From NCBI GenBank assembly GCA_014653715.1, contig JACWEB010000003.1:1-61716 (forward strand): a stretch of 61,716 nucleotides of DNA. The letters run 5' to 3'. The translations under genes were made by a program, and so were the position numbers. Under the pieces are notes generated by a model. That model was not told the DNA's origin, made no database searches, and worked only from the letters and a program-made list of their open reading frames with translations. Position 1 is the first letter of the stretch. The number at the start of each line of letters is the position of its first letter. Below, piece by piece: positions 1-61,716 of the stretch. This DNA comes from Pelagibacterales bacterium SAG-MED31 (GTDB lineage Bacteria; Pseudomonadota; Alphaproteobacteria; HIMB59; GCA-002718135).

Positions 1-2
1 AT

Positions 3-551
3 ACAAATGTTGCTGGTTTTTTTAATTCCTTAAAGGATGGCTTAAATGCACCTCTGCAAGGAATGAGTATAGCATTTAGTAGTTCGTTACTAGGACTAGC
101 AGGTTCATTAATTCTTGGTTTTATGGATATAAATCTTGGCCAGGCTCAAAATAAATTTAGTTTATTTTTTGAAAAAATATTAGAGAATAACTCTATTCCT
201 GATTTTCTTAATTCATCATCTTCAGATAACTTAAATCAACAAGCGTTGCAAAAAATATATGATAATCTGGATAGCATTGTTTATTCATTAAAAAAAACCT
301 CTGAAAATCAAAATGATATTAATAATAATTTATCACAATTAAATTCTCAAATTAAAAATATTAATAACCATTCAGTTGCAATAGATGAAAAACTATCAAA
401 TTTTTTATCTACTCAATTAAATACTCAATCAAGTATTTTACAGCTTATAAATAAAATTAATGAACAAGGTATTTTAGATAATTCAACTAAAAAAATATTT
501 GAAGATTTAAGTCTCAGTATTCAAGAACTTAACGCTAATAATAAAAAATAA
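3..551 (+). CDS. MotA/TolQ/ExbB-like inner-membrane protein, C-terminal part (5' truncated by window edge)
   Basis: Frame is open upstream of the listed ATG (TNVAGFFNSLKDGLNAPLQGMSIAFSSSLLGLAGSLILGF). The GMSIAFSSSLLGLAGS stretch resembles the last TM of MotA/ExbB proteins. Followed directly by an OmpA/MotB-like gene. Confidence 0.6.
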   Translation, partial: TNVAGFFNSLKDGLNAPLQGMSIAFSSSLLGLAGSLILGFMDINLGQAQNKFSLFFEKILENNSIPDFLNSSSSDNLNQQALQKIYDNLDSIVYSLKKTSENQNDINNNLSQLNSQIKNINNHSVAIDEKLSNFLSTQLNTQSSILQLINKINEQGILDNSTKKIFEDLSLSIQELNANNKK

Positions 552-553
552 TA

Positions 554-2572
554 ATGGCATCAAGGTCTTTAAGAAATAGACTTGGTGAATCAACTAATAT
601 TTGGCCAGGGTTTGTAGATGTTTTAGCCACATTATTGATAGTTATTATCTTTGTTCTGATGGTTTTTACTGTATCTCAAATTTATTTAAGCGATGCTATA
701 TCGGGAAGAGATAAAGCATTGCAAGAGCTTAGAATACAAATAAGCGAATTATCCAAAATTATTCAATCTGAAGTTGGTGAAAAGAAAAAGGCTCTTGAAA
801 CTTTATCTGAAACAGAGTCATTATTAAGTGGGGTTCAAACAGATTTAGGAAAGCAAGAGTTAATTACTAAAGGATTACAAACAGATCTTGCCAAAAAAAG
901 TGCTGAAATATTTATTCAAGAGCAAAATATACTTGCTCTTTCTGGTCAAATAACAGAACTTTTAAGTGAATTGCGAATTGTTGCAAAAGCTCTTGAAGTT
1001 TATGAGGGATTAGATACTGCTGTATTAGACACAGAAGGACTAGGTCAGAAAATTAATAAAGCTTTAGCAACTAGGATAGATCAATTAAAGAAACTTAATA
1101 CAAAGCTAGATGAAACAAATAAGAAACTTGCAATAAGCCAAACAAATCTAAATGAAAAAGTTAATGAATTAAACATAACAAATAAAAATTTAAAAGAACT
1201 TAATAATCAACTAGATGAAACAAATATAAAACTTGAAATAAGTGAAAATGATCTTAATCAGAAAATCAATGAATTAAACATAACAAATAAAAATTTAAAA
1301 GAACTTAATAATCAACTAGATGAAACAAATATAAAACTTGAAATAAGTGAAAATGATCTTAATCAGAAAATCAATGAATTAAATATTAAAAATGAGAACT
1401 TGATTGCGATTAATGAAAGTTTGGGTTTAGAGGATGGGGATATAACTGAGCAGTTACAAGCTATTAAAAATAAAAATCAAGAACTTTTGGATTTAAATAA
1501 AAATTTATTAATCTCACAAAAAGAAACTCAAGAAACTCTAAGTTTGTTAGAACAAACAAATTTAGAGCTTTCACTAAGAGATGAAGAACTTCAAAATCAA
1601 ATAAGTCAATATCAGGCTCTTATGAATGATTTATTAGAAATTAATGATAGTCTTGGGCTTAAAGATGCGACACTTAAAGAACAATTAGATGCAATTAGGT
1701 ATAAGAATCAGGAATTAGCTAGGCTCAATCAAAATCTTATCAATAAAGATAATACTATATTTGACTTGAGGGGAAAAATTATTGAATTGAATAATGTTTT
1801 ATCAATTTCGGATGCAAAAAGAATAGATCAGGAATTGGAAATTGCATTACTAAAGAAAAATATAGAAAACATTGAAAATGTTAGAATCCAAGAAAATGAA
1901 ATCTCTAATAACCAAATAGAAGAAATGGAAATTCAAGCCTCTCAAACTTTTGAACAAATTGCAATATTATCAGATGAAATTGAAAATTTAAAAAATGAAA
2001 TAGTTACATTGAATATGGCCTTAGAAGCAAGTGAAGAAGAAACTGTTTCTAAAAATCTTGAAATTGAAATATTGGGTGAAAGACTTAACAAAGCATTAAC
2101 TTCTAAGATATTTGAGTTGCAAAAATACCGATCTGAATTTTTTGGTAAATTACAAAATTTATTAGGTGATAGGGATGACATTAAGGTTGTGGGTGATAGA
2201 TTTATTTTTGAGTCTGAGCTGTTATTTGACTCAGCATCAGCAAATCTGCAAGAAAAAGGAAAACAAAAATTAAAAGAAATAGCAATGACCTTAATGGAAA
2301 CAACAATACAAATACCAACAGATATTGATTGGATTATCCAAGTTGAAGGACATACTGATAAAAGACCAATTAACACTAATCAGTTTCCTTCTAACTGGGA
2401 GTTATCAACTGCTAGAGCAAATTCTGTTTTAAAATTATTACTTGAGATAGGCTTTTCACCAACAAGACTTGCCGCAGCAGGTTATGGAGAGTTTTATCCT
2501 ATTAGTGATGGTGAAACCAAAGAAGATTATCAGCAAAATAGAAGAATTGAATTAAAATTGACCTCTCGCTAG
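554..2572 (+). CDS. MotB/OmpA-like protein: N-terminal TM helix, long coiled-coil stalk, C-terminal OmpA peptidoglycan-binding domain
   Basis: N-terminal GFVDVLATLLIVIIFVLMVF; heptad-rich middle; C-terminal VEGHTDKRPI...NWELSTARANSVLKLL...GYGEFYPI...NRRIELKL is a classic OmpA/MotB signature. Confidence 0.85.
   Translation: MASRSLRNRLGESTNIWPGFVDVLATLLIVIIFVLMVFTVSQIYLSDAISGRDKALQELRIQISELSKIIQSEVGEKKKALETLSETESLLSGVQTDLGKQELITKGLQTDLAKKSAEIFIQEQNILALSGQITELLSELRIVAKALEVYEGLDTAVLDTEGLGQKINKALATRIDQLKKLNTKLDETNKKLAISQTNLNEKVNELNITNKNLKELNNQLDETNIKLEISENDLNQKINELNITNKNLKELNNQLDETNIKLEISENDLNQKINELNIKNENLIAINESLGLEDGDITEQLQAIKNKNQELLDLNKNLLISQKETQETLSLLEQTNLELSLRDEELQNQISQYQALMNDLLEINDSLGLKDATLKEQLDAIRYKNQELARLNQNLINKDNTIFDLRGKIIELNNVLSISDAKRIDQELEIALLKKNIENIENVRIQENEISNNQIEEMEIQASQTFEQIAILSDEIENLKNEIVTLNMALEASEEETVSKNLEIEILGERLNKALTSKIFELQKYRSEFFGKLQNLLGDRDDIKVVGDRFIFESELLFDSASANLQEKGKQKLKEIAMTLMETTIQIPTDIDWIIQVEGHTDKRPINTNQFPSNWELSTARANSVLKLLLEIGFSPTRLAAAGYGEFYPISDGETKEDYQQNRRIELKLTSR
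1166..1375 (+). repeat. Exact tandem duplication of a 105-bp unit (35 codons) inside the coiled-coil stalk
   Basis: 1166-1270 and 1271-1375 read identically (gaattaaacataacaaataaaaatttaaaagaac...cagaaaatcaat). A degenerate related copy lies just upstream (about 1090-1165). Confidence 0.95.
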
Positions 2573-2613
2573 CTGCCTTAAATTAAACATAAAGTTTTCT
2601 TATTTCAATTATT

Positions 2614-3114
2614 ATGAAATTATTTTTAGGAGTTTTGTTTTTACTTTTTTCAAATTTTTCTTATGCAGGTTGTGATGATCAACCTTCCAATGAAGTTGAT
2701 TGGACAAATTGTAATTTTGTAGAAAATCTTGATTTGATTGGTGTTGGTTTAGCAAATGCTAAAATGTCAGGTGTTAATTTATCATTAGCTAATTTAGAAA
2801 AATCTCAATTAAATAATTCTGATCTTTCTGTTGGAAACTTCATATTTGCTAACTTTAGTAATTCTAATTTATATGCTTCAAATCTACAGGGCGCTAACTG
2901 TAATAATGCAAATTTTGAAAATGCAAACTTAGCAAAAGTAAATTTTGAAGGAGCAAATCTTTTTACTTCATCATTCAAAGGTGCTAATCTCTACGAAGCT
3001 AACCTATTAGGCGCAAATATTTCAGGAGCTGTTTTTGATGAAGCTAATTTATCCAGTGCCATCTGGATAGATGGGAAAAAATGCGCTTTAGGATCAATAG
3101 GTATTTGTAATTAA
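2614..3114 (+). CDS. Secreted pentapeptide-repeat protein
   Basis: Signal peptide MKLFLGVLFLLFSNFSYAG followed by A(N/D)LxxA pentapeptide repeats (ANLEKSQLNNSDL...GANLYEANLLGANISGAVFDEANL). Confidence 0.85.
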   Translation: MKLFLGVLFLLFSNFSYAGCDDQPSNEVDWTNCNFVENLDLIGVGLANAKMSGVNLSLANLEKSQLNNSDLSVGNFIFANFSNSNLYASNLQGANCNNANFENANLAKVNFEGANLFTSSFKGANLYEANLLGANISGAVFDEANLSSAIWIDGKKCALGSIGICN

Positions 3115-3185
3115 CAAAGAATTTATCCAATAGGTTTGATTTATAATTTACATTATGCATAATTTAATGCAGAAATTCATTTATT

Positions 3186-4088
3186 ATGCATTCCAATAAT
3201 TATTTTAATGCTTTTATCTTAGTTTTTCTTGCTGGTTTATTCTGGAGTTTTGGAGTTGTAACCGTAAGATATATGGTTGATGCTCATGATTTTGTTTTTC
3301 AGTATCTATTTTATAGAGGAATATCTATTGCAATTATCTTATTAATTTATCTATTTTTAAAAGAAGGCTTAGACTTTTATAAAAATTTTTTTCGAATTGG
3401 GATTTCAGGTATTTTAGGTGGTATATTTTTGGCTACAGCTTTTACAGGTTTTATTTTCTCTATAACAATGACAACTGCAGCAGTTACCTTATTTATGCTT
3501 GCAGCAATGCCTTTTATTGCTGCTATAGCTGGATATTTTATTTTAGGAGAAACACTTCGAAGAACAACATTATTTTCTATGGTTGTTGCTTTTTTTGGTG
3601 TTTGTATAATGATTTTTAATGATAGTATTTCAGGAAGTGCACTTGGGGCAATTATTGGTTTTATTTCAGCAACAGGTTTTGCTCTATATTCTGTTACTAT
3701 AAGATGGAAACCTGAAACTCCTAAATTTACTACTGTTGTTTTAGCTGGCTTATTTTGTGCTTTGTTTTCTTTTTGCGTTCTAGGTTTTTCTTTTAAACCT
3801 TTTACCTCAATGCCATCCATAAATAGTTATTTGAGTTTATTGCATGGTCTCATCGTTGCAACAGGTTTGATTTTATACACCTTGGGTGCAAAATATTTAC
3901 CTTCTGCTGAGTTAACACTATTATCATTAATGGAAGTTGTAGGTGGTGTTATTTGGGTATGGATACCTATCTTTGGAATTAATGAAGTTCCAAGTTTTAC
4001 TGTTGTTCTTGGAGGAGTGGTTATTACTTCTGCTGTTTTATTTCATGGCTATGGCGCTAGGAAAAAAAGAGAACCGGTTTTACCCTAG
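3186..4088 (+). CDS. EamA/DMT-family transporter
   Basis: About 10 TM helices, duplicated EamA layout ([40 protein letters not shown]). Confidence 0.8.
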
Positions 4089-5320
4089 TTGTTTACTTGA
4101 AGTTTAGTGGAATTTTTTCTTGGTAAACTTAAATCAGACCATACTTTATCAAGACATTTTACCATATTATCAATATGTTCTTTTCGATGTTTAGGGGTTA
4201 CTGTAATTCTTAATCTCTCTAAACCTTTAGGAACTGTAGGATAAAAAATTGGTTGAGCATAGATGCCATGATCTTCGATTAGTTTTTCGGATACTTTTTT
4301 ACATAAAAACGGGTCATTAATCATTACAGAGATAATATGACTATTTGTATCAATATACGGAATAGCTATTGATTCTAGAAGCTGCCTAATAGTTGAAGCG
4401 TTTTCATGAATTTTAATACGTAGCTGGTCTGCTAAAGATACAATATCAACAGATTTGCTAGCTCCTGCAGCTATTGAAGGACATATAGATGTTGTGAAAA
4501 TAAATCCTGGGGCAAAGCTTCGTATATAATCTATGATTTCTTTACTAGCAGCTATATATCCACCCATTTGTCCATAAGCTTTAGCTAATGTTCCATTGAT
4601 AATATCAATTTCATGATCTACTTTCATTTCTACTGCGATACCTTTTCCTTCTTCTCCATAAAGTCCAACAGAATGAACTTCATCAAGATATGTCATTGCT
4701 CCATATTTCTTTGCAAGCTCAACAATTTTGATTATTGGTGATCGTATACCTTCCATTGAGTAAAGACTTTCAAAAACAATAAGTTTTGGGTGATCTGTAT
4801 TAGCTGATTTAAGAAGTTCTTCTAGATGATCAACATCATTATGATTAAATATATGGCAAGTCGCACCGCTATTCTTTATTCCTTGTATTAAAGAAGCATG
4901 ATTAAGTTCATCAGAAAATATTTCTAAATTTTTAATTTTTTTGCCCAATGTCCAGAGAGTAGATTGATTAGCTGTGTATGCTGATGCAAATAAAAGGGCA
5001 TTCTCTTTGTTGTGCACATTGGCAAGTTTTTCTTCAAGCGCTGTATGATATGAGCTTGTTCCAGAAATATTTCTTGTTCCACCAGAACCAGAACCGATTT
5101 CTAAAAGTGTCTTAACTGTTTCATTGACAACTTCAGGATGCTGACTCATATTGAGGTAGTCATTTGAGCACCAAACCTCAACATCTCTTTCATTTTCACC
5201 TTGAGTTTCATCTGCTTTTGGGAATTTTTTTATTGGACGGTCAATTTCTCTAAATTGACGATACAAGCCTTCTTCTTTTAATTTTTTTAATTCTGAACGA
5301 AAGAAATTGATATATTTCAT
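4085..5320 (-). CDS. hemA: 5-aminolevulinate synthase (ALAS, C4 pathway)
   Basis: alpha-oxoamine synthase fold; [18 protein letters not shown]-lysine motif, [29 protein letters not shown]. Start set at MKYINFF (5320), as the upstream 29 codons do not look coding. Confidence 0.85.
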
Positions 5321-5391
5321 TAACTTGTAGTTAAAGGTTAATTTTAAAAAACCAAGGTTATAATTTGCAATATTGTCACAGTGGTAATTAC

Positions 5392-5949
5392 TTAATCCTT
5401 TCCCCAAAAACTAATTCTATTCCAAACACCATATTTGTCTCCATTTATGAATCGATGGTATAAACCTGCACTTAAATGAATTCCAAACACAATTATAAGA
5501 GCAATCATTGATTGATAATGAAACTGAACAAAAGTTGGATACATTTCAAAATTAGTTTCTATAAATTTAGGCACAGTTATTAGTCCAAGTAGTTGAACAT
5601 CAAAACCACCTGCTTGAGTCATCATTGTGCCTTGAACCGGTATCCAAATTACTAGGGCATAAAGTAAGGTATGAATAACTCTTGAGGCATATCTGTGAAA
5701 TTTAGAGAGTGTGGAAGTATCTGGTTTTGAATTAAAAAATTTCCAAATTAGTCTCAAAACTACTATCGTAAATATAATTGTTCCGATAATTTTATGGATT
5801 CCAATAAATCCTATTTTAGCAGGGGAGAATTCCATATTGTGAAGGTTAAAACCTGTAAATATTTGCCATATTAATAATAAAGCTAGAACCCAATGGAAAC
5901 TTTTTGCTATTAAACCCCAAGAATTTTGAGTTGCTTTGATACTTTTCAT
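5392..5949 (-). CDS. Cytochrome b561 (bacterial CybB-like)
   Basis: [56 protein letters not shown]: four-helix b561 with His ligands. Confidence 0.8.
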
Positions 5950-6090
5950 ATTAATCCTTTTTTTGGAATTTATTTATAAACTAATTTAATAGAGTTATAA
6001 TTTTTTGCAAGAAGGCTATATTTTCATACTAGTCTATATTAATATTAATTAGTCTAATAGATTAGTGTCTAAAAAAGTTTATATACAATT

Positions 6091-7626
6091 ATGGTTTTGG
6101 AAAATTTAAATATACTCTCAAGAAAAAGTGATCTTGCTGTAATTCAAGCTCGTGAATTTGGACAAATTTTATCATCTAATTTTCCATCTATAAAATTAAA
6201 TTATATTACAAAAAGTACTTCAGGGGATAAAGATTTAAAAACACCGTTATCAGAAATGCCAACTGAGGGTGTATTTACTGATGATTTGAGAGATGAATTA
6301 ATAAAAAAAAATTGTGATATCATAATCCATTCTTGGAAAGATTTACCTCTGGATGTTGGAAGTGATACTGAAGTTGCAATTACTTTAGATCGAGCTGATG
6401 AAAGAGATTTATTATTTATAAAAAAAAATAGTACTAAAAAAATTAATCAAAAAAATTCAATTTCTATCTTCTCATCATCACCTAGACGACAGTATAATTT
6501 AGAAAATTTTATTAAAAACTATTTACCATTTAAAATTAAAAATATTAAATTTGAAAATATAAGAGGTAATATACTTACAAGATTTAAAAAATTTACAGAG
6601 GGTAATGTTGATGGCTTTGTTGTTGCAAAAGCTGCAATTGATAGACTTCTTAACGCAGATCAAATTGATTTTCCTGATACTAAAAAAAACTTACTTTCAT
6701 ACATTAATGAATGTTTATGGAGTGTAATACCACTCTCCATAAACCCATCATCACCAGGTCAAGGAGCATTAGCAGTTGAGATTCGAACCGAAGATACTGA
6801 TTTAAAAAAAATTTTGTCAAAAATTAATAATATAGTAGACTACAAAAATGTAACTCTTGAAAGGGACGAGCTTCAAAAATATGGAGGTGGCTGTCATCAA
6901 AAAATTGGAGTATCCTATAAAAATACTCATTTTGGAAAAGTTAAATTTAGTAAAGGGGAAAAAGAAGACGGATCATCATTTTATGAAAAAACTATTTATG
7001 AAAATAATAACCCCCTATATGTGAAGCCAACATCTATCACTGAGATATTTCCTGAACATCTGAGTGATTATAATTTCTTTAATAGAAAAGTAATTGAGAG
7101 TAGTGTTAAAGAATTATCTGAAACAAAAGACAAATGTATCTGGGTTTCAAGACAAAGTGCTTTGCCTAAAGGCGCAAGTATAGATAAATCTAATATTATT
7201 TGGGTCAGCGGATTAGAAACTTGGAAAAATATTGCAGAAAAAGGAATATGGGTAAATGGTTCTGCAGATGGTTTAGGTGAAGACATAGATCCCAAAACTA
7301 AATCTTTAACAAATAATGAATGGATAAAATTAACACATTTAGATTCACCTGTCTCAAGAATCAGAAATGTTATTCATACATATGTGTTAGAAAAAAATGA
7401 AATTTCTTTAAATCTCGAAAATAAAAACTATTTTTATTGGATGAGCTCAAGTGCCTTTAAGTATGCAATTACTAAATATCCAAATATACTAAATAAATTT
7501 CATTTTTGTGGGCCAGGGAATACCTATAATGAGATTAAAAAAATATTGGGTGATGGTTCTAAGAATTTATTCATAGAACTTTCATACAAGGAGTGGAAAA
7601 ATAACATTCTTCCTTCAATTGATTAA
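6091..7626 (+). CDS. hemC: Porphobilinogen deaminase (HemC) fused to a C-terminal region resembling uroporphyrinogen-III synthase (HemD)
   Basis: HemC motifs ILSRKSDLAVIQA, IHSWKDLP, SSPRR, SSPGQGALAVE, and cofactor Cys in GGGCHQKIG. About 180-aa C-terminal extension with FYWMSSSAFKYAI...FHFCGPGNTYNEIKKIL reminiscent of HemD. Confidence 0.75.
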   Translation: MVLENLNILSRKSDLAVIQAREFGQILSSNFPSIKLNYITKSTSGDKDLKTPLSEMPTEGVFTDDLRDELIKKNCDIIIHSWKDLPLDVGSDTEVAITLDRADERDLLFIKKNSTKKINQKNSISIFSSSPRRQYNLENFIKNYLPFKIKNIKFENIRGNILTRFKKFTEGNVDGFVVAKAAIDRLLNADQIDFPDTKKNLLSYINECLWSVIPLSINPSSPGQGALAVEIRTEDTDLKKILSKINNIVDYKNVTLERDELQKYGGGCHQKIGVSYKNTHFGKVKFSKGEKEDGSSFYEKTIYENNNPLYVKPTSITEIFPEHLSDYNFFNRKVIESSVKELSETKDKCIWVSRQSALPKGASIDKSNIIWVSGLETWKNIAEKGIWVNGSADGLGEDIDPKTKSLTNNEWIKLTHLDSPVSRIRNVIHTYVLEKNEISLNLENKNYFYWMSSSAFKYAITKYPNILNKFHFCGPGNTYNEIKKILGDGSKNLFIELSYKEWKNNILPSID

Positions 7627-8624
7627 TGGCTAATAATAAATTTTATAACGCATTAAACAAAGTGCCTCAATCAACACCACCGATATGGTTCATGCGTCAA
7701 GCAGGAAGATATCATTCGCATTATCAGCAACTTAAACTCAAATATACTTTTGAAGAATTATGTAAAAATGCTGAACTAGCCGCAGAAGTTGCCTGTGGGC
7801 CAGTTGAAGAATTTGATTTTGATGTTGCGATACTTTTTAGTGATATATTATTTGTCTTAGAGGGTCTTGGTTTAGAATTGGAATTTAATCCTGGGCCAGT
7901 ATTTAAAGAAGAACTAAATCCAGAGAATTACAAAAAATTTAATGATATAGATAAAGCTATTGAACATATGTCTTTTCAAAGAGATGCAATAAAATTTACA
8001 AGACAAAAACTTGCCAAAGATAAAAGTCTTATAGGGTTTGTTGGAGGTTTATGGACCATTTTACGATTTGCCACGGGACAAAATAAAGAAAAGAAAAATT
8101 TTCAAAATTTTTATACAGATTTTATGGAAACAACTCTTCTTGAGGTATTAAAGAGAAATATTAGATTGCAGCTGGATGCTGGGGCAGAAGTAGTAATGAT
8201 GTTTGATAGCGGGATATCGTCTTTAGATAATGATCTTTTTAGAGGGAAGTATCAGCTTCTCTTGAAAAATATATCTAATTCATTTCCTAATAAAGTTGGT
8301 TATTATGCTAGAGGTAAAAACTATAATGAAATTTCTTATTTATCAGATCTTCCTTTTGCTGGAATTGGTGTAGATAACGGCATTGACTTGCAACAAATTT
8401 TTTTGAATTCTAAATTTGGTTTCATTCAAGGTAATTTTAATGAAAATCATCTATTACTTGATGCTGTCGAGCTAGCGAGTGAACTTAAAATATATTCAGA
8501 GTTTATGAAAAATATGGATAATTTAAATGGATGGGTTTGTGGCTTAGGTCATGGCATTAACAAAATTACTCCTGAGAAAAATGTTCATTTATTTATAGAA
8601 ACAATCAGAAAAAATTTTAGTTAA
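7626..8624 (+). CDS. hemE: Uroporphyrinogen decarboxylase
   Basis: PIWFMRQAGRY, FSDILF, GFVGGLWTI, GLGHGINKITPEKNV. Confidence 0.95.
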   Translation: MANNKFYNALNKVPQSTPPIWFMRQAGRYHSHYQQLKLKYTFEELCKNAELAAEVACGPVEEFDFDVAILFSDILFVLEGLGLELEFNPGPVFKEELNPENYKKFNDIDKAIEHMSFQRDAIKFTRQKLAKDKSLIGFVGGLWTILRFATGQNKEKKNFQNFYTDFMETTLLEVLKRNIRLQLDAGAEVVMMFDSGISSLDNDLFRGKYQLLLKNISNSFPNKVGYYARGKNYNEISYLSDLPFAGIGVDNGIDLQQIFLNSKFGFIQGNFNENHLLLDAVELASELKIYSEFMKNMDNLNGWVCGLGHGINKITPEKNVHLFIETIRKNFS

Positions 8625-8629
8625 TTAAT

Positions 8630-9655
8630 ATGAAATATTTTGGTGAAAAAAACTATGAACACGGTAGCAAGGATAAAACGGGAGTTTTGATTACAAACCT
8701 AGGGACACCTGATGCTCCAAATGCTAAATCACTTAAAATATATTTAAATCAATTTCTTTCAGATCCAAGAGTAATAGAAATTCCAAAAATAATATGGCAA
8801 ATAATTTTAAAACTTATTATCTTACAAGTCAGACCAAGAAAATCTGCTGCTAATTATAAAAAAATTTGGACAGATAAAGGTTCTCCACTTTTAGATATTT
8901 CGCAAAGACAATTGGAAGGTGTTAAGAAAATAATATCAGAAAAATATCCGAACGTTGAGTTTGCTTTAGGAATGCGTTATGGCAATCCGTCTATTGAAAA
9001 GGCTTTAAACGATTTGAAAAACAAACAAGTAAGAAGACTACTAGTTTTGCCTTTATACCCCCAGTATTGTGCAGCTACAACAGCCAGTACATTTGATGAA
9101 GTAACAAACACTTTACAAAAATGGAGATGGATTCCTGAACTACGTTTTATTAATCAATATTTTGAAGAAGAAAAGTATATTGAAACTTTAGCGTCTTCTA
9201 TTGAAGATTTTTGGGGGAAAAATGGAAAGCCGCAAAAAATAATTTTTAGCTACCATGGCATTCCTAAAAGATATTTATCTAATGGTGATCCTTATCACTG
9301 CTTTTGTCTAAAGACGACTAGGTTAGTTAAAGAAAAAATGAAACTTAGTGATGATCAAATTATGACAACTTTTCAAAGTAGATTTGGAAGAGAGGAATGG
9401 TTACAACCTTATACTAGTGAAACATTAAAAGAGTTACCTGGTAAAGGTATAAAAGATATTCATATTATATCACCTGGGTTCAGCGCCGATTGTCTTGAAA
9501 CACTTGAGGAGCTTGAGGAAGAAAATAGAGAATATTTTATTGATTCTGGAGGGGAGAAATACAAATACATTCCTTGTCTTAATGATAATAAAGAACATTT
9601 AGATTTTATTTCACATCTTATTTTAAAAAATACTCATGGGTGGAATAAAGAATGA
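8630..9655 (+). CDS. hemH: Ferrochelatase
   Basis: GVLITNLGTPDAP, LPLYPQYCAATTAST, FSYHGIPKRY, TFQSRFGREEWLQPYT, SPGFSADCLETLEEL. Confidence 0.95.
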   Translation: MKYFGEKNYEHGSKDKTGVLITNLGTPDAPNAKSLKIYLNQFLSDPRVIEIPKIIWQIILKLIILQVRPRKSAANYKKIWTDKGSPLLDISQRQLEGVKKIISEKYPNVEFALGMRYGNPSIEKALNDLKNKQVRRLLVLPLYPQYCAATTASTFDEVTNTLQKWRWIPELRFINQYFEEEKYIETLASSIEDFWGKNGKPQKIIFSYHGIPKRYLSNGDPYHCFCLKTTRLVKEKMKLSDDQIMTTFQSRFGREEWLQPYTSETLKELPGKGIKDIHIISPGFSADCLETLEELEEENREYFIDSGGEKYKYIPCLNDNKEHLDFISHLILKNTHGWNKE

Positions 9656-10455
9656 CAGATTACAATTTTAATGAAGCAAAAAATTGGTTTGAAGAATTAC
9701 GTAATCAATTAATAAAAATAGTTTCCGAAATTGATGGCAGTGATTTTATTAAAACTAATTGGACCCATCGTCATCAAGGGGGAGGAACAATGGCAAAAAT
9801 TAAAGGATCAGTTATTGAAAAAGGTGGAGTGAACATATCATCTGTATCAGGAAAATTTAGTAGTCAAATGCAGGATAAAATTCCTGGAGCAAAAGATAAC
9901 CCTAATTATAAGGCCACTGGTATAAGTGTAGTATTGCACCCTATGTCCCCTAAAATTCCTTCTATGCATTTTAATACTCGTTATTTAATGACAACTGAAC
10001 AATGGTTTGGTGGGGGAATGGATATTACTCCTTGTATGGATTTTAAAAATTTAGAACTTTACCATCAAGGATTAAAAAATATATGTGATACGCATGACTC
10101 AAAAAAATATTCTGAATATAAGAAATGGTGTGATGATTATTTTTATCTTCCTCATCGAAAAGAAGCAAGGGGTGCAGGAGGTATATTTTTTGATTACTTA
10201 AAAAATGATTGGGAACAAGATTTTGAGTTTATTATGGATATTGGAAAATACTTTAGAGATTTCATTCAATCGACATTTTTGGAATTAAAAAATGAGAAAT
10301 GGAGTAATACAGAAAAAGATTTGCAACTAATAAAAAGAAGTCGTTATGCAGAGTTTAACTTACTTCATGATAGGGGAACTAAATTTGGTTTAGAGACAGG
10401 TGGTAATATTGATGCCATATTAATGTCTATGCCTCCTATTGCTAAATGGGATTAA
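9652..10455 (+). CDS. hemF: Oxygen-dependent coproporphyrinogen III oxidase
   Basis: GGGTMAKIKG, GGVNISSVSG, HFNTRYLMT, WFGGGMDITPC, FNLLHDRGTKFGLETGGN. Confidence 0.95.
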   Translation: MTDYNFNEAKNWFEELRNQLIKIVSEIDGSDFIKTNWTHRHQGGGTMAKIKGSVIEKGGVNISSVSGKFSSQMQDKIPGAKDNPNYKATGISVVLHPMSPKIPSMHFNTRYLMTTEQWFGGGMDITPCMDFKNLELYHQGLKNICDTHDSKKYSEYKKWCDDYFYLPHRKEARGAGGIFFDYLKNDWEQDFEFIMDIGKYFRDFIQSTFLELKNEKWSNTEKDLQLIKRSRYAEFNLLHDRGTKFGLETGGNIDAILMSMPPIAKWD

Positions 10456-10456
10456 A

Positions 10457-10876
10457 ATGATTTTTAATATTTTAAAATCTTTACATATTTTTAGTGTTAT
10501 TGCTTGGATGGCTGGGTTGTTATATTTACCAAGAATCTTTATGTATCATGCTGATTCAAATATAACTAAAAAGACCTCAGAGACTTTTAAGGTTATGGAA
10601 AAAAAATTATTTACTATTATAATGACACCTGCTTTGTTACTGACATGGGTCAGCGGTCTATCTATGACGCATTATTTGGGTTTTGATTTTTGGTTAATAT
10701 TAAAGTTATTTTTTGTTGCATTATTAACTATTTATCATTTCCTATGCAGAAAATGGTTAAAAGATTTTGCCATTGATAATAACAAAATTGAATCTAAATT
10801 TTTTAGAATCACCAATGAAATTCCAGCTATTTTTTTAATTGCTATTATTATTTTGGTTGTTTTTAAACCTTTTTAA
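10457..10876 (+). CDS. hemJ: Protoporphyrinogen IX oxidase HemJ (UPF0093 family)
   Basis: KSLHIFSVIAWMAGLLYLPRIFMYH and C-terminal RITNEIPAIFLI match HemJ. Last gene of the heme run. ATG set at 10457 after the hemF stop. Confidence 0.85.
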   Translation: MIFNILKSLHIFSVIAWMAGLLYLPRIFMYHADSNITKKTSETFKVMEKKLFTIIMTPALLLTWVSGLSMTHYLGFDFWLILKLFFVALLTIYHFLCRKWLKDFAIDNNKIESKFFRITNEIPAIFLIAIIILVVFKPF

Positions 10877-10877
10877 C

Positions 10878-11531
10878 TTAAGGTTTTTTAGTTTTTATTT
10901 GCTTTCCTCTTTTAGGATTGCAAGATTTGCAAATTTCACACTCAATACCATAACAGCTCCTAGCTTGACAATATTCTCTTCCATAAAATATTATTTGAAG
11001 ATGTAACTTATTCCATGATTTTTTTGGAAAAAGAAATTTTAGATCTTTTTCAGTTTGAACAACATTTTTGCCATTTGTTAGTCCCCATCGTTGTGCCAGT
11101 CTGTGTATATGAGTATCTACAGGAAATGCTGGATGGCCAAATCCTTGTGACATCACTACACTTGCAGTTTTATGACCGACGCCCGGTAATTTTTCTAATT
11201 CTTCAAAACTTTCAGGAACTCTCCCTTTAAATTTTTTTACAAGTATTCTTGATAGCTCATAAATTGCTTTTGATTTTTGTGGAGCTAAGCCACATGGACG
11301 AATAATTTTATAAATAGTATTTTTTTGGATACCTATCATTTTCTTAGCTGTATTTGCTTTTTTAAACAATATTGGTGTTACTTGATTAACTCGTTGATCG
11401 GTACACTGAGCACTCAATAATACAGCAATAACTAATTCAAATTTATTTCTATGCTTTAGAGGAATTGGAACTTTTTTATAAATTCTATTTAATATTTTAT
11501 GGACTATGTGTGCTTTTTCAGATCTTTTCAC
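10878..11531 (-). CDS. nth: Endonuclease III
   Basis: VLLSAQCTDQRVN, LEKLPGVGHKTASVV (HhH), FPVDTHIHRLAQRWGL; C-terminal Cys cluster present but unusually spaced. Confidence 0.9.
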   Translation of the reverse strand: MKRSEKAHIVHKILNRIYKKVPIPLKHRNKFELVIAVLLSAQCTDQRVNQVTPILFKKANTAKKMIGIQKNTIYKIIRPCGLAPQKSKAIYELSRILVKKFKGRVPESFEELEKLPGVGHKTASVVMSQGFGHPAFPVDTHIHRLAQRWGLTNGKNVVQTEKDLKFLFPKKSWNKLHLQIIFYGREYCQARSCYGIECEICKSCNPKRGKQIKTKKP

Positions 11532-11606
11532 AATGCTTATTTTCTCCTAAATATAGTCACTTTCTAGTAATACAAAAAATTAAGACAAAATATAGCATTT
11601 ATTCAA

Positions 11607-11631
11607 ACTAATAATATTGAATATTTTTAGT
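11607..11631. promoter_or_regulatory. Near-perfect 12-bp inverted repeat upstream of the SBP gene
   Basis: ACTAATAATATT-G-AATATTTTTAGT: one mismatch between arms; sits about 45 bp upstream of the assigned start. Confidence 0.35.
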
Positions 11632-11676
11632 GAAGTAGTATGGGTTCATTATCAAATTTCTATGGAGGAAATAAAA

Positions 11677-13251
11677 ATGAAAAAATTAATTAATATTCTT
11701 TTGGTATTGGTTATGTCAGGTTTTGTTTCAACTTCATTTGCCGCTTCATTAAAGTGGTCAATGCCAGGTGACTCATTAACCTTAGATCCACATGCTCAAA
11801 ATGAAGGACCAACACACATGGTTTCTCGACAAGTATATGAAGGACTAGTAACTCCAGGTATTAACATGGAAATACTCCCACAACTTGCAGAGTCATGGGA
11901 GGCTACTAGTGCAGATATTTGGATATTTAATATTCGTAAAGGAGTTAAATTTCATGACGGCTCAGATCTTGATGCAAGAGATATAGCCTTCAGTATTAAT
12001 AGAGCTAAAACAGCACCATCTGATATGGTAGATTTAATCAAAAGTATTAAATCAGCATCAGCAATTGATGATCATACTGTTGTAATTAACACTAATGGAC
12101 CAAATCCACTTCTTTTAAACCAACTTACACAAATATTTGTAATGTCTGAAGCTTGGGCAAAAGCCAACAGTTGTGAAGTATCATACAACTGGGATGCTGG
12201 CGAAACTTCTTACTGTGCTTCCAATGCAAACGGTACTGGACCTTTTAAAATCACTTTTAGAGAACAGGACGTAAGAACTGTTTTCGAAAAAAATAATGAT
12301 TGGTGGGGAGATCATAGCACTCATAATTTAGATCAAATAGAACTACTTCCAATTAAAAATGACGCAACAAGAGTTGCAGCACTTCTCTCTGGTGAAATTG
12401 ATTATACTAATATTGTACCAGTTCAAGATATAGATAGAATTAAATCTTCTTCTAGTCATACGGTAAAATCAACACCATCAAATAGAACAATATTCTTTGG
12501 AATGGATCAAGGCTCAGCTGAACTTAACTCATCAAATATTAAAGGTAAAAATCCTTTTGCTGATAAAAGAGTTCGTTTAGCAATGTACCATGCGTTAGAT
12601 ATGGAAGCTATTAAGGATAAAGTTATGAGAGGACAAAGTGCTCCTGCTGGTATTATTACTGCACCAGGTATCAATGGGCACACACCGGAACGTGATCAAA
12701 GACTTCCTTATGATCCAGAACTGTCAAAAAAATTATTGGCAGAAGCAGGTTATCCTGATGGATTTGAGCTTACATTAGACTGTCCTAATGATCGTTATAT
12801 TAATGACGAGGCTATTTGTGTAGCTGCTATTGGTATGTTTGCGAAAATTGGTGTTACAGTAAATCTTGATGCCAAAACTAAAAGTCAACACTTCTCTGAA
12901 ATTAAAGAAGGTGATTCAAATGGTATGACAAGTGATATGTATATGTTAGGTTGGGGAGTTCCAACTTTTGACAGTGAATATGTATACTCATATTTATTTG
13001 ATAGTGCTGGTAGCTGGAATAAAGTAAATTTTAGTAATGCTAGAGTGGATGAGTTAGTTGCATCAATGAAGATTGAAACAGACTTAGATAAAAGAAATGC
13101 TATGATTGCAGAAGCTTGGGATATTACTCAAGATGATGTAACATACTTACCTTTACATCACCAAGTTGCAAATCAGGCATCTAAAAGTAATGTCGATGTT
13201 CCAATTAGAATGAACAATGAACCATTATTTAGGTTTACTAACGTAAACTAA
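11677..13251 (+). CDS. Periplasmic peptide-binding protein (SBP_bac_5 family) of ABC transporter
   Basis: Signal peptide MKKLINILLVLVMSGFVSTSFA, LTLDPHAQNEG...VSRQVYEGL, strong SD (ggagga) before ATG 11677, followed by two permease genes and an ATPase gene. Confidence 0.9.
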   Translation: MKKLINILLVLVMSGFVSTSFAASLKWSMPGDSLTLDPHAQNEGPTHMVSRQVYEGLVTPGINMEILPQLAESWEATSADIWIFNIRKGVKFHDGSDLDARDIAFSINRAKTAPSDMVDLIKSIKSASAIDDHTVVINTNGPNPLLLNQLTQIFVMSEAWAKANSCEVSYNWDAGETSYCASNANGTGPFKITFREQDVRTVFEKNNDWWGDHSTHNLDQIELLPIKNDATRVAALLSGEIDYTNIVPVQDIDRIKSSSSHTVKSTPSNRTIFFGMDQGSAELNSSNIKGKNPFADKRVRLAMYHALDMEAIKDKVMRGQSAPAGIITAPGINGHTPERDQRLPYDPELSKKLLAEAGYPDGFELTLDCPNDRYINDEAICVAAIGMFAKIGVTVNLDAKTKSQHFSEIKEGDSNGMTSDMYMLGWGVPTFDSEYVYSYLFDSAGSWNKVNFSNARVDELVASMKIETDLDKRNAMIAEAWDITQDDVTYLPLHHQVANQASKSNVDVPIRMNNEPLFRFTNVN

Positions 13252-13265
13252 AATTAACTTATAAT

Positions 13266-13294
13266 TTTTGGCCAGAGTAATACTCTGGCCAAAA
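13266..13294 (+). promoter_or_regulatory. Perfect 14-bp-arm hairpin between SBP and permease genes
   Basis: TTTTGGCCAGAGTA-A-TACTCTGGCCAAAA: both arms perfectly complementary, GC-rich core in an AT-rich intergenic region. Confidence 0.85.
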
Positions 13295-13302
13295 TTCACA
13301 CA

Positions 13303-14280
13303 ATGATCAGCTATTTTTTCAAAAGACTACTCCAATCTATTCTTGTTATGTTTGTTGTTGCTTTTGTTTCATTTTCACTTTTTAATTTTGTTGGTGATCC
13401 TGTTAACAGCATGACAGGGGAAGATGCTTCGGATGAAAGAAGGGCTGAAGTAAGAGAGATATTAGGGTTAAATGATCCTGTCTATATTCAATTTTCTAGA
13501 TTTGTTGGCAATATAGTTCAAGGAAATTTTGGTATTTCTTATCAATTAAAAAGAGAAGTTTCTGATTTAATAGGTGAAAGATTACCAGCAACTCTTGAGT
13601 TAGTTTTTGTGTCTGCAATGCTAGCTATAATAATAGGAACAATTTTAGGAGTCTATACAGGTATTCATAGAGATAGTTATTTATCAAATATTATTCTCGT
13701 TGTGTCTCTAGCTGGTGTTTCCCTCCCCACATTCATCATTGGTATTATGCTAATATACTTATTCTCAGTTATCTTAGGCATTCTTCCATCTTTTGGAAGA
13801 GGAGAGGTTACTGATTTGGGTTTTTGGACAACAGGATTTTTAACTATCTCTGGTTTAAAAGCTCTTATACTTCCATCCATTACCTTAAGTTTATTTCAAA
13901 TGACTTATGTAATAAGACTAGTCAGAGCTGAAATGATGGAAATATTACAAACTGATTATATTAAATTTGCAAGAGCAAGAGGAATAAAAAATAACATAAT
14001 TAACTATAAGCACGCACTCAAAAATGGCTTAATACCTGTCATAACAATAACAGGTATTAATATTGGTACTTTAATTGCCTTTTCTATAATTACAGAAACA
14101 GTTTTTCAATGGCCTGGTATGGGCTCCCTATTTATTAACGCCGTATACTTTGTCGATATACCCATCATGTCTGCTTATATGATTATGGTGGCTTTTATTT
14201 TTGTAATGATAAATTTTATAGTTGATATCACTTATTATTTTATTGATCCAAGAATTAGACTTAAAGAAGAAAGCAATTAA
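13303..14280 (+). CDS. Peptide ABC transporter permease (DppB/OppB family)
   Basis: N-terminal MISYFFKRLLQSILVMFVVAF; GLNDPVYIQFSRFVGNIVQGNFG; EAA-loop region RARGIKNNIINYKHALKNGLIPVIT. Confidence 0.9.
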   Translation: MISYFFKRLLQSILVMFVVAFVSFSLFNFVGDPVNSMTGEDASDERRAEVREILGLNDPVYIQFSRFVGNIVQGNFGISYQLKREVSDLIGERLPATLELVFVSAMLAIIIGTILGVYTGIHRDSYLSNIILVVSLAGVSLPTFIIGIMLIYLFSVILGILPSFGRGEVTDLGFWTTGFLTISGLKALILPSITLSLFQMTYVIRLVRAEMMEILQTDYIKFARARGIKNNIINYKHALKNGLIPVITITGINIGTLIAFSIITETVFQWPGMGSLFINAVYFVDIPIMSAYMIMVAFIFVMINFIVDITYYFIDPRIRLKEESN

Positions 14281-14282
14281 TT

Positions 14283-15206
14283 ATGATTAAGCAAACTTTT
14301 AATAAAATTTATGATACTGATATAGGCTATAGTTTCTTTAATTCAAAAATTGCTATTATTTCATCAAGTATTTTTTTTATAATTTTTCTTTGCTCTTTTT
14401 TTGCAGGAATAATTGCACCTTACAATCCTTTTGATCCTGCAAGTGTTTCTTTGATGGATGCTTTTACACCACCTGTATGGTCAGATGGAGGAAGTGCAAG
14501 TTTTTTTCTGGGAACTGATCAGCAAGGACGGGATATGTTTTCTACAATGATTTATGGTTCAAGAATTTCTCTGATCGTTGGTTTTGCTTCAATTTTGTTT
14601 GCTATGATATTAGGGGTCTTTCTTGGTGTAACTGCAGGATATATAGGTGGTAGATATGAAATAATTATAATGCGCATTACAGATATACAATTAACAATAC
14701 CAACCATTTTGATGGCTTTATTAGTAGATGGAATAGCTAGAGCAGTAATTTCCCGATCAATGCATGATGAGATGGCAATTTATGTTTTAATCTTTGCCAT
14801 TGGTATTTCTGAATGGCCTCAGTTTGCTAGAGTTACCAGAGCATCAACTCTGGTTGAAAAAAATAAAGAGTACGTTTCTGCATCTAGGATCATTGGTTTA
14901 TCAAATATAATTATAATGTTTAAACATATATTACCTAATATTCTTAGACCTATTCTAGTAATTGCAACAATTGGTTTAGCTTTAGCTATTATAACAGAGT
15001 CAACATTGAGTTTTTTAGGAGTTGGGGTGCCACCAACAACACCTTCTTTAGGAACACTTATTAGATTTGGAAATAATTTTTTATTTTCTGGTGAGTGGTG
15101 GATAACTTTTTTTCCTGCTATTTTTCTTGTAGTCTTAGCTTTATCTATTAATCTTTTAGGAGATTGGATGAGAGATGCCTTAAATCCAAAATTAAAAAAG
15201 AGATGA
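14283..15206 (+). CDS. Peptide ABC transporter permease (DppC/OppC family)
   Basis: FFLGTDQQGRDMFSTMIYGSRISLIVG; LPNILRPILVIATIGLALAIITESTLSFLGVGVPP. Confidence 0.9.
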   Translation: MIKQTFNKIYDTDIGYSFFNSKIAIISSSIFFIIFLCSFFAGIIAPYNPFDPASVSLMDAFTPPVWSDGGSASFFLGTDQQGRDMFSTMIYGSRISLIVGFASILFAMILGVFLGVTAGYIGGRYEIIIMRITDIQLTIPTILMALLVDGIARAVISRSMHDEMAIYVLIFAIGISEWPQFARVTRASTLVEKNKEYVSASRIIGLSNIIIMFKHILPNILRPILVIATIGLALAIITESTLSFLGVGVPPTTPSLGTLIRFGNNFLFSGEWWITFFPAIFLVVLALSINLLGDWMRDALNPKLKKR

Positions 15207-16903
15207 GTTTATTAGAAATTAAAAATTTAAACATTAGTTATAAAACTAGAAAAGAAACTATAGTTGCTAGTAGTAATGTTAATTTTACATTAGAGAGAGG
15301 TGAAATACTAGGTATCGTTGGTGAGTCTGGATCTGGTAAATCAACTATAGCTAATGCAATTATTAATTTAATTGATCCACCTGGGCAAATTACTGACGGT
15401 ATAATAAAAATAGACAATAAAGAATTACAAAATAATGAAGAAATCATTCAAAAAATAAGAGGAAAAAAAATAGGATTTGTTTTTCAAGATCCACAAACCT
15501 CATTAAATCCACTTTTTAAAATAAAAGATCAATTAATAGAAACAATACAAACACATCTAAGTGTATCTTACGATGAGGCTCTAAAAAAATCTATTAATCT
15601 TCTTGAAGAAGTTGGGATAGAAAACGCAACTAAAAGAATTGAAGATTATCCTCATCAATTTAGCGGAGGTATGCGTCAACGGGTTGTTATTGCTTTAGCA
15701 ATAAGTTGTGAGCCAGATCTAATAATAGCAGATGAACCAACAACTGCATTAGATGTTAGTATTCAATATCAAATCTTAGAATTATTAAAAGAACTTACAA
15801 TAAAAAGAAATTTAGGAGTTATTATTATTACTCATGATATGGGGGTGATTGCTGAAACTACAAATAAAGTGATTGTTATGCGTCATGGATTAATAGTGGA
15901 GCAAGGCAAGACTAAGGATTTGCTAACTAACCCAAAATCTACAGAAGCACGAAGTTTAGTTATATCAGTTCCGCCAACAAATAAAAAAATTGAAAGATTT
16001 AAACTCATTGGTCCTGATGGTTCAGAAATTACATCAAGTTCTACTAATTTAACAAAAAATATTATTAAAACTTGGGGGGTAAGAAAAAATACTAATCAAA
16101 AATTATTAGAGTTAAAAAATATAACAAAGGTTTTTGATGATCAGTCTATCTCTTATAGAAAAAAAATAGATGAAAATGCAGTTAAGGCAGTAAATAATGT
16201 TTCATTTAAGTTATTTGAGGGAGAAACACTCGGTTTAGTTGGAGAATCAGGTTCTGGTAAATCAACAATTGCTAAAATCATTACTGGGCTAGTTAGGCCA
16301 TCAGTTGGTGAGCTGGAGTATAATGGTTTGCCACTTTATAACTCAAAAAGAAAGTATCAAATTGACAAGAGTAGGGGTCAAATACAAATGATTTTCCAAG
16401 ACCCATATTCATCATTAAATCCAAGATTTAAAGTAAAGGATATTATCGCTGAACCAATTAAATTTTTTCAAAAAAGTATTATGAAAAATGACTTGGAGCA
16501 AAACGTTAATGATTTAATTGATATTGTCGGAATGACTAGAAAATCTTTGGATCGATACCCCCATGAATTTTCAGGTGGACAAAGGCAAAGAATTTCAATT
16601 GCAAGAGCACTAGCAACAAGGCCAAGATTATTAATATGTGATGAACCAACATCAGCTCTAGATGTAAGTATTCAAGCACAAATATTAAACCTACTAAAAG
16701 ATATTCAAGACGAATTACATTTAACAATGCTATTTATTAGCCATGATCTTCCTGTCATCAGACAAATGTGCAATAGAATAATAGTATTAAAAAATGGTAT
16801 TGTGTGTGAGACAAATGAGACTGAAAAGTTATTTAATGATCCTACACATAAATATACAAAAGAATTAATAAACTTAATGCCAAAAATTGAATCAATTATT
16901 TAA
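15203..16903 (+). CDS. Peptide ABC transporter ATP-binding protein with two nucleotide-binding domains (DppD-DppF fused)
   Basis: Two Walker A motifs (GESGSGKST twice), two signature motifs (FSGGMRQR, FSGGQRQR). Start at ATG 15203 overlapping the oppC-like stop (ATGA). Confidence 0.9.
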   Translation: MSLLEIKNLNISYKTRKETIVASSNVNFTLERGEILGIVGESGSGKSTIANAIINLIDPPGQITDGIIKIDNKELQNNEEIIQKIRGKKIGFVFQDPQTSLNPLFKIKDQLIETIQTHLSVSYDEALKKSINLLEEVGIENATKRIEDYPHQFSGGMRQRVVIALAISCEPDLIIADEPTTALDVSIQYQILELLKELTIKRNLGVIIITHDMGVIAETTNKVIVMRHGLIVEQGKTKDLLTNPKSTEARSLVISVPPTNKKIERFKLIGPDGSEITSSSTNLTKNIIKTWGVRKNTNQKLLELKNITKVFDDQSISYRKKIDENAVKAVNNVSFKLFEGETLGLVGESGSGKSTIAKIITGLVRPSVGELEYNGLPLYNSKRKYQIDKSRGQIQMIFQDPYSSLNPRFKVKDIIAEPIKFFQKSIMKNDLEQNVNDLIDIVGMTRKSLDRYPHEFSGGQRQRISIARALATRPRLLICDEPTSALDVSIQAQILNLLKDIQDELHLTMLFISHDLPVIRQMCNRIIVLKNGIVCETNETEKLFNDPTHKYTKELINLMPKIESII

Positions 16904-16920
16904 TATAATTTGCCCATAAA

Positions 16921-17355
16921 ATGATTTACATTTCTTTATTTACAGTTGCATTTATGGTTGCAACAATAATACCTTTTGGATCTGAGGCATACTTTATTGC
17001 TTTACTATCTTTAGGAGATTATAATAATTTACTTTTATTGTTAGCTGCCTCATCTGGAAATGTACTTGGCTCATTATTTAATTGGATTTGTGGATTTTAT
17101 GTTAACTATTTTATTAAAAAACAATGGTTTCCAATAAATAATAAAATGATAGATAAAGGTAACAAGTTATTTAACAGATATGGCAAATGGTCTCTTTTGT
17201 TATCTTGGGTGCCGTTTATTGGAGATCCAATTACCTTCGTAGCAGGAACTCTACGATATCCAATAATTCCATTTTTAGTTTTGGTAAGTATTGGAAAAGT
17301 TGGAAGATATTTGCTAATATATTTGTCCATAATATGGGCAATTAATTATTTTTAA
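16921..17355 (+). CDS. Small DedA/YqaA-like membrane protein (VTT domain)
   Basis: IPFGSEAYFIALLSLGDYN, GNVLGSLFNWICGFY, LLSWVPFIGDPITFVAGTLRYP. Confidence 0.75.
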   Translation: MIYISLFTVAFMVATIIPFGSEAYFIALLSLGDYNNLLLLLAASSGNVLGSLFNWICGFYVNYFIKKQWFPINNKMIDKGNKLFNRYGKWSLLLSWVPFIGDPITFVAGTLRYPIIPFLVLVSIGKVGRYLLIYLSIIWAINYF

Positions 17356-17356
17356 A

Positions 17357-18316
17357 ATGAATAATACGTTTTTTCTTTTAGTTTTTTTTATCGGTTTTTT
17401 TTGTGGAGTTGGTGTGCTAATTTCTATTAGATTTTTTTTACCCAAAAATAATAATAAACAAAATGAAAGTGAAATTGTTTCACTAAAACAACATATGGAG
17501 TCAATTCAATTATCATTACAAAACTTTAATTTAGCTCAAAATAGACTAGAAAACACTCTAGTTCGTGGAGGATCACAACAACAAGGTTCGTGGGGTGAAT
17601 TTGTTCTAAAAAATATTTTAGATGGTGTTGGATTAAGAGAAGGGCATGAATATGAAACTCAAAAAGCTTTTACAGATGAAAATGGAAATCTTCAAAAACC
17701 AGATGTCATTGTGCGCATGCCAGGTAATAGAGATATTGTAATAGACTCTAAGGTTCCTTTAAGTGCATGGCATGATTTTTCTAATTCTAATGATCATAAT
17801 CAAAAAAAAATATTTTTAAAAAAATTTTTAGAATCTATCAAAAATTTTGTCAGAGACTTAGGTAAAGATGATTATGCTTCTTTATATCAAATTAATTCTA
17901 TTGACTCTGTGTTAATGTTTATTCCTATCGAACCAGCTTTGTTGACATTGTACAATGAATCAGAGGATTTAATAGAAAAAGCTTGGCAAAAAAAAATTAT
18001 AATTGTCGGACCTTCAACTTTACCTTTTCTATTAAAAGCTATTGAAAATATGTGGCGTATTGATAAGCAGTCTAAGACTATTAAAGATATAGCAGCTACA
18101 GCTAGTGAAATTTATGATAAGGCAGTTAATGTATATGAGTCTTTTAATACCGTTAACCTATCTTTAGATAAAGCCAGATTAAAAATGGATGAAGCTAAAT
18201 CCCGTCTTCAGGACGGACCAGGTAGTCTAACAAAAAAAGTAGAAAAGATGAAAAAACTTGGAAGATTAAATACAAAAAAACAGTTGCCAGAAGATTCTGG
18301 CAATGCAATAGATTGA
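17357..18316 (+). CDS. rmuC: DNA recombination protein RmuC family
   Basis: GSWGEFVLKNILDGVGLREGHEYETQ, KPDVIVRMPGNRDIVIDSKVPLSAW, GPSTLPFLLKAIENMWR. Confidence 0.85.
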   Translation: MNNTFFLLVFFIGFFCGVGVLISIRFFLPKNNNKQNESEIVSLKQHMESIQLSLQNFNLAQNRLENTLVRGGSQQQGSWGEFVLKNILDGVGLREGHEYETQKAFTDENGNLQKPDVIVRMPGNRDIVIDSKVPLSAWHDFSNSNDHNQKKIFLKKFLESIKNFVRDLGKDDYASLYQINSIDSVLMFIPIEPALLTLYNESEDLIEKAWQKKIIIVGPSTLPFLLKAIENMWRIDKQSKTIKDIAATASEIYDKAVNVYESFNTVNLSLDKARLKMDEAKSRLQDGPGSLTKKVEKMKKLGRLNTKKQLPEDSGNAID

Positions 18317-18323
18317 ATTAAAT

Positions 18324-18809
18324 ATGCCAAGTTTTGATATTGTTAGTAGAGTAGATTTTCAAGAGATTGATAATGCTATTGCCAATGCCCTTAGGGAAAT
18401 TACTAATCGCTATGATTTTAAAGGCTCTAATACTACCCTTGAGAGAAGCGAAAAAGTAATTACAATAGTCACTGATGATGATTTAAAATTATCTCAAGTA
18501 AATGATATTTTAATATCACATTTTGTGAGAAGAAAGTTAGATCCATTAGCATTAGGAAAAAAAGATAAAGAAAAAGCTGGTGGTGATAGAATTAGACAAA
18601 CCATATCTTTAGTTGAAGGCATTGAGCAAGATATTGCTAAAAAAATAACTTCAGAAATTAAAAGTTCAAAAATGAAAATTCAGGCTAAAATAAATGGAAA
18701 TGAACTTAGAATTGATGGAAAAAAAAGAGATGATTTACAATCTGCAATGCAATTGATTGAAGATTTACAAGTTGGAATACCAGTTCAGTTTATAAATTTT
18801 AGAGATTAA
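18324..18809 (+). CDS. yajQ: YajQ family nucleotide-binding protein
   Basis: MPSFDIVSRVDFQEIDNAIANALREITNRYDFKGS; KIQAKINGNELRIDGKKRDDLQ. Confidence 0.95.
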   Translation: MPSFDIVSRVDFQEIDNAIANALREITNRYDFKGSNTTLERSEKVITIVTDDDLKLSQVNDILISHFVRRKLDPLALGKKDKEKAGGDRIRQTISLVEGIEQDIAKKITSEIKSSKMKIQAKINGNELRIDGKKRDDLQSAMQLIEDLQVGIPVQFINFRD

Positions 18810-18814
18810 TTGAA

Positions 18815-19423
18815 GTGATAACATGGGAGTTAATCTTAGCTTTAGCAGTATATAATTTTATTATGTATGCCACCCCAGGTCCCAATAATAGTATTCTGAC
18901 AACTTCTGGAATTAAATTTGGATTCACTAAATCGATTCCAAATATATTTGGAATACCTACAGGTCATGGATTGCAGTTAGCTTTAGTGTGTCTTGGTTTA
19001 GGAGCATTGTTTATAAAATACCCAATTCTTTTTGATATTTTAAGATATGTAGGCTCTGCTTATATACTTTATCTTGCTTATAAAATGTTTGGTTCCCTTA
19101 ATATTGCCAAAACAGAAGATAGATCGCGTCCATTAAAATATTATGAAGCTATTCTTTTTCAGTTTGTTAACCCTAAGGCTTGGGTAATTTGCTCTACAGC
19201 AGTAACTTTATATTATCCAAAAAATGAAAATATTATTATAGGAACTCTGTTTATGGTCATCATGTCGACTGTAGTTAATATCCCTTCAATTAGTATATGG
19301 GCTTATGGTGGGAGTGTTATTAGAAATTATTTGAGTAATAAAAGACTAAAAAAATTTATTGAGTCAATATTGGCAATACTTCTGATTGCTACAGCAGTTT
19401 CAGTATTTTTTTATAATCCTTAA
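18815..19423 (+). CDS. LysE/RhtB family amino-acid exporter
   Basis: TPGPNNSILTTSGIKFG...HGLQLALV; QFVNPKAWV. Confidence 0.85.
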   Translation: MITWELILALAVYNFIMYATPGPNNSILTTSGIKFGFTKSIPNIFGIPTGHGLQLALVCLGLGALFIKYPILFDILRYVGSAYILYLAYKMFGSLNIAKTEDRSRPLKYYEAILFQFVNPKAWVICSTAVTLYYPKNENIIIGTLFMVIMSTVVNIPSISIWAYGGSVIRNYLSNKRLKKFIESILAILLIATAVSVFFYNP

Positions 19424-20043
19424 GGAATTGGTATTTCATTAAAATCGCCAATAACATTATAACCTTTTATAACAGCAGCTCTTTTAGATATATTAATATA
19501 CCAACGAAGCACGTTGGGATAATTTTTTAAATTAATTTGATGTCTTTCAAATCTAGCAACCCATGGCCAAACTGCAATATCTGCAATTGAATAATTATTA
19601 CAAATATAATTATTTTTAGATAACTGACCATCTAAAATTTGATAAACATTTTTAGAGTACCCTTTAGATTTTTCCTCAGCAAATTTACTTTTACCCTTGT
19701 GATAAAAAAGATATTGATGAGCTTGACCAAGCATTGGACCAACATATGCCATTTGAAAGAATAACCACTGAACTACATTCCAATAATCTTTTTGATTTAA
19801 GAATTTATTATATTTTTTAGCAAGGTAAAGAAGGATAGCACCTGATTCGAAAATGGTTTGATTACTCTCTTTATCAACGATTACTGGAATTTTATTTGTT
19901 GGAGAGATTTTTGAAAATTCAGGTAAAAATTGTTCTTTTTTATCTAAACTGATAAGTATGGGGTTATAATCTATTTCTAATTCTTCAAGCAATATGGTAA
20001 TTTTTCGACCATTTGGTGTGGAAGAGGAATATAAATCTATCAT
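19420..20043 (-). CDS. Glutathione S-transferase family protein
   Basis: MIDLYSSSTPNGRKITILLEELEIDY, KIPVIVDKESNQTIFESGAILLYLAKKY. Confidence 0.85.
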   Translation of the reverse strand: MIDLYSSSTPNGRKITILLEELEIDYNPILISLDKKEQFLPEFSKISPTNKIPVIVDKESNQTIFESGAILLYLAKKYNKFLNQKDYWNVVQWLFFQMAYVGPMLGQAHQYLFYHKGKSKFAEEKSKGYSKNVYQILDGQLSKNNYICNNYSIADIAVWPWVARFERHQINLKNYPNVLRWYINISKRAAVIKGYNVIGDFNEIPIP

Positions 20044-20081
20044 TTTTTAGAATTTAATAATTTTACGACTATATAGGATAT

Positions 20082-20315
20082 GTGGAATATTCAACAGATA
20101 ATATAATTAAACTTGCATGGAGTGATAGAGTTTCATTTGAAAAAATTGAACGACTACATGGAAAAAATGAATCAGAAGTAATCAAAATAATGAGAAAAAA
20201 TTTAAAGCCAAAATCTTTTAAAATATGGAGAGAGAGGGTAAGTGGCAGAACAAGAAAGCATGAAAAAAAAAGGTCTCTTTCATTCAAACCTTTTCGATTT
20301 GATGACTATGTATAA
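20082..20315 (+). CDS. Small conserved protein of the DUF2805/TIGR03643 type
   Basis: IIKLAWSDRVSFEKIERLHGKNESEVIKIMRKNLKPKSFKIWRERVSGRTRKHEKK; GTG start. Confidence 0.7.
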   Translation: MEYSTDNIIKLAWSDRVSFEKIERLHGKNESEVIKIMRKNLKPKSFKIWRERVSGRTRKHEKKRSLSFKPFRFDDYV

Positions 20316-20853
20316 GATTATATTTACTTATTTATTTTTTTTAACAATATCATCATTTTTATATGCAGATCAAAATGATAAAAGATTAAATTATTTATTT
20401 GATAAACTAGTAGTTGCCGAAGAAGAAAAAGAAATAAATAAAATAACCAATCAAATTTGGAAAATTTGGCATGAAATTGATGATCCTAAAACAACTAGAG
20501 AGTTTGAAACTGGTGTTCAAATGATGAATTTAGGATATTTCAAAAGATCAATTGATTATTTTGATAAAGTAATAAACAAAAATCAAAACTTTGCTGAAGC
20601 TTGGAATAAGAGAGCAACTGCTCATTTTATGATGGGTAATTTTGACTTATCAATGCAAGATATTAGCAAAACTTTACAGTTAGAACCCAGACATTTTGGA
20701 GCTTTAGATGGTATGGGATTAATATATATTCATCTTAATCAACCTGATAAAGCAATTGATATTTATAATAAAATGTTAGAAATTTTTCCTAACAGTATTT
20801 CAACAAAAATGAAAATAGAAAGAATTTTATCTCGTAAAACTCAATCCACTTAA
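20302..20853 (+). CDS. Exported TPR-repeat protein
   Basis: Signal peptide MTMYKIIFTYLFFLTISSFLYA; TPR repeats (FAEAWNKRATAHFMMGNFDLSMQDISKTLQLEPRHFGALDGMGLIYIHL). Confidence 0.75.
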   Translation: MTMYKIIFTYLFFLTISSFLYADQNDKRLNYLFDKLVVAEEEKEINKITNQIWKIWHEIDDPKTTREFETGVQMMNLGYFKRSIDYFDKVINKNQNFAEAWNKRATAHFMMGNFDLSMQDISKTLQLEPRHFGALDGMGLIYIHLNQPDKAIDIYNKMLEIFPNSISTKMKIERILSRKTQST

Positions 20854-20891
20854 AAAATAAATTTTATAAAATTACAATTAAGAAAATAGGT

Positions 20892-21464
20892 CTACTTAAA
20901 ATTTACTGCTTTCCTCAACAATACATCATTATATTTTTCACTTTTACTTAGTTGATTGTAAGCAGTAATAGTATTTAGGCAATGTAATTGAATAGTTGGT
21001 GGCATACCAATCTTCGCTAATTCTTGGGAACTTTTTTGTTTAAAAGTTTTATTAAAGAGATTTACACTATTTGATTTCAGGAAACCTGTTAACGTTGTTG
21101 CAGATACTGCAAAATTTACATTCTCTGGAATATAAGGTGATTCTTCATCAAGTAACATTTTAACTTTATTAAGCCCAGACGAAGCAACACCAACTACCTG
21201 ACCATTATAATTTAAGACTGGACCACCACTATAACCTGGTTGGATAGCAGCATCTATTTGTATCAGAGATATATCATTATTTGGGCCACTTAATGAACTC
21301 ACAATTCCTCTAGTAAGCTTAACACTAGAGCTTAAATTTTCTGCTAAGGGAAAGCCAAAAGCCATAATATCTTGACCAAATTCTGCTCCAGAAGGATTTA
21401 TAATGATCGATATCTTACATCTCCCAACACGTGATATTATTTTAAATCCAATACTTTTTACCAC
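20892..21464 (-). pseudogene. Truncated trypsin-like serine protease (C-terminal half only)
   Basis: Retains GQDIMAFGFPLAENLSSSVKLTRGIVSSL and QPGYSGGPVLNYNGQVVGV (Ser codon 21228-21230), but the His- and Asp-bearing N-terminal lobe is absent. Starts with GTG overlapping the upstream stop. Could be a non-catalytic protein rather than a pseudogene. Confidence 0.6.
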
Positions 21465-24400
21465 TTAGTTAACACTTGATCTTCGATGCCATTTAGTTGA
21501 GGTGTTTGGTTTGCTTGTCTTGATACGTTTTTGTTGATGAATGCAAAAAGCTCTCCATTTGTAATTTTATTATCACTATTTGCATCTGCCTCCCCTTCTA
21601 GTCCCTTCATCATGTAATACGAGAATAAACCATGCTCAGCCTCTTTTAATACCTTTGCGGTTTCTGTATTTGAAGATGCACTAAATATTGTAAAATTTGA
21701 TGGTATATCTTGCTCTTGAGCATCGATAAAGATAGGTCTTGCTGCAACCAAGAGTTCTTCGGTACGTGAAGCTCCACTATAACAAGTATCTAAGAAAACG
21801 GTGACATGCTTTGGGTTTAGTTCTGCTATTTGATCAAATAATTGATTACGCATTAAAGATGTTAATTCTAGTAATTCTGGATCACCATCGGTTGGAAGTA
21901 AAAATAAATCACTACCATCTTCTGAAGCTAATCCATGACCAGAAAAATAGACATATAAATGAGTTTCATTATCTCTAATAACTTTAGGAAGCCATTTTTT
22001 GACTACACCTAAGGTATCATTTCTCCCAGCATCATTATTAATTAAAAGCTTTATATTTTCCTTCGGCACTCCAAGAGAGGCGAAGGCAAAATCATTAAAA
22101 TAAAGTGCATCATTTTCAGCATATAATGCAGAGAATGTATTTTTATAATTCTCTACACCAATAATAAGCGCTGCTTTATTTGTGCTTATCTCACTTTTTA
22201 TTTTAGTTGGATTAAGACTATCAAGTTTCACTTGTTGAATAACTACTTTTTGACGTTTTAAGCTTACTATCTTAGAAGATTTATTTCCGTGAATATCAAT
22301 AGCCACAATTTCTACATCTTGTCCTTTTGGTTTCACAAAAAATTCTTTTTTGAAATTTGAATTGTTAATGGAAACTTCATATCCATCAATAGTTAGACTA
22401 GCAATTTCACTCTCATCATTAATACTTCCAGATATCTCTGCCATTAATTGACTATTAGACTCAAACTCTTCACTTACTATTATGTTTGGACTTGAACCAT
22501 CCTCTGAAACTTGAATACTAAGATTAGTCTCAGTAACTTCTGTTGCTTTTGTTTTATTAGGTTTAGTTTTTACAATATTAGTTTCTTCTATGTTATTGCC
22601 ATCTGTTATTTTTTTAAGAATAAAATTACCTTTTACACTTACCTCAAAAATATTATTACCTAAAGAAGAGTATCTACATTTAATTCCATCAGAAGTTTCT
22701 AAAACATTTCCATCAGAAAATTCTAAAAACTCAGAATGAATTATTTGAATTTTTTCACTACCTCCAGCTTCTTTTTTTACTTTATCAAACAATGATGTTT
22801 TTGCTAATTCACAAGCCTCACCAAAGGTAGTATTCCCTCCAATCTGCACATCCATAGTAATATCATTTATTGTTATTTCTCTTGCTTCCTCTTCCTTCTT
22901 CTTTGCTTCTGCTATACGTTTTTCTTCTTCCTCTTTTGCTTTTTGCTTTTCTTTTGCAATTTGTTCTTCTTTTTGTTTTTTGAATAATGCCTTATCTCCA
23001 ACAATTGCATATCTAAATAATGGTTCATTGTTCATTCTAATTGGAACATCAACATTACTTTTAGATGCTTGGTTAATAACTTGATGATGTAATGGTAAAT
23101 AAGTTACATTATCTTGAGTAATATCCCAAGCTTCTGCAATCATAGCATTTCTTTTTTTCATATTTGTTTCCATACCCATGGACGCTACTAACTCATCTAC
23201 TCTAGCATTACTGAAATTTACTTTATTCCAACTGCCAGAACTTTCAAATAGGTAGGAGTACACATAATGACTATCGTATGTTGGAACACCCCAACCTATC
23301 ATGTACATATCACTATAGCCATTTTTTACCTTACTGAAATGGAACGATTTGGTTTCCCCATCAGGCTTAACTTTCACTCCAATTTTTGCAAACATATCAA
23401 CAACAGCCAAGCAAATTGCTCCATCATTAATATAACGATCAGTAGGACAATCAAGAGTAACACTGAAACCATTTGGATAACCTGCCTCTGCCAATAGTTT
23501 TTTTGACAGTTCTGGATCATAAGGAAGTCTTTGATCTCTATCTGTAGTATAACCTTGAACACCAGGTGGAATAATAATACCTGCAGGAGCACTTTGTCCT
23601 CTCATTATCTTGTCTCTAATAGTATCCATATCTAAAGCATGGTACATTGCTAGACGAACTCTTTTATCAGCAAAAGGATTTTTTCCTTTAATGTTAGAAG
23701 AATTTAATTCAGCCGAACCTTGATCCATACCAAAAAATATTGTTCTATTTTGAGGAGTCATTTTTACATCGTGCGAAGAAGAAGATTTAATTCTTTCTAT
23801 ATCATGAACTGGAACAACATTGGTGTAATCGATTTCTCCAGATAAAAGTGCTGCAACTCTGGTTGCATCATTTTTAATAGGAAGTAACTCAACTTTATCT
23901 ACATTGAATGTACTTTCTTCACCCCACCAATTATCATTCTTTTCGAAGACAGTTCTTACGTCTTGTTCTCTAAATGTAATTTTGAAAGGTCCAGTACCGT
24001 TTGCATTGGAAGCACAATAAGATGTTTCTCTTGCATTCCAATTATATGAAACTTCACAACCATTTGCTTTTGCCCAAGCTTCAGACATAACAAAAATTTG
24101 AGTTAATTGGTTTAAAAGAATTGGATTTGGTCCATTAGTGTTAATTGCAACTTTATAATCATCAATAAATTTTATAGATTTAATACCCTTTAATAAATTT
24201 ACCATATCAGATGGGGCAGTTTTGGCTCTATTGATACTAAAAACTATATCTTTTGCAGTTAGAGCTCTTCCATCATGAAAATAAACTCCTTTACGAATAT
24301 TAAATATCCAAGTGTTAGAATTTATTATTTCCCATGATACTGCAAGCTGAGGAAGTATTTCCATGTTAATACCTTGAGTAACTAATCCTTCATATACTTG

Positions 24401-24556
24401 TCGAGAAACCATATGAGTTGGTCCTTCATTTTGTGCATGTGGATCTAAAGTTAATGAGTCATCTGGCATTGACCATCTGATCGTATTAGATAAAACTGAT
24501 GAACAAAAAATAATTATAAAAAATGATACTGAAAATTTTATAACATATTTACTCAT
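21458..24556 (-). CDS. Chimeric exported protein: SBP_bac_5 peptide-binding domain + coiled-coil linker + two small domains + C-terminal caspase-like (C14) domain
   Basis: Signal peptide MSKYVIKFSVSFFIIIFCSSVLS; residues about 26-525 closely match the 11677-13251 product; KKQKEEQIAKEKQKAKEEEEKRIAEAKKKEEEA linker; caspase motifs ALIIGVENYK, YVYFSGHG (His codon 21935-21937), VFLDTCYSGAS (Cys codon 21782-21784). Confidence 0.9.
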   Translation of the reverse strand: MSKYVIKFSVSFFIIIFCSSVLSNTIRWSMPDDSLTLDPHAQNEGPTHMVSRQVYEGLVTQGINMEILPQLAVSWEIINSNTWIFNIRKGVYFHDGRALTAKDIVFSINRAKTAPSDMVNLLKGIKSIKFIDDYKVAINTNGPNPILLNQLTQIFVMSEAWAKANGCEVSYNWNARETSYCASNANGTGPFKITFREQDVRTVFEKNDNWWGEESTFNVDKVELLPIKNDATRVAALLSGEIDYTNVVPVHDIERIKSSSSHDVKMTPQNRTIFFGMDQGSAELNSSNIKGKNPFADKRVRLAMYHALDMDTIRDKIMRGQSAPAGIIIPPGVQGYTTDRDQRLPYDPELSKKLLAEAGYPNGFSVTLDCPTDRYINDGAICLAVVDMFAKIGVKVKPDGETKSFHFSKVKNGYSDMYMIGWGVPTYDSHYVYSYLFESSGSWNKVNFSNARVDELVASMGMETNMKKRNAMIAEAWDITQDNVTYLPLHHQVINQASKSNVDVPIRMNNEPLFRYAIVGDKALFKKQKEEQIAKEKQKAKEEEEKRIAEAKKKEEEAREITINDITMDVQIGGNTTFGEACELAKTSLFDKVKKEAGGSEKIQIIHSEFLEFSDGNVLETSDGIKCRYSSLGNNIFEVSVKGNFILKKITDGNNIEETNIVKTKPNKTKATEVTETNLSIQVSEDGSSPNIIVSEEFESNSQLMAEISGSINDESEIASLTIDGYEVSINNSNFKKEFFVKPKGQDVEIVAIDIHGNKSSKIVSLKRQKVVIQQVKLDSLNPTKIKSEISTNKAALIIGVENYKNTFSALYAENDALYFNDFAFASLGVPKENIKLLINNDAGRNDTLGVVKKWLPKVIRDNETHLYVYFSGHGLASEDGSDLFLLPTDGDPELLELTSLMRNQLFDQIAELNPKHVTVFLDTCYSGASRTEELLVAARPIFIDAQEQDIPSNFTIFSASSNTETAKVLKEAEHGLFSYYMMKGLEGEADANSDNKITNGELFAFINKNVSRQANQTPQLNGIEDQVLTKW

Positions 24557-24693
24557 TTAATAATTATATCATTTAAAATGAAATATTCTGATATAAAATT
24601 TTAAAAAATAAATATAATCTTATATAAAATGTTAGTAAAATACTTAAAATCAAATAAAGTAACTTTTTTTCAATTTTTAAATAAGTTTCATAA

Positions 24694-25629
24694 TTAATTA
24701 ATAAATAAAAAAATTAAAATAGATAAAGTAAAAAAACTAATAAAAGTACTCAATACAATATTTGACGAAATTAGATCTTTTTGTGCATTATATCTATAGG
24801 CAAAGTAATAAGATTGCGAACCACTTGGTAGGGCTGATGCGATAGTTATAGTTACTACTAATAAATCTTCTAGGTTAAAAATATATTTTGCAATTATAAA
24901 ACCTATCACAGGGTGAATGATATTTTTTAAAAAAGTAAAAATTATTGATTTTTTAAATGATAATATTAAATTAAATTTTGCTAGAGAAATTCCTAAAGAT
25001 AAAAGAACGCAAGGTAAGGCAATGACTGAAACACTATTTAAAATATTCATCAATATATCAGGTTGCATAATTTTAGTATAATTGAAAAATATTCCTATAA
25101 AAATGCCTACGAGTACAATATTTTTAAATAACCCAGTTATTGTTGATAAAATCTTTTTGCTTAAGTTAAGACTTCTATTTCTATACGACTCTATTATTAT
25201 GGTGGTGTATGTGAAATGAACAAATCCATGAAATAATACAAGTATCATATATGGCATAACATTAGCTGTCCCCAAAAGGGAATGCATGAGGGGTATTCCG
25301 AGAGCAACAGAATTTCCAAAACAAGCAGAAAGACCTAAAAGTGCATTATCATCAGTTTTGTACTTAAATAATAAATTGCCAACTTGAAAACCAATTATGA
25401 AAACTAGAATTCCGCTACCAAAAAATGAAACTAATAATAAAACGGTATTTATTCTTGGAAATTCTATTTGCCAAAAATAAGTTATTAAAGCTAATGGGAG
25501 TAGAATATTGAAACTCAAATAATCAAATTTAGAGGTGATTTTTTCAGATACATTGATAAATTTTTTTATTATGAAACCTATAATAACATAACCAAATACT
25601 GAAAATATAATATAAATTAAGCTATTCAT
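24694..25629 (-). CDS. AEC (auxin efflux carrier)-family transporter
   Basis: About 10 TM; FGYVIIGFIIKKF, FNILLPLALITYF, GLSACFGNSVALGIPL, ITIASALPSGSQSYYFAYRY. Confidence 0.8.
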   Translation of the reverse strand: MNSLIYIIFSVFGYVIIGFIIKKFINVSEKITSKFDYLSFNILLPLALITYFWQIEFPRINTVLLLVSFFGSGILVFIIGFQVGNLLFKYKTDDNALLGLSACFGNSVALGIPLMHSLLGTANVMPYMILVLFHGFVHFTYTTIIIESYRNRSLNLSKKILSTITGLFKNIVLVGIFIGIFFNYTKIMQPDILMNILNSVSVIALPCVLLSLGISLAKFNLILSFKKSIIFTFLKNIIHPVIGFIIAKYIFNLEDLLVVTITIASALPSGSQSYYFAYRYNAQKDLISSNIVLSTFISFFTLSILIFLFIN

Positions 25630-26473
25630 TAGTTAAGAGATTTTGAAAAACATCTTCAAAATTACCACTTAAAATTTGATTAATATCATTGATATTAAAA
25701 CTCATATCTATTGATTTATCCGAAGATAAAACTTGTATTTCAGGATTATCTAAATTTCCTAAGGAATTAATTTCGAAGATCTTTTCTTTTTCAATTTCTA
25801 CAATTGCTTGAATATTTGCAAAGTTGTTTTTCAAATTATATTTTCCAGCTATTTCAATATTATATTCCTTATTTAATACCTTAAAGTAATCAATATAAAT
25901 ATATTCATCATCATAAATAATTTTACTATTGAAAGAAGATTTATCATTTAGGTAATTATAAAGTACATTTGATAATTGTTTATAAGTTTTAGGAATATTT
26001 AATTTTTGTATGATAATATTAACAAATTGTAATGATTGTTTATCCTCATCGTCTAAAGTAAACGATAAGTTTCCTTCGGGTAATAAAGTTAATTTTAATA
26101 AATTATTTAAATTATATTTATTAATTTCTCCTGACATAGATAAATTGTCAAGCAATACTCTATCAATTTTTAAATTTTTAGAATAAAAATTAAAAAAAGG
26201 TTTTTTAAAATTGTAATTTTTCTGAATAAATATTTCTCCATCTTCAAGAAATAATTTATTATTAATTTTTTCTAAATTAAAATTTACCAAAAGTGAAAGA
26301 TTAGGAATAATTTTTAATTGGTGGATTTCTTTCAAACTAATATTTACATTAAAGTTTTCTTCTAAATTTTTTATATATTTATTTACGTAAATTTTATCAA
26401 CTAGATAAAAGACGAAAAAAAATATACAAATTATAAGAACTATAAGAAGTAAAAATATTTTTTTTATCATCAA
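25622..26473 (-). CDS. Uncharacterised membrane-anchored protein, possibly AsmA-like
   Basis: One N-terminal TM then beta-rich sequence (VNISLKEIHQLKIIPNLSLLVNFNLEKI). Weak resemblance only; overlaps the AEC gene start. Confidence 0.4.
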   Translation of the reverse strand: MMIKKIFLLLIVLIICIFFFVFYLVDKIYVNKYIKNLEENFNVNISLKEIHQLKIIPNLSLLVNFNLEKINNKLFLEDGEIFIQKNYNFKKPFFNFYSKNLKIDRVLLDNLSMSGEINKYNLNNLLKLTLLPEGNLSFTLDDEDKQSLQFVNIIIQKLNIPKTYKQLSNVLYNYLNDKSSFNSKIIYDDEYIYIDYFKVLNKEYNIEIAGKYNLKNNFANIQAIVEIEKEKIFEINSLGNLDNPEIQVLSSDKSIDMSFNINDINQILSGNFEDVFQNLLTNE

Positions 26474-26474
26474 A

Positions 26475-27500
26475 TTAATTTTTACTGGAATGTATACTAT
26501 TTTGTAATTTTAGTTCATTATCTATGGGATCATTTAATAAGCTACTTAATTCATTATTATTTATTTCATCAATAGTTTTTGGTTGCCATTTTGGGTTATG
26601 ATGTTTTTCAATTAAAACTGCTTCTATTCCCTCTCCAAAATCATGACGATTAGTCATTTTTTGACTTAACCTATACTCTATTTCTAGACAATTTTTAAGA
26701 GATCTGTTGTTTGAGTTTTTTATCAATAATGTTGTTACTGCTAAACTCATAGGGCATTTTTTTTGAAGCTTTTCCAATACGCCATCTTGATTATTAACAT
26801 TTTGAATATTATTAAAAATTTCATGAATATCTCCTGAAAAATTCTTATCTATGAAATCTAATTTTTCATCAGTAAAAAAAGAAGAATTGTCTATTTCATA
26901 ATTAGTAATTGATCCATCAATTATAAACTGGCTAATCAAATCATTTATTTTGTTCTCTGGGCAATAATGAGTTGCTAAATTAAAATTAATTAAATCTTTC
27001 CCTTGAACAATTTCACCGGTCAGACCTAAATACTTTCCAAGATTATTTTCCATTCTTGATAGAAAAAAACTTCCACCAACATCTGGGAAAAAACCTATAG
27101 AAGTCTCAGGCATTGCAAATTTAGTGCTGTCAGTTGCAATTCTATAATCACCATAAATTGATAACCCTACACCACCTCCCATTACAACTCCTTTCCAAAT
27201 TGATAAATAAGGCTTTGGAAAATTTTTAATTTGTAAATTAAGAGAATATTCTTTGGAAAAAAATTCACGTTTTAATTCTGAAAATGGACCTGAAAGATGA
27301 ACACTTTTTACATCTCCACCTGCACAGAAATGATTTCCCTCACCGAGTAAGATAACTCTTTCAACTGCATTATCATCTTCCCATTCTTTTAATTTCTTTG
27401 AAAGCTGTATAGCCATATTTAAGTTAAGAGCATTCAGTGCTTTTGGTCTACTTAAGGTAATGACTCCGGTAGAATTTTTTACTTCAAACAATATTTCCAT
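26475..27500 (-). CDS. Enoyl-CoA hydratase/3-hydroxyisobutyryl-CoA hydrolase
   Basis: GVITLSRPKALNALNL, GEGNHFCAGGDVKSV, GVVMGGGVGLSIYGDYRIATDSTKFAMPETSIGFFPDVGGSFFLSR. Confidence 0.9.
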   Translation of the reverse strand: MEILFEVKNSTGVITLSRPKALNALNLNMAIQLSKKLKEWEDDNAVERVILLGEGNHFCAGGDVKSVHLSGPFSELKREFFSKEYSLNLQIKNFPKPYLSIWKGVVMGGGVGLSIYGDYRIATDSTKFAMPETSIGFFPDVGGSFFLSRMENNLGKYLGLTGEIVQGKDLINFNLATHYCPENKINDLISQFIIDGSITNYEIDNSSFFTDEKLDFIDKNFSGDIHEIFNNIQNVNNQDGVLEKLQKKCPMSLAVTTLLIKNSNNRSLKNCLEIEYRLSQKMTNRHDFGEGIEAVLIEKHHNPKWQPKTIDEINNNELSSLLNDPIDNELKLQNSIHSSKN

Positions 27501-29552
27501 TTATTTTCTTTTGAATTTCAAAATTTTATCTGATAATCCAACTTCTTTTGCCTTAAGTCTGTTTATTTCATCACGTATTCTTGCAGCATCTTCAAATTCT
27601 AGTTTAGATGCAAACATATTCATCTTATCTTCAAGATGTTTTATATGTTTGCTAAGATCCTTCCCAACTAATTCTTTTGCGTTTTCAATTTCAACAGTTA
27701 CATGATCTTGCTCAGCAGTATTTTCTAAAATTACTTCAATATTTTTTTTAATACTAATAGGTGTTATATTGTTTTCCTTATTATATTGGAGCTGTTTTTC
27801 TCTTCTTCTTTCTGTTTCATGTATTGCTGCTTTCATACTTTTTGTAACTGTATCTGCATACATTATTACCTTGCTATCTACATTTCTTGCCGCTCTTCCA
27901 ATTGTTTGAATTAAACTTGTTTTAGATCGAAGGTAACCTTCTTTATCAGCATCTAGTATCGCCATAAGTGCACATTCCGGAATATCTAGACCCTCTCGCA
28001 AAAGATTAATGCCAATTAATATATCAAAAACTCCTAATCTAAGATCTCTTATAATTTCTATTCGTTCAAGAGTATCAATATCAGAGTGGAGATATCTCAC
28101 TTTAAGTCCTTCTTCGTGCATATATTCAGTTAAGTCTTCTGACATTTTCTTTGTTAATGTTGTTATTATAACTCTATATCCATTTGAAATTGTTGATTTA
28201 CATTCATCAATCAAGTTATCTATTTGATGTTTAGTTGGTCGTATCTCAATTGGTGGATCAATTAGTCCAGTAGGTCGGATAACTTGCTCAACAAACACTC
28301 CTCCAGTTTTTTCTAATTCATAATCACTAGGTGTTGCGCTAACGAATATTGTTTGAGGTCTCATTGCATCCCATTCTTCTCTTTTAAGTGGTCTATTGTC
28401 AAGACAGCTAGGAAGCCTAAACCCGTATTGTGATAAGGTAGATTTTCTTGAAAAATCACCTTTATACATTCCTGATATTTGACTGCATGTTATGTGGCTT
28501 TCATCAATAAATAAAAGTGAATCCTCAGGAATATATTCATATAATGTTGGAGGAGGCTCGCCTGGTTGTCTTCCTGATAAGTATCTTGAATAATTTTCAA
28601 TACCACTACAACTGCCTGTTGTTTCTATCATTTCTAAATCAAATGTAGTTCGCTCATCAAGACGTTGTCGTTCTAACAATTTTTTTTCTTTTTCAAAAAC
28701 ATCAAGTTGCTTTTTTAAATCTTCTTTTATTTGTACCAATGCTTTTTTTATTGTTGGCTTAGGAGTAACGTAGTGAGAGTTAGCAAATATACGTATTTGT
28801 TCAAGATCACCTAAATTTTCTCCAGTAAGAGGATCAATCTCGGATATTTTTTCGATATCATCTCCAAAAAATGAAATTTTCCAAGATCTATCTTCGTGAT
28901 GTGATGGAAAAATTTCTAATACATCTCCTTTAGCTCGAAAACTACCTCGCTTAAAATCCATATCTCTTCGTTTGTAGAGAAGTTCTACCAATCTTCTAAT
29001 AAGACTGTCCCTATTAATTGATTGATTTTTTTCAATAGTAAATGACATAGATGAATATGCTTCAACAGAACCAATTCCATAAATACATGACACTGAAGCT
29101 ACAATAATTGTATCTCTTCTCTCAACCAGTGATCTGGTGGCTGAGTGACGAAGCCTATCAATTTGTTCGTTGATAGAAGATTCTTTTTCAATAAAGGTGT
29201 CACTTCTAGGCACATAAGCCTCTGGTGTGTAGTAGTCATAATAGCTTACAAAATATTCAACAGCATTATTGGGAAATAGAGTTTTCATTTCTCCATATAG
29301 CTGGGCTGCCAAAGTTTTATTTGGCGCCATAATAAGAGTGGGTCGTTGCATCTGTTCAATAACTTTCGCCATTGTAAATGTTTTACCTGAGCCAGTTACT
29401 CCAAGAAGAACTTGTTCATTTTCATTATCATTTAAGTTTTTAACTAGAGTTTTTATTGCTGCAGGTTGATCACCACTAGGTGTAAAATCACTTACAATTT
29501 TAAATTTTTCATTAGATTTTGCTAATTGATTAATAGTATTAGGTAAATTCAT
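27501..29552 (-). CDS. uvrB: Excinuclease ABC subunit B
   Basis: LLGVTGSGKTFTMAKVI, YVSYYDYYTPEAYVPRSDTFIEKESSIN, LREGLDIPECALMAILDADKEGYLRS, C-terminal UVR motif. Confidence 0.98.
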   Translation of the reverse strand: MNLPNTINQLAKSNEKFKIVSDFTPSGDQPAAIKTLVKNLNDNENEQVLLGVTGSGKTFTMAKVIEQMQRPTLIMAPNKTLAAQLYGEMKTLFPNNAVEYFVSYYDYYTPEAYVPRSDTFIEKESSINEQIDRLRHSATRSLVERRDTIIVASVSCIYGIGSVEAYSSMSFTIEKNQSINRDSLIRRLVELLYKRRDMDFKRGSFRAKGDVLEIFPSHHEDRSWKISFFGDDIEKISEIDPLTGENLGDLEQIRIFANSHYVTPKPTIKKALVQIKEDLKKQLDVFEKEKKLLERQRLDERTTFDLEMIETTGSCSGIENYSRYLSGRQPGEPPPTLYEYIPEDSLLFIDESHITCSQISGMYKGDFSRKSTLSQYGFRLPSCLDNRPLKREEWDAMRPQTIFVSATPSDYELEKTGGVFVEQVIRPTGLIDPPIEIRPTKHQIDNLIDECKSTISNGYRVIITTLTKKMSEDLTEYMHEEGLKVRYLHSDIDTLERIEIIRDLRLGVFDILIGINLLREGLDIPECALMAILDADKEGYLRSKTSLIQTIGRAARNVDSKVIMYADTVTKSMKAAIHETERRREKQLQYNKENNITPISIKKNIEVILENTAEQDHVTVEIENAKELVGKDLSKHIKHLEDKMNMFASKLEFEDAARIRDEINRLKAKEVGLSDKILKFKRK

Positions 29553-30791
29553 TTATGAGTTAATATACTCATTTAAATAGTCATATTTTTTTAAAAAACG
29601 ACCTTCAGCAGTAATTGTGGAATTTAAAATTCTACCGTCATCTTCTTCTAATATGTAAGGTATAACTTCATTAACTATTCCATTGCCAAATTCAGTACTA
29701 GAGTCTCTAGGTAATTCAGATGGTAGATTGTCTACAGCCATAATTGCTAAATTGCTATCAGTTTTTTTTGTTTCAGAAAATATTTTAGTGTTGAGAAAAA
29801 AATTAGGTTCTTCAATCGTTGTAGATTTTATAGTTGTAGGTACAGATCCATCAACATCGCATGTTATGTCACCAATAATTTTAAGTTTTGAAAATTTCTT
29901 CATTTCTTCTTTTGTAAAAATTTTTGGAGAACTTGGATCCCAATAATGAGCGCTAATGAAGAGATCACTTACTTCTAAGTATTCATAAGTTTGTGACTCA
30001 TATTCTCTTGGAAATTCAATAAAATGTTTGAGTTCAAAAGGTTTTTTATTTTTGTGAATGACATAATCTTTAGTTTCTAGGTTGCAATATACAGGATATT
30101 CAAAATTTGATTTTAAAAACTCTTCAGCTGATACTTGCTTTATATTGGTATATTTAAGAAGTTCTTGAACACCATTATTAACCCTTCCATCACCTGTGAC
30201 TAGAAGTTTAAAATTTGGAAAACGTACTTCAGATAAATTATTTTTAATTCTTTCATAATCATTGATTTTATAAGCTCGAGCCAAAGGTTGGAAATTATTT
30301 TGTAATAAAAATAAATTCAAAGTATTATAACAGCCAACAATTCCTGCAAATCTTCCAAATCCTAGATATCTAGCTCCATTTGCAGCACGAATATTCTCAT
30401 AATCAATTAGCTTAATTTTTTTACTTAAAATACTTTTTAATAATTCTTTTTTATCCATTCCAGGAGTACCTTGGGCGTTAGATAATGTTTCTCTATTTAA
30501 TTTATATGTATGGGAAAAAAAAATATAATCTTTGTGTGGAATAAGTTTGTCCACATCTACTTCTTTCACCCCAAATAACAAATCACAACTATCCAAATTC
30601 TCAGATATTTTTGCACCAAATTTTGAATATTCATTATTTTTAAAGGTACGGTTATCACATGGTTGAACGGTAATATTTATATCAGGATATTTATTGATAA
30701 TTAGTGATACTTGGCTAGGTGCTATTGGAGCACGACTTTCATCAGGTCTGCTTTCTTTAAGAATTCCTATAGATTTTATTTTTTTTATCAT
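29553..30791 (-). CDS. Lys1-like saccharopine dehydrogenase (L-lysine-forming type)
   Basis: GILKESRPDESRAPIAPSQV, HTYKLNRE, YENIRAANGARYLGFGRFAGIVGCYNTLN, DITCDVDGSVPTTIKSTTIEEP. Confidence 0.7.
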   Translation of the reverse strand: MIKKIKSIGILKESRPDESRAPIAPSQVSLIINKYPDINITVQPCDNRTFKNNEYSKFGAKISENLDSCDLLFGVKEVDVDKLIPHKDYIFFSHTYKLNRETLSNAQGTPGMDKKELLKSILSKKIKLIDYENIRAANGARYLGFGRFAGIVGCYNTLNLFLLQNNFQPLARAYKINDYERIKNNLSEVRFPNFKLLVTGDGRVNNGVQELLKYTNIKQVSAEEFLKSNFEYPVYCNLETKDYVIHKNKKPFELKHFIEFPREYESQTYEYLEVSDLFISAHYWDPSSPKIFTKEEMKKFSKLKIIGDITCDVDGSVPTTIKSTTIEEPNFFLNTKIFSETKKTDSNLAIMAVDNLPSELPRDSSTEFGNGIVNEVIPYILEEDDGRILNSTITAEGRFLKKYDYLNEYINS

Positions 30792-31912
30792 AAATTATTT
30801 TTTATAAAAATTTTATATTCTTCAAAAGTTTTAAAAAAATAATTTATTAGATTTTCATCGTGAGGTGCAGCTTGAACTCCACTTAGCATTTTATTTTCTA
30901 CTATTAAATCAATTGCGCAAGATAAAGTAATTGATACTAGTTTGCCCATTGCTGTATTTTCCCCAGATCCTTTTTCATCCAATGCATAAAAACTATTAAA
31001 TACTTCTTTACTATCTTTACGAGCTAATAATTTCACAAAAAGAACCACGCGGTCTTTCTCATCTTGGAGATATGGATGTTTTTTCCATAATTCTTCCCCT
31101 AAAATATCAATTTGTTTATTTAATTCTGGTGATTTATTATCAAGCATCTTAAATATATCAGACCAAGCATTTTTCCATCCGTTTAATCTTAGAGTTCCTC
31201 TTACAAACTCTTTTGTTCTCCATTTTGAATCAAATTTATATTCTGAAATATAGGGAGTAGAGTCTCTGTTTGGGTATGCTTCATAAATTTCATTATTAAC
31301 AGTGTATTTCCCAATATTTTTGTATGGTGTTTCAGCGACTTCAATAAAATCTCTTATGAATTTTGCATCATTATTTAATGCCTTAATGACCCCTACTGGA
31401 GACCAGCTAAATTTATATCTAAAATCATTGGGTATAGCAGGAAAACCACCGCAGTATGAATGATATGTTACGTCTAAATTACTTATGTTCATATCCTTTA
31501 ATTTTTTAACGAGTAAGTGAGAAAAGAAATGATCTATACCTGGATCAAGACCAACCTCATTAACAAAAACTAAATTATTTTTTTTAGCATCACTATCTAA
31601 GTTTTGCATATCAGGAGAAATATAACTACTAGTTGCAAAATGACATTTTTTTTTTAGGCATAATTTTGCAATGTCTACGTGTTGATTAGCAGGTAATTGT
31701 GAAACAACTATATCCCCAGCTTTTAAGGTTTGACTGAGAGAGTCAATATCAAATTTTTTTGCTACCACATTTTGTTTACTTACATGGTTAATGCTTTGCT
31801 CAGCTTTTTCTATAGTTCTATTCCAGATAGTTAAATAGTCATAGTTTTGAGCTAATCTTCGAATACCTGGTATAGATGATAGGCCAGTTCCTAACCAATG
31901 AATATGTTGCAT
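30788..31912 (-). CDS. Lys9-like saccharopine reductase family protein
   Basis: Rossmann start HWLGTGLSSIPGIRRLA; VSQLPANQHVDIAKLCLKKKCHFATSSYISPDM; EVGLDPGIDHFFSHLL; HSYCGGFPAIPNDFRYKFSWSPVGVI. Confidence 0.75.
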   Translation of the reverse strand: MQHIHWLGTGLSSIPGIRRLAQNYDYLTIWNRTIEKAEQSINHVSKQNVVAKKFDIDSLSQTLKAGDIVVSQLPANQHVDIAKLCLKKKCHFATSSYISPDMQNLDSDAKKNNLVFVNEVGLDPGIDHFFSHLLVKKLKDMNISNLDVTYHSYCGGFPAIPNDFRYKFSWSPVGVIKALNNDAKFIRDFIEVAETPYKNIGKYTVNNEIYEAYPNRDSTPYISEYKFDSKWRTKEFVRGTLRLNGWKNAWSDIFKMLDNKSPELNKQIDILGEELWKKHPYLQDEKDRVVLFVKLLARKDSKEVFNSFYALDEKGSGENTAMGKLVSITLSCAIDLIVENKMLSGVQAAPHDENLINYFFKTFEEYKIFIKNNL

Positions 31913-31976
31913 AGTAATAATTTACTTTTATTTTAAAAAGATTACTACAATAAAAAGTAAATCAAAGCGGTAAAAA

Positions 31977-32786
31977 TTGACAAGTTTAATAATTATTTTT
32001 TTAGTAACTGGAATTATATCAGGTTTTGTGGCCGGCCTCTTAGGAGTAGGCGGAGGTATTATAATTGTTCCAATTAGTTATTTTGTTCTTCTATATTTAG
32101 ATTACTCATCAGATTATGCTATGCATATTGCAATAGCATCTTCCTTGGGCGTAATATGCTTTACTTCAATTTCTTCAATACGTTCTCATATAAAGCTTAG
32201 AAATGTTAATTTTTCTATATTAAGAAAGTGGTCTCCAGGTATAGTTCTGGGTTCTGTATTAGGTTCTTATGGCGCTAGTCTAATTTCAGGTCAAGTATTA
32301 GTTAATATTTTTATTTTATTAGCTTTTCTGATTGCATTAAATATGGCCTTTCAAAAAAATCCTATAATCATTTCTAAAGATCTGCCTAAATTTAAGCTGG
32401 TCAATTTAGTAATTAGTTTTCTCATCGGTTTTATGTCTGTACTAATAGGAATAGGAGGAGGAAGTTTTAGTGTTCCAACATTAACAATGTTCTCAAAAAA
32501 AATATATGAAGCGGTTGGTACTTCTGCAGCTTTAGGTTTCTTTATTGCATTTCCTGGTGCTATTATCCTTATGTTATCAGGTTCTGACATAGATAATTTA
32601 CCACCATTTTCCATTGGTTATCTTAATATAGCTATTGTTTTATTAATTTCTTCGACAAGTATATTTACTGCAAATTTAGGAGCAAATGTTTCTGTAAATG
32701 TTAATAAAGTAACTTTAAGAAGAATATTCTCAATTTTTTTATTGTTTACATGCATAAGTCTAATTATTGAACATTATATAATATAA
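31977..32786 (+). CDS. TauE/SafE family sulfite exporter-type membrane protein
   Basis: GFVAGLLGVGGGIIIVPI ... SVLIGIGGGSFSVPTLTMF duplicated motif; TTG start. Confidence 0.85.
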   Translation: MTSLIIIFLVTGIISGFVAGLLGVGGGIIIVPISYFVLLYLDYSSDYAMHIAIASSLGVICFTSISSIRSHIKLRNVNFSILRKWSPGIVLGSVLGSYGASLISGQVLVNIFILLAFLIALNMAFQKNPIIISKDLPKFKLVNLVISFLIGFMSVLIGIGGGSFSVPTLTMFSKKIYEAVGTSAALGFFIAFPGAIILMLSGSDIDNLPPFSIGYLNIAIVLLISSTSIFTANLGANVSVNVNKVTLRRIFSIFLLFTCISLIIEHYII

Positions 32787-32791
32787 CAAAT

Positions 32792-33994
32792 ATGAATTTT
32801 ATTGCTGATAGACTTAAAAGAATTAAACCTTCAATGACAGTTGGTATTAATGTTAAAGCAAATGCTCTAAGAGCAGAGGGTAAAGATGTTTTAGTTCTTG
32901 CTGCAGGAGAACCTGATTTTGATACACCTTTAAATATTAGAAAAGCTGCTGTTACGGCAATGGAAGAGGGGCAAACTAGATATGTGCCTGGCAAAGGAAC
33001 CCCCGCATTACAAAAAGCAATACAATCAAAATTTTTAAAAGATAATAATCTGAATTATAATTTAGACGAAATAATTGTAGGAGTTGGGGGAAAACATATA
33101 ATTTATAATGCGATGATGGCAACAATTAACCCTGAAGATGAAGTAATTATTCCTGCACCTTTTTGGGTAAGTTATCCTGATATAGTTTTGCTAGCTGAAG
33201 GAAAGCCTGTCATAGTACCTTGTCCAGAGGATCAAAATTTCAAGTTAACCGCTGATCAGTTAGAAAAAAGTATTACTGATAAAACCAAATGGTTAATGTT
33301 GAATAGCCCAAGTAATCCAACTGGTAGTCTTTATTCTAAACAAGAGCTTAAAAAATTAGCAGATGTCTTATTAAGGTATCCGCAAGTTTTAATTATGTCA
33401 GATGATATTTATGAAAAAGTAATTTATGACGATTTAGAATTTTCAACTATAGCTTCTGTTGAACCAAAACTTAAAGATAGATGTCTAACATTAAATGGAG
33501 TGTCTAAATCATACTGTATGACTGGTTGGAGATTAGGATATTGTGGTGCTCCAAAAGAAATTATTGCTGCTATGAATAAAATTCAATCTCAAAGTACTAC
33601 CTCTACCTCTTCAATTTCTATGGCCGCTTCTGTAGAAGCATTGAATGGCTCTCAAGATTTCATTGATGAACATAATCAGGCATTTGTTAGAAGAAGAGAT
33701 CTTGTTGTAAATTTACTAAATCAAATTGATGGTTTAAATTGTCTAACACCACAAGGGGCTTTTTATGTTTACCCATCATGTGCTGGTGTAATAGGCAAGG
33801 AAACTCCAGAAGGAAAAAAAATCTCTAATGATGAAGATTTTATGAGTTACCTTTTAGAAAGCGAAGGTATAGCTGGTGTTCATGGAGCAGCTTTTGGTTT
33901 ATCTCCCTATTTCAGATTGTCGTATGCAACTAGTGATGAAACTCTAAAAGATGCCTGTGCAAGAATTAAAAGAGCGTGCGAAAAGCTTAAGTAA
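32792..33994 (+). CDS. Aspartate/aromatic aminotransferase, class I
   Basis: VLAAGEPDFDTP, NSPSNPTGSLYSKQEL, SDDIYEKVIYD, LNGVSKSYCMTGWRLGYCGAP. Confidence 0.9.
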   Translation: MNFIADRLKRIKPSMTVGINVKANALRAEGKDVLVLAAGEPDFDTPLNIRKAAVTAMEEGQTRYVPGKGTPALQKAIQSKFLKDNNLNYNLDEIIVGVGGKHIIYNAMMATINPEDEVIIPAPFWVSYPDIVLLAEGKPVIVPCPEDQNFKLTADQLEKSITDKTKWLMLNSPSNPTGSLYSKQELKKLADVLLRYPQVLIMSDDIYEKVIYDDLEFSTIASVEPKLKDRCLTLNGVSKSYCMTGWRLGYCGAPKEIIAAMNKIQSQSTTSTSSISMAASVEALNGSQDFIDEHNQAFVRRRDLVVNLLNQIDGLNCLTPQGAFYVYPSCAGVIGKETPEGKKISNDEDFMSYLLESEGIAGVHGAAFGLSPYFRLSYATSDETLKDACARIKRACEKLK

Positions 33995-35426
33995 GATCTT
34001 TATCATCAATTATTTTGGCTATTCTCAACAAATTAGTCGAGCCTGCATTTCCAAAAGGAACTCCTGCAGTAATGATTACACTATCATCTGCTTTAACTAA
34101 GTTTTTATTTTTAACTACACTACATGCAATATTTACCATTTCAGTTGTATTAGCTGCATCTTTAGTAGAATAACAAGAATTAACACCCCATATGATTTGC
34201 ATTTTTCTTGCAGTTTTAATATTTGGAGAAAGACCTATAATTTGAACAGGAGCTCTTTCCCTTGCCATTCTCATTGTGGTTTTTCCACTAACAGAAAAAG
34301 TTATTATTGCCTTTGCACCTGCATTATTTGCAATTGAATAAGCTGCATTTGTAATTGCATCTGTATTATCAATTTTTCTATCAGAGTCTAAATTGTCAAT
34401 TTCTAGATTAAAATTATTTTTATCTTTTTCAACATTCTCAATAATATTATTCATTGTTGATACTGATTCTAATGGGTAATGCCCAACTGCAGATTCACCA
34501 GATAGCATCACAGCATCAGTTCCATCATAAATTGCATTAGCAACATCAGATGCTTCAGCTCTTGTTGGAACTAAATTTGAGATCATACTCTCTAACATTT
34601 GTGTAGCAACTACTACTGGTTTACCAAAATGACGGCATCTTTTGATAATATTTTTTTGAACAATTGGAACTTTTTCAGTAGGCATCTCAACACCAAGATC
34701 ACCTCTTGCAATCATAATACCATCAGCAACTTTAATGATATCATCAATATTTTTAACGGCAGATGGTTTTTCTATTTTAGCCATTATCATGGCCTTTCCA
34801 TCAACAATTTTCTTTAATTTAATTATATCTTCAGATTGTTGCACAAAAGAAAGTGCTACCCAATCGACATTCATTTCAAGAGCTTTTTGCAAATCTGCCC
34901 TATCTTTATTTGTCATTGAGTCTATTGGAAGAATTATGTCGGGAATATTTACACCTTTATTGTTTGAAATGACTCCATCATTTAAAACTTCAGTAATTAA
35001 TTGATTTTTATGTTGTTCAATGACTTGTAGTCTTATTCTTCCATCATTTATTAATAGTGTGGTGTTAGGCGTTAAATGATCATAAATTTCAGAGTGAGGA
35101 AAATTAACTCGTTTGTCATCACCTAATACTGAATTTGTGTCTAAGATAAATTTTTGTCCTTTTTTTAGAGACTCTTCAGTATTTTTAAACTCTCCAACTC
35201 GCAGTTTTGGGCCTTGTAAATCTGCTAAAATACATGATGCATGATCATATTTTTTCTCTAAAGCTCTTATACTTTCTAAATTTTGACGGTGAGTTTCTAC
35301 TGATCCATGGGAGAAGTTTAGTCTAAAAACATCACATCCAACCTTAAACAGACTCTCAATTATATCACTTGAAGATGATGCAGGACCTAAAGTTGCTAAA
35401 ATTTTAGCTTTTCTATTACGTTTCAT
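33987..35426 (-). CDS. pyk: Pyruvate kinase
   Basis: KILATLGPASSSSDII, VFRLNFSHGSVETH, IMIARGDLGVEMP, VATQMLESMI, PTRAEASDVANAIYDGTDAVMLSGESAVG. Confidence 0.97.
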   Translation of the reverse strand: MKRNRKAKILATLGPASSSSDIIESLFKVGCDVFRLNFSHGSVETHRQNLESIRALEKKYDHASCILADLQGPKLRVGEFKNTEESLKKGQKFILDTNSVLGDDKRVNFPHSEIYDHLTPNTTLLINDGRIRLQVIEQHKNQLITEVLNDGVISNNKGVNIPDIILPIDSMTNKDRADLQKALEMNVDWVALSFVQQSEDIIKLKKIVDGKAMIMAKIEKPSAVKNIDDIIKVADGIMIARGDLGVEMPTEKVPIVQKNIIKRCRHFGKPVVVATQMLESMISNLVPTRAEASDVANAIYDGTDAVMLSGESAVGHYPLESVSTMNNIIENVEKDKNNFNLEIDNLDSDRKIDNTDAITNAAYSIANNAGAKAIITFSVSGKTTMRMARERAPVQIIGLSPNIKTARKMQIIWGVNSCYSTKDAANTTEMVNIACSVVKNKNLVKADDSVIITAGVPFGNAGSTNLLRIAKIIDDKDLT

Positions 35427-35484
35427 TTTTTTTATATATGTTTATATATTTAATTTAACTAAATTTAAACTTAATTGAGTCATT

Positions 35485-35769
35485 ATGAATGAAAAATTTG
35501 ATAGAGAATTATTGGCAGATGTTGCTGAAAGATTAATAACACATTTGCAAACAAGAACTGATGTTCAAAATATAGATTTAATGAATCTATCAGGGTTTTG
35601 TAGAAACTGTTTATCTAAATGGTATTTAGCAGCTGCTGAAAAAAAAAATATTTCCTTAGATTATAATCAATCAAGAGAATTAGTTTACGGAATGCCCTAC
35701 GATGAATGGAAGAGTAAATATCAAAAAGAAGCTACTGAAGAACAAATAAAAGATTTTAATAATAAATAA
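35485..35769 (+). CDS. DUF1244 family small protein
   Basis: LITHLQTRTDVQNIDLMNLSGFCRNCLSKWYLAAAEKK...YGMPYDEWKSKYQKEAT. Confidence 0.8.
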   Translation: MNEKFDRELLADVAERLITHLQTRTDVQNIDLMNLSGFCRNCLSKWYLAAAEKKNISLDYNQSRELVYGMPYDEWKSKYQKEATEEQIKDFNNK

Positions 35770-35771
35770 TA

Positions 35772-37595
35772 TTAATAAAGTTTTTCTAATTGATCTCTAT
35801 ATTTATCTTTTACAGCAAAACGACGAACTTTCATTGAGACAGTCATCATACTATTCTCAATTGTAAATTCATGATCTATTAGTATAAATTTTCTTACTTG
35901 CTCAATTACAGATAAATTTTTATTTACCTTGTTCACAACTTCTTTCATTGTTTTATTAAAATTTTCATCCTTAACAATTGATTCAAAGACCTGATCTTTG
36001 GAATTTTCTTTTGCCCAATTTATTGCAAAGTCTTTATCAGGAACAATAACTGCAACAAGATAATTTTTATAATCTCCATATAGCATAGATTGAGCTATCT
36101 CTGGCTCTATATCTAGTTTTGCTTCTACTCTTGTAGGTGAAATATTGTCTCCACCAGCATTAACTAAGATATCTTTTTTTCTATCAGTAATTTTAAGGTA
36201 ATCTTCATCATCAAATTCACCTATGTCTCCTGTGTGAACCCAGCCATTGATGAGAGTTTTAGATGTTGCATCTGGGTCATTCCAATATCCATTCATGACG
36301 TTTTCCCCACTGACTAATATTTCTCCATCTTCAGCAATCTTTACTTTAACTCCATGAAAAAGTGGTCCAACAGTATCTAATTTAACTTTTTCTGGAGGAT
36401 TGGCAGAAACAACTGGAGCAGTTTCTGTTTGACCATATCCTTGCAATAAGGGCAAACCAAGAGCTGTCAAATACAGACCTACTTCAAAGTTAAGAGCTGA
36501 GCCTCCTGAAATAAGAGCTTTTAATGCTCCGCCAAATCTTTTATTTACTTTCCTTCTAACTAATTTATCAAGAATATTATTTATCAAATTTTCAATAAAG
36601 CTTAATTTTTCTCCATTATATTTTTTCTTTCCTAATCTAAGAGTTGCTGCAAAAAGAGTTCGGCTAAGTTTACCTTGTTTTTTTAGACCTTGTGAAATTC
36701 TTGTATGTAAGGAGTCATAAAATCTTGGTACAGCAGTCATAAAGTGAGGACTAACTTCACCCATATTAACAACTAGTTTATCAATTCCCTCAGAATAGTA
36801 AACTTGAGCCCCAATACCTAAAGTAAAAAACTGTAAAGTATGTTCATATGAGTGCGATAAAGGTAACCATGATAAAAATTTAATTTCATCCATACCTTCT
36901 AAAAGATTTTTTAATAATATTTGTGCTCCTGTGCAATTAGCTAACATCGCTCCATGACTGAGCATCACACCTTTTGGATTTCCACCTGTTCCTGATGTGT
37001 AAATAATGCATGCAGTATCTGATCTTTTGATAGATTGAATTTCACTATCAAAGTCATAATTTTTATAATCCTCACTCTCAATATTTTTAAAAGCATCATC
37101 TGTATTTTTTTCAATAAGCTTGTGCCACTGGGAAATATTAACAGGATTATTATATGATTGACCATCTTTATTAATCTTTATTACACTCTTGCAGTCTGCA
37201 GAACTCTCCACAGCTGGTAGAGCTTTAAGACAAAGCTCATGAGATGAGATGATTATGCATCTTGCACCTGAATGATTGATTATATGCCTATAATCGGCTG
37301 TTGTACTTGTAGTATATACTGGGACAGTTATTGCTCCAATCGACATAATGGCTAAATCTGAAATTTGCCATTCAGGTCTATTCTCTGATAATATTATAAC
37401 TCTATCTCCTTTTAAAACACCTAAATCTATAAGTGATCTTGCTAAAGACTTTACTGATAATTCAATGTCTTCCCAAGACAATGATTCAAATTTATTTTTA
37501 TTTTTTTTCCATAAATAAGGATTGTCTTTCATCTCTTTTGATTTTTCGAAAAACATACTGACAATGTTATTATAATTATCAAAATTGATGGACAT
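35772..37595 (-). CDS. Long-chain acyl-CoA synthetase/AMP-dependent ligase
   Basis: CIIYTSGTGGNPKGVMLSHG, GYGQTETAPVVSANPP, VHTGDIGEFDDEDYLKITDRKKDILVNAGGDNISP. Confidence 0.9.
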   Translation of the reverse strand: MSINFDNYNNIVSMFFEKSKEMKDNPYLWKKNKNKFESLSWEDIELSVKSLARSLIDLGVLKGDRVIILSENRPEWQISDLAIMSIGAITVPVYTTSTTADYRHIINHSGARCIIISSHELCLKALPAVESSADCKSVIKINKDGQSYNNPVNISQWHKLIEKNTDDAFKNIESEDYKNYDFDSEIQSIKRSDTACIIYTSGTGGNPKGVMLSHGAMLANCTGAQILLKNLLEGMDEIKFLSWLPLSHSYEHTLQFFTLGIGAQVYYSEGIDKLVVNMGEVSPHFMTAVPRFYDSLHTRISQGLKKQGKLSRTLFAATLRLGKKKYNGEKLSFIENLINNILDKLVRRKVNKRFGGALKALISGGSALNFEVGLYLTALGLPLLQGYGQTETAPVVSANPPEKVKLDTVGPLFHGVKVKIAEDGEILVSGENVMNGYWNDPDATSKTLINGWVHTGDIGEFDDEDYLKITDRKKDILVNAGGDNISPTRVEAKLDIEPEIAQSMLYGDYKNYLVAVIVPDKDFAINWAKENSKDQVFESIVKDENFNKTMKEVVNKVNKNLSVIEQVRKFILIDHEFTIENSMMTVSMKVRRFAVKDKYRDQLEKLY

Positions 37596-37649
37596 TTGAC
37601 TTTACCTCCCTACAAACACTATAATTAATACCTATATTAATTTCATACT

Positions 37650-39449
37650 ATGAATACAAAAAATAATCAAACTAATGCATCAAAAAACTTTGGAAAATTG
37701 CCAATTTGGAACCTGAAAGATTTATATCTTTCTCAAAATGATAAGTGCCTATCTAGAGATTTAAACAATATTAAGAATGATACTCTTAAGTTTGAAAAAA
37801 AATATTTAAATAAAGTTAAGAACTTATCAGCTGAAAATTTGTACACAGCCATTAATCAACTAGAACAAATAGATGTATTGATGGATAAAGTGTTATCTTA
37901 TGCTCATTTATTAGTTGCTGAAGATGGTAATAATGAAAAAAATAAAATTTTTTTTCAGCAAATGCAAGAAAAGATAACTAATTACGCTTCTTCAATAATT
38001 TTTTTCACACTAGAATTAAATCAAATTCCTGAAAAACAAATCAATAAATTGGTTAAAAATCAAAAATTACAAATATATAAAAACTGGATTATTAATAAGC
38101 GCTCCTTCAAACCTTATCAGCTAGATCTAAAAATTGAAAAAATTCTTCAAGATAAAAGTATTACTTCTCACTCAGCATGGGTAAGATTGTTTGATGATTT
38201 AATAGCATCTTTAAAATTCCCATTTAAAAAAGAAGAGTTAAGTAGTGCACAAATATTTAATTATTTGTCTGACAAAAATGAGTCTACTAGAAAATTGGCA
38301 GCTAAATCAGTTGGAAGAGTGTTAGGGAGTAATATTAAAGTATTTTCTACAATTACAAATACCTTAGCAAAAGATAAGTCAATCAACGATAGTTGGAGAA
38401 AACTTCCAACACCCGTAAGTGCAAGAAATTTATCAAATGTTGTTGAGGATTCTGTTGTAGATAGTCTTGTTAGCTCGGTTATTGAATATTATCCAAAACT
38501 ATCACATCGATATTATGCACTAAAAGCAGAATGGTTTAAAAAAAAATATCTTATGTACTGGGATAGAAATGCCCCCTTACCTTTCCAAAGTTCTAAAACT
38601 TTTACTTGGAGCGAGGCACAAAATACAGTTGTTAATGCATATTCAGGATTTAATCTGAATATAGGAAATATTGTAAAAAAATTCTTTGATAAAAAGTGGA
38701 TTCATGCTCCAGTTCTTGATGGTAAATCACCCGGAGCTTTTGCAGCTTCTACTGTAGCTTCTTCTCACCCTTTTATTCTTGTTAATTTTCAGGGAAAAAC
38801 TAGAGATGTCTCAACTTTAGCTCACGAACTAGGACATGGAGTTCATCAATATTTAGCTGGTAAAAATCAAACACATTTTAATGCCTCAACCCCTTTAACT
38901 CTTGCAGAAACTGCTAGTGTATTTGGAGAAATGCTTACATTTAAATTAATACTTGAACAGGCAAACTCTAAAAAAGAAAGAAAAGCCCTTCTGGCAAATA
39001 AAGTAGAGGATATGCTTAATACAGTTATTAGGCAAATTGCTTTTTTTCAATTTGAAAAAGAAATTCATACTTTTAGAAAAAATTCAGAATTGAGCATTGA
39101 TCAAATATGCACAATTTGGATGGATGTTCAAAAAGCAAGCTTGGGACCATCCATCAAATATGAAGAAGAATATAAATATTTTTGGAGCTATATTCCTCAT
39201 TTTATTCATTCTCCATTTTATGTGTATGCATATGCGTTTGGAGATTGCTTAGTTAATTCTTTATTTAATACTTATGAAAAAGGCCTAACTAATTTTGATG
39301 ATAAATATATTAACCTTCTTAAAAGTGGAGGTTCTAAAAAATATGATGAATTGTTTAGTCCGTTTAATTTAAATTTATCAAAAAAATCTTTTTGGAAAAA
39401 AGGTTTAAACGTCATTGAAAGTTTTATTGACGAATTGGAAACTTTGTAA
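37650..39449 (+). CDS. Oligoendopeptidase F-like M3 peptidase
   Basis: HExxH zinc site in TLAHELGHGVHQYLAG; TASVFGEMLTF. Confidence 0.9.
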   Translation: MNTKNNQTNASKNFGKLPIWNLKDLYLSQNDKCLSRDLNNIKNDTLKFEKKYLNKVKNLSAENLYTAINQLEQIDVLMDKVLSYAHLLVAEDGNNEKNKIFFQQMQEKITNYASSIIFFTLELNQIPEKQINKLVKNQKLQIYKNWIINKRSFKPYQLDLKIEKILQDKSITSHSAWVRLFDDLIASLKFPFKKEELSSAQIFNYLSDKNESTRKLAAKSVGRVLGSNIKVFSTITNTLAKDKSINDSWRKLPTPVSARNLSNVVEDSVVDSLVSSVIEYYPKLSHRYYALKAEWFKKKYLMYWDRNAPLPFQSSKTFTWSEAQNTVVNAYSGFNLNIGNIVKKFFDKKWIHAPVLDGKSPGAFAASTVASSHPFILVNFQGKTRDVSTLAHELGHGVHQYLAGKNQTHFNASTPLTLAETASVFGEMLTFKLILEQANSKKERKALLANKVEDMLNTVIRQIAFFQFEKEIHTFRKNSELSIDQICTIWMDVQKASLGPSIKYEEEYKYFWSYIPHFIHSPFYVYAYAFGDCLVNSLFNTYEKGLTNFDDKYINLLKSGGSKKYDELFSPFNLNLSKKSFWKKGLNVIESFIDELETL

Positions 39450-40784
39450 ATGGCAGATAAAGAGTCACGATCGATTGCTAAGCAAGTAAAAAGATATGCC
39501 CAAGTTGGTGGAATTGTAGGTAAGTTAGCTACTAAGTTAGCAAGTCAAAAATATCTTGGTGTAAAACTAGATAAAGAAAAGCATGCATTAGAAATTAGAG
39601 AAGCTCTTGGAGGGATAAAGGGCCCTCTTATGAAAGTGGCACAGCTTTCTGCGACAATACCCGATTTATTACCTGATGAATACACAAAGGAGTTATTGCA
39701 TTTGCAATCTAATGCTCCACCAATGGGTTGGTTATTTGTTAAAAGAAGAATGGCAACGGAATTATCTCACAATTGGCAAAAACAATTCAAAGAATTTGAT
39801 AAGGAGGCAACTAGAGCAGCTTCCTTAGGTCAAGTGCATAAAGCAGTCACAAACAATGGTGAAACAGTAGCATGCAAACTTCAATATCCAGATATGCAAT
39901 CTGCTGTCAGTGCTGACTTATCACAATTAAAAATGATTTTTTCCATTTACCAAAGTTATAACAAGGCAATTAAAACTGATGAAGTTTATAAAGAAATTAC
40001 AGAAAGATTGACTGAGGAGTTAGATTACGAAAGAGAAAAAAAATTAATGACTGTTTTTGGAAAAATTTTTTCAAAAAATAATTTCATTCACGTTCCAAAA
40101 ACTTATGATAAATTAAGTTCAAAAAGATTGTTAACTATGTCTTGGTTAGAGGGGAAATCTATTTTAACTTATAAAGATGAAAAAAAAGATATAAGAAATT
40201 CTCTTGCAAGAAATATGTATTATGCATGGTACAAACCTTTTTTTGATTATGGTGTAATACACGGAGACCCTCATATGGGAAATTATTCAGTTCAAGATAA
40301 TCTAGGTATTAACCTGTATGATTTTGGGTGTATGAGAATTTTTAAATCAAAATTCATTCAAGGAGTTATAGATCTATATTTTGCCCTTCAAAAAAATGAT
40401 AAAGCTCTTGCAGTGCACGCCTATGAACAATGGGGTTTTGATGATATTACTAAAGAAAAACTCGATATATTAAGCAAATGGGCAAACTTTTTATATGCAC
40501 CTTTAATGAAGGATAAGGTTCAAAAAATTCAAGAGAGTGATAGTGGTATATATGGTGCTCAAATAGCATCTGAAGTTCATAAAGAATTAAAAAAAATTGG
40601 TGGTGTTAAACCGCCAAAAGAGTTTGTGTTTATGGATAGGGCGGCTGTTGGTCTTGGTTCTGTATTCATGCATTTAAGAGCTGAAGTCAATTGGTATAAA
40701 GTATTCCATGAACTAATTGAGAATTTTAATCAAAAAAAATTAACAGAAAGACAACAAAATACTTTAAAACTAGTTAACCTATAA
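39450..40784 (+). CDS. ABC1/AarF/UbiB-family protein kinase-like
   Basis: KGPLMKVAQLSATIPDLLPDEYTKELLHLQSNAPPM, AASLGQVHKAV, VIHGDPHMGNYSVQDNLGINLYDFGCMR. Confidence 0.9.
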   Translation: MADKESRSIAKQVKRYAQVGGIVGKLATKLASQKYLGVKLDKEKHALEIREALGGIKGPLMKVAQLSATIPDLLPDEYTKELLHLQSNAPPMGWLFVKRRMATELSHNWQKQFKEFDKEATRAASLGQVHKAVTNNGETVACKLQYPDMQSAVSADLSQLKMIFSIYQSYNKAIKTDEVYKEITERLTEELDYEREKKLMTVFGKIFSKNNFIHVPKTYDKLSSKRLLTMSWLEGKSILTYKDEKKDIRNSLARNMYYAWYKPFFDYGVIHGDPHMGNYSVQDNLGINLYDFGCMRIFKSKFIQGVIDLYFALQKNDKALAVHAYEQWGFDDITKEKLDILSKWANFLYAPLMKDKVQKIQESDSGIYGAQIASEVHKELKKIGGVKPPKEFVFMDRAAVGLGSVFMHLRAEVNWYKVFHELIENFNQKKLTERQQNTLKLVNL

Positions 40785-40796
40785 TTATAAGCTCTT

Positions 40797-41918
40797 ATGC
40801 AGATATCAGCATTAAAAGAAGTATCTATTGAGGAAAACAGAGTATCATTAACGCCTGATGCAATAAAATTATTTCAACGACTTGGTTTAGACGTTTTAAT
40901 TGAGGATGGTGCTGGTAATAATTCAGGCTATCCGAACAAACTTTATGAAGAAAATGGAGCAAAAATTGTATCCAGAAATGAATGTCTAAAAGCTAATATT
41001 TGTCTGTGTGTTAAAATTCCTAAAGAGGAAGATTTAAATTTATTAAATGAAAACACAGTTTTAATTGGAATTTTAAACCCTTATGAAAATAATAAATATT
41101 TTAATACCTTAAATAATAAAAAAATTATATCCTGTTGTATGGAGTTAATTCCTAGAATCAGTAGAGCTCAAAGTATGGATGTGCTTTCTTCTCAAGCAAA
41201 CCTAGCTGGCTATAGAAGTGTAATAGATGCTGCTGAACAGTTTGGTAAAGCTTTTCCAATGATGATGACGGCAGCAGGCCGTGTAAATCCAGCAAAAGTT
41301 ATGGTCTTAGGTGTAGGAGTTGCTGGTTTGCAAGCTATTGCAACTGCAAAAAGATTAGGTGCTGTTGTTTCTGCAACAGATGTTAGGTCTGCCACTAAAG
41401 AACAGGTAGAAAGTTTAGGTGGAAAATTCATTATGGTTGAAAATGAAGATTCAATAAACGCTGAAACAGATGGTGGATATGCCAAGGAAATGAGTGATGA
41501 ATACAAAAAAAAACAAGCTAAACTTATTGCTGAGACTATTGCCAAGCAAGATATAGTTATTTGTACCGCATTAATCCCCGGTAAGACTGCTCCAGTATTA
41601 ATTTCTCAAGAAATGGTTGAATCCATGGCTTCAGGATCAGTAGTTGTCGATTTAGCCGTAGAGGCTGGGGGAAATTGCCCTTTAAGCAAGTTAGGTGAAG
41701 TTGTTTATCATAATGGTGTTAAAGTTATTGGGTATGCAAATGTACCAGGAAGAGTTGCAAAAGATGCATCTGCTTTGTATGCAAAAAATATTTTTAATTT
41801 CTTGTGTTTAATTATTGATAAGGAAAATAAAAAAATTACTTTTAATTGGGAAGATGAAATAGTTAATGCAGTTGTATTAACAAATGAAGGAAAATTGAGA
41901 TTGGAACAGTTTAATTAA
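40797..41918 (+). CDS. pntAA: NAD(P) transhydrogenase alpha-1 subunit
   Basis: KEVSIEENRVSLTPDAIK, RISRAQSMDVLSSQANLAGYRSV, VMVLGVGVAGLQAIATAKRLGAVVSATDVR. Confidence 0.95.
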   Translation: MQISALKEVSIEENRVSLTPDAIKLFQRLGLDVLIEDGAGNNSGYPNKLYEENGAKIVSRNECLKANICLCVKIPKEEDLNLLNENTVLIGILNPYENNKYFNTLNNKKIISCCMELIPRISRAQSMDVLSSQANLAGYRSVIDAAEQFGKAFPMMMTAAGRVNPAKVMVLGVGVAGLQAIATAKRLGAVVSATDVRSATKEQVESLGGKFIMVENEDSINAETDGGYAKEMSDEYKKKQAKLIAETIAKQDIVICTALIPGKTAPVLISQEMVESMASGSVVVDLAVEAGGNCPLSKLGEVVYHNGVKVIGYANVPGRVAKDASALYAKNIFNFLCLIIDKENKKITFNWEDEIVNAVVLTNEGKLRLEQFN

Positions 41919-41919
41919 T

Positions 41920-42234
41920 ATGGAAGCACATAGTTCTGAAGTTTTTGTTATAGGGTTAACAGTTTTTTTTCTAGCGTGTATTATTGGTTACTATGTAGTT
42001 TGGTCAGTAACCCCTGCATTACATAGTCCTTTGATGGGGGTTACAAATGCTATTTCTAGTGTAATAATAGTTGGTGCTATTCTTGCAGCAGGACCAATAG
42101 GTCACGACATATCAAAATTTTTTGGCATTATTGGAGTTGTGTTAGCTTCGATTAATATTTTTGGTGGTTTTATAGTTACTTACAGAATGCTGTCTATGTT
42201 TAAGAAAAAACCTAAAAAAGAAAAAAAGGATTAA
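41920..42234 (+). CDS. pntAB: NAD(P) transhydrogenase alpha-2 (TM) subunit
   Basis: Three TM helices; VVWSVTPALHSPLMGVTNAISSVIIVGA; between pntAA and pntB. Confidence 0.95.
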   Translation: MEAHSSEVFVIGLTVFFLACIIGYYVVWSVTPALHSPLMGVTNAISSVIIVGAILAAGPIGHDISKFFGIIGVVLASINIFGGFIVTYRMLSMFKKKPKKEKKD

Positions 42235-42238
42235 GTTG

Positions 42239-43630
42239 ATGTCAGCAAATATGGTTGCAGTTTTATACTTATTATCAGCACTATTATTTATATTTGCTTT
42301 AAGAGGTTTATCACATCCTGAATCTTCAAGACTTGGAAATATTTTTGGAATTGTTGGCATGGTTATAGCCATCATTACAACCTTAATGTTTAAATCCGTT
42401 CTTAGTTATACAGAAATTGGCGCTGCTATCCTTATAGGTGGTGCAATTGGTACATTTATAGCACTTCGTATAGAGATGACTGCATTACCACAATTGGTTG
42501 CTGCATTTCATAGCTTAGTTGGAATAGCGGCTGTTTTTGTTGCTGCTGCCGCATTTTATGATCCTGCATCTTTTGGAATTGGAAATTTTGACTCAATTGG
42601 AACAAGTAGCTTAGTTGAAATGAGTATAGGAACTTTTATAGGCGCCATAACATTTTCTGGATCAATCCTCGCATTTGGTAAACTGCAAGGAACTGTCTCA
42701 GGCAAACCTATAGTTTTTAAATTCCAACATACAATTAATGCTCTAATCTTACTATTTATTGTGGCTCTGATTGTGATGTTTGTAATTAATCAATCACCAA
42801 CTATTTTTTGGTCAATTGTTATAGTTTCAATAATCTTAGGATTCCTTGTAGTAATTCCTATTGGAGGTGCAGATATGCCAGTTGTAGTTTCGATGCTCAA
42901 TTCATATTCTGGATGGGCTGCATGTGGAATTGGCTTTACTTTAAGCAATAATCTTCTCATAATTACTGGAGCTCTAGTTGGAGCGTCAGGAGCTATCCTT
43001 AGCTATATAATGAGCAAAGGAATGAATAGATCAATTATTAGTGTTGTACTCGGTGGTTTTGGTGGAGAACAAGCAGCTAGTGCTACCAGTGATAACTCTG
43101 ATAAAATAGTAAAACAGGGCAATGCTGAAGATGCAGCTTATATTATGAAAAATGCGGATTCAGTTATTATTGTTCCGGGTTATGGCATGGCAGTAGCCCA
43201 AGCACAACATGCCTTGAGAGAGATGGGTGAAATACTTAAGAAAGAAGGAATTAATGTTAGATATGCAATTCATCCTGTGGCAGGAAGAATGCCGGGACAT
43301 ATGAATGTTTTATTAGCTGAAGCAAATGTACCTTATGAAGAGGTTTTAGAATTAGATGAAATAAATCATGATTTTCCAATGACTGAAGTATCGTTTGTAA
43401 TAGGTGCTAATGACGTTACAAATCCTGCTGCCAAAACTGATGAGGCATCCCCAATTTATGGTATGCCTATTCTTGATGTTGAAAAATCACAAACTGTACT
43501 ATTTATTAAAAGATCGATGGCAACAGGCTATTCTGGTGTTGATAATGAGCTGTTTTACAGGGACAATACTACTATGTTATTTGGTGATGCAAAAAAAATG
43601 TGTGAAGATATTGTTAAAAGTTTAGCTTAA
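42239..43630 (+). CDS. pntB: NAD(P) transhydrogenase beta subunit
   Basis: [25 protein letters not shown]-type motif, [46 protein letters not shown]. Confidence 0.95.
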
Positions 43631-43824
43631 GAGTTGTTTCTTCGAGCAGTTTTCCTTGATCTTCTAATATTTTCTTCCTTTTCTCTTGCTCTTTTTAAAC
43701 AGGGCTTTTCAAAATGTTTTCTAAGCTTCATTTCTTTATAAAGTCCCTCTCTTTGCATCTTTTTTTTAAGACTTCTAATAGCCTGCTCTACATTGTTATC
43801 TTTTACGTTTACAAATAGTGTCAT
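43627..43824 (-). CDS. rpsU: 30S ribosomal protein S21
   Basis: [58 protein letters not shown]; start set at MTLF. Confidence 0.93.
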
Positions 43825-43921
43825 AATTGGCTGGCCATTTAACATATACTTCTAGTTAATGCAAATAATGAAATTTTTTTAAAAGATTGGTATAATCAAC
43901 TTTTATGACTATATATTTTAC

Positions 43922-44458
43922 GTGGCAATATTGAAAATAGCAAAGTTAGGTCATCCCATTTTAGTAAAAAAAACTAATGAAATTAATAACTTAAATGAAG
44001 TTGACTTAAAAAAAATTGTTTTTGATATGTCAGAAACAATGTTAGATGCAAATGGTATTGGGCTGGCAGCTCCTCAAGTTCATTTATCACACAGAATGTT
44101 TTTATATAGAAACCCTGATATAGAAGAAGCTGTTAAGATTAATATTTCAGTTTTAATCAATCCATTAATAGAAAATATTTCAAATGAAACAGAAGATGAC
44201 TGGGAGGGATGTTTATCTATTCCAGGTATGTTGGGTTTGGTTAAACGATATAAACATATAAAATACACAGCACTAGACCTTAATGGAAAACAGATAGTTG
44301 GAGAAGCTGAAGGATTGCATGCAAGAGTCATTCAGCATGAATTTGACCATCTTAATGGTATTTTATACATTTCTAGATTGTCTCATAAAAAAGCTTTTGG
44401 ATATTCGGAAGAAATAGAAAAATTTTGGAAAAAGGCAACTAATGAAAAACCAAAGTAA
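43922..44458 (+). CDS. def: Peptide deformylase
   Basis: GIGLAAPQ, EGCLSIPG, HEFDHLNG; GTG start. Confidence 0.95.
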   Translation: MAILKIAKLGHPILVKKTNEINNLNEVDLKKIVFDMSETMLDANGIGLAAPQVHLSHRMFLYRNPDIEEAVKINISVLINPLIENISNETEDDWEGCLSIPGMLGLVKRYKHIKYTALDLNGKQIVGEAEGLHARVIQHEFDHLNGILYISRLSHKKAFGYSEEIEKFWKKATNEKPK

Positions 44459-45080
44459 CTATCTTAAAAATAAAAGACTTAAAATATTGCAATTATCAAA
44501 AAAAATAATTGCTGAAGAAGGACTCACTTCTCAAATATTTGAAAAAATTTCTACTAAATATAACATAGATATTAATGAAATTAATTTATTATTTCCTGGT
44601 GGCAAGAGTGATTTTTTAAAGTTTGTGTCAGAGCAATTAAATATAGAGCTAGAAGAAACTTGTAAAAAATTTGATTTACTAAGAATGCCAGTTCATAAAA
44701 GAATTAAAAAAATATTACTTTCAAAAATATACTTAATGGAAAAAGAAAAAAATTTTTATAAAAAAATTTTTTTTAACCTTTTGATATCTAAAAAAAATAT
44801 CTCTTTTCCAAATCAGCTTTATAAAAGTGTTGATCAAATATGGTATATTGCCGGAGATACATCTGTAGATTTTAATTTTTATACCAAAAGATTAATTTTA
44901 GCGGGAGTTTACTCAAGAGTTATTCTTTACTTTTTTAATAATAATAATCAAAAAGAGCTTGAAGAGATTTTAGACTTAAGTTTAAAAAGAGTTGCAAAAA
45001 TTCCAGAATTAAAATCTAGAATAAATTTATTTAAAGATTACGTTCCTAAAGTATTTAAATTTTTAAAGAATTCTATTTAA
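44442..45080 (+). CDS. COQ9 family protein
   Basis: YIAGDTSVDFNFYTKRLILAGVYSRVILYFF matches the COQ9 C-terminal signature; overlaps def and lies near rpsU, a neighbourhood known for this family. Confidence 0.75.
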   Translation: MKNQSNYLKNKRLKILQLSKKIIAEEGLTSQIFEKISTKYNIDINEINLLFPGGKSDFLKFVSEQLNIELEETCKKFDLLRMPVHKRIKKILLSKIYLMEKEKNFYKKIFFNLLISKKNISFPNQLYKSVDQIWYIAGDTSVDFNFYTKRLILAGVYSRVILYFFNNNNQKELEEILDLSLKRVAKIPELKSRINLFKDYVPKVFKFLKNSI

Positions 45081-45277
45081 GCAATATTATCTGGCTCTAA
45101 ATCATTTCTTATATGCGCTATTTTATCTTTTAAAACTAGTTTTCTTTTTTTCAATCTTTGAATTTGTAAAAAATCTACAGTTTGTTTTTCTTGTAATTGT
45201 ATTAAAACTTGATCAAGATCTGAATGCTCTTGTTCGTACTCTTTTAATTTATTTATTAATTTACTATAATTACTCAT
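45077..45277 (-). CDS. DUF465/YdcH-like small coiled-coil protein
   Basis: LQEKQTVDFLQIQRLKKRKLVLKDKIAHI pattern. Confidence 0.6.
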   Translation of the reverse strand: MSNYSKLINKLKEYEQEHSDLDQVLIQLQEKQTVDFLQIQRLKKRKLVLKDKIAHIRNDLEPDNIA

Positions 45278-45322
45278 AAAATTAAAAATTTATCTTATAA
45301 TATAATAGTATATAAGCCCGTC

Positions 45323-46408
45323 ATGGTAAAAAAAATAGGTATTTTAACAAGTGGTGGTGACTGTGCAGGTCTCAATGCGGTTATTAGGGCTGTAACTCTT
45401 CGTGCTACTAATGAATACGGTTGGAAAGTTTATGGATTAAGAGATGGAACTCTAGGTCTTATGAAAGATCCCATTGATGTAGTTGAATTAAAGCCTGACT
45501 TTTTTGATGGAAATTTAATGAGAATGGGAGGGACTTTTTTGGGCTCTAATAATAAAGGTAATCCGTTCGGCAAAATAAAAAAAGATGGTAAACTATTCGA
45601 CTCTTCAGAAATTATTTTAGAAAATTACAAAAAATTAAAATTAGATGCACTAATTGGTATAGGTGGAGATGGCAGTCTTAAAATTCTTCAAGAATTAACA
45701 AAAAAAGGAAATATAAATTTTATAGGAATTCCTAAAACTATTGATAATGATGTAAAGCATAATGAGCTGTCTATTGGATATGATACAGCTGTTGATGTAG
45801 CTACTAATGCTCTAGATATGCTTCAACCAACAGCAGCTAGTCATAGAAGAGCAATGATACTTGAAGTAATGGGAAGAGATGCTGGACATATAGCTCTAAA
45901 TGCAGGGATTGCCGGTGGCGCAGATGTAATTTTAATTCCAGAGATACCATATTCAATAAAAAGAATTGCTAAACATATTGATAATATACGAAGTAAAGGA
46001 AGAAACCATGCTCTTATAGTTGTGGCAGAGGCAGTCAAAAAAGAAGATGGAAGAAAGGTAACCGTTAAATTTGTTGATGGAGAAGTAAGATTAGGTGGTA
46101 TTGGCACATATTTAGGTGACGAAATTTATAAACTAACCAATGCTGAGACTCGTGTTACAGTTCTTGGTCATGTTCAAAGAGGTGCTCAACCTACACATAG
46201 AGATAGATTAATCGCAAGTGCTTTTGGTGTTAAGGCAGTTGATTTGATAGCAAAAAATAAATATAATAGAGTTGTGGTTTGGCAAGATAGAAGTGTAAAA
46301 GATGTTGCTTTAAATGATGTTGCTGGAAAATCTCAGACATTAAGTAGATCTGATCCTCTAATAGAAGTAGCTATAGGATTAGGAATTTATATAGGTGAAA
46401 TTAATTAA
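45323..46408 (+). CDS. 6-phosphofructokinase (group III-like)
   Basis: GILTSGGDCAGLNAVIRAV, GIGGDGSLKI, IPKTIDNDV, EVMGRDAGHIALNAGIAGGADVILIPE. Confidence 0.92.
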   Translation: MVKKIGILTSGGDCAGLNAVIRAVTLRATNEYGWKVYGLRDGTLGLMKDPIDVVELKPDFFDGNLMRMGGTFLGSNNKGNPFGKIKKDGKLFDSSEIILENYKKLKLDALIGIGGDGSLKILQELTKKGNINFIGIPKTIDNDVKHNELSIGYDTAVDVATNALDMLQPTAASHRRAMILEVMGRDAGHIALNAGIAGGADVILIPEIPYSIKRIAKHIDNIRSKGRNHALIVVAEAVKKEDGRKVTVKFVDGEVRLGGIGTYLGDEIYKLTNAETRVTVLGHVQRGAQPTHRDRLIASAFGVKAVDLIAKNKYNRVVVWQDRSVKDVALNDVAGKSQTLSRSDPLIEVAIGLGIYIGEIN

Positions 46409-47169
46409 AAATTTCCAATTTTCTTCCACAAATAAAAATACATTTTATAAGGTAGAATTCTTAATATTTTTATAAAAAACACTATTGTAAAAGGAAAATA
46501 AATTTCAAACCTTTTTTTAGAAACCAAACCTTTGTATATTTTTTCAGCTGCAAAATCTGCAGACTTTAAAAAAGGCATTTTAAAAGAGTTTAATCTCGTA
46601 GACTCGGTATCAATAAAACCTGGATTGATAATTCTGATAGAAATTTTAATTTTTTTAAAATCAAAAAATAAACTTTCTGAAAGATTTAATTGGGCTGCCT
46701 TAGTCATCCCATAAGCCCCTGAAGTTGGCCAGCCTCTATATCCAATTGGTGATGATACTATTGCTATAGTATTTCCTCTATTTTTCATAACATCTTTAAG
46801 ATTATCTATGCAATAAAGAGTACCTTTTAAATTAACATCAATCAGTAATTCATAGTTATTTATATCAAATTCTTGATTTTTGTTTGGAGAATAAGCAGCA
46901 GCATTCAAAAGTGCTGTATTAATTTGTCCAACTTGATTTTCAATAAAGGAAATTGTTTTTTTAACTTCATTTTTATTGGTTATGTCACATTTAATAACAT
47001 AGAGATTTTTAATATTTAAATTGTTACTAAGTTTTTTTTTAGCAATATCCAATTTATTATTATTACTTGAACTAATAACAACAACCCAATTATTTTTTAA
47101 GTAATATTTTGCTGTAGCAAATCCAATTCCTGAAGAACCTCCTGTAATCCATATTATTTTGGAGGACAT
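46405..47169 (-). CDS. Short-chain dehydrogenase/reductase
   Basis: IIWITGGSSGIGFATAKYY, LNAAAYSPN, S-x12-YGMTKAA active site. Confidence 0.85.
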   Translation of the reverse strand: MSSKIIWITGGSSGIGFATAKYYLKNNWVVVISSSNNNKLDIAKKKLSNNLNIKNLYVIKCDITNKNEVKKTISFIENQVGQINTALLNAAAYSPNKNQEFDINNYELLIDVNLKGTLYCIDNLKDVMKNRGNTIAIVSSPIGYRGWPTSGAYGMTKAAQLNLSESLFFDFKKIKISIRIINPGFIDTESTRLNSFKMPFLKSADFAAEKIYKGLVSKKRFEIYFPFTIVFFIKILRILPYKMYFYLWKKIGNF

Positions 47170-47852
47170 TATTCTTCCCAATCACTTCTTATGATTGTTA
47201 TAGTTTTTTTGTCATTGGGATTTTGAAATTCCATTTTTAAAAGCTCATCGTTATGATACCATAGAGTGTACTCAGGAAAAGGTCCTTTATCTTTGGGGTT
47301 TATAGAAGCATTAAAAACAAATTTTTCTGCGTAGACTTTAAAATTGTTAATTTGTATTTTTTCTTCTGTCATTTGTTTAACATTAATTTTTCTTACTATT
47401 CCTTTTTGGGTATCAAAGACCTCTTTTTCTGAGAGCATTTTCTTATTCCAATAATTAAGAGGTAAAATATTTTTATCTAACTTAAGTAAACCATCCATTC
47501 CAGTAGCTATAAAATGTCCATTTTCATCTTTACCATCAATTTTATATTCTCTACTGTCTTCAAAGTCAGTAAAGCCATCTATTGATATAAAATCACCATT
47601 TCTCCAGAGTTCTTTTGTTTCCTGAAAGAATTTATATGCAGGAATAAACAAGATCTTGACTTCAATATCTAATACTGAATGTAAAATTAAGTCTTCTTTC
47701 TGAATTATGAATTTTGTTGTTAAACTTCCAATTATTTTATTTTTTCTTAATACATCGAAACTAACTTCTCTATCATCTGGTATTGGAAAGCTCTGTGCAC
47801 TAAGTGAAAATATATAAAAAATAAAAAATATAGTTAGCAGTAAAATTTTCAT
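47169..47852 (-). CDS. DUF3108-like exported protein
   Basis: Signal peptide; SFDVLRKNKIIGSLTTKF, YTLWYHNDELLKMEFQNPNDKKTITI. Confidence 0.55.
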   Translation of the reverse strand: MKILLLTIFFIFYIFSLSAQSFPIPDDREVSFDVLRKNKIIGSLTTKFIIQKEDLILHSVLDIEVKILFIPAYKFFQETKELWRNGDFISIDGFTDFEDSREYKIDGKDENGHFIATGMDGLLKLDKNILPLNYWNKKMLSEKEVFDTQKGIVRKINVKQMTEEKIQINNFKVYAEKFVFNASINPKDKGPFPEYTLWYHNDELLKMEFQNPNDKKTITIIRSDWEE

Positions 47853-48571
47853 GCTTTAATTCTTAATGTTGATCTACCTCCATCAATATGAAATATTTGA
47901 CCAGTAATCCAGTTATTTTTTTCACTTAAAAGAAAACTTGATAAATCTCCAAAATCTTCGCCTTGTCCTATTTTTGGTATTGGATGCATATTTTCTATTG
48001 CTTTTCTTATAGTTTCATTACTAATCATTTTTTGTGACATTTTTGAGTCAGTTAAGCTGGGTGCTATGCAATTTACCCTTATTTTTGGACTAAACTCTGC
48101 AGCTAAACTAAGTGTTAAGCCCTCAATTGCACCCTTTGAAGAAGATACTACTGAATGATTAGTGAAGCCTTGTTGCACAGCAACTGTTGAAAAGAGAAGA
48201 ATTGAACCATTATTTTTGGTGAGTGTTTGTAAATTTGATTTAATTGCATTTACAGCACCTAATGTATTTATTTTAAAACTATTAATAAAATCCTCATCTT
48301 TAGATATTTTAAGAGGTTTTAGATTAATAGATCCAACGCAGTAAGCTAAGCCAAAAACTTCATCATTATATTTTTTCGATATTTCTTCAATTTGATTATT
48401 ATTTAAGACATCACAAATTTCATAATCACAACTAATTTTTTCAGATTTATCAATTAATTCTTCTTTATTACGAGATATAATTACTGGCGAATAGCCATCC
48501 ACACTCATTTTTTTAGCAATAGAATAACCAATTGCTCCTGTACCTCCAAATATAAGTATTTTTTTGCTCAT
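47849..48571 (-). CDS. Short-chain dehydrogenase/reductase
   Basis: ILIFGGTGAIGYSIAKKM, SVVSSSKGAIEGLTLSLAAEF, NWITGQIFHIDGG. Confidence 0.85.
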   Translation of the reverse strand: MSKKILIFGGTGAIGYSIAKKMSVDGYSPVIISRNKEELIDKSEKISCDYEICDVLNNNQIEEISKKYNDEVFGLAYCVGSINLKPLKISKDEDFINSFKINTLGAVNAIKSNLQTLTKNNGSILLFSTVAVQQGFTNHSVVSSSKGAIEGLTLSLAAEFSPKIRVNCIAPSLTDSKMSQKMISNETIRKAIENMHPIPKIGQGEDFGDLSSFLLSEKNNWITGQIFHIDGGRSTLRIKA

Positions 48572-48572
48572 A

Positions 48573-49616
48573 TTAAACTCCTTTTAATGTTGATTTGAAA
48601 TAAGCTAATAATAAAATAGTTAGTAATAGTATTGAGTTTGCTTGATGCAAACTAGCGTATTGTATTGAAACATTAGATAATAATGCCATTATACCTAGAA
48701 AAAATTGTAAACACAAAATTAATAAAACTAGAAATATAATTACTTTTGACAAATTTATAAATTTATTTATTAACAAAAAAGCAAAAAGTGAAAAAGTATA
48801 AACAAAAGTTAATGTAGCAATCCATCTATGGTTAAAATTTATAGTTACTGTATTCTCAAATAAATTTAATACACCCAAGTCTTCGAGGTAAATATCATCA
48901 GGAATAATTTTACCATTCATTAAAGGATATGTATTAAAAGATTGACCTGCATGAGAACCTGCCATGAAACCACCACTTAAAATAGTTACAAAAACAAGAA
49001 TTATAGAGATAAATATTAAGAGGCTTTTGGATTTAAAGTTTATAAAATTATTATATTTGATATGAAAGTATTCGACACTAGTCCATAATAATAAAGAATA
49101 TATTATAATTGCATTAGATAAATGAAATGTTAACCTGTAAGAACTCACATATGGATCATTTTGAAGTCCACTTTTTACCATCCACCATCCTACTACGGCT
49201 TGCAAAAAACCTAAGCAAAGAATAAGAGTAAATCTTTTATATAAATATATGTTTAAGTACTTTTTGAATACGAAGTAGGTAAATGGAATAAAAAAAACCA
49301 CCCCAATAAATCTTGCAAAGAATCTATGAGACCATTCCCACCAAAAAATATATTTAAATTCATCTAGGCCCATATTTGTATTTACATAAATATATTCTGG
49401 AGTGAGTTGATAATCACTGAATACTTCCAGCCATTGACTTTTGTTTAATGGAGGGATGGTACCAAGTAATGGTCTCCAATCTACCATTGAAAGTCCTGAA
49501 TCAGTTAATCTTGTGAGACCCCCAACAATAATAATAAGAAATACCATTATTGTTAATAGAATTAACCACAACATAACGGATTTATGACAGTTTATGTTAA
49601 GTTCAGTAAATTGCAT
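48573..49616 (-). CDS. ctaA: Heme A synthase (COX15/CtaA)
   Basis: IIVGGLTRLTDSGLSMVDWRPLLGTIPPL, WWEWSHRFFARFIG, QAVVGWWMVKSGL, FNHRWIATL. Confidence 0.93.
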   Translation of the reverse strand: MQFTELNINCHKSVMLWLILLTIMVFLIIIVGGLTRLTDSGLSMVDWRPLLGTIPPLNKSQWLEVFSDYQLTPEYIYVNTNMGLDEFKYIFWWEWSHRFFARFIGVVFFIPFTYFVFKKYLNIYLYKRFTLILCLGFLQAVVGWWMVKSGLQNDPYVSSYRLTFHLSNAIIIYSLLLWTSVEYFHIKYNNFINFKSKSLLIFISIILVFVTILSGGFMAGSHAGQSFNTYPLMNGKIIPDDIYLEDLGVLNLFENTVTINFNHRWIATLTFVYTFSLFAFLLINKFINLSKVIIFLVLLILCLQFFLGIMALLSNVSIQYASLHQANSILLLTILLLAYFKSTLKGV

Positions 49617-49668
49617 AAAAGTTAATATATTGTATAGAAATAGTAATAAAAGTTGTTATTTAAATCCC

Positions 49669-50685
49669 ATGATAGAAAAAACTGATGTTATAATTATTGG
49701 AGCTGGGCCTGTAGGGTTATTTGCTATTTTTGAGCTAGGATTACTTAATATTTCATGTCATGTAATAGATAATTTAGATAAACCAGGAGGCCAATGTGCT
49801 GAACTTTATCCAGAAAAGCCAATTTATGATATTCCATCAAGGGTATCTATTACAGGCCAGCAACTAACAGACGACTTATTGGAACAAGCTAAGCCGTTTA
49901 ATCCGGTATATCATTTAAATCAACAAGTTGAAAAAATAAACAAACTGGATACTGATGAATGGTTAGTTGAGACAAATCACAATAAAAAAGTTAAAGCAAA
50001 GTGTATTGTAATTGCAGCTGGCGCAGGGAGTTTTGTCCCACGTAAAATACCTCTTGAAAATATTGCACATTTAGAAAATATAAATATTCTTTACGCTGTA
50101 AGGAATAAATCTATTTTAAAAAATAAAGATCTGTTAATTATTGGTGGCGGCGATTCTGCCTTAGATTGGACAAATGAATTATCAAAAATTGCTAATGTAA
50201 CTTTAATGCATAGAAGGAAAGAATTTAGGGCTGCTCCTGACTCAGTATCAAAAATGTTAGAATTAGAAAAAGATAAAAAAATACATTTCTTACTTGGTCA
50301 AATAAATGAGATTCAAGATTTAAAAAACAACAAAATTAATGTTTCAGTAAAATATAATGATAAAATAAAGACTTTTGAAGTTGATTATTTGTTACCATTT
50401 TTTGGGTTAAAAATGGATTTAGGATCAATTTCTAATTGGGGGCTTAATTTAAATGAGAATTTAATTTCTGTTGATACAGAAAAATTTCAAACCTCAGTAC
50501 CCTCAATTTTTGCAATTGGAGATATCAATACCTATCCTGGAAAATTAAAATTAATATTGTCAGGTTTCCACGAAGCAGCTCTTATGGCTCAAGAATGTTT
50601 TAAATACTGTTTTCCGGATAAAAAAAACGTATTTCGTTATACAACATCATCTAAAGATCTTCACAGGAAACTAAATATTGTATGA
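49669..50685 (+). CDS. Thioredoxin-reductase-like ferredoxin-NADP reductase
   Basis: DVIIIGAGPVGLFAIFELG, KPGGQCAELYPEKPIYDIP, LLIIGGGDSALDWTNEL, FAIGDINTYPGKLKLILSGFHEAALMA; no CxxC redox pair. Start set at ATG 49669. Confidence 0.88.
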   Translation: MIEKTDVIIIGAGPVGLFAIFELGLLNISCHVIDNLDKPGGQCAELYPEKPIYDIPSRVSITGQQLTDDLLEQAKPFNPVYHLNQQVEKINKLDTDEWLVETNHNKKVKAKCIVIAAGAGSFVPRKIPLENIAHLENINILYAVRNKSILKNKDLLIIGGGDSALDWTNELSKIANVTLMHRRKEFRAAPDSVSKMLELEKDKKIHFLLGQINEIQDLKNNKINVSVKYNDKIKTFEVDYLLPFFGLKMDLGSISNWGLNLNENLISVDTEKFQTSVPSIFAIGDINTYPGKLKLILSGFHEAALMAQECFKYCFPDKKNVFRYTTSSKDLHRKLNIV

Positions 50686-50990
50686 AGTTAAAAGTTACTG
50701 ACAGAGAAGGAAATAAACATGAATTAGAGGGAGACAGTGAATCTACTATAATGGAAATTTTAAGAGATTCAGGTCTTGAGATTGAAGCGTCATGTGGTGG
50801 TTGTTGTGCATGTGCCACATGCCATGTGTATGTAGATGAAAAATGGTTAAATAAAATACCTCCAATAGATGATGATGAAGAATCCATGCTTGATCAAGCG
50901 TTTGATGTAAGAATTTCATCAAGATTGAGTTGTCAAATTAGTCTATCAGAAGAGTTAGACGGTATTGAATTAGAGCTGGCACCAGAATAA
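50682..50990 (+). CDS. Adrenodoxin-type [2Fe-2S] ferredoxin
   Basis: EASCGGCCACATCHVYV...DEESMLDQAFDVRISSRLSCQI. Confidence 0.92.
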   Translation: MKLKVTDREGNKHELEGDSESTIMEILRDSGLEIEASCGGCCACATCHVYVDEKWLNKIPPIDDDEESMLDQAFDVRISSRLSCQISLSEELDGIELELAPE

Positions 50991-51026
50991 AATAAAAATT
51001 AAAAAATACTTTACATTTCAACAATG

Positions 51027-51053
51027 TTTGTATACAAATAGTTTGTATACAAA
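51027..51053. promoter_or_regulatory. Two perfect 12-bp palindromes TTTGTATACAAA at 15-bp spacing, the second touching the marR start codon
   Basis: TTTGTATACAAA at 51027-51038 and again at 51042-51053; ATG at 51053-51055. Confidence 0.8.
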
Positions 51054-51514
51054 TGGCAGACACTTCTCTAAATGAGAATAGAATAGGATTATTAATTTGG
51101 CAGACATCCAATCTGTGGCAATCAAGAATTCGTAAACAGATTTCTAAGTTTAACCTATCTTTTAATGAATATTTAATTTTAGAAACTATATATAATTTGT
51201 CTAATTTTTTATCTGATATTAGTCAAATAGATATAGTTAAGCACTCTTTTATTGATAAATCAGTTGTAAGCGCCAAATTGACACAACTAAATAATAAAAA
51301 ATTAATTAAAAAAATGACTCCAAATGATAACAGGTCAAATAAAATAGTTTTAACAAGTGATGGAAATATTATTGTAAAAAAGATTATTCATGATGTAATC
51401 GAAATGGAGAATATTTTTTTTGGTAAATTGAATCAAGAAAGTTTTAATTTCATTAATTCTTTAAAATTGTTATTGGGTAAAAAAATAAGGATTAGAGCAA
51501 ATTATAATGAGTAA
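51053..51514 (+). CDS. MarR-family transcriptional regulator
   Basis: Winged-helix layout: FNEYLILETIYNL...SQIDIVKHSFIDKSVVSAKLTQLNNKKLIKKMTPNDNRSNKIVLTSDGNIIV. Confidence 0.8.
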   Translation: MADTSLNENRIGLLIWQTSNLWQSRIRKQISKFNLSFNEYLILETIYNLSNFLSDISQIDIVKHSFIDKSVVSAKLTQLNNKKLIKKMTPNDNRSNKIVLTSDGNIIVKKIIHDVIEMENIFFGKLNQESFNFINSLKLLLGKKIRIRANYNE

Positions 51515-53111
51515 AATTAATTTAAAATATAAAGCTTTTTTGAAATCATGGCCATTTAAGGAAGCAGAGCAAATTTTAAAAAGAAACGGTGGCTTAGAAA
51601 ATTTTAAGATTCCAAATAAAGGCTATATTTTGCTCGAAACAGGATACGGACCTTCAGGCTTGCCACATATTGGAACATTTGGTGAAGTTGTTAGAACTAC
51701 TATGGTCAGAAATGCATTTATGTCTTTGATCGACTGCCCAACGAAGTTAGTTGCGTTTTCAGATGATATGGATGGATTAAGAAAAGTTCCTGATAATGTT
51801 CCCAATAAAGATATGTTAAGCAAGTATATTGGGAAACCTCTGACTGCAATTCCTGATCCTTTTGAGAAATATGAAAGTTTTGGGCATCATAATAATGCAA
51901 AACTTAGATTTTTTTTGGATGAATTTAAATTTGATTACAATTTTATTAGCTCTACAGAGAAATATAAAAGTGGATTCTTTGACAATACTATTATTAAAAT
52001 TCTTCAAAATTATGAAAAAATACTCGAAATTATTTTACCTACTTTGAGAAAAGAGAGAAAAAGTAACTATAGTCCATTCTTGCCAGTAAGTGGGGAAACT
52101 GGAAATATATTACAGACGCAAATAAATGAATATAGACCAAAAAGTAATAGTATCATTTATACAGAACCTCAAAGTAATAAAAAAGTTGAAGTCTTAGTTA
52201 CTGGAGGAAATTGTAAATTACAATGGAAAGTAGATTGGGCTATGAGATGGATGGCTCTTGGGGTAGATTATGAAATGTGTGGGAAGGATCTTACTGAAAG
52301 TGTCGACTTAGCATCCAAGATTTGTAAAGCAGTAGGTAAAAAATCTCCTGTTAATTTAATTTATGAAATGTTTCTTGATGAAAAAGGTGAAAAAATATCA
52401 AAATCTGTAGGAAATGGAATAAGTGTAGATGAATGGTTGCGTTATGGCTCCCCTGAAAGTTTGTCATTATTTATGTATCAAAAACCAAAATCTGCAAAGA
52501 AATTATTTTTTGATGTAATTCCTAAAACTATTGATGAATACATCTCTCACTGTAATAGTTATGATAGGTTAGATGATCAGAAAAAATTTGACAGTCCCAT
52601 ATGGCATATACATTCTGGTAAACCTGTAAAAATTAAATCAGATATAACATTCAACTCCCTTACAAATCTTGTGAGTATATGTAATACAACTGATAAAAAA
52701 TTAATTTGGGATTTTGTAAATCAATACGATGCTAATATTAATCCAGAAAATAATCCTGCATTTGATAAATTAATTGATTGTTCTATTAACTTTTATAATG
52801 ATTTTGTTTTACCAAATAAAAAATATTTAAATATTAATGTAGATAATAAAATAGTTTTTAAAGATATAAGAGATGTTTTAAAAAACAAAATAAATAACAA
52901 TACTTCTGCTGAGGAAATTCAAACTTTACTTTATGAGGTAGGAAAAAATCATGAATTTGATAACTTAAAAGAGTTTTTCAAATTAGTTTATCAGGTTTTA
53001 TTAGGCCAAGAACAAGGGCCGCGATTAGGCTCATTTATTAAATTATATGGAGTTGAAGATACAATTAAAATAATTGATCAAAAGCTAAAAAAATTAGATA
53101 ATGTTAATTAA
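51507..53111 (+). CDS. lysK: Class I lysyl-tRNA synthetase
   Basis: YGPSGLPHIGTFGEVVRTTMV (HIGH-like), FLDEKGEKISKSVGNG (KMSKS-like), YGSPESLSLFMYQKPKSAKKL. Confidence 0.95.
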   Translation: MSKINLKYKAFLKSWPFKEAEQILKRNGGLENFKIPNKGYILLETGYGPSGLPHIGTFGEVVRTTMVRNAFMSLIDCPTKLVAFSDDMDGLRKVPDNVPNKDMLSKYIGKPLTAIPDPFEKYESFGHHNNAKLRFFLDEFKFDYNFISSTEKYKSGFFDNTIIKILQNYEKILEIILPTLRKERKSNYSPFLPVSGETGNILQTQINEYRPKSNSIIYTEPQSNKKVEVLVTGGNCKLQWKVDWAMRWMALGVDYEMCGKDLTESVDLASKICKAVGKKSPVNLIYEMFLDEKGEKISKSVGNGISVDEWLRYGSPESLSLFMYQKPKSAKKLFFDVIPKTIDEYISHCNSYDRLDDQKKFDSPIWHIHSGKPVKIKSDITFNSLTNLVSICNTTDKKLIWDFVNQYDANINPENNPAFDKLIDCSINFYNDFVLPNKKYLNINVDNKIVFKDIRDVLKNKINNNTSAEEIQTLLYEVGKNHEFDNLKEFFKLVYQVLLGQEQGPRLGSFIKLYGVEDTIKIIDQKLKKLDNVN

Positions 53112-54153
53112 TTTATTAAGATTATTACCGCCCGAAACTGCACACGAAATAACAATAAAACTTCTTAAATCAAATTTCAATTTAAAGAAAAAAAATACAA
53201 AAATTTATAAAAGCCTTAATCAAACAATATTAGGTATTAATTTTAAAAACCCTATAGGTTTAGCAGCTGGCTTTGATAAAAATGCCGAAGTAATAAGTCA
53301 AATGCTCTCCTATGGCTTTGGTTTTGTTGAGGTCGGGACAGTAACTCCAAAAGAACAATTAGGTAATGAAAAACCAAGAGTCTTTCGTTTGCTAGAAGAT
53401 GAGGCTATTATAAACCATTTAGGTTTTAATAATAAAGGAAGTAAAAATTTTTTATCTAACTTAGAAGTTTTTTATAAAAATAAAGACATTAATGAGGTAG
53501 TTGGTATTAATATAGGAAAAAATAAATCAACACAAAATGATATAGATGATTACTTATATTGTGTTGAAAATCTTGGAATGTATAGTGATTATATAACTAT
53601 AAATATCTCATCGCCTAATACACCTGGACTTAGAGACTTACAATTACGTGGAAGGATAGAAGCCTTAGTAAAAAAAATTCAATTAAAACAATCTGAAATT
53701 GAAGGGCTAGCAAAAAAACCAATTTTTATTAAAATCTCGCCTGACCTTGATGATGAGCAATTAAGAGATATTGCATTAATGTCACTAGCTAATAATGTTA
53801 ATGGTTTAATAATCTCTAATTCAACTATTATGCGTCCAGACTCTTTAATTTCACCTAATAAAAATGAAGTAGGTGGATTAAGTGGTAAACCAATTTTTTT
53901 GAATTCAACAATTCTTTTAAAGAAAATGTATTCTCTCACAAATGGCCAAATCACACTTGTAGGAGTAGGAGGTATTTCAAGTGGTCATGAATGTTATGAA
54001 AAAATAAAGGCTGGAGCTAGCCTAGTGCAATTATACACAGTATTGATTTATAAAGGTCCAAAAATTATAAATAAAATCTTAAAAGAATTAAACGAATTGA
54101 TTACAATTGATGGTTATAAAAATATATCTGATTCTATTGGTAAATCAGTTTGA
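53101..54153 (+). CDS. pyrD: Class 2 dihydroorotate dehydrogenase (quinone)
   Basis: NPIGLAAGFDKNAEV, GFVEVGTVTPKEQLGNEKPRVFRL, NINISSPNTPGLRDLQ-like, LVGVGGISSGHECYEKIKAGASLVQLYT. Confidence 0.95.
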   Translation: MLINLLRLLPPETAHEITIKLLKSNFNLKKKNTKIYKSLNQTILGINFKNPIGLAAGFDKNAEVISQMLSYGFGFVEVGTVTPKEQLGNEKPRVFRLLEDEAIINHLGFNNKGSKNFLSNLEVFYKNKDINEVVGINIGKNKSTQNDIDDYLYCVENLGMYSDYITINISSPNTPGLRDLQLRGRIEALVKKIQLKQSEIEGLAKKPIFIKISPDLDDEQLRDIALMSLANNVNGLIISNSTIMRPDSLISPNKNEVGGLSGKPIFLNSTILLKKMYSLTNGQITLVGVGGISSGHECYEKIKAGASLVQLYTVLIYKGPKIINKILKELNELITIDGYKNISDSIGKSV

Positions 54154-55025
54154 TGACAAAAATAATAAATAACTTTTCTGAAATATTAGATAAATATGAT
54201 TTTTTTATTTTAGATCAGTGGGGAGTAATGCATGATGGCCATAAAGGTTATAAACATGCAATAAATGCTGTAAATCAACTCATCACACAAAATAAACAAT
54301 TAATTATTATTTCAAATTCTTCAAAAAGAAAAAACAGCTCTACTAATCGATTAAAAGATCTAGGGTTTAATAAAAATGATTTTACTGAAATCATGACAAG
54401 TGGTGAAATGATTTGGCAAGAACTATATAATTTTTCTGGGAAATATGATGGGAATTTTAAAAACTGTTTTCATATTTATGACAAATCAAAAGAAGATGGA
54501 AAAGATTTTAGAATTGGATTAGAAAAATTTGAATTCGTTAATAACATTAAAGAGTCAGATTTTATTCTTGCTTGCACACCTTTCAAAAATACCAAACCTA
54601 TAGACTATATTCCAATTTTAAATCATGCTTTAGAAATGAAACTAATAATGTTTTGTGCAAATCCTGATTTTGTGACTATTGAAAACAGCAGTAATAATAA
54701 TGTTTTTTGTATGGGAACAATCGCAGATTTATATGAACATATTGGAGGAAGGGTAGTTATTTTAGGTAAACCTTCAAAACAAATATATTTAGAAGCCTTT
54801 AATAATATTAATGCACTTGATTTATCTAAAATTATTGCTGTAGGTGACTCAATAGATCATGATATCTTAGGTGCTACAAATTTTGGTATTGATAGTGTTT
54901 TAATATCAAATGGAATTCATAAAGATTTATTTAGAAATAGCTTAAAAGTAGGTCTTAATAACATAGAAATTTGGAAAAAATGGAATGTTAAACCAACGTA
55001 TATATGTGAAAATTTTTCTTTTTAA
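54150..55025 (+). CDS. HAD-superfamily hydrolase, class IIA
   Basis: FILDQWGVMHDG, IIISNSSKRK, GKPSKQIYLEAF, IIAVGDSIDHDILGATNFGIDSVLISNGIH. Confidence 0.85.
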   Translation: MMTKIINNFSEILDKYDFFILDQWGVMHDGHKGYKHAINAVNQLITQNKQLIIISNSSKRKNSSTNRLKDLGFNKNDFTEIMTSGEMIWQELYNFSGKYDGNFKNCFHIYDKSKEDGKDFRIGLEKFEFVNNIKESDFILACTPFKNTKPIDYIPILNHALEMKLIMFCANPDFVTIENSSNNNVFCMGTIADLYEHIGGRVVILGKPSKQIYLEAFNNINALDLSKIIAVGDSIDHDILGATNFGIDSVLISNGIHKDLFRNSLKVGLNNIEIWKKWNVKPTYICENFSF

Positions 55026-55069
55026 CTTTGCTTGACAAATAATCATTTATATTTACTAACCCTCTAATT

Positions 55070-55351
55070 ATGAGTATGAAATGTGAACTTACGGGAAAAT
55101 CCTTTCAAACTGGCAATAATGTTAGTCATGCAAAGAACAGAACAAAAAGAAGATTTTTGCCAAATTTACAAAAAATTACTTTCATAAGTGAAAAACTTGG
55201 TCAAAAAATTCAACTTAAAGTAGCTACAAGTACAATAAGAACAGTTGAAAAAAAAGGTGGATTAGATGATTTTTTAGTTTCTACGCCAAATAGTAAATTA
55301 CCTGATAAAGCTAAAAAATTAAAAAAAACTATACTTAGTCAAGAAAACTAA
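55070..55351 (+). CDS. rpmB: 50S ribosomal protein L28
   Basis: CELTGKSFQTGNNVSHAKNRTKRRFLPNLQ; a TTGACA -35-like element at 55032-55037 upstream. Confidence 0.95.
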   Translation: MSMKCELTGKSFQTGNNVSHAKNRTKRRFLPNLQKITFISEKLGQKIQLKVATSTIRTVEKKGGLDDFLVSTPNSKLPDKAKKLKKTILSQEN

Positions 55352-55358
55352 TCCTTCA

Positions 55359-56093
55359 ATGGATTTCTTTGTTAGTCTAACGTCATATTTGGACTCGATA
55401 AATACAATAGTTTTATGGATCATAATGTTAATTTTTTGTTTTTCATCAATTTTAGTTTTTTTGAAATTATTTGGTTATGCTGGTCTCTACGTATACTCTG
55501 CTTTAGCTGTAATTATTGGCAATATCCAAGTATTAAAAACGGTCGATTTTTTTTACTCACCTGAGCCAGTTGCATTAGGGACAGTCCTGTTTGCCTCTAC
55601 ATTCTTATGCACTGATATTTTATCTGAACATTTTGGTAAAGATAAAGCTAAAAAAAACGTACTTATAGGTTTTGTTGGTTTTTTATTCATGACAATTGTG
55701 ATGTTAATAACTATTGGGTTTAATCCTTCTTCAAATGATTGGGCTCAAGAAAGTTTAGTAACGTTGTTTACACCTATGTCTAGATTTTTTATAGCAAGTA
55801 TGATTGCTTATATTGCTAGTCAGTATTTTGATGTATGGATATATTCTATTATAAAAAACTTAACGGTAAATAAATTTTTGTGGTTACGAAATAATTTATC
55901 TACAATACTATCTTCTTTAGTTGACAATACTGTATTTAGTATTCTTGCTTGGATAATTTTAAATCCTGATCCTGAAACTTTTTACAACGTTATCATGATT
56001 TATATTTTTGGGACTTATATTCTTAGAATATTTATAGCACTAATTGATACACCCTTTATGTATTTATCAAAAATATTTCTTCCAAATAAATGA
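55359..56093 (+). CDS. VUT/YhhQ-family queuosine-precursor transporter
   Basis: LYVYSALAVIIGNIQVLKTV, STFLCTDILSEHFGKDKAKKNV, SQYFDVWIYSIIKN, LVDNTVF; overlaps tgt. Confidence 0.85.
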   Translation: MDFFVSLTSYLDSINTIVLWIIMLIFCFSSILVFLKLFGYAGLYVYSALAVIIGNIQVLKTVDFFYSPEPVALGTVLFASTFLCTDILSEHFGKDKAKKNVLIGFVGFLFMTIVMLITIGFNPSSNDWAQESLVTLFTPMSRFFIASMIAYIASQYFDVWIYSIIKNLTVNKFLWLRNNLSTILSSLVDNTVFSILAWIILNPDPETFYNVIMIYIFGTYILRIFIALIDTPFMYLSKIFLPNK

Positions 56094-57283
56094 CAAACTT
56101 TTCATGGAAAGTTAATTTTCAATCAAAAAAAAATAATGCAAGAACAGGAACATTAACTACCCCACACGGTAAAATTAATACACCAGCATTTATTTTTTGT
56201 GCAACTAAGGGTGCTTTAAAATCATCCACCACTAATGTAGCGAAAGATAACAACTCGCAGATAATACTCTCAAATACATATCATTTAATGCTGCAGCCAG
56301 GCAGTGATATAGTTGCACAACACGGAGGATTACATAAATTTTTAAATTGGAATGGACCGATGCTAACAGATAGTGGAGGTTTTCAGATATTTTCATTAGG
56401 TCATGGCTCTGTAGCAGATGAGATCAAAGGAAGTTCTAATATTAAAAGAAACAACACACTTTTAAATATTAGTGAAGAGGGAAGTTTATTCAAATCATAT
56501 GTTGATGGATCATTTAAATTATTATCACCTGAAAAATCTATCGAAATACAAAGAAATCTTGGTGCTGATTTAATATTAGTTTTTGATGAATGTACCCCAT
56601 TTCATGTAGATAAATCTTATACTGAAAGTTCAATGAAAAGAAGTCATAGGTGGGCAACGAGATCATTAAATCATTTTAATTCAAATATTAAATATAAGCC
56701 TACTTTTGGCTCGGCAGGACAACAAAAACTATATGGTATTGTACAAGGTGGAATTTATGATGATCTTCGAGAAGAAAGTATAGATTTTAATTTAAATAAA
56801 ATTGATACCTTTGGTATTGCAATTGGAGGAAGTCTTGGGTCTACAAAGGAAGAAATGTATAAAGTTGTAAATTTTACAGCTCCAAGCTTAGGAAATAAAC
56901 ATCCAATTCATCTTTTAGGAATTGGAGATACTATAGATATTTGGAATTTAGTCAAAAGTGGTATTGATACATTTGATTGTGTGAGCCCTACTAGATTAGC
57001 AAGACATGGCTCAGCACTAATCAAAGGAAAATTAGGAAAAAAGAATATTAAAAATAATGAATTTTCTAATGATTTGTCTCCAATCGATAAAAATTGTTGT
57101 TGTTCTACATGTAAAAAATATTCACTAGCTTATCTTCATCATTTATTTAAGGCAGGAGAATTAATTGGTCTACAGCTTATTACTGCTCATAATATTTATT
57201 TTATGAATGAATTAATGCAAATAATCAGAGATTCTATAAATAATGATTGTTTGGATAAAGCAGAAATAGATTGGTTTAGTTAA
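56090..57283 (+). CDS. tgt: Queuine tRNA-ribosyltransferase
   Basis: [62 protein letters not shown]-terminal zinc CxCxxC. Confidence 0.97.
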
Positions 57284-59054
57284 CCTGAAATATCTCAGAA
57301 AGTTCATTAAGAAGCACTTCACCCAATTGATCTACATCCATTATAGTAATTGCATTAGAGTAATATCTTGAAACATCATGACCAATTCCTATAGCAACTA
57401 ATTCTACTTCTTTATTATTTTCAATTTGATTAATTATATCTCTCAAATTTTTTTCAAGATAATTTCCTGAATTCACTGAAAGCGTAGAGTCATCAACTGG
57501 AGCACCATCACTTATAACAATAAGTATTTTTCTCTTTTCCTGTCTTTTTTTTAATCTACTATTAGCCCATAGCAAAGCCTCTCCATCAATATTTTCTTTT
57601 AAAATACCTTCTCTTAAAAGAAGTCCCAAATTTTGTTTTGATCTTCTTGAAGGAGAGTCAGCTGATTTATAAATAATGTGCCTTAAATCATTTAATCTAC
57701 CTGGCCCACTTGGCTTCCCATCCTTTATCCACTTTTCTCTGGAAGCGCCACCTTTCCAAGCTTTAGTAGTAAAACCAAGAATTTCAGTTTTTATAAGACA
57801 TCTCTCAAGTGTTTTTGCTAAAATATCACTACAAAGCGCTGCTACTGTAATTGGTCTACCTCTCATTGACCCTGAATTATCAATTAGAAGAGATACGATA
57901 GTATCTTTAAATTCAACCTCTTTTTCCTGTTTATATGACAACTTATTTAGAGGATTTGCAATTATTCTTGATAATCTAGAAGTATCTAAATAACCTTCTT
58001 CCATATTAAAATCCCAGTTTCTATTCTGTTGGGCAAGTAGTTTTCTTTGAAGTCTATTTGCTATTTTTGTTATTAAAGGTAAGAAAGAAAATACCTGTTT
58101 GTCTAAATTATATCTTAATTTTTCTAACTCTTTTTGGTCACAAAGTTCTTTTGCGTTAATTACCTCATCAAAGTCAGTTGTATAAGATTTATAATCATCA
58201 ATAAAATTGTTATTTTCTACTTTAGGAAAATATTCTACTTCACTCTCTGAGGACTTATCACCAATTTCATCAACTTCTTCCATTGATATGGATTCTTGTA
58301 AATCTAATGTATTAGCATCGGTTTCATTCTTGTTTTGATTATTTTCATTCGAATTTTTTTCATTATTATCATTATTATCATTATTACCATCTATTTCATT
58401 ATCTTGGTTAATATCATTTTTATTTTTTATATTTTCATTATGATCAAAAAAACCATAATCCTCGAGATATTTTTTTATTTTTAAACCAAAATTTTTTTGA
58501 TTATCAATACTTTCTTTTAAATCTGCAAAAACTTTCTCATAATCATCACCAAGTTTACCTCTAATAAACTCTCTATTTTTTTCATTATAATGACCAAGAT
58601 CTAAATTCATAAATTTTTCGTAAGCAACATACCTAAAAGCCTCTGCAATTTTAATTTCATCACTATTAGATATTTTTTGAATGTCTAACTTGTGTTTTTT
58701 AGTTATGTTTGATTTAATACCTTTGAAGCAAATTGATCCTTTTGCTTCAATCCTAGACTGTTCAACAGCATTAAAAATCTCATTTGCAAATTTACTACTA
58801 TCAACAAAATTCATATGTATATCTTTAGAATGAAATCTAAATTCAAGAGCTAAAGAGTCTGCCTCAGCCCTTATATAGGTTAAATTTTTTTTAACACTGT
58901 CAATGTTAGGCTCTGTTAAATTAATTAAATTACCCTCAATAGATGGGTTTTCCTTTGTAAAATTTATTTCTACCTGATTATTTTTACTTATAGATTTGGT
59001 AGTTGCGGTAAGTGATTTTTTGAATTCTTCTAAAAAATCATCATTCTTTAACAT
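57276..59054 (-). CDS. cobT: CobT-like cobaltochelatase subunit (vWA domain)
   Basis: [51 protein letters not shown], Asn/Asp-rich linker. Confidence 0.9.
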
Positions 59055-60006
59055 TCGCTACCTTTGCATCTGAAATATCAATGCCAAATGAGCGTTGAAA
59101 GTACTCCTCAATAATAGGTCTTTCAAGTTCGTCACATCTGTTAAGAAATGAAAGCTTAAATGCATATTCAATATCATTAAAAATTAAATAATTTTCAGCC
59201 CAAGTCAAAACTGTTCTAGGACTCATAACGGTTGAAATATCTCCATTAATGAAGCCTGATCTAGTTAAATCAGCTGTTGCAACCATTGACTTAATGATAT
59301 CTTTGCCATTTTTATTATTAAGTTTTTTAATTTTGCTTGAGATTATTTGCTCTTCCTCAATATTCGATAAATAATTCAAAATGGTGACTATATTCCAGCG
59401 ATCCATTTGACCTTGATTTATTTGTTGAGTTCCGTGATATAATCCTGAGGTATCACCCAAGCCGACTGTATTTGCTGTTCCAAATAACCTAAAATATTTA
59501 TTAGGTTTAATAACTCTAGATTGATCAAGTAAAGTTAACTTACCATCAGTTTCCAAAATGCGTTGTATAACAAACATTACATCAGGTCTACCAGCATCAT
59601 ATTCATCAAATACAAGAGCAACTGGATTTGAATATGCCCAGGGTAATATTCCGTCCTGAAATTTAGTTATCTGTTTACCATCCTTTAAAACAATCGCATC
59701 TTTTCCAATTAAATCAATTCTACTTATGTGACTATCTAAGTTCACTCTAACGCAAGGCCAATTTAATCTTGCTGCAACTTGCTCAATATGAGTTGATTTA
59801 CCAGTTCCATGATAGCCTTGGATAAGAACTCTTCTGTTGGTTGTAAATCCAGCTAAAATTGAGACAGTAGTTTCAGGATCAAATCTATATGTTAAATCAA
59901 TTTCGGGAACGTGCTCACTCCTTTTATTAAATCCAAATACTTCAAAATTACATGAAACCCCAAAGGTTTCTTTAGTATTTATGAGTTTAACTGGCTTAAT
60001 TTCCAT
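59041..60006 (-). CDS. cobS: CobS-like cobaltochelatase AAA+ subunit
   Basis: [66 protein letters not shown]. Confidence 0.95.
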
Positions 60007-60589
60007 TGTTTTTTATAAATTTTTTTAATAACAGTTTATATGACTCATTTATTTGCTTAAACTTTTCTTCAGCTTTTTTATTATTTCCATTTACATCAGG
60101 ATGAAAGATTTTCACTAACTTTTTGTAATTTTTCTTAATTTTATCAAGAGAAATAGGAATTTCCAGGTTTAAATCTTTTAATGCTTTAGTATCTTTGATT
60201 GTCATAGTTTCATCATGAAGCTTATTTTTAAAGTAATTGTCATTAATTTTTTCATCTTCATTTTTGATAAAATCGTCAGTATATTGATTAAATTCATCAA
60301 AAACACTTTTGTAATTACCTTTAAGTGGCCAAGAAGGTCGGTCCCATATAGTATCATTTCTCATAGAGTTCTCAATTTGGTTAACTGTCATACCTTTATA
60401 AAAATCCCAAGATTTATTATATTCTTTTACATGATCGAGGCAAAAGTAGAAATATTCGTTTAATTTTATTCTTGATTTTGGAGCTCTAAATTCACCTTTT
60501 TCATTGCATACATTTGAGTCACACTTTTTGAAAGGATTTTTTTCCCAAGATAAATTATTTTTTTGAATATCAAATTTAAATTTACTCAT
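59996..60589 (-). CDS. J-domain protein (C-terminal DnaJ domain)
   Basis: IKKNYKKLVKIFHPDVNGNNKKAEEKFKQINESYKLL with HPD. Confidence 0.9.
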   Translation of the reverse strand: MSKFKFDIQKNNLSWEKNPFKKCDSNVCNEKGEFRAPKSRIKLNEYFYFCLDHVKEYNKSWDFYKGMTVNQIENSMRNDTIWDRPSWPLKGNYKSVFDEFNQYTDDFIKNEDEKINDNYFKNKLHDETMTIKDTKALKDLNLEIPISLDKIKKNYKKLVKIFHPDVNGNNKKAEEKFKQINESYKLLLKKFIKNNGN

Positions 60590-60612
60590 ATTTTAATATA
60601 TAGTTTAAAAAA

Positions 60613-60867
60613 ATGAATCGCACAAAAAGAATCAAAAATATTTTAGAAAAACATTTTAATGATATTAGTATTGAAGTAACAGATAATTCAAGTTTACATA
60701 AAGGTCACAATAATTTTGATGGCACTGGTCAAAGTCATATTTTTATTCAGCTTACAAAAAATACCTCACTAAAATTAAATAGATTAGAGGTACATAGAAA
60801 AATAAATTTTTTATTATCCAAAGAATTTGAAAAAGGTTTGCACTCATTAGAAATAAAAATTATGTAA
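60613..60867 (+). CDS. bolA: BolA family protein
   Basis: SIEVTDNSSLHKGHNNFDGTGQSHIFIQL...EVHRKINFLLSKEFEKGLHSLEIKI. Confidence 0.9.
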   Translation: MNRTKRIKNILEKHFNDISIEVTDNSSLHKGHNNFDGTGQSHIFIQLTKNTSLKLNRLEVHRKINFLLSKEFEKGLHSLEIKIM

Positions 60868-61714
60868 TAATTTTTACTTGAATTTTAGAAATTTGTTTTC
60901 TTGAGTGCGATAAAACTTTATAAATAAAATATTCATCTTTTACAGTTTCACCAAATAGAGGAATTCTTTTAGCGATTTCTAATACATGTCCAGAAATTGT
61001 TGAAGCTTCACTAAGAGGTGAATCAAGATCAAAGTGCTTGTATAAATCTTTGAGATTTTTTTCTCCATTTGTAATAATTACTCCATCACCAATTTTTTTA
61101 AACTGTTCATCAGCTAGATCAATTTCATCAACTATCTCACCAACTATTTCTTCAATTATGTCTTCTAAGGTGATAAGACCTAATAATTCACCATATTCAT
61201 CTACTATAAATGCTATGTGCTCTTTCTTATTTTTAAAGGCAACTAATTGCTCCAAAAGATTTGTTGTTTCAGGAATGAACCAGGGTTTAGATATTTTGTC
61301 AAAGATAATTTCTTTAAAACTTTCTTTTTTTGAAAGATCGAAATTTAATGTTCTTACATTCAATAATCCAATTATGTTTTCAGGATTATTTTCCCAAAAT
61401 GGAATTCTTGTATATCTTGAATTATTAATTTTTTTTATAATTTCATCAATATCTAGTGAGCTATCAATGGAATAAATATTTTTTCTATGGGTAAACACCT
61501 CTTCCACTGTTGTATCATTTAGTGCAAGGATACTTTGTAGCATATCCTTTTCATGTTCTGAATCAGGGCTAGAAGTCTTGTACATATCAATAACTCCTTG
61601 AAGCTCTTCTTCAGACTGTTTATCATTAAACTTATCATCTTCTTTTTGTTTTTTTAGAAATATTTGTCTAACAACCAAATTTATTAAAAAAATTACAGGG
61701 TAAAGAATTTTACT
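60860..61714 (-). CDS. CNNM/CorC-HlyC-type CBS-domain protein (N-terminus beyond window)
   Basis: Two CBS motifs and CorC_HlyC C-terminus (IAFIVDEYGELLGLITLEDIIEEIVGEI). The frame stays open to the window edge (SKILYPVIFLINLVVRQIF), so the listed TTG is not the true start. Confidence 0.85.
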   Translation of the reverse strand, partial: SKILYPVIFLINLVVRQIFLKKQKEDDKFNDKQSEEELQGVIDMYKTSSPDSEHEKDMLQSILALNDTTVEEVFTHRKNIYSIDSSLDIDEIIKKINNSRYTRIPFWENNPENIIGLLNVRTLNFDLSKKESFKEIIFDKISKPWFIPETTNLLEQLVAFKNKKEHIAFIVDEYGELLGLITLEDIIEEIVGEIVDEIDLADEQFKKIGDGVIITNGEKNLKDLYKHFDLDSPLSEASTISGHVLEIAKRIPLFGETVKDEYFIYKVLSHSRKQISKIQVKIIT

Positions 61715-61716
61715 AA

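Follow-up and report, generated by a model that had tools for sequence, protein, structure and literature searches.

The window, by which we mean the whole 61,716-nucleotide stretch of DNA that was analysed, carries on its minus strand one gene in which a complete SBP_bac_5 domain and a C-terminal caspase domain are joined. A single 1032-aa ORF had been proposed at this place by a sequence-only reading, which gave no strand, and the frame was confirmed. The gene and its parts are as follows (residue numbers are those of the protein).

21458-24556, minus strand: SBP-caspase fusion gene, 1032 aa, with an uninterrupted frame from ATG to TAA (Pfam)
24485-24556, minus strand: putative signal peptide, residues 1-24 (MSKYVIKFSVSFFIIIFCSSVLSN), a hydrophobic stretch of Sec type by eye, helix 4-17 in the model
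23000-24487, minus strand: complete SBP_bac_5 region, residues 24-519, a duplicate of the genus transporter SBP (Pfam, identity, tree)
22886-22999, minus strand: Lys/Glu-rich helical linker, residues 520-557 (sequence; single helix 522-557 in the AlphaFold model)
22598-22879, minus strand: homologue of the N-domain of the DUF4384 partner, residues about 560-653 (pairwise match)
22247-22510, minus strand: Ig-like beta domain, residues about 683-770, constant in the family (Pfam matches of relatives and model)
21491-22177, minus strand: Peptidase_C14 (caspase) domain, residues 794-1022, with H874 and C925 (Pfam, alignment, model)

Domain architecture of the fusion protein

Both Pfam domains lie on one polypeptide and exceed their curated cut-offs. 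SBP_bac_5 matched residues 67-442 with an E-value of 7.8e-81 and 272.5 bits (cut-off 32.4), covering profile positions 2-366 of 368, and Peptidase_C14 (PF00656) matched residues 794-1022 with an E-value of 2.2e-13 and 50.9 bits (cut-off 21.4); the Pfam check of the proposed pairing, a near-complete binding domain with a caspase, was thus positive for both partners. The catalytic dyad is intact. H874 lies in YFSGHG and C925 in DTCYSG, and both columns are invariant in the family alignment; the two motifs read earlier (SGHG and DTCYSG) are present. The N-terminal hydrophobic stretch, judged by eye, fits a signal peptide, as had been suggested, and one of Sec type, and we infer that the fusion protein is exported to the periplasm and that its caspase domain acts as a protease.

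At the fusion junction the SBP tail NNEPLFRY is followed by the linker KQKEEQIAKEKQ, which is charged as described before, being rich in Lys and Glu, and is predicted to form one helix. In the AlphaFold model of the whole protein the Ig-like and caspase part (690-1032) showed pLDDT values mostly above 90, whereas the SBP part was mostly below 50 and not usable, because the alignment is shallow there. The Ig/beta-like region of the sequence-only reading was upheld both by the model and by Glucodextran_B / Cadherin-like matches in relatives. A fold search with the caspase domain gave MALT1 (3v4o_A) as the best of the matches listed by target TM-score (0.74), and yeast metacaspase-1 was matched by sequence profile. 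The same search with the middle domain returned nothing significant; its best match was RcsF at an E-value of 0.32, which is only a hint of an SHS2/RcsF-like fold. The window contains no N bases. Taken together, these data and those below suggest that the fusion is very probably real.

The SBP half and the transporter of the genome

The transporter that had been noted about 10 kb away is real, and it has an SBP of its own.

11617-13251, plus strand: SBP gene of the ABC transporter native to this genome (stand-alone; 80% identity to the fused copy over the whole length)
13303-16903, plus strand: permease, permease and ATPase genes of the same ABC transporter (translations), conserved in sister genomes

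The fused SBP lies outside any transporter operon. That it is a duplicate of the transporter SBP had been missed by the earlier reading. The stand-alone gene is present in most of the 102 genomes of the genus, and 30 sampled orthologues were 89.5-100% identical among themselves; with each of these the fused SBP shared 81-83% identity. Codon data placed it in the tree within the SBPs of the genus with that of genome G006 nearest, and the stand-alone SBP of this genome paired with that of G058. The AU test rejected placing the fused SBP outside the stand-alone SBPs (p 0.0014), but not pairing it with the genome's own SBP (p 0.11). A recent duplication of this genome's own SBP as the source is not favoured by the tree.

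We compared substitution rates. The dS between the fused SBP and the orthologues was 0.50-0.77, and that between orthologues was 0.62-0.80. At equal dS, dN/dS was 0.16-0.21 for the fused SBP versus 0.06-0.09 between stand-alone orthologues. The fused SBP is under relaxed, still purifying selection, and the similar dS together with the raised dN/dS indicates an old duplicate from within the genus that is constrained, but less so than the orthologues. The two- to threefold rise is compatible with a lost binding function. Separate SBP and caspase genes in sister genomes had been named as something that would speak against the fusion. No sister genome does carry it, but this result does not refute the fusion, because this genome keeps the stand-alone SBP too, and the fused copy is a paralogue distinct from it that evolves faster.

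Of the 407 residues invariant among the 30 orthologues, 365 are kept in the fused SBP, and its residues 142-166, 217-241 and 267-291 show no change at such positions. The GWCAD motif of OppA corresponds to GWGVP in both the genome's own and the fused SBP, so that the anchor Asp aligns with Pro. This Asp is the residue that we take to anchor the peptide amino group in OppA and DppA, and with Pro in its place the ligand need not be a peptide; "peptide" as the ligand of the fused SBP is an assumption. The fused SBP scored below every NCBIfam equivalog cut-off.

A putatively exported caspase family with a constant C-terminus

The C-terminal 350 residues, that is, the Ig-like and caspase domains, are constant across a family of proteins whose N-termini differ. 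This family with exchanged N-termini had gone unnoticed in the sequence-only reading. The window protein matched the whole Ig-caspase profile, of which its own sequence is one row, with 567 bits over positions 4-356 of 356. A sister genome of the same genus, G140, has five caspase genes arranged head to tail, with unlike N-termini and with overlaps of 7 bases between consecutive genes. The Ig-caspase end of the window protein was 60-65% identical to the five G140 copies, and in the caspase tree the six domains formed one clade (SH-aLRT 99). None of the five G140 N-termini matched that of the window protein. Because all six belong to a single clade, these results suggest that N-termini were exchanged within a closely related set.

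Among 45 members scanned, the N-terminal modules were MORN (8), Sel1 (7), TPR (7), and ankyrin, SH3_3, Trypsin_2 and SBP_bac_5 (1 each); nothing in the other N-termini was named by Pfam. GHG was kept in 53 of 54 full-type ORFs and DxCxSG in 50 of 54, and all family-invariant caspase columns are intact in the window protein. In the named genomes that we scanned, the same C-terminal half occurred in SAR116, Pelagibacterales, Rhodospirillaceae (Magnetospirillum), Nitrosomonadaceae, Hydrogenophilales and Oxalobacteraceae; more distant relatives occurred in Cloacimonadota and Marinimicrobia. A survey of the class gave some match in 60 of 386 genomes and a strong match over most of the profile in only three besides the window, indicating that the family is patchy. 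No relative of the caspase half was found in viral contigs. When 190 distinct caspase ORFs were compared, several truncated at the ends of their loci, only the window protein had SBP_bac_5 joined to a caspase, and the fusion was absent from the other 101 genomes of the genus; it was seen once, in an assembly that is 54% complete.

Partner genes and the mosaic build

Past the end of the G140 array there are genes for a TPR-trypsin protein, a DUF4384 protein and an LPP20-like protein. All three partners were present in 9 of 35 caspase loci, many of them truncated where the contig stops, and one weak partner match was obtained in 18 caspase-free stretches used as a control. Among the 102 genus genomes, an LPP20-like gene occurred only in G140, the array carrier. 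The DUF4384 and LPP20 partners suggest an envelope-bound complex.

The small alpha/beta region that had been noted in the middle of the window protein could be identified further. It was 33% identical to the N-domain of a DUF4384 protein of a sister genome (E 6e-16, pairwise) and is shorter than that domain by about 22 residues. A profile of the DUF4384 N-domain gave an E-value of only 0.11 against the window; the homology rests on the pairwise match with the sister-genome protein. The origin of this domain from a DUF4384 partner was not part of the earlier reading. In two of the G140 caspases the front domain recurs at the start of their LPP20-like neighbour, and one Phaeospirillum caspase combines Sel1 repeats with a trypsin domain. 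N-termini of the family appear, from sequence comparison, to have been captured from neighbour genes, and here also from a transporter gene.

The insertion site

The fusion gene lies in a segment that is absent from the closest relative.

20242-20853, plus strand: TPR gene flanking the insertion (Pfam; synteny)
20862-24690, no strand: 3.83-kb segment absent from the closest relative, where the site between TPR and Mem_trans is empty
20892-21464, minus strand: 3' remnant of a TPR-Trypsin_2 gene, 190 aa, overlapping the caspase stop by 7 bases
24694-25629, minus strand: Mem_trans gene flanking the insertion (Pfam; synteny)

Genome G058, the closest relative, matched the window up to 20,861 (88%) and again from 24,691 (96%), and there the two flanks adjoin. 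In sister genomes with the same synteny the Mem_trans gene directly follows the TPR gene, the exception being G101, where the TPR gene was undetected. The segment contains the fusion gene and the 190-aa ORF. Composition is even. The empty site in G058 means that the segment was either inserted here or lost in all the others; insertion is simpler than multiple losses and is favoured, and the inserted cassette came perhaps from another lineage. Neither this site nor the trypsin remnant downstream had been remarked on before.

The remnant corresponds to the C-terminal half of Trypsin_2, with the Ser region kept and the His and Asp region missing, and is 38% identical to residues 373-477 of the G140 TPR-trypsin protein. 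A search of this genome, 54% complete as assembled, yielded no LPP20-like gene. The truncated trypsin gene and the undetected LPP20-like gene suggest that the local system may be degraded. A promoter scan gave sites no more numerous than in shuffled sequences, and PADLOC returned generic caspase and trypsin matches only, with no defence system.

Comparison with known systems

The diversity of accessory domains on bacterial caspases is established (Asplund-Samuelsson 2012, PMC3501461). Cyanobacterial orthocaspases include 8 with Peripla_BP_6 and 23 with DUF4384 (PMC8283722); among orthocaspases Sel1 and TPR are common and multi-caspase operons of up to three genes are known. The window protein resembles the orthocaspases in having a His/Cys-dyad caspase domain joined to varied accessory domains, and the Peripla_BP_6 orthocaspases in having a binding protein and a caspase in one polypeptide; unlike the latter, it has SBP_bac_5, a different Pfam family, in the form of a copy of the transporter SBP of its lineage. 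The portions of the two papers (PMC3501461, PMC8283722) available to us do not describe exported proteins in which an Ig-like domain precedes the caspase, overlapping five-gene arrays with unlike N-termini, or TPR-trypsin, DUF4384 and LPP20 neighbours.

In the EACC1-caspase two-gene systems (Kaur et al. 2020, PMC7159879) a constant caspase is combined with hugely variable domains, an extracellular PBP among them. The constant caspase and the variable attached domains are shared with the family described here, and the EACC1 systems have a constant partner gene. There, however, the caspase is N-terminal, the C-termini vary and the partner is the EACC1 membrane protein, whereas the caspase of the window protein is C-terminal and the N-termini vary. 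The window protein scored 73.2 bits with the NCBIfam model caspase_w_EACC1 (NF047832), below the cut-off of 140, and no EACC1 gene was recognised among its neighbours in the window, as judged from ORF translations. The caspase fold and the pairing of Ig and caspase domains are shared with the MALT1 paracaspase (PDB 3v4o, 3uo8), but identity is about 16%, the Ig-like domain stands before and not after the caspase, and the window protein is bacterial and predicted to be exported. Like SBPs of the GsiB, Opp, Dpp and NikA type, it has a full-length SBP_bac_5 domain, with an 80%-identical SBP of the same genome in an ABC operon; unlike them, it is fused to a protease and has Pro in place of the peptide-anchoring Asp.

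In the open-access literature we found no paper on SBP_bac_5 together with Peptidase_C14 or on a metacaspase together with SAR116, and no description of a caspase array with TPR-trypsin, DUF4384 and LPP20 partners, which is not proof of absence. The statement of the sequence-only reading that the arrangement is unfamiliar therefore stands for SBP_bac_5, but not for binding-protein caspases in general (PMC7159879, PMC8283722): the SBP_bac_5-caspase pairing appears to be new, and binding-protein domains on caspases have precedents.

Discussion

We have considerable confidence in the gene, the family and the origin as described. Taken as a whole, the best explanation, and one that we think probable though well short of certain, is that the gene encodes a genuine exported endopeptidase of the caspase type, from a family with a constant C-terminus and an exchanged N-terminal recognition module. 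In this member the N-terminal module is a copy of the genus transporter SBP, with the helical linker and then the DUF4384-partner N-domain standing between it and the caspase half. The N-terminal module would decide what the protease meets, either a triggering ligand or a docking partner; this mechanism for the N-terminal half is tentative, and we would give it somewhat less than an even chance. The targets would be envelope proteins, possibly including the TPR-trypsin protein where it is intact. If the protease behaves like orthocaspases and paracaspases, it may plausibly cut after Arg or Lys, and also cut itself in the Lys-rich linker.

Narrower readings of the SBP half have to be weighed against this one. 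The protease could be gated by a ligand in the periplasm, as had been proposed earlier, with the SBP closing on a peptide or peptide-like ligand and so activating the caspase. The SBP domain is complete by sequence, it keeps the 365 orthologue-invariant residues with the three unchanged stretches, and in the model a helix connects it with the rest of the protein. However, the Pro at the OppA/DppA anchor position is found in the fused and the own SBP alike, and the other N-termini of the family are repeats or unnamed domains and not ligand clefts, so that the family as a whole is not marked by small-ligand gating; we consider this reading rather unlikely. We find it less likely still that the SBP has ceased to sense and serves to dock the protease on the transporter (13303-16903) or on some other partner, where peptides or envelope proteins would be cut beside the permease. 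The descent of the fused SBP from the SBP of that very transporter fits such docking, as does the envelope-bound complex suggested by the DUF4384 and LPP20 partners, but the gene lies outside the transporter operon, in an inserted cassette that another lineage may have supplied.

A rival to be taken seriously, if on balance an unlikely one, is that the SBP part is decaying. A caspase array would have collapsed here, with deletions that fused a copied SBP to the N-domain of a DUF4384 protein and to a caspase, and the SBP part would have no selected function. The truncated trypsin gene downstream, the partner genes that were not found, the middle domain short by about 22 residues and the SBP evolving two to three times faster than its orthologues are all in keeping with this. 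Yet neither a stop nor a frameshift interrupts the 1032 codons although synonymous divergence has reached 0.5-0.8, dN/dS of the SBP is still near 0.2, and the dyad and all family-invariant caspase columns are intact, which speaks against decay. A chimera of an SBP gene and a caspase gene, made in assembly or amplification, would explain why the fusion was seen once, in an incomplete genome. We judged this very unlikely: the SBP half is at most 83% identical to any stand-alone SBP, and its dN/dS is raised unlike that of any orthologue tested, a pattern that a normal SBP gene would not give. Both flanks run into conserved synteny, so a chimera would need two exact artefacts, and the even composition, the lack of N bases and the empty site in G058 also argue against it.

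To our knowledge, the role of bacterial caspases is largely open. A constant protease end with exchanged N-termini, of which one genome has five in adjacent genes, points to recognition as the evolving part, and the swapped N-termini make the question of recognition testable. The broader family of exported caspases is a more interesting lead than the single fusion. The family could represent, as a possibility that we put forward with reserve, a so far undescribed protease system in the envelope of marine and other Proteobacteria, in which exported caspases keep a constant catalytic end and have their N-terminal receptors replaced by domain capture, work with TPR-trypsin and DUF4384/LPP20-like partners, and have here recruited a nutrient-binding protein of their own lineage as receptor. 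The SBP version is the handiest member of the family, since routine binding screens can identify SBP ligands and the unfused relative, a control, is encoded 10 kb away.

The same-genus sister genome G140 carries a row of caspase genes of the exported type, and further rows and other N-terminal architectures occur at other loci:

L048 7114-18449 (G140:C1 about 148113-159448), (-) strand: five tandem exported-type caspase genes, head to tail
L049 1-8396: a caspase followed directly by TPR-trypsin and then two more caspases, the last of them with an SH3 domain
L050: caspase, 275-aa protein at the DUF4384 position, LPP20-like lipoprotein
L081 5183-8344: Sel1 repeats, Trypsin_2 domain and caspase domain in a single 1053-aa polypeptide
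L064 11116-14154 and L071 7742-11074 (SAR116 and Pelagibacterales): caspases whose long N-termini are built of as many as 13 MORN repeats

The Ig+caspase end is common to all five G140 array caspases, and their N-termini differ. Each gene of this array overlaps the next by 7 bases, an overlap of tandem caspase genes also found in the distant Alphaproteobacteria Magnetospirillum UT-4 and Rhodospirillaceae LM-1 (L078 and L082). A putative tyrosine recombinase gene lies at the G140 locus (L048 4367-5425). L049 and L050 are two contigs of G098, a genome from another family of the order. At L081, a separate TPR-trypsin gene adjoins the 1053-aa gene.

We compared the flanks of the window segment 20862-24690, which holds the fusion gene, with the closest relative (L157). 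The left flank was 88% identical and the right flank 96%, and this unequal identity suggests a recombination edge at the insertion.

The genome's own ABC transporter (window 11617-16903) has an SBP that reads GWGVP, without the OppA-type peptide-anchor Asp, so its substrate may be other than a plain oligopeptide.

Caspase matches with identical locus coordinates and scores were obtained on two contigs of one genome, Celaenobacter antarcticus (L111 and L112), possibly a duplicated contig end.
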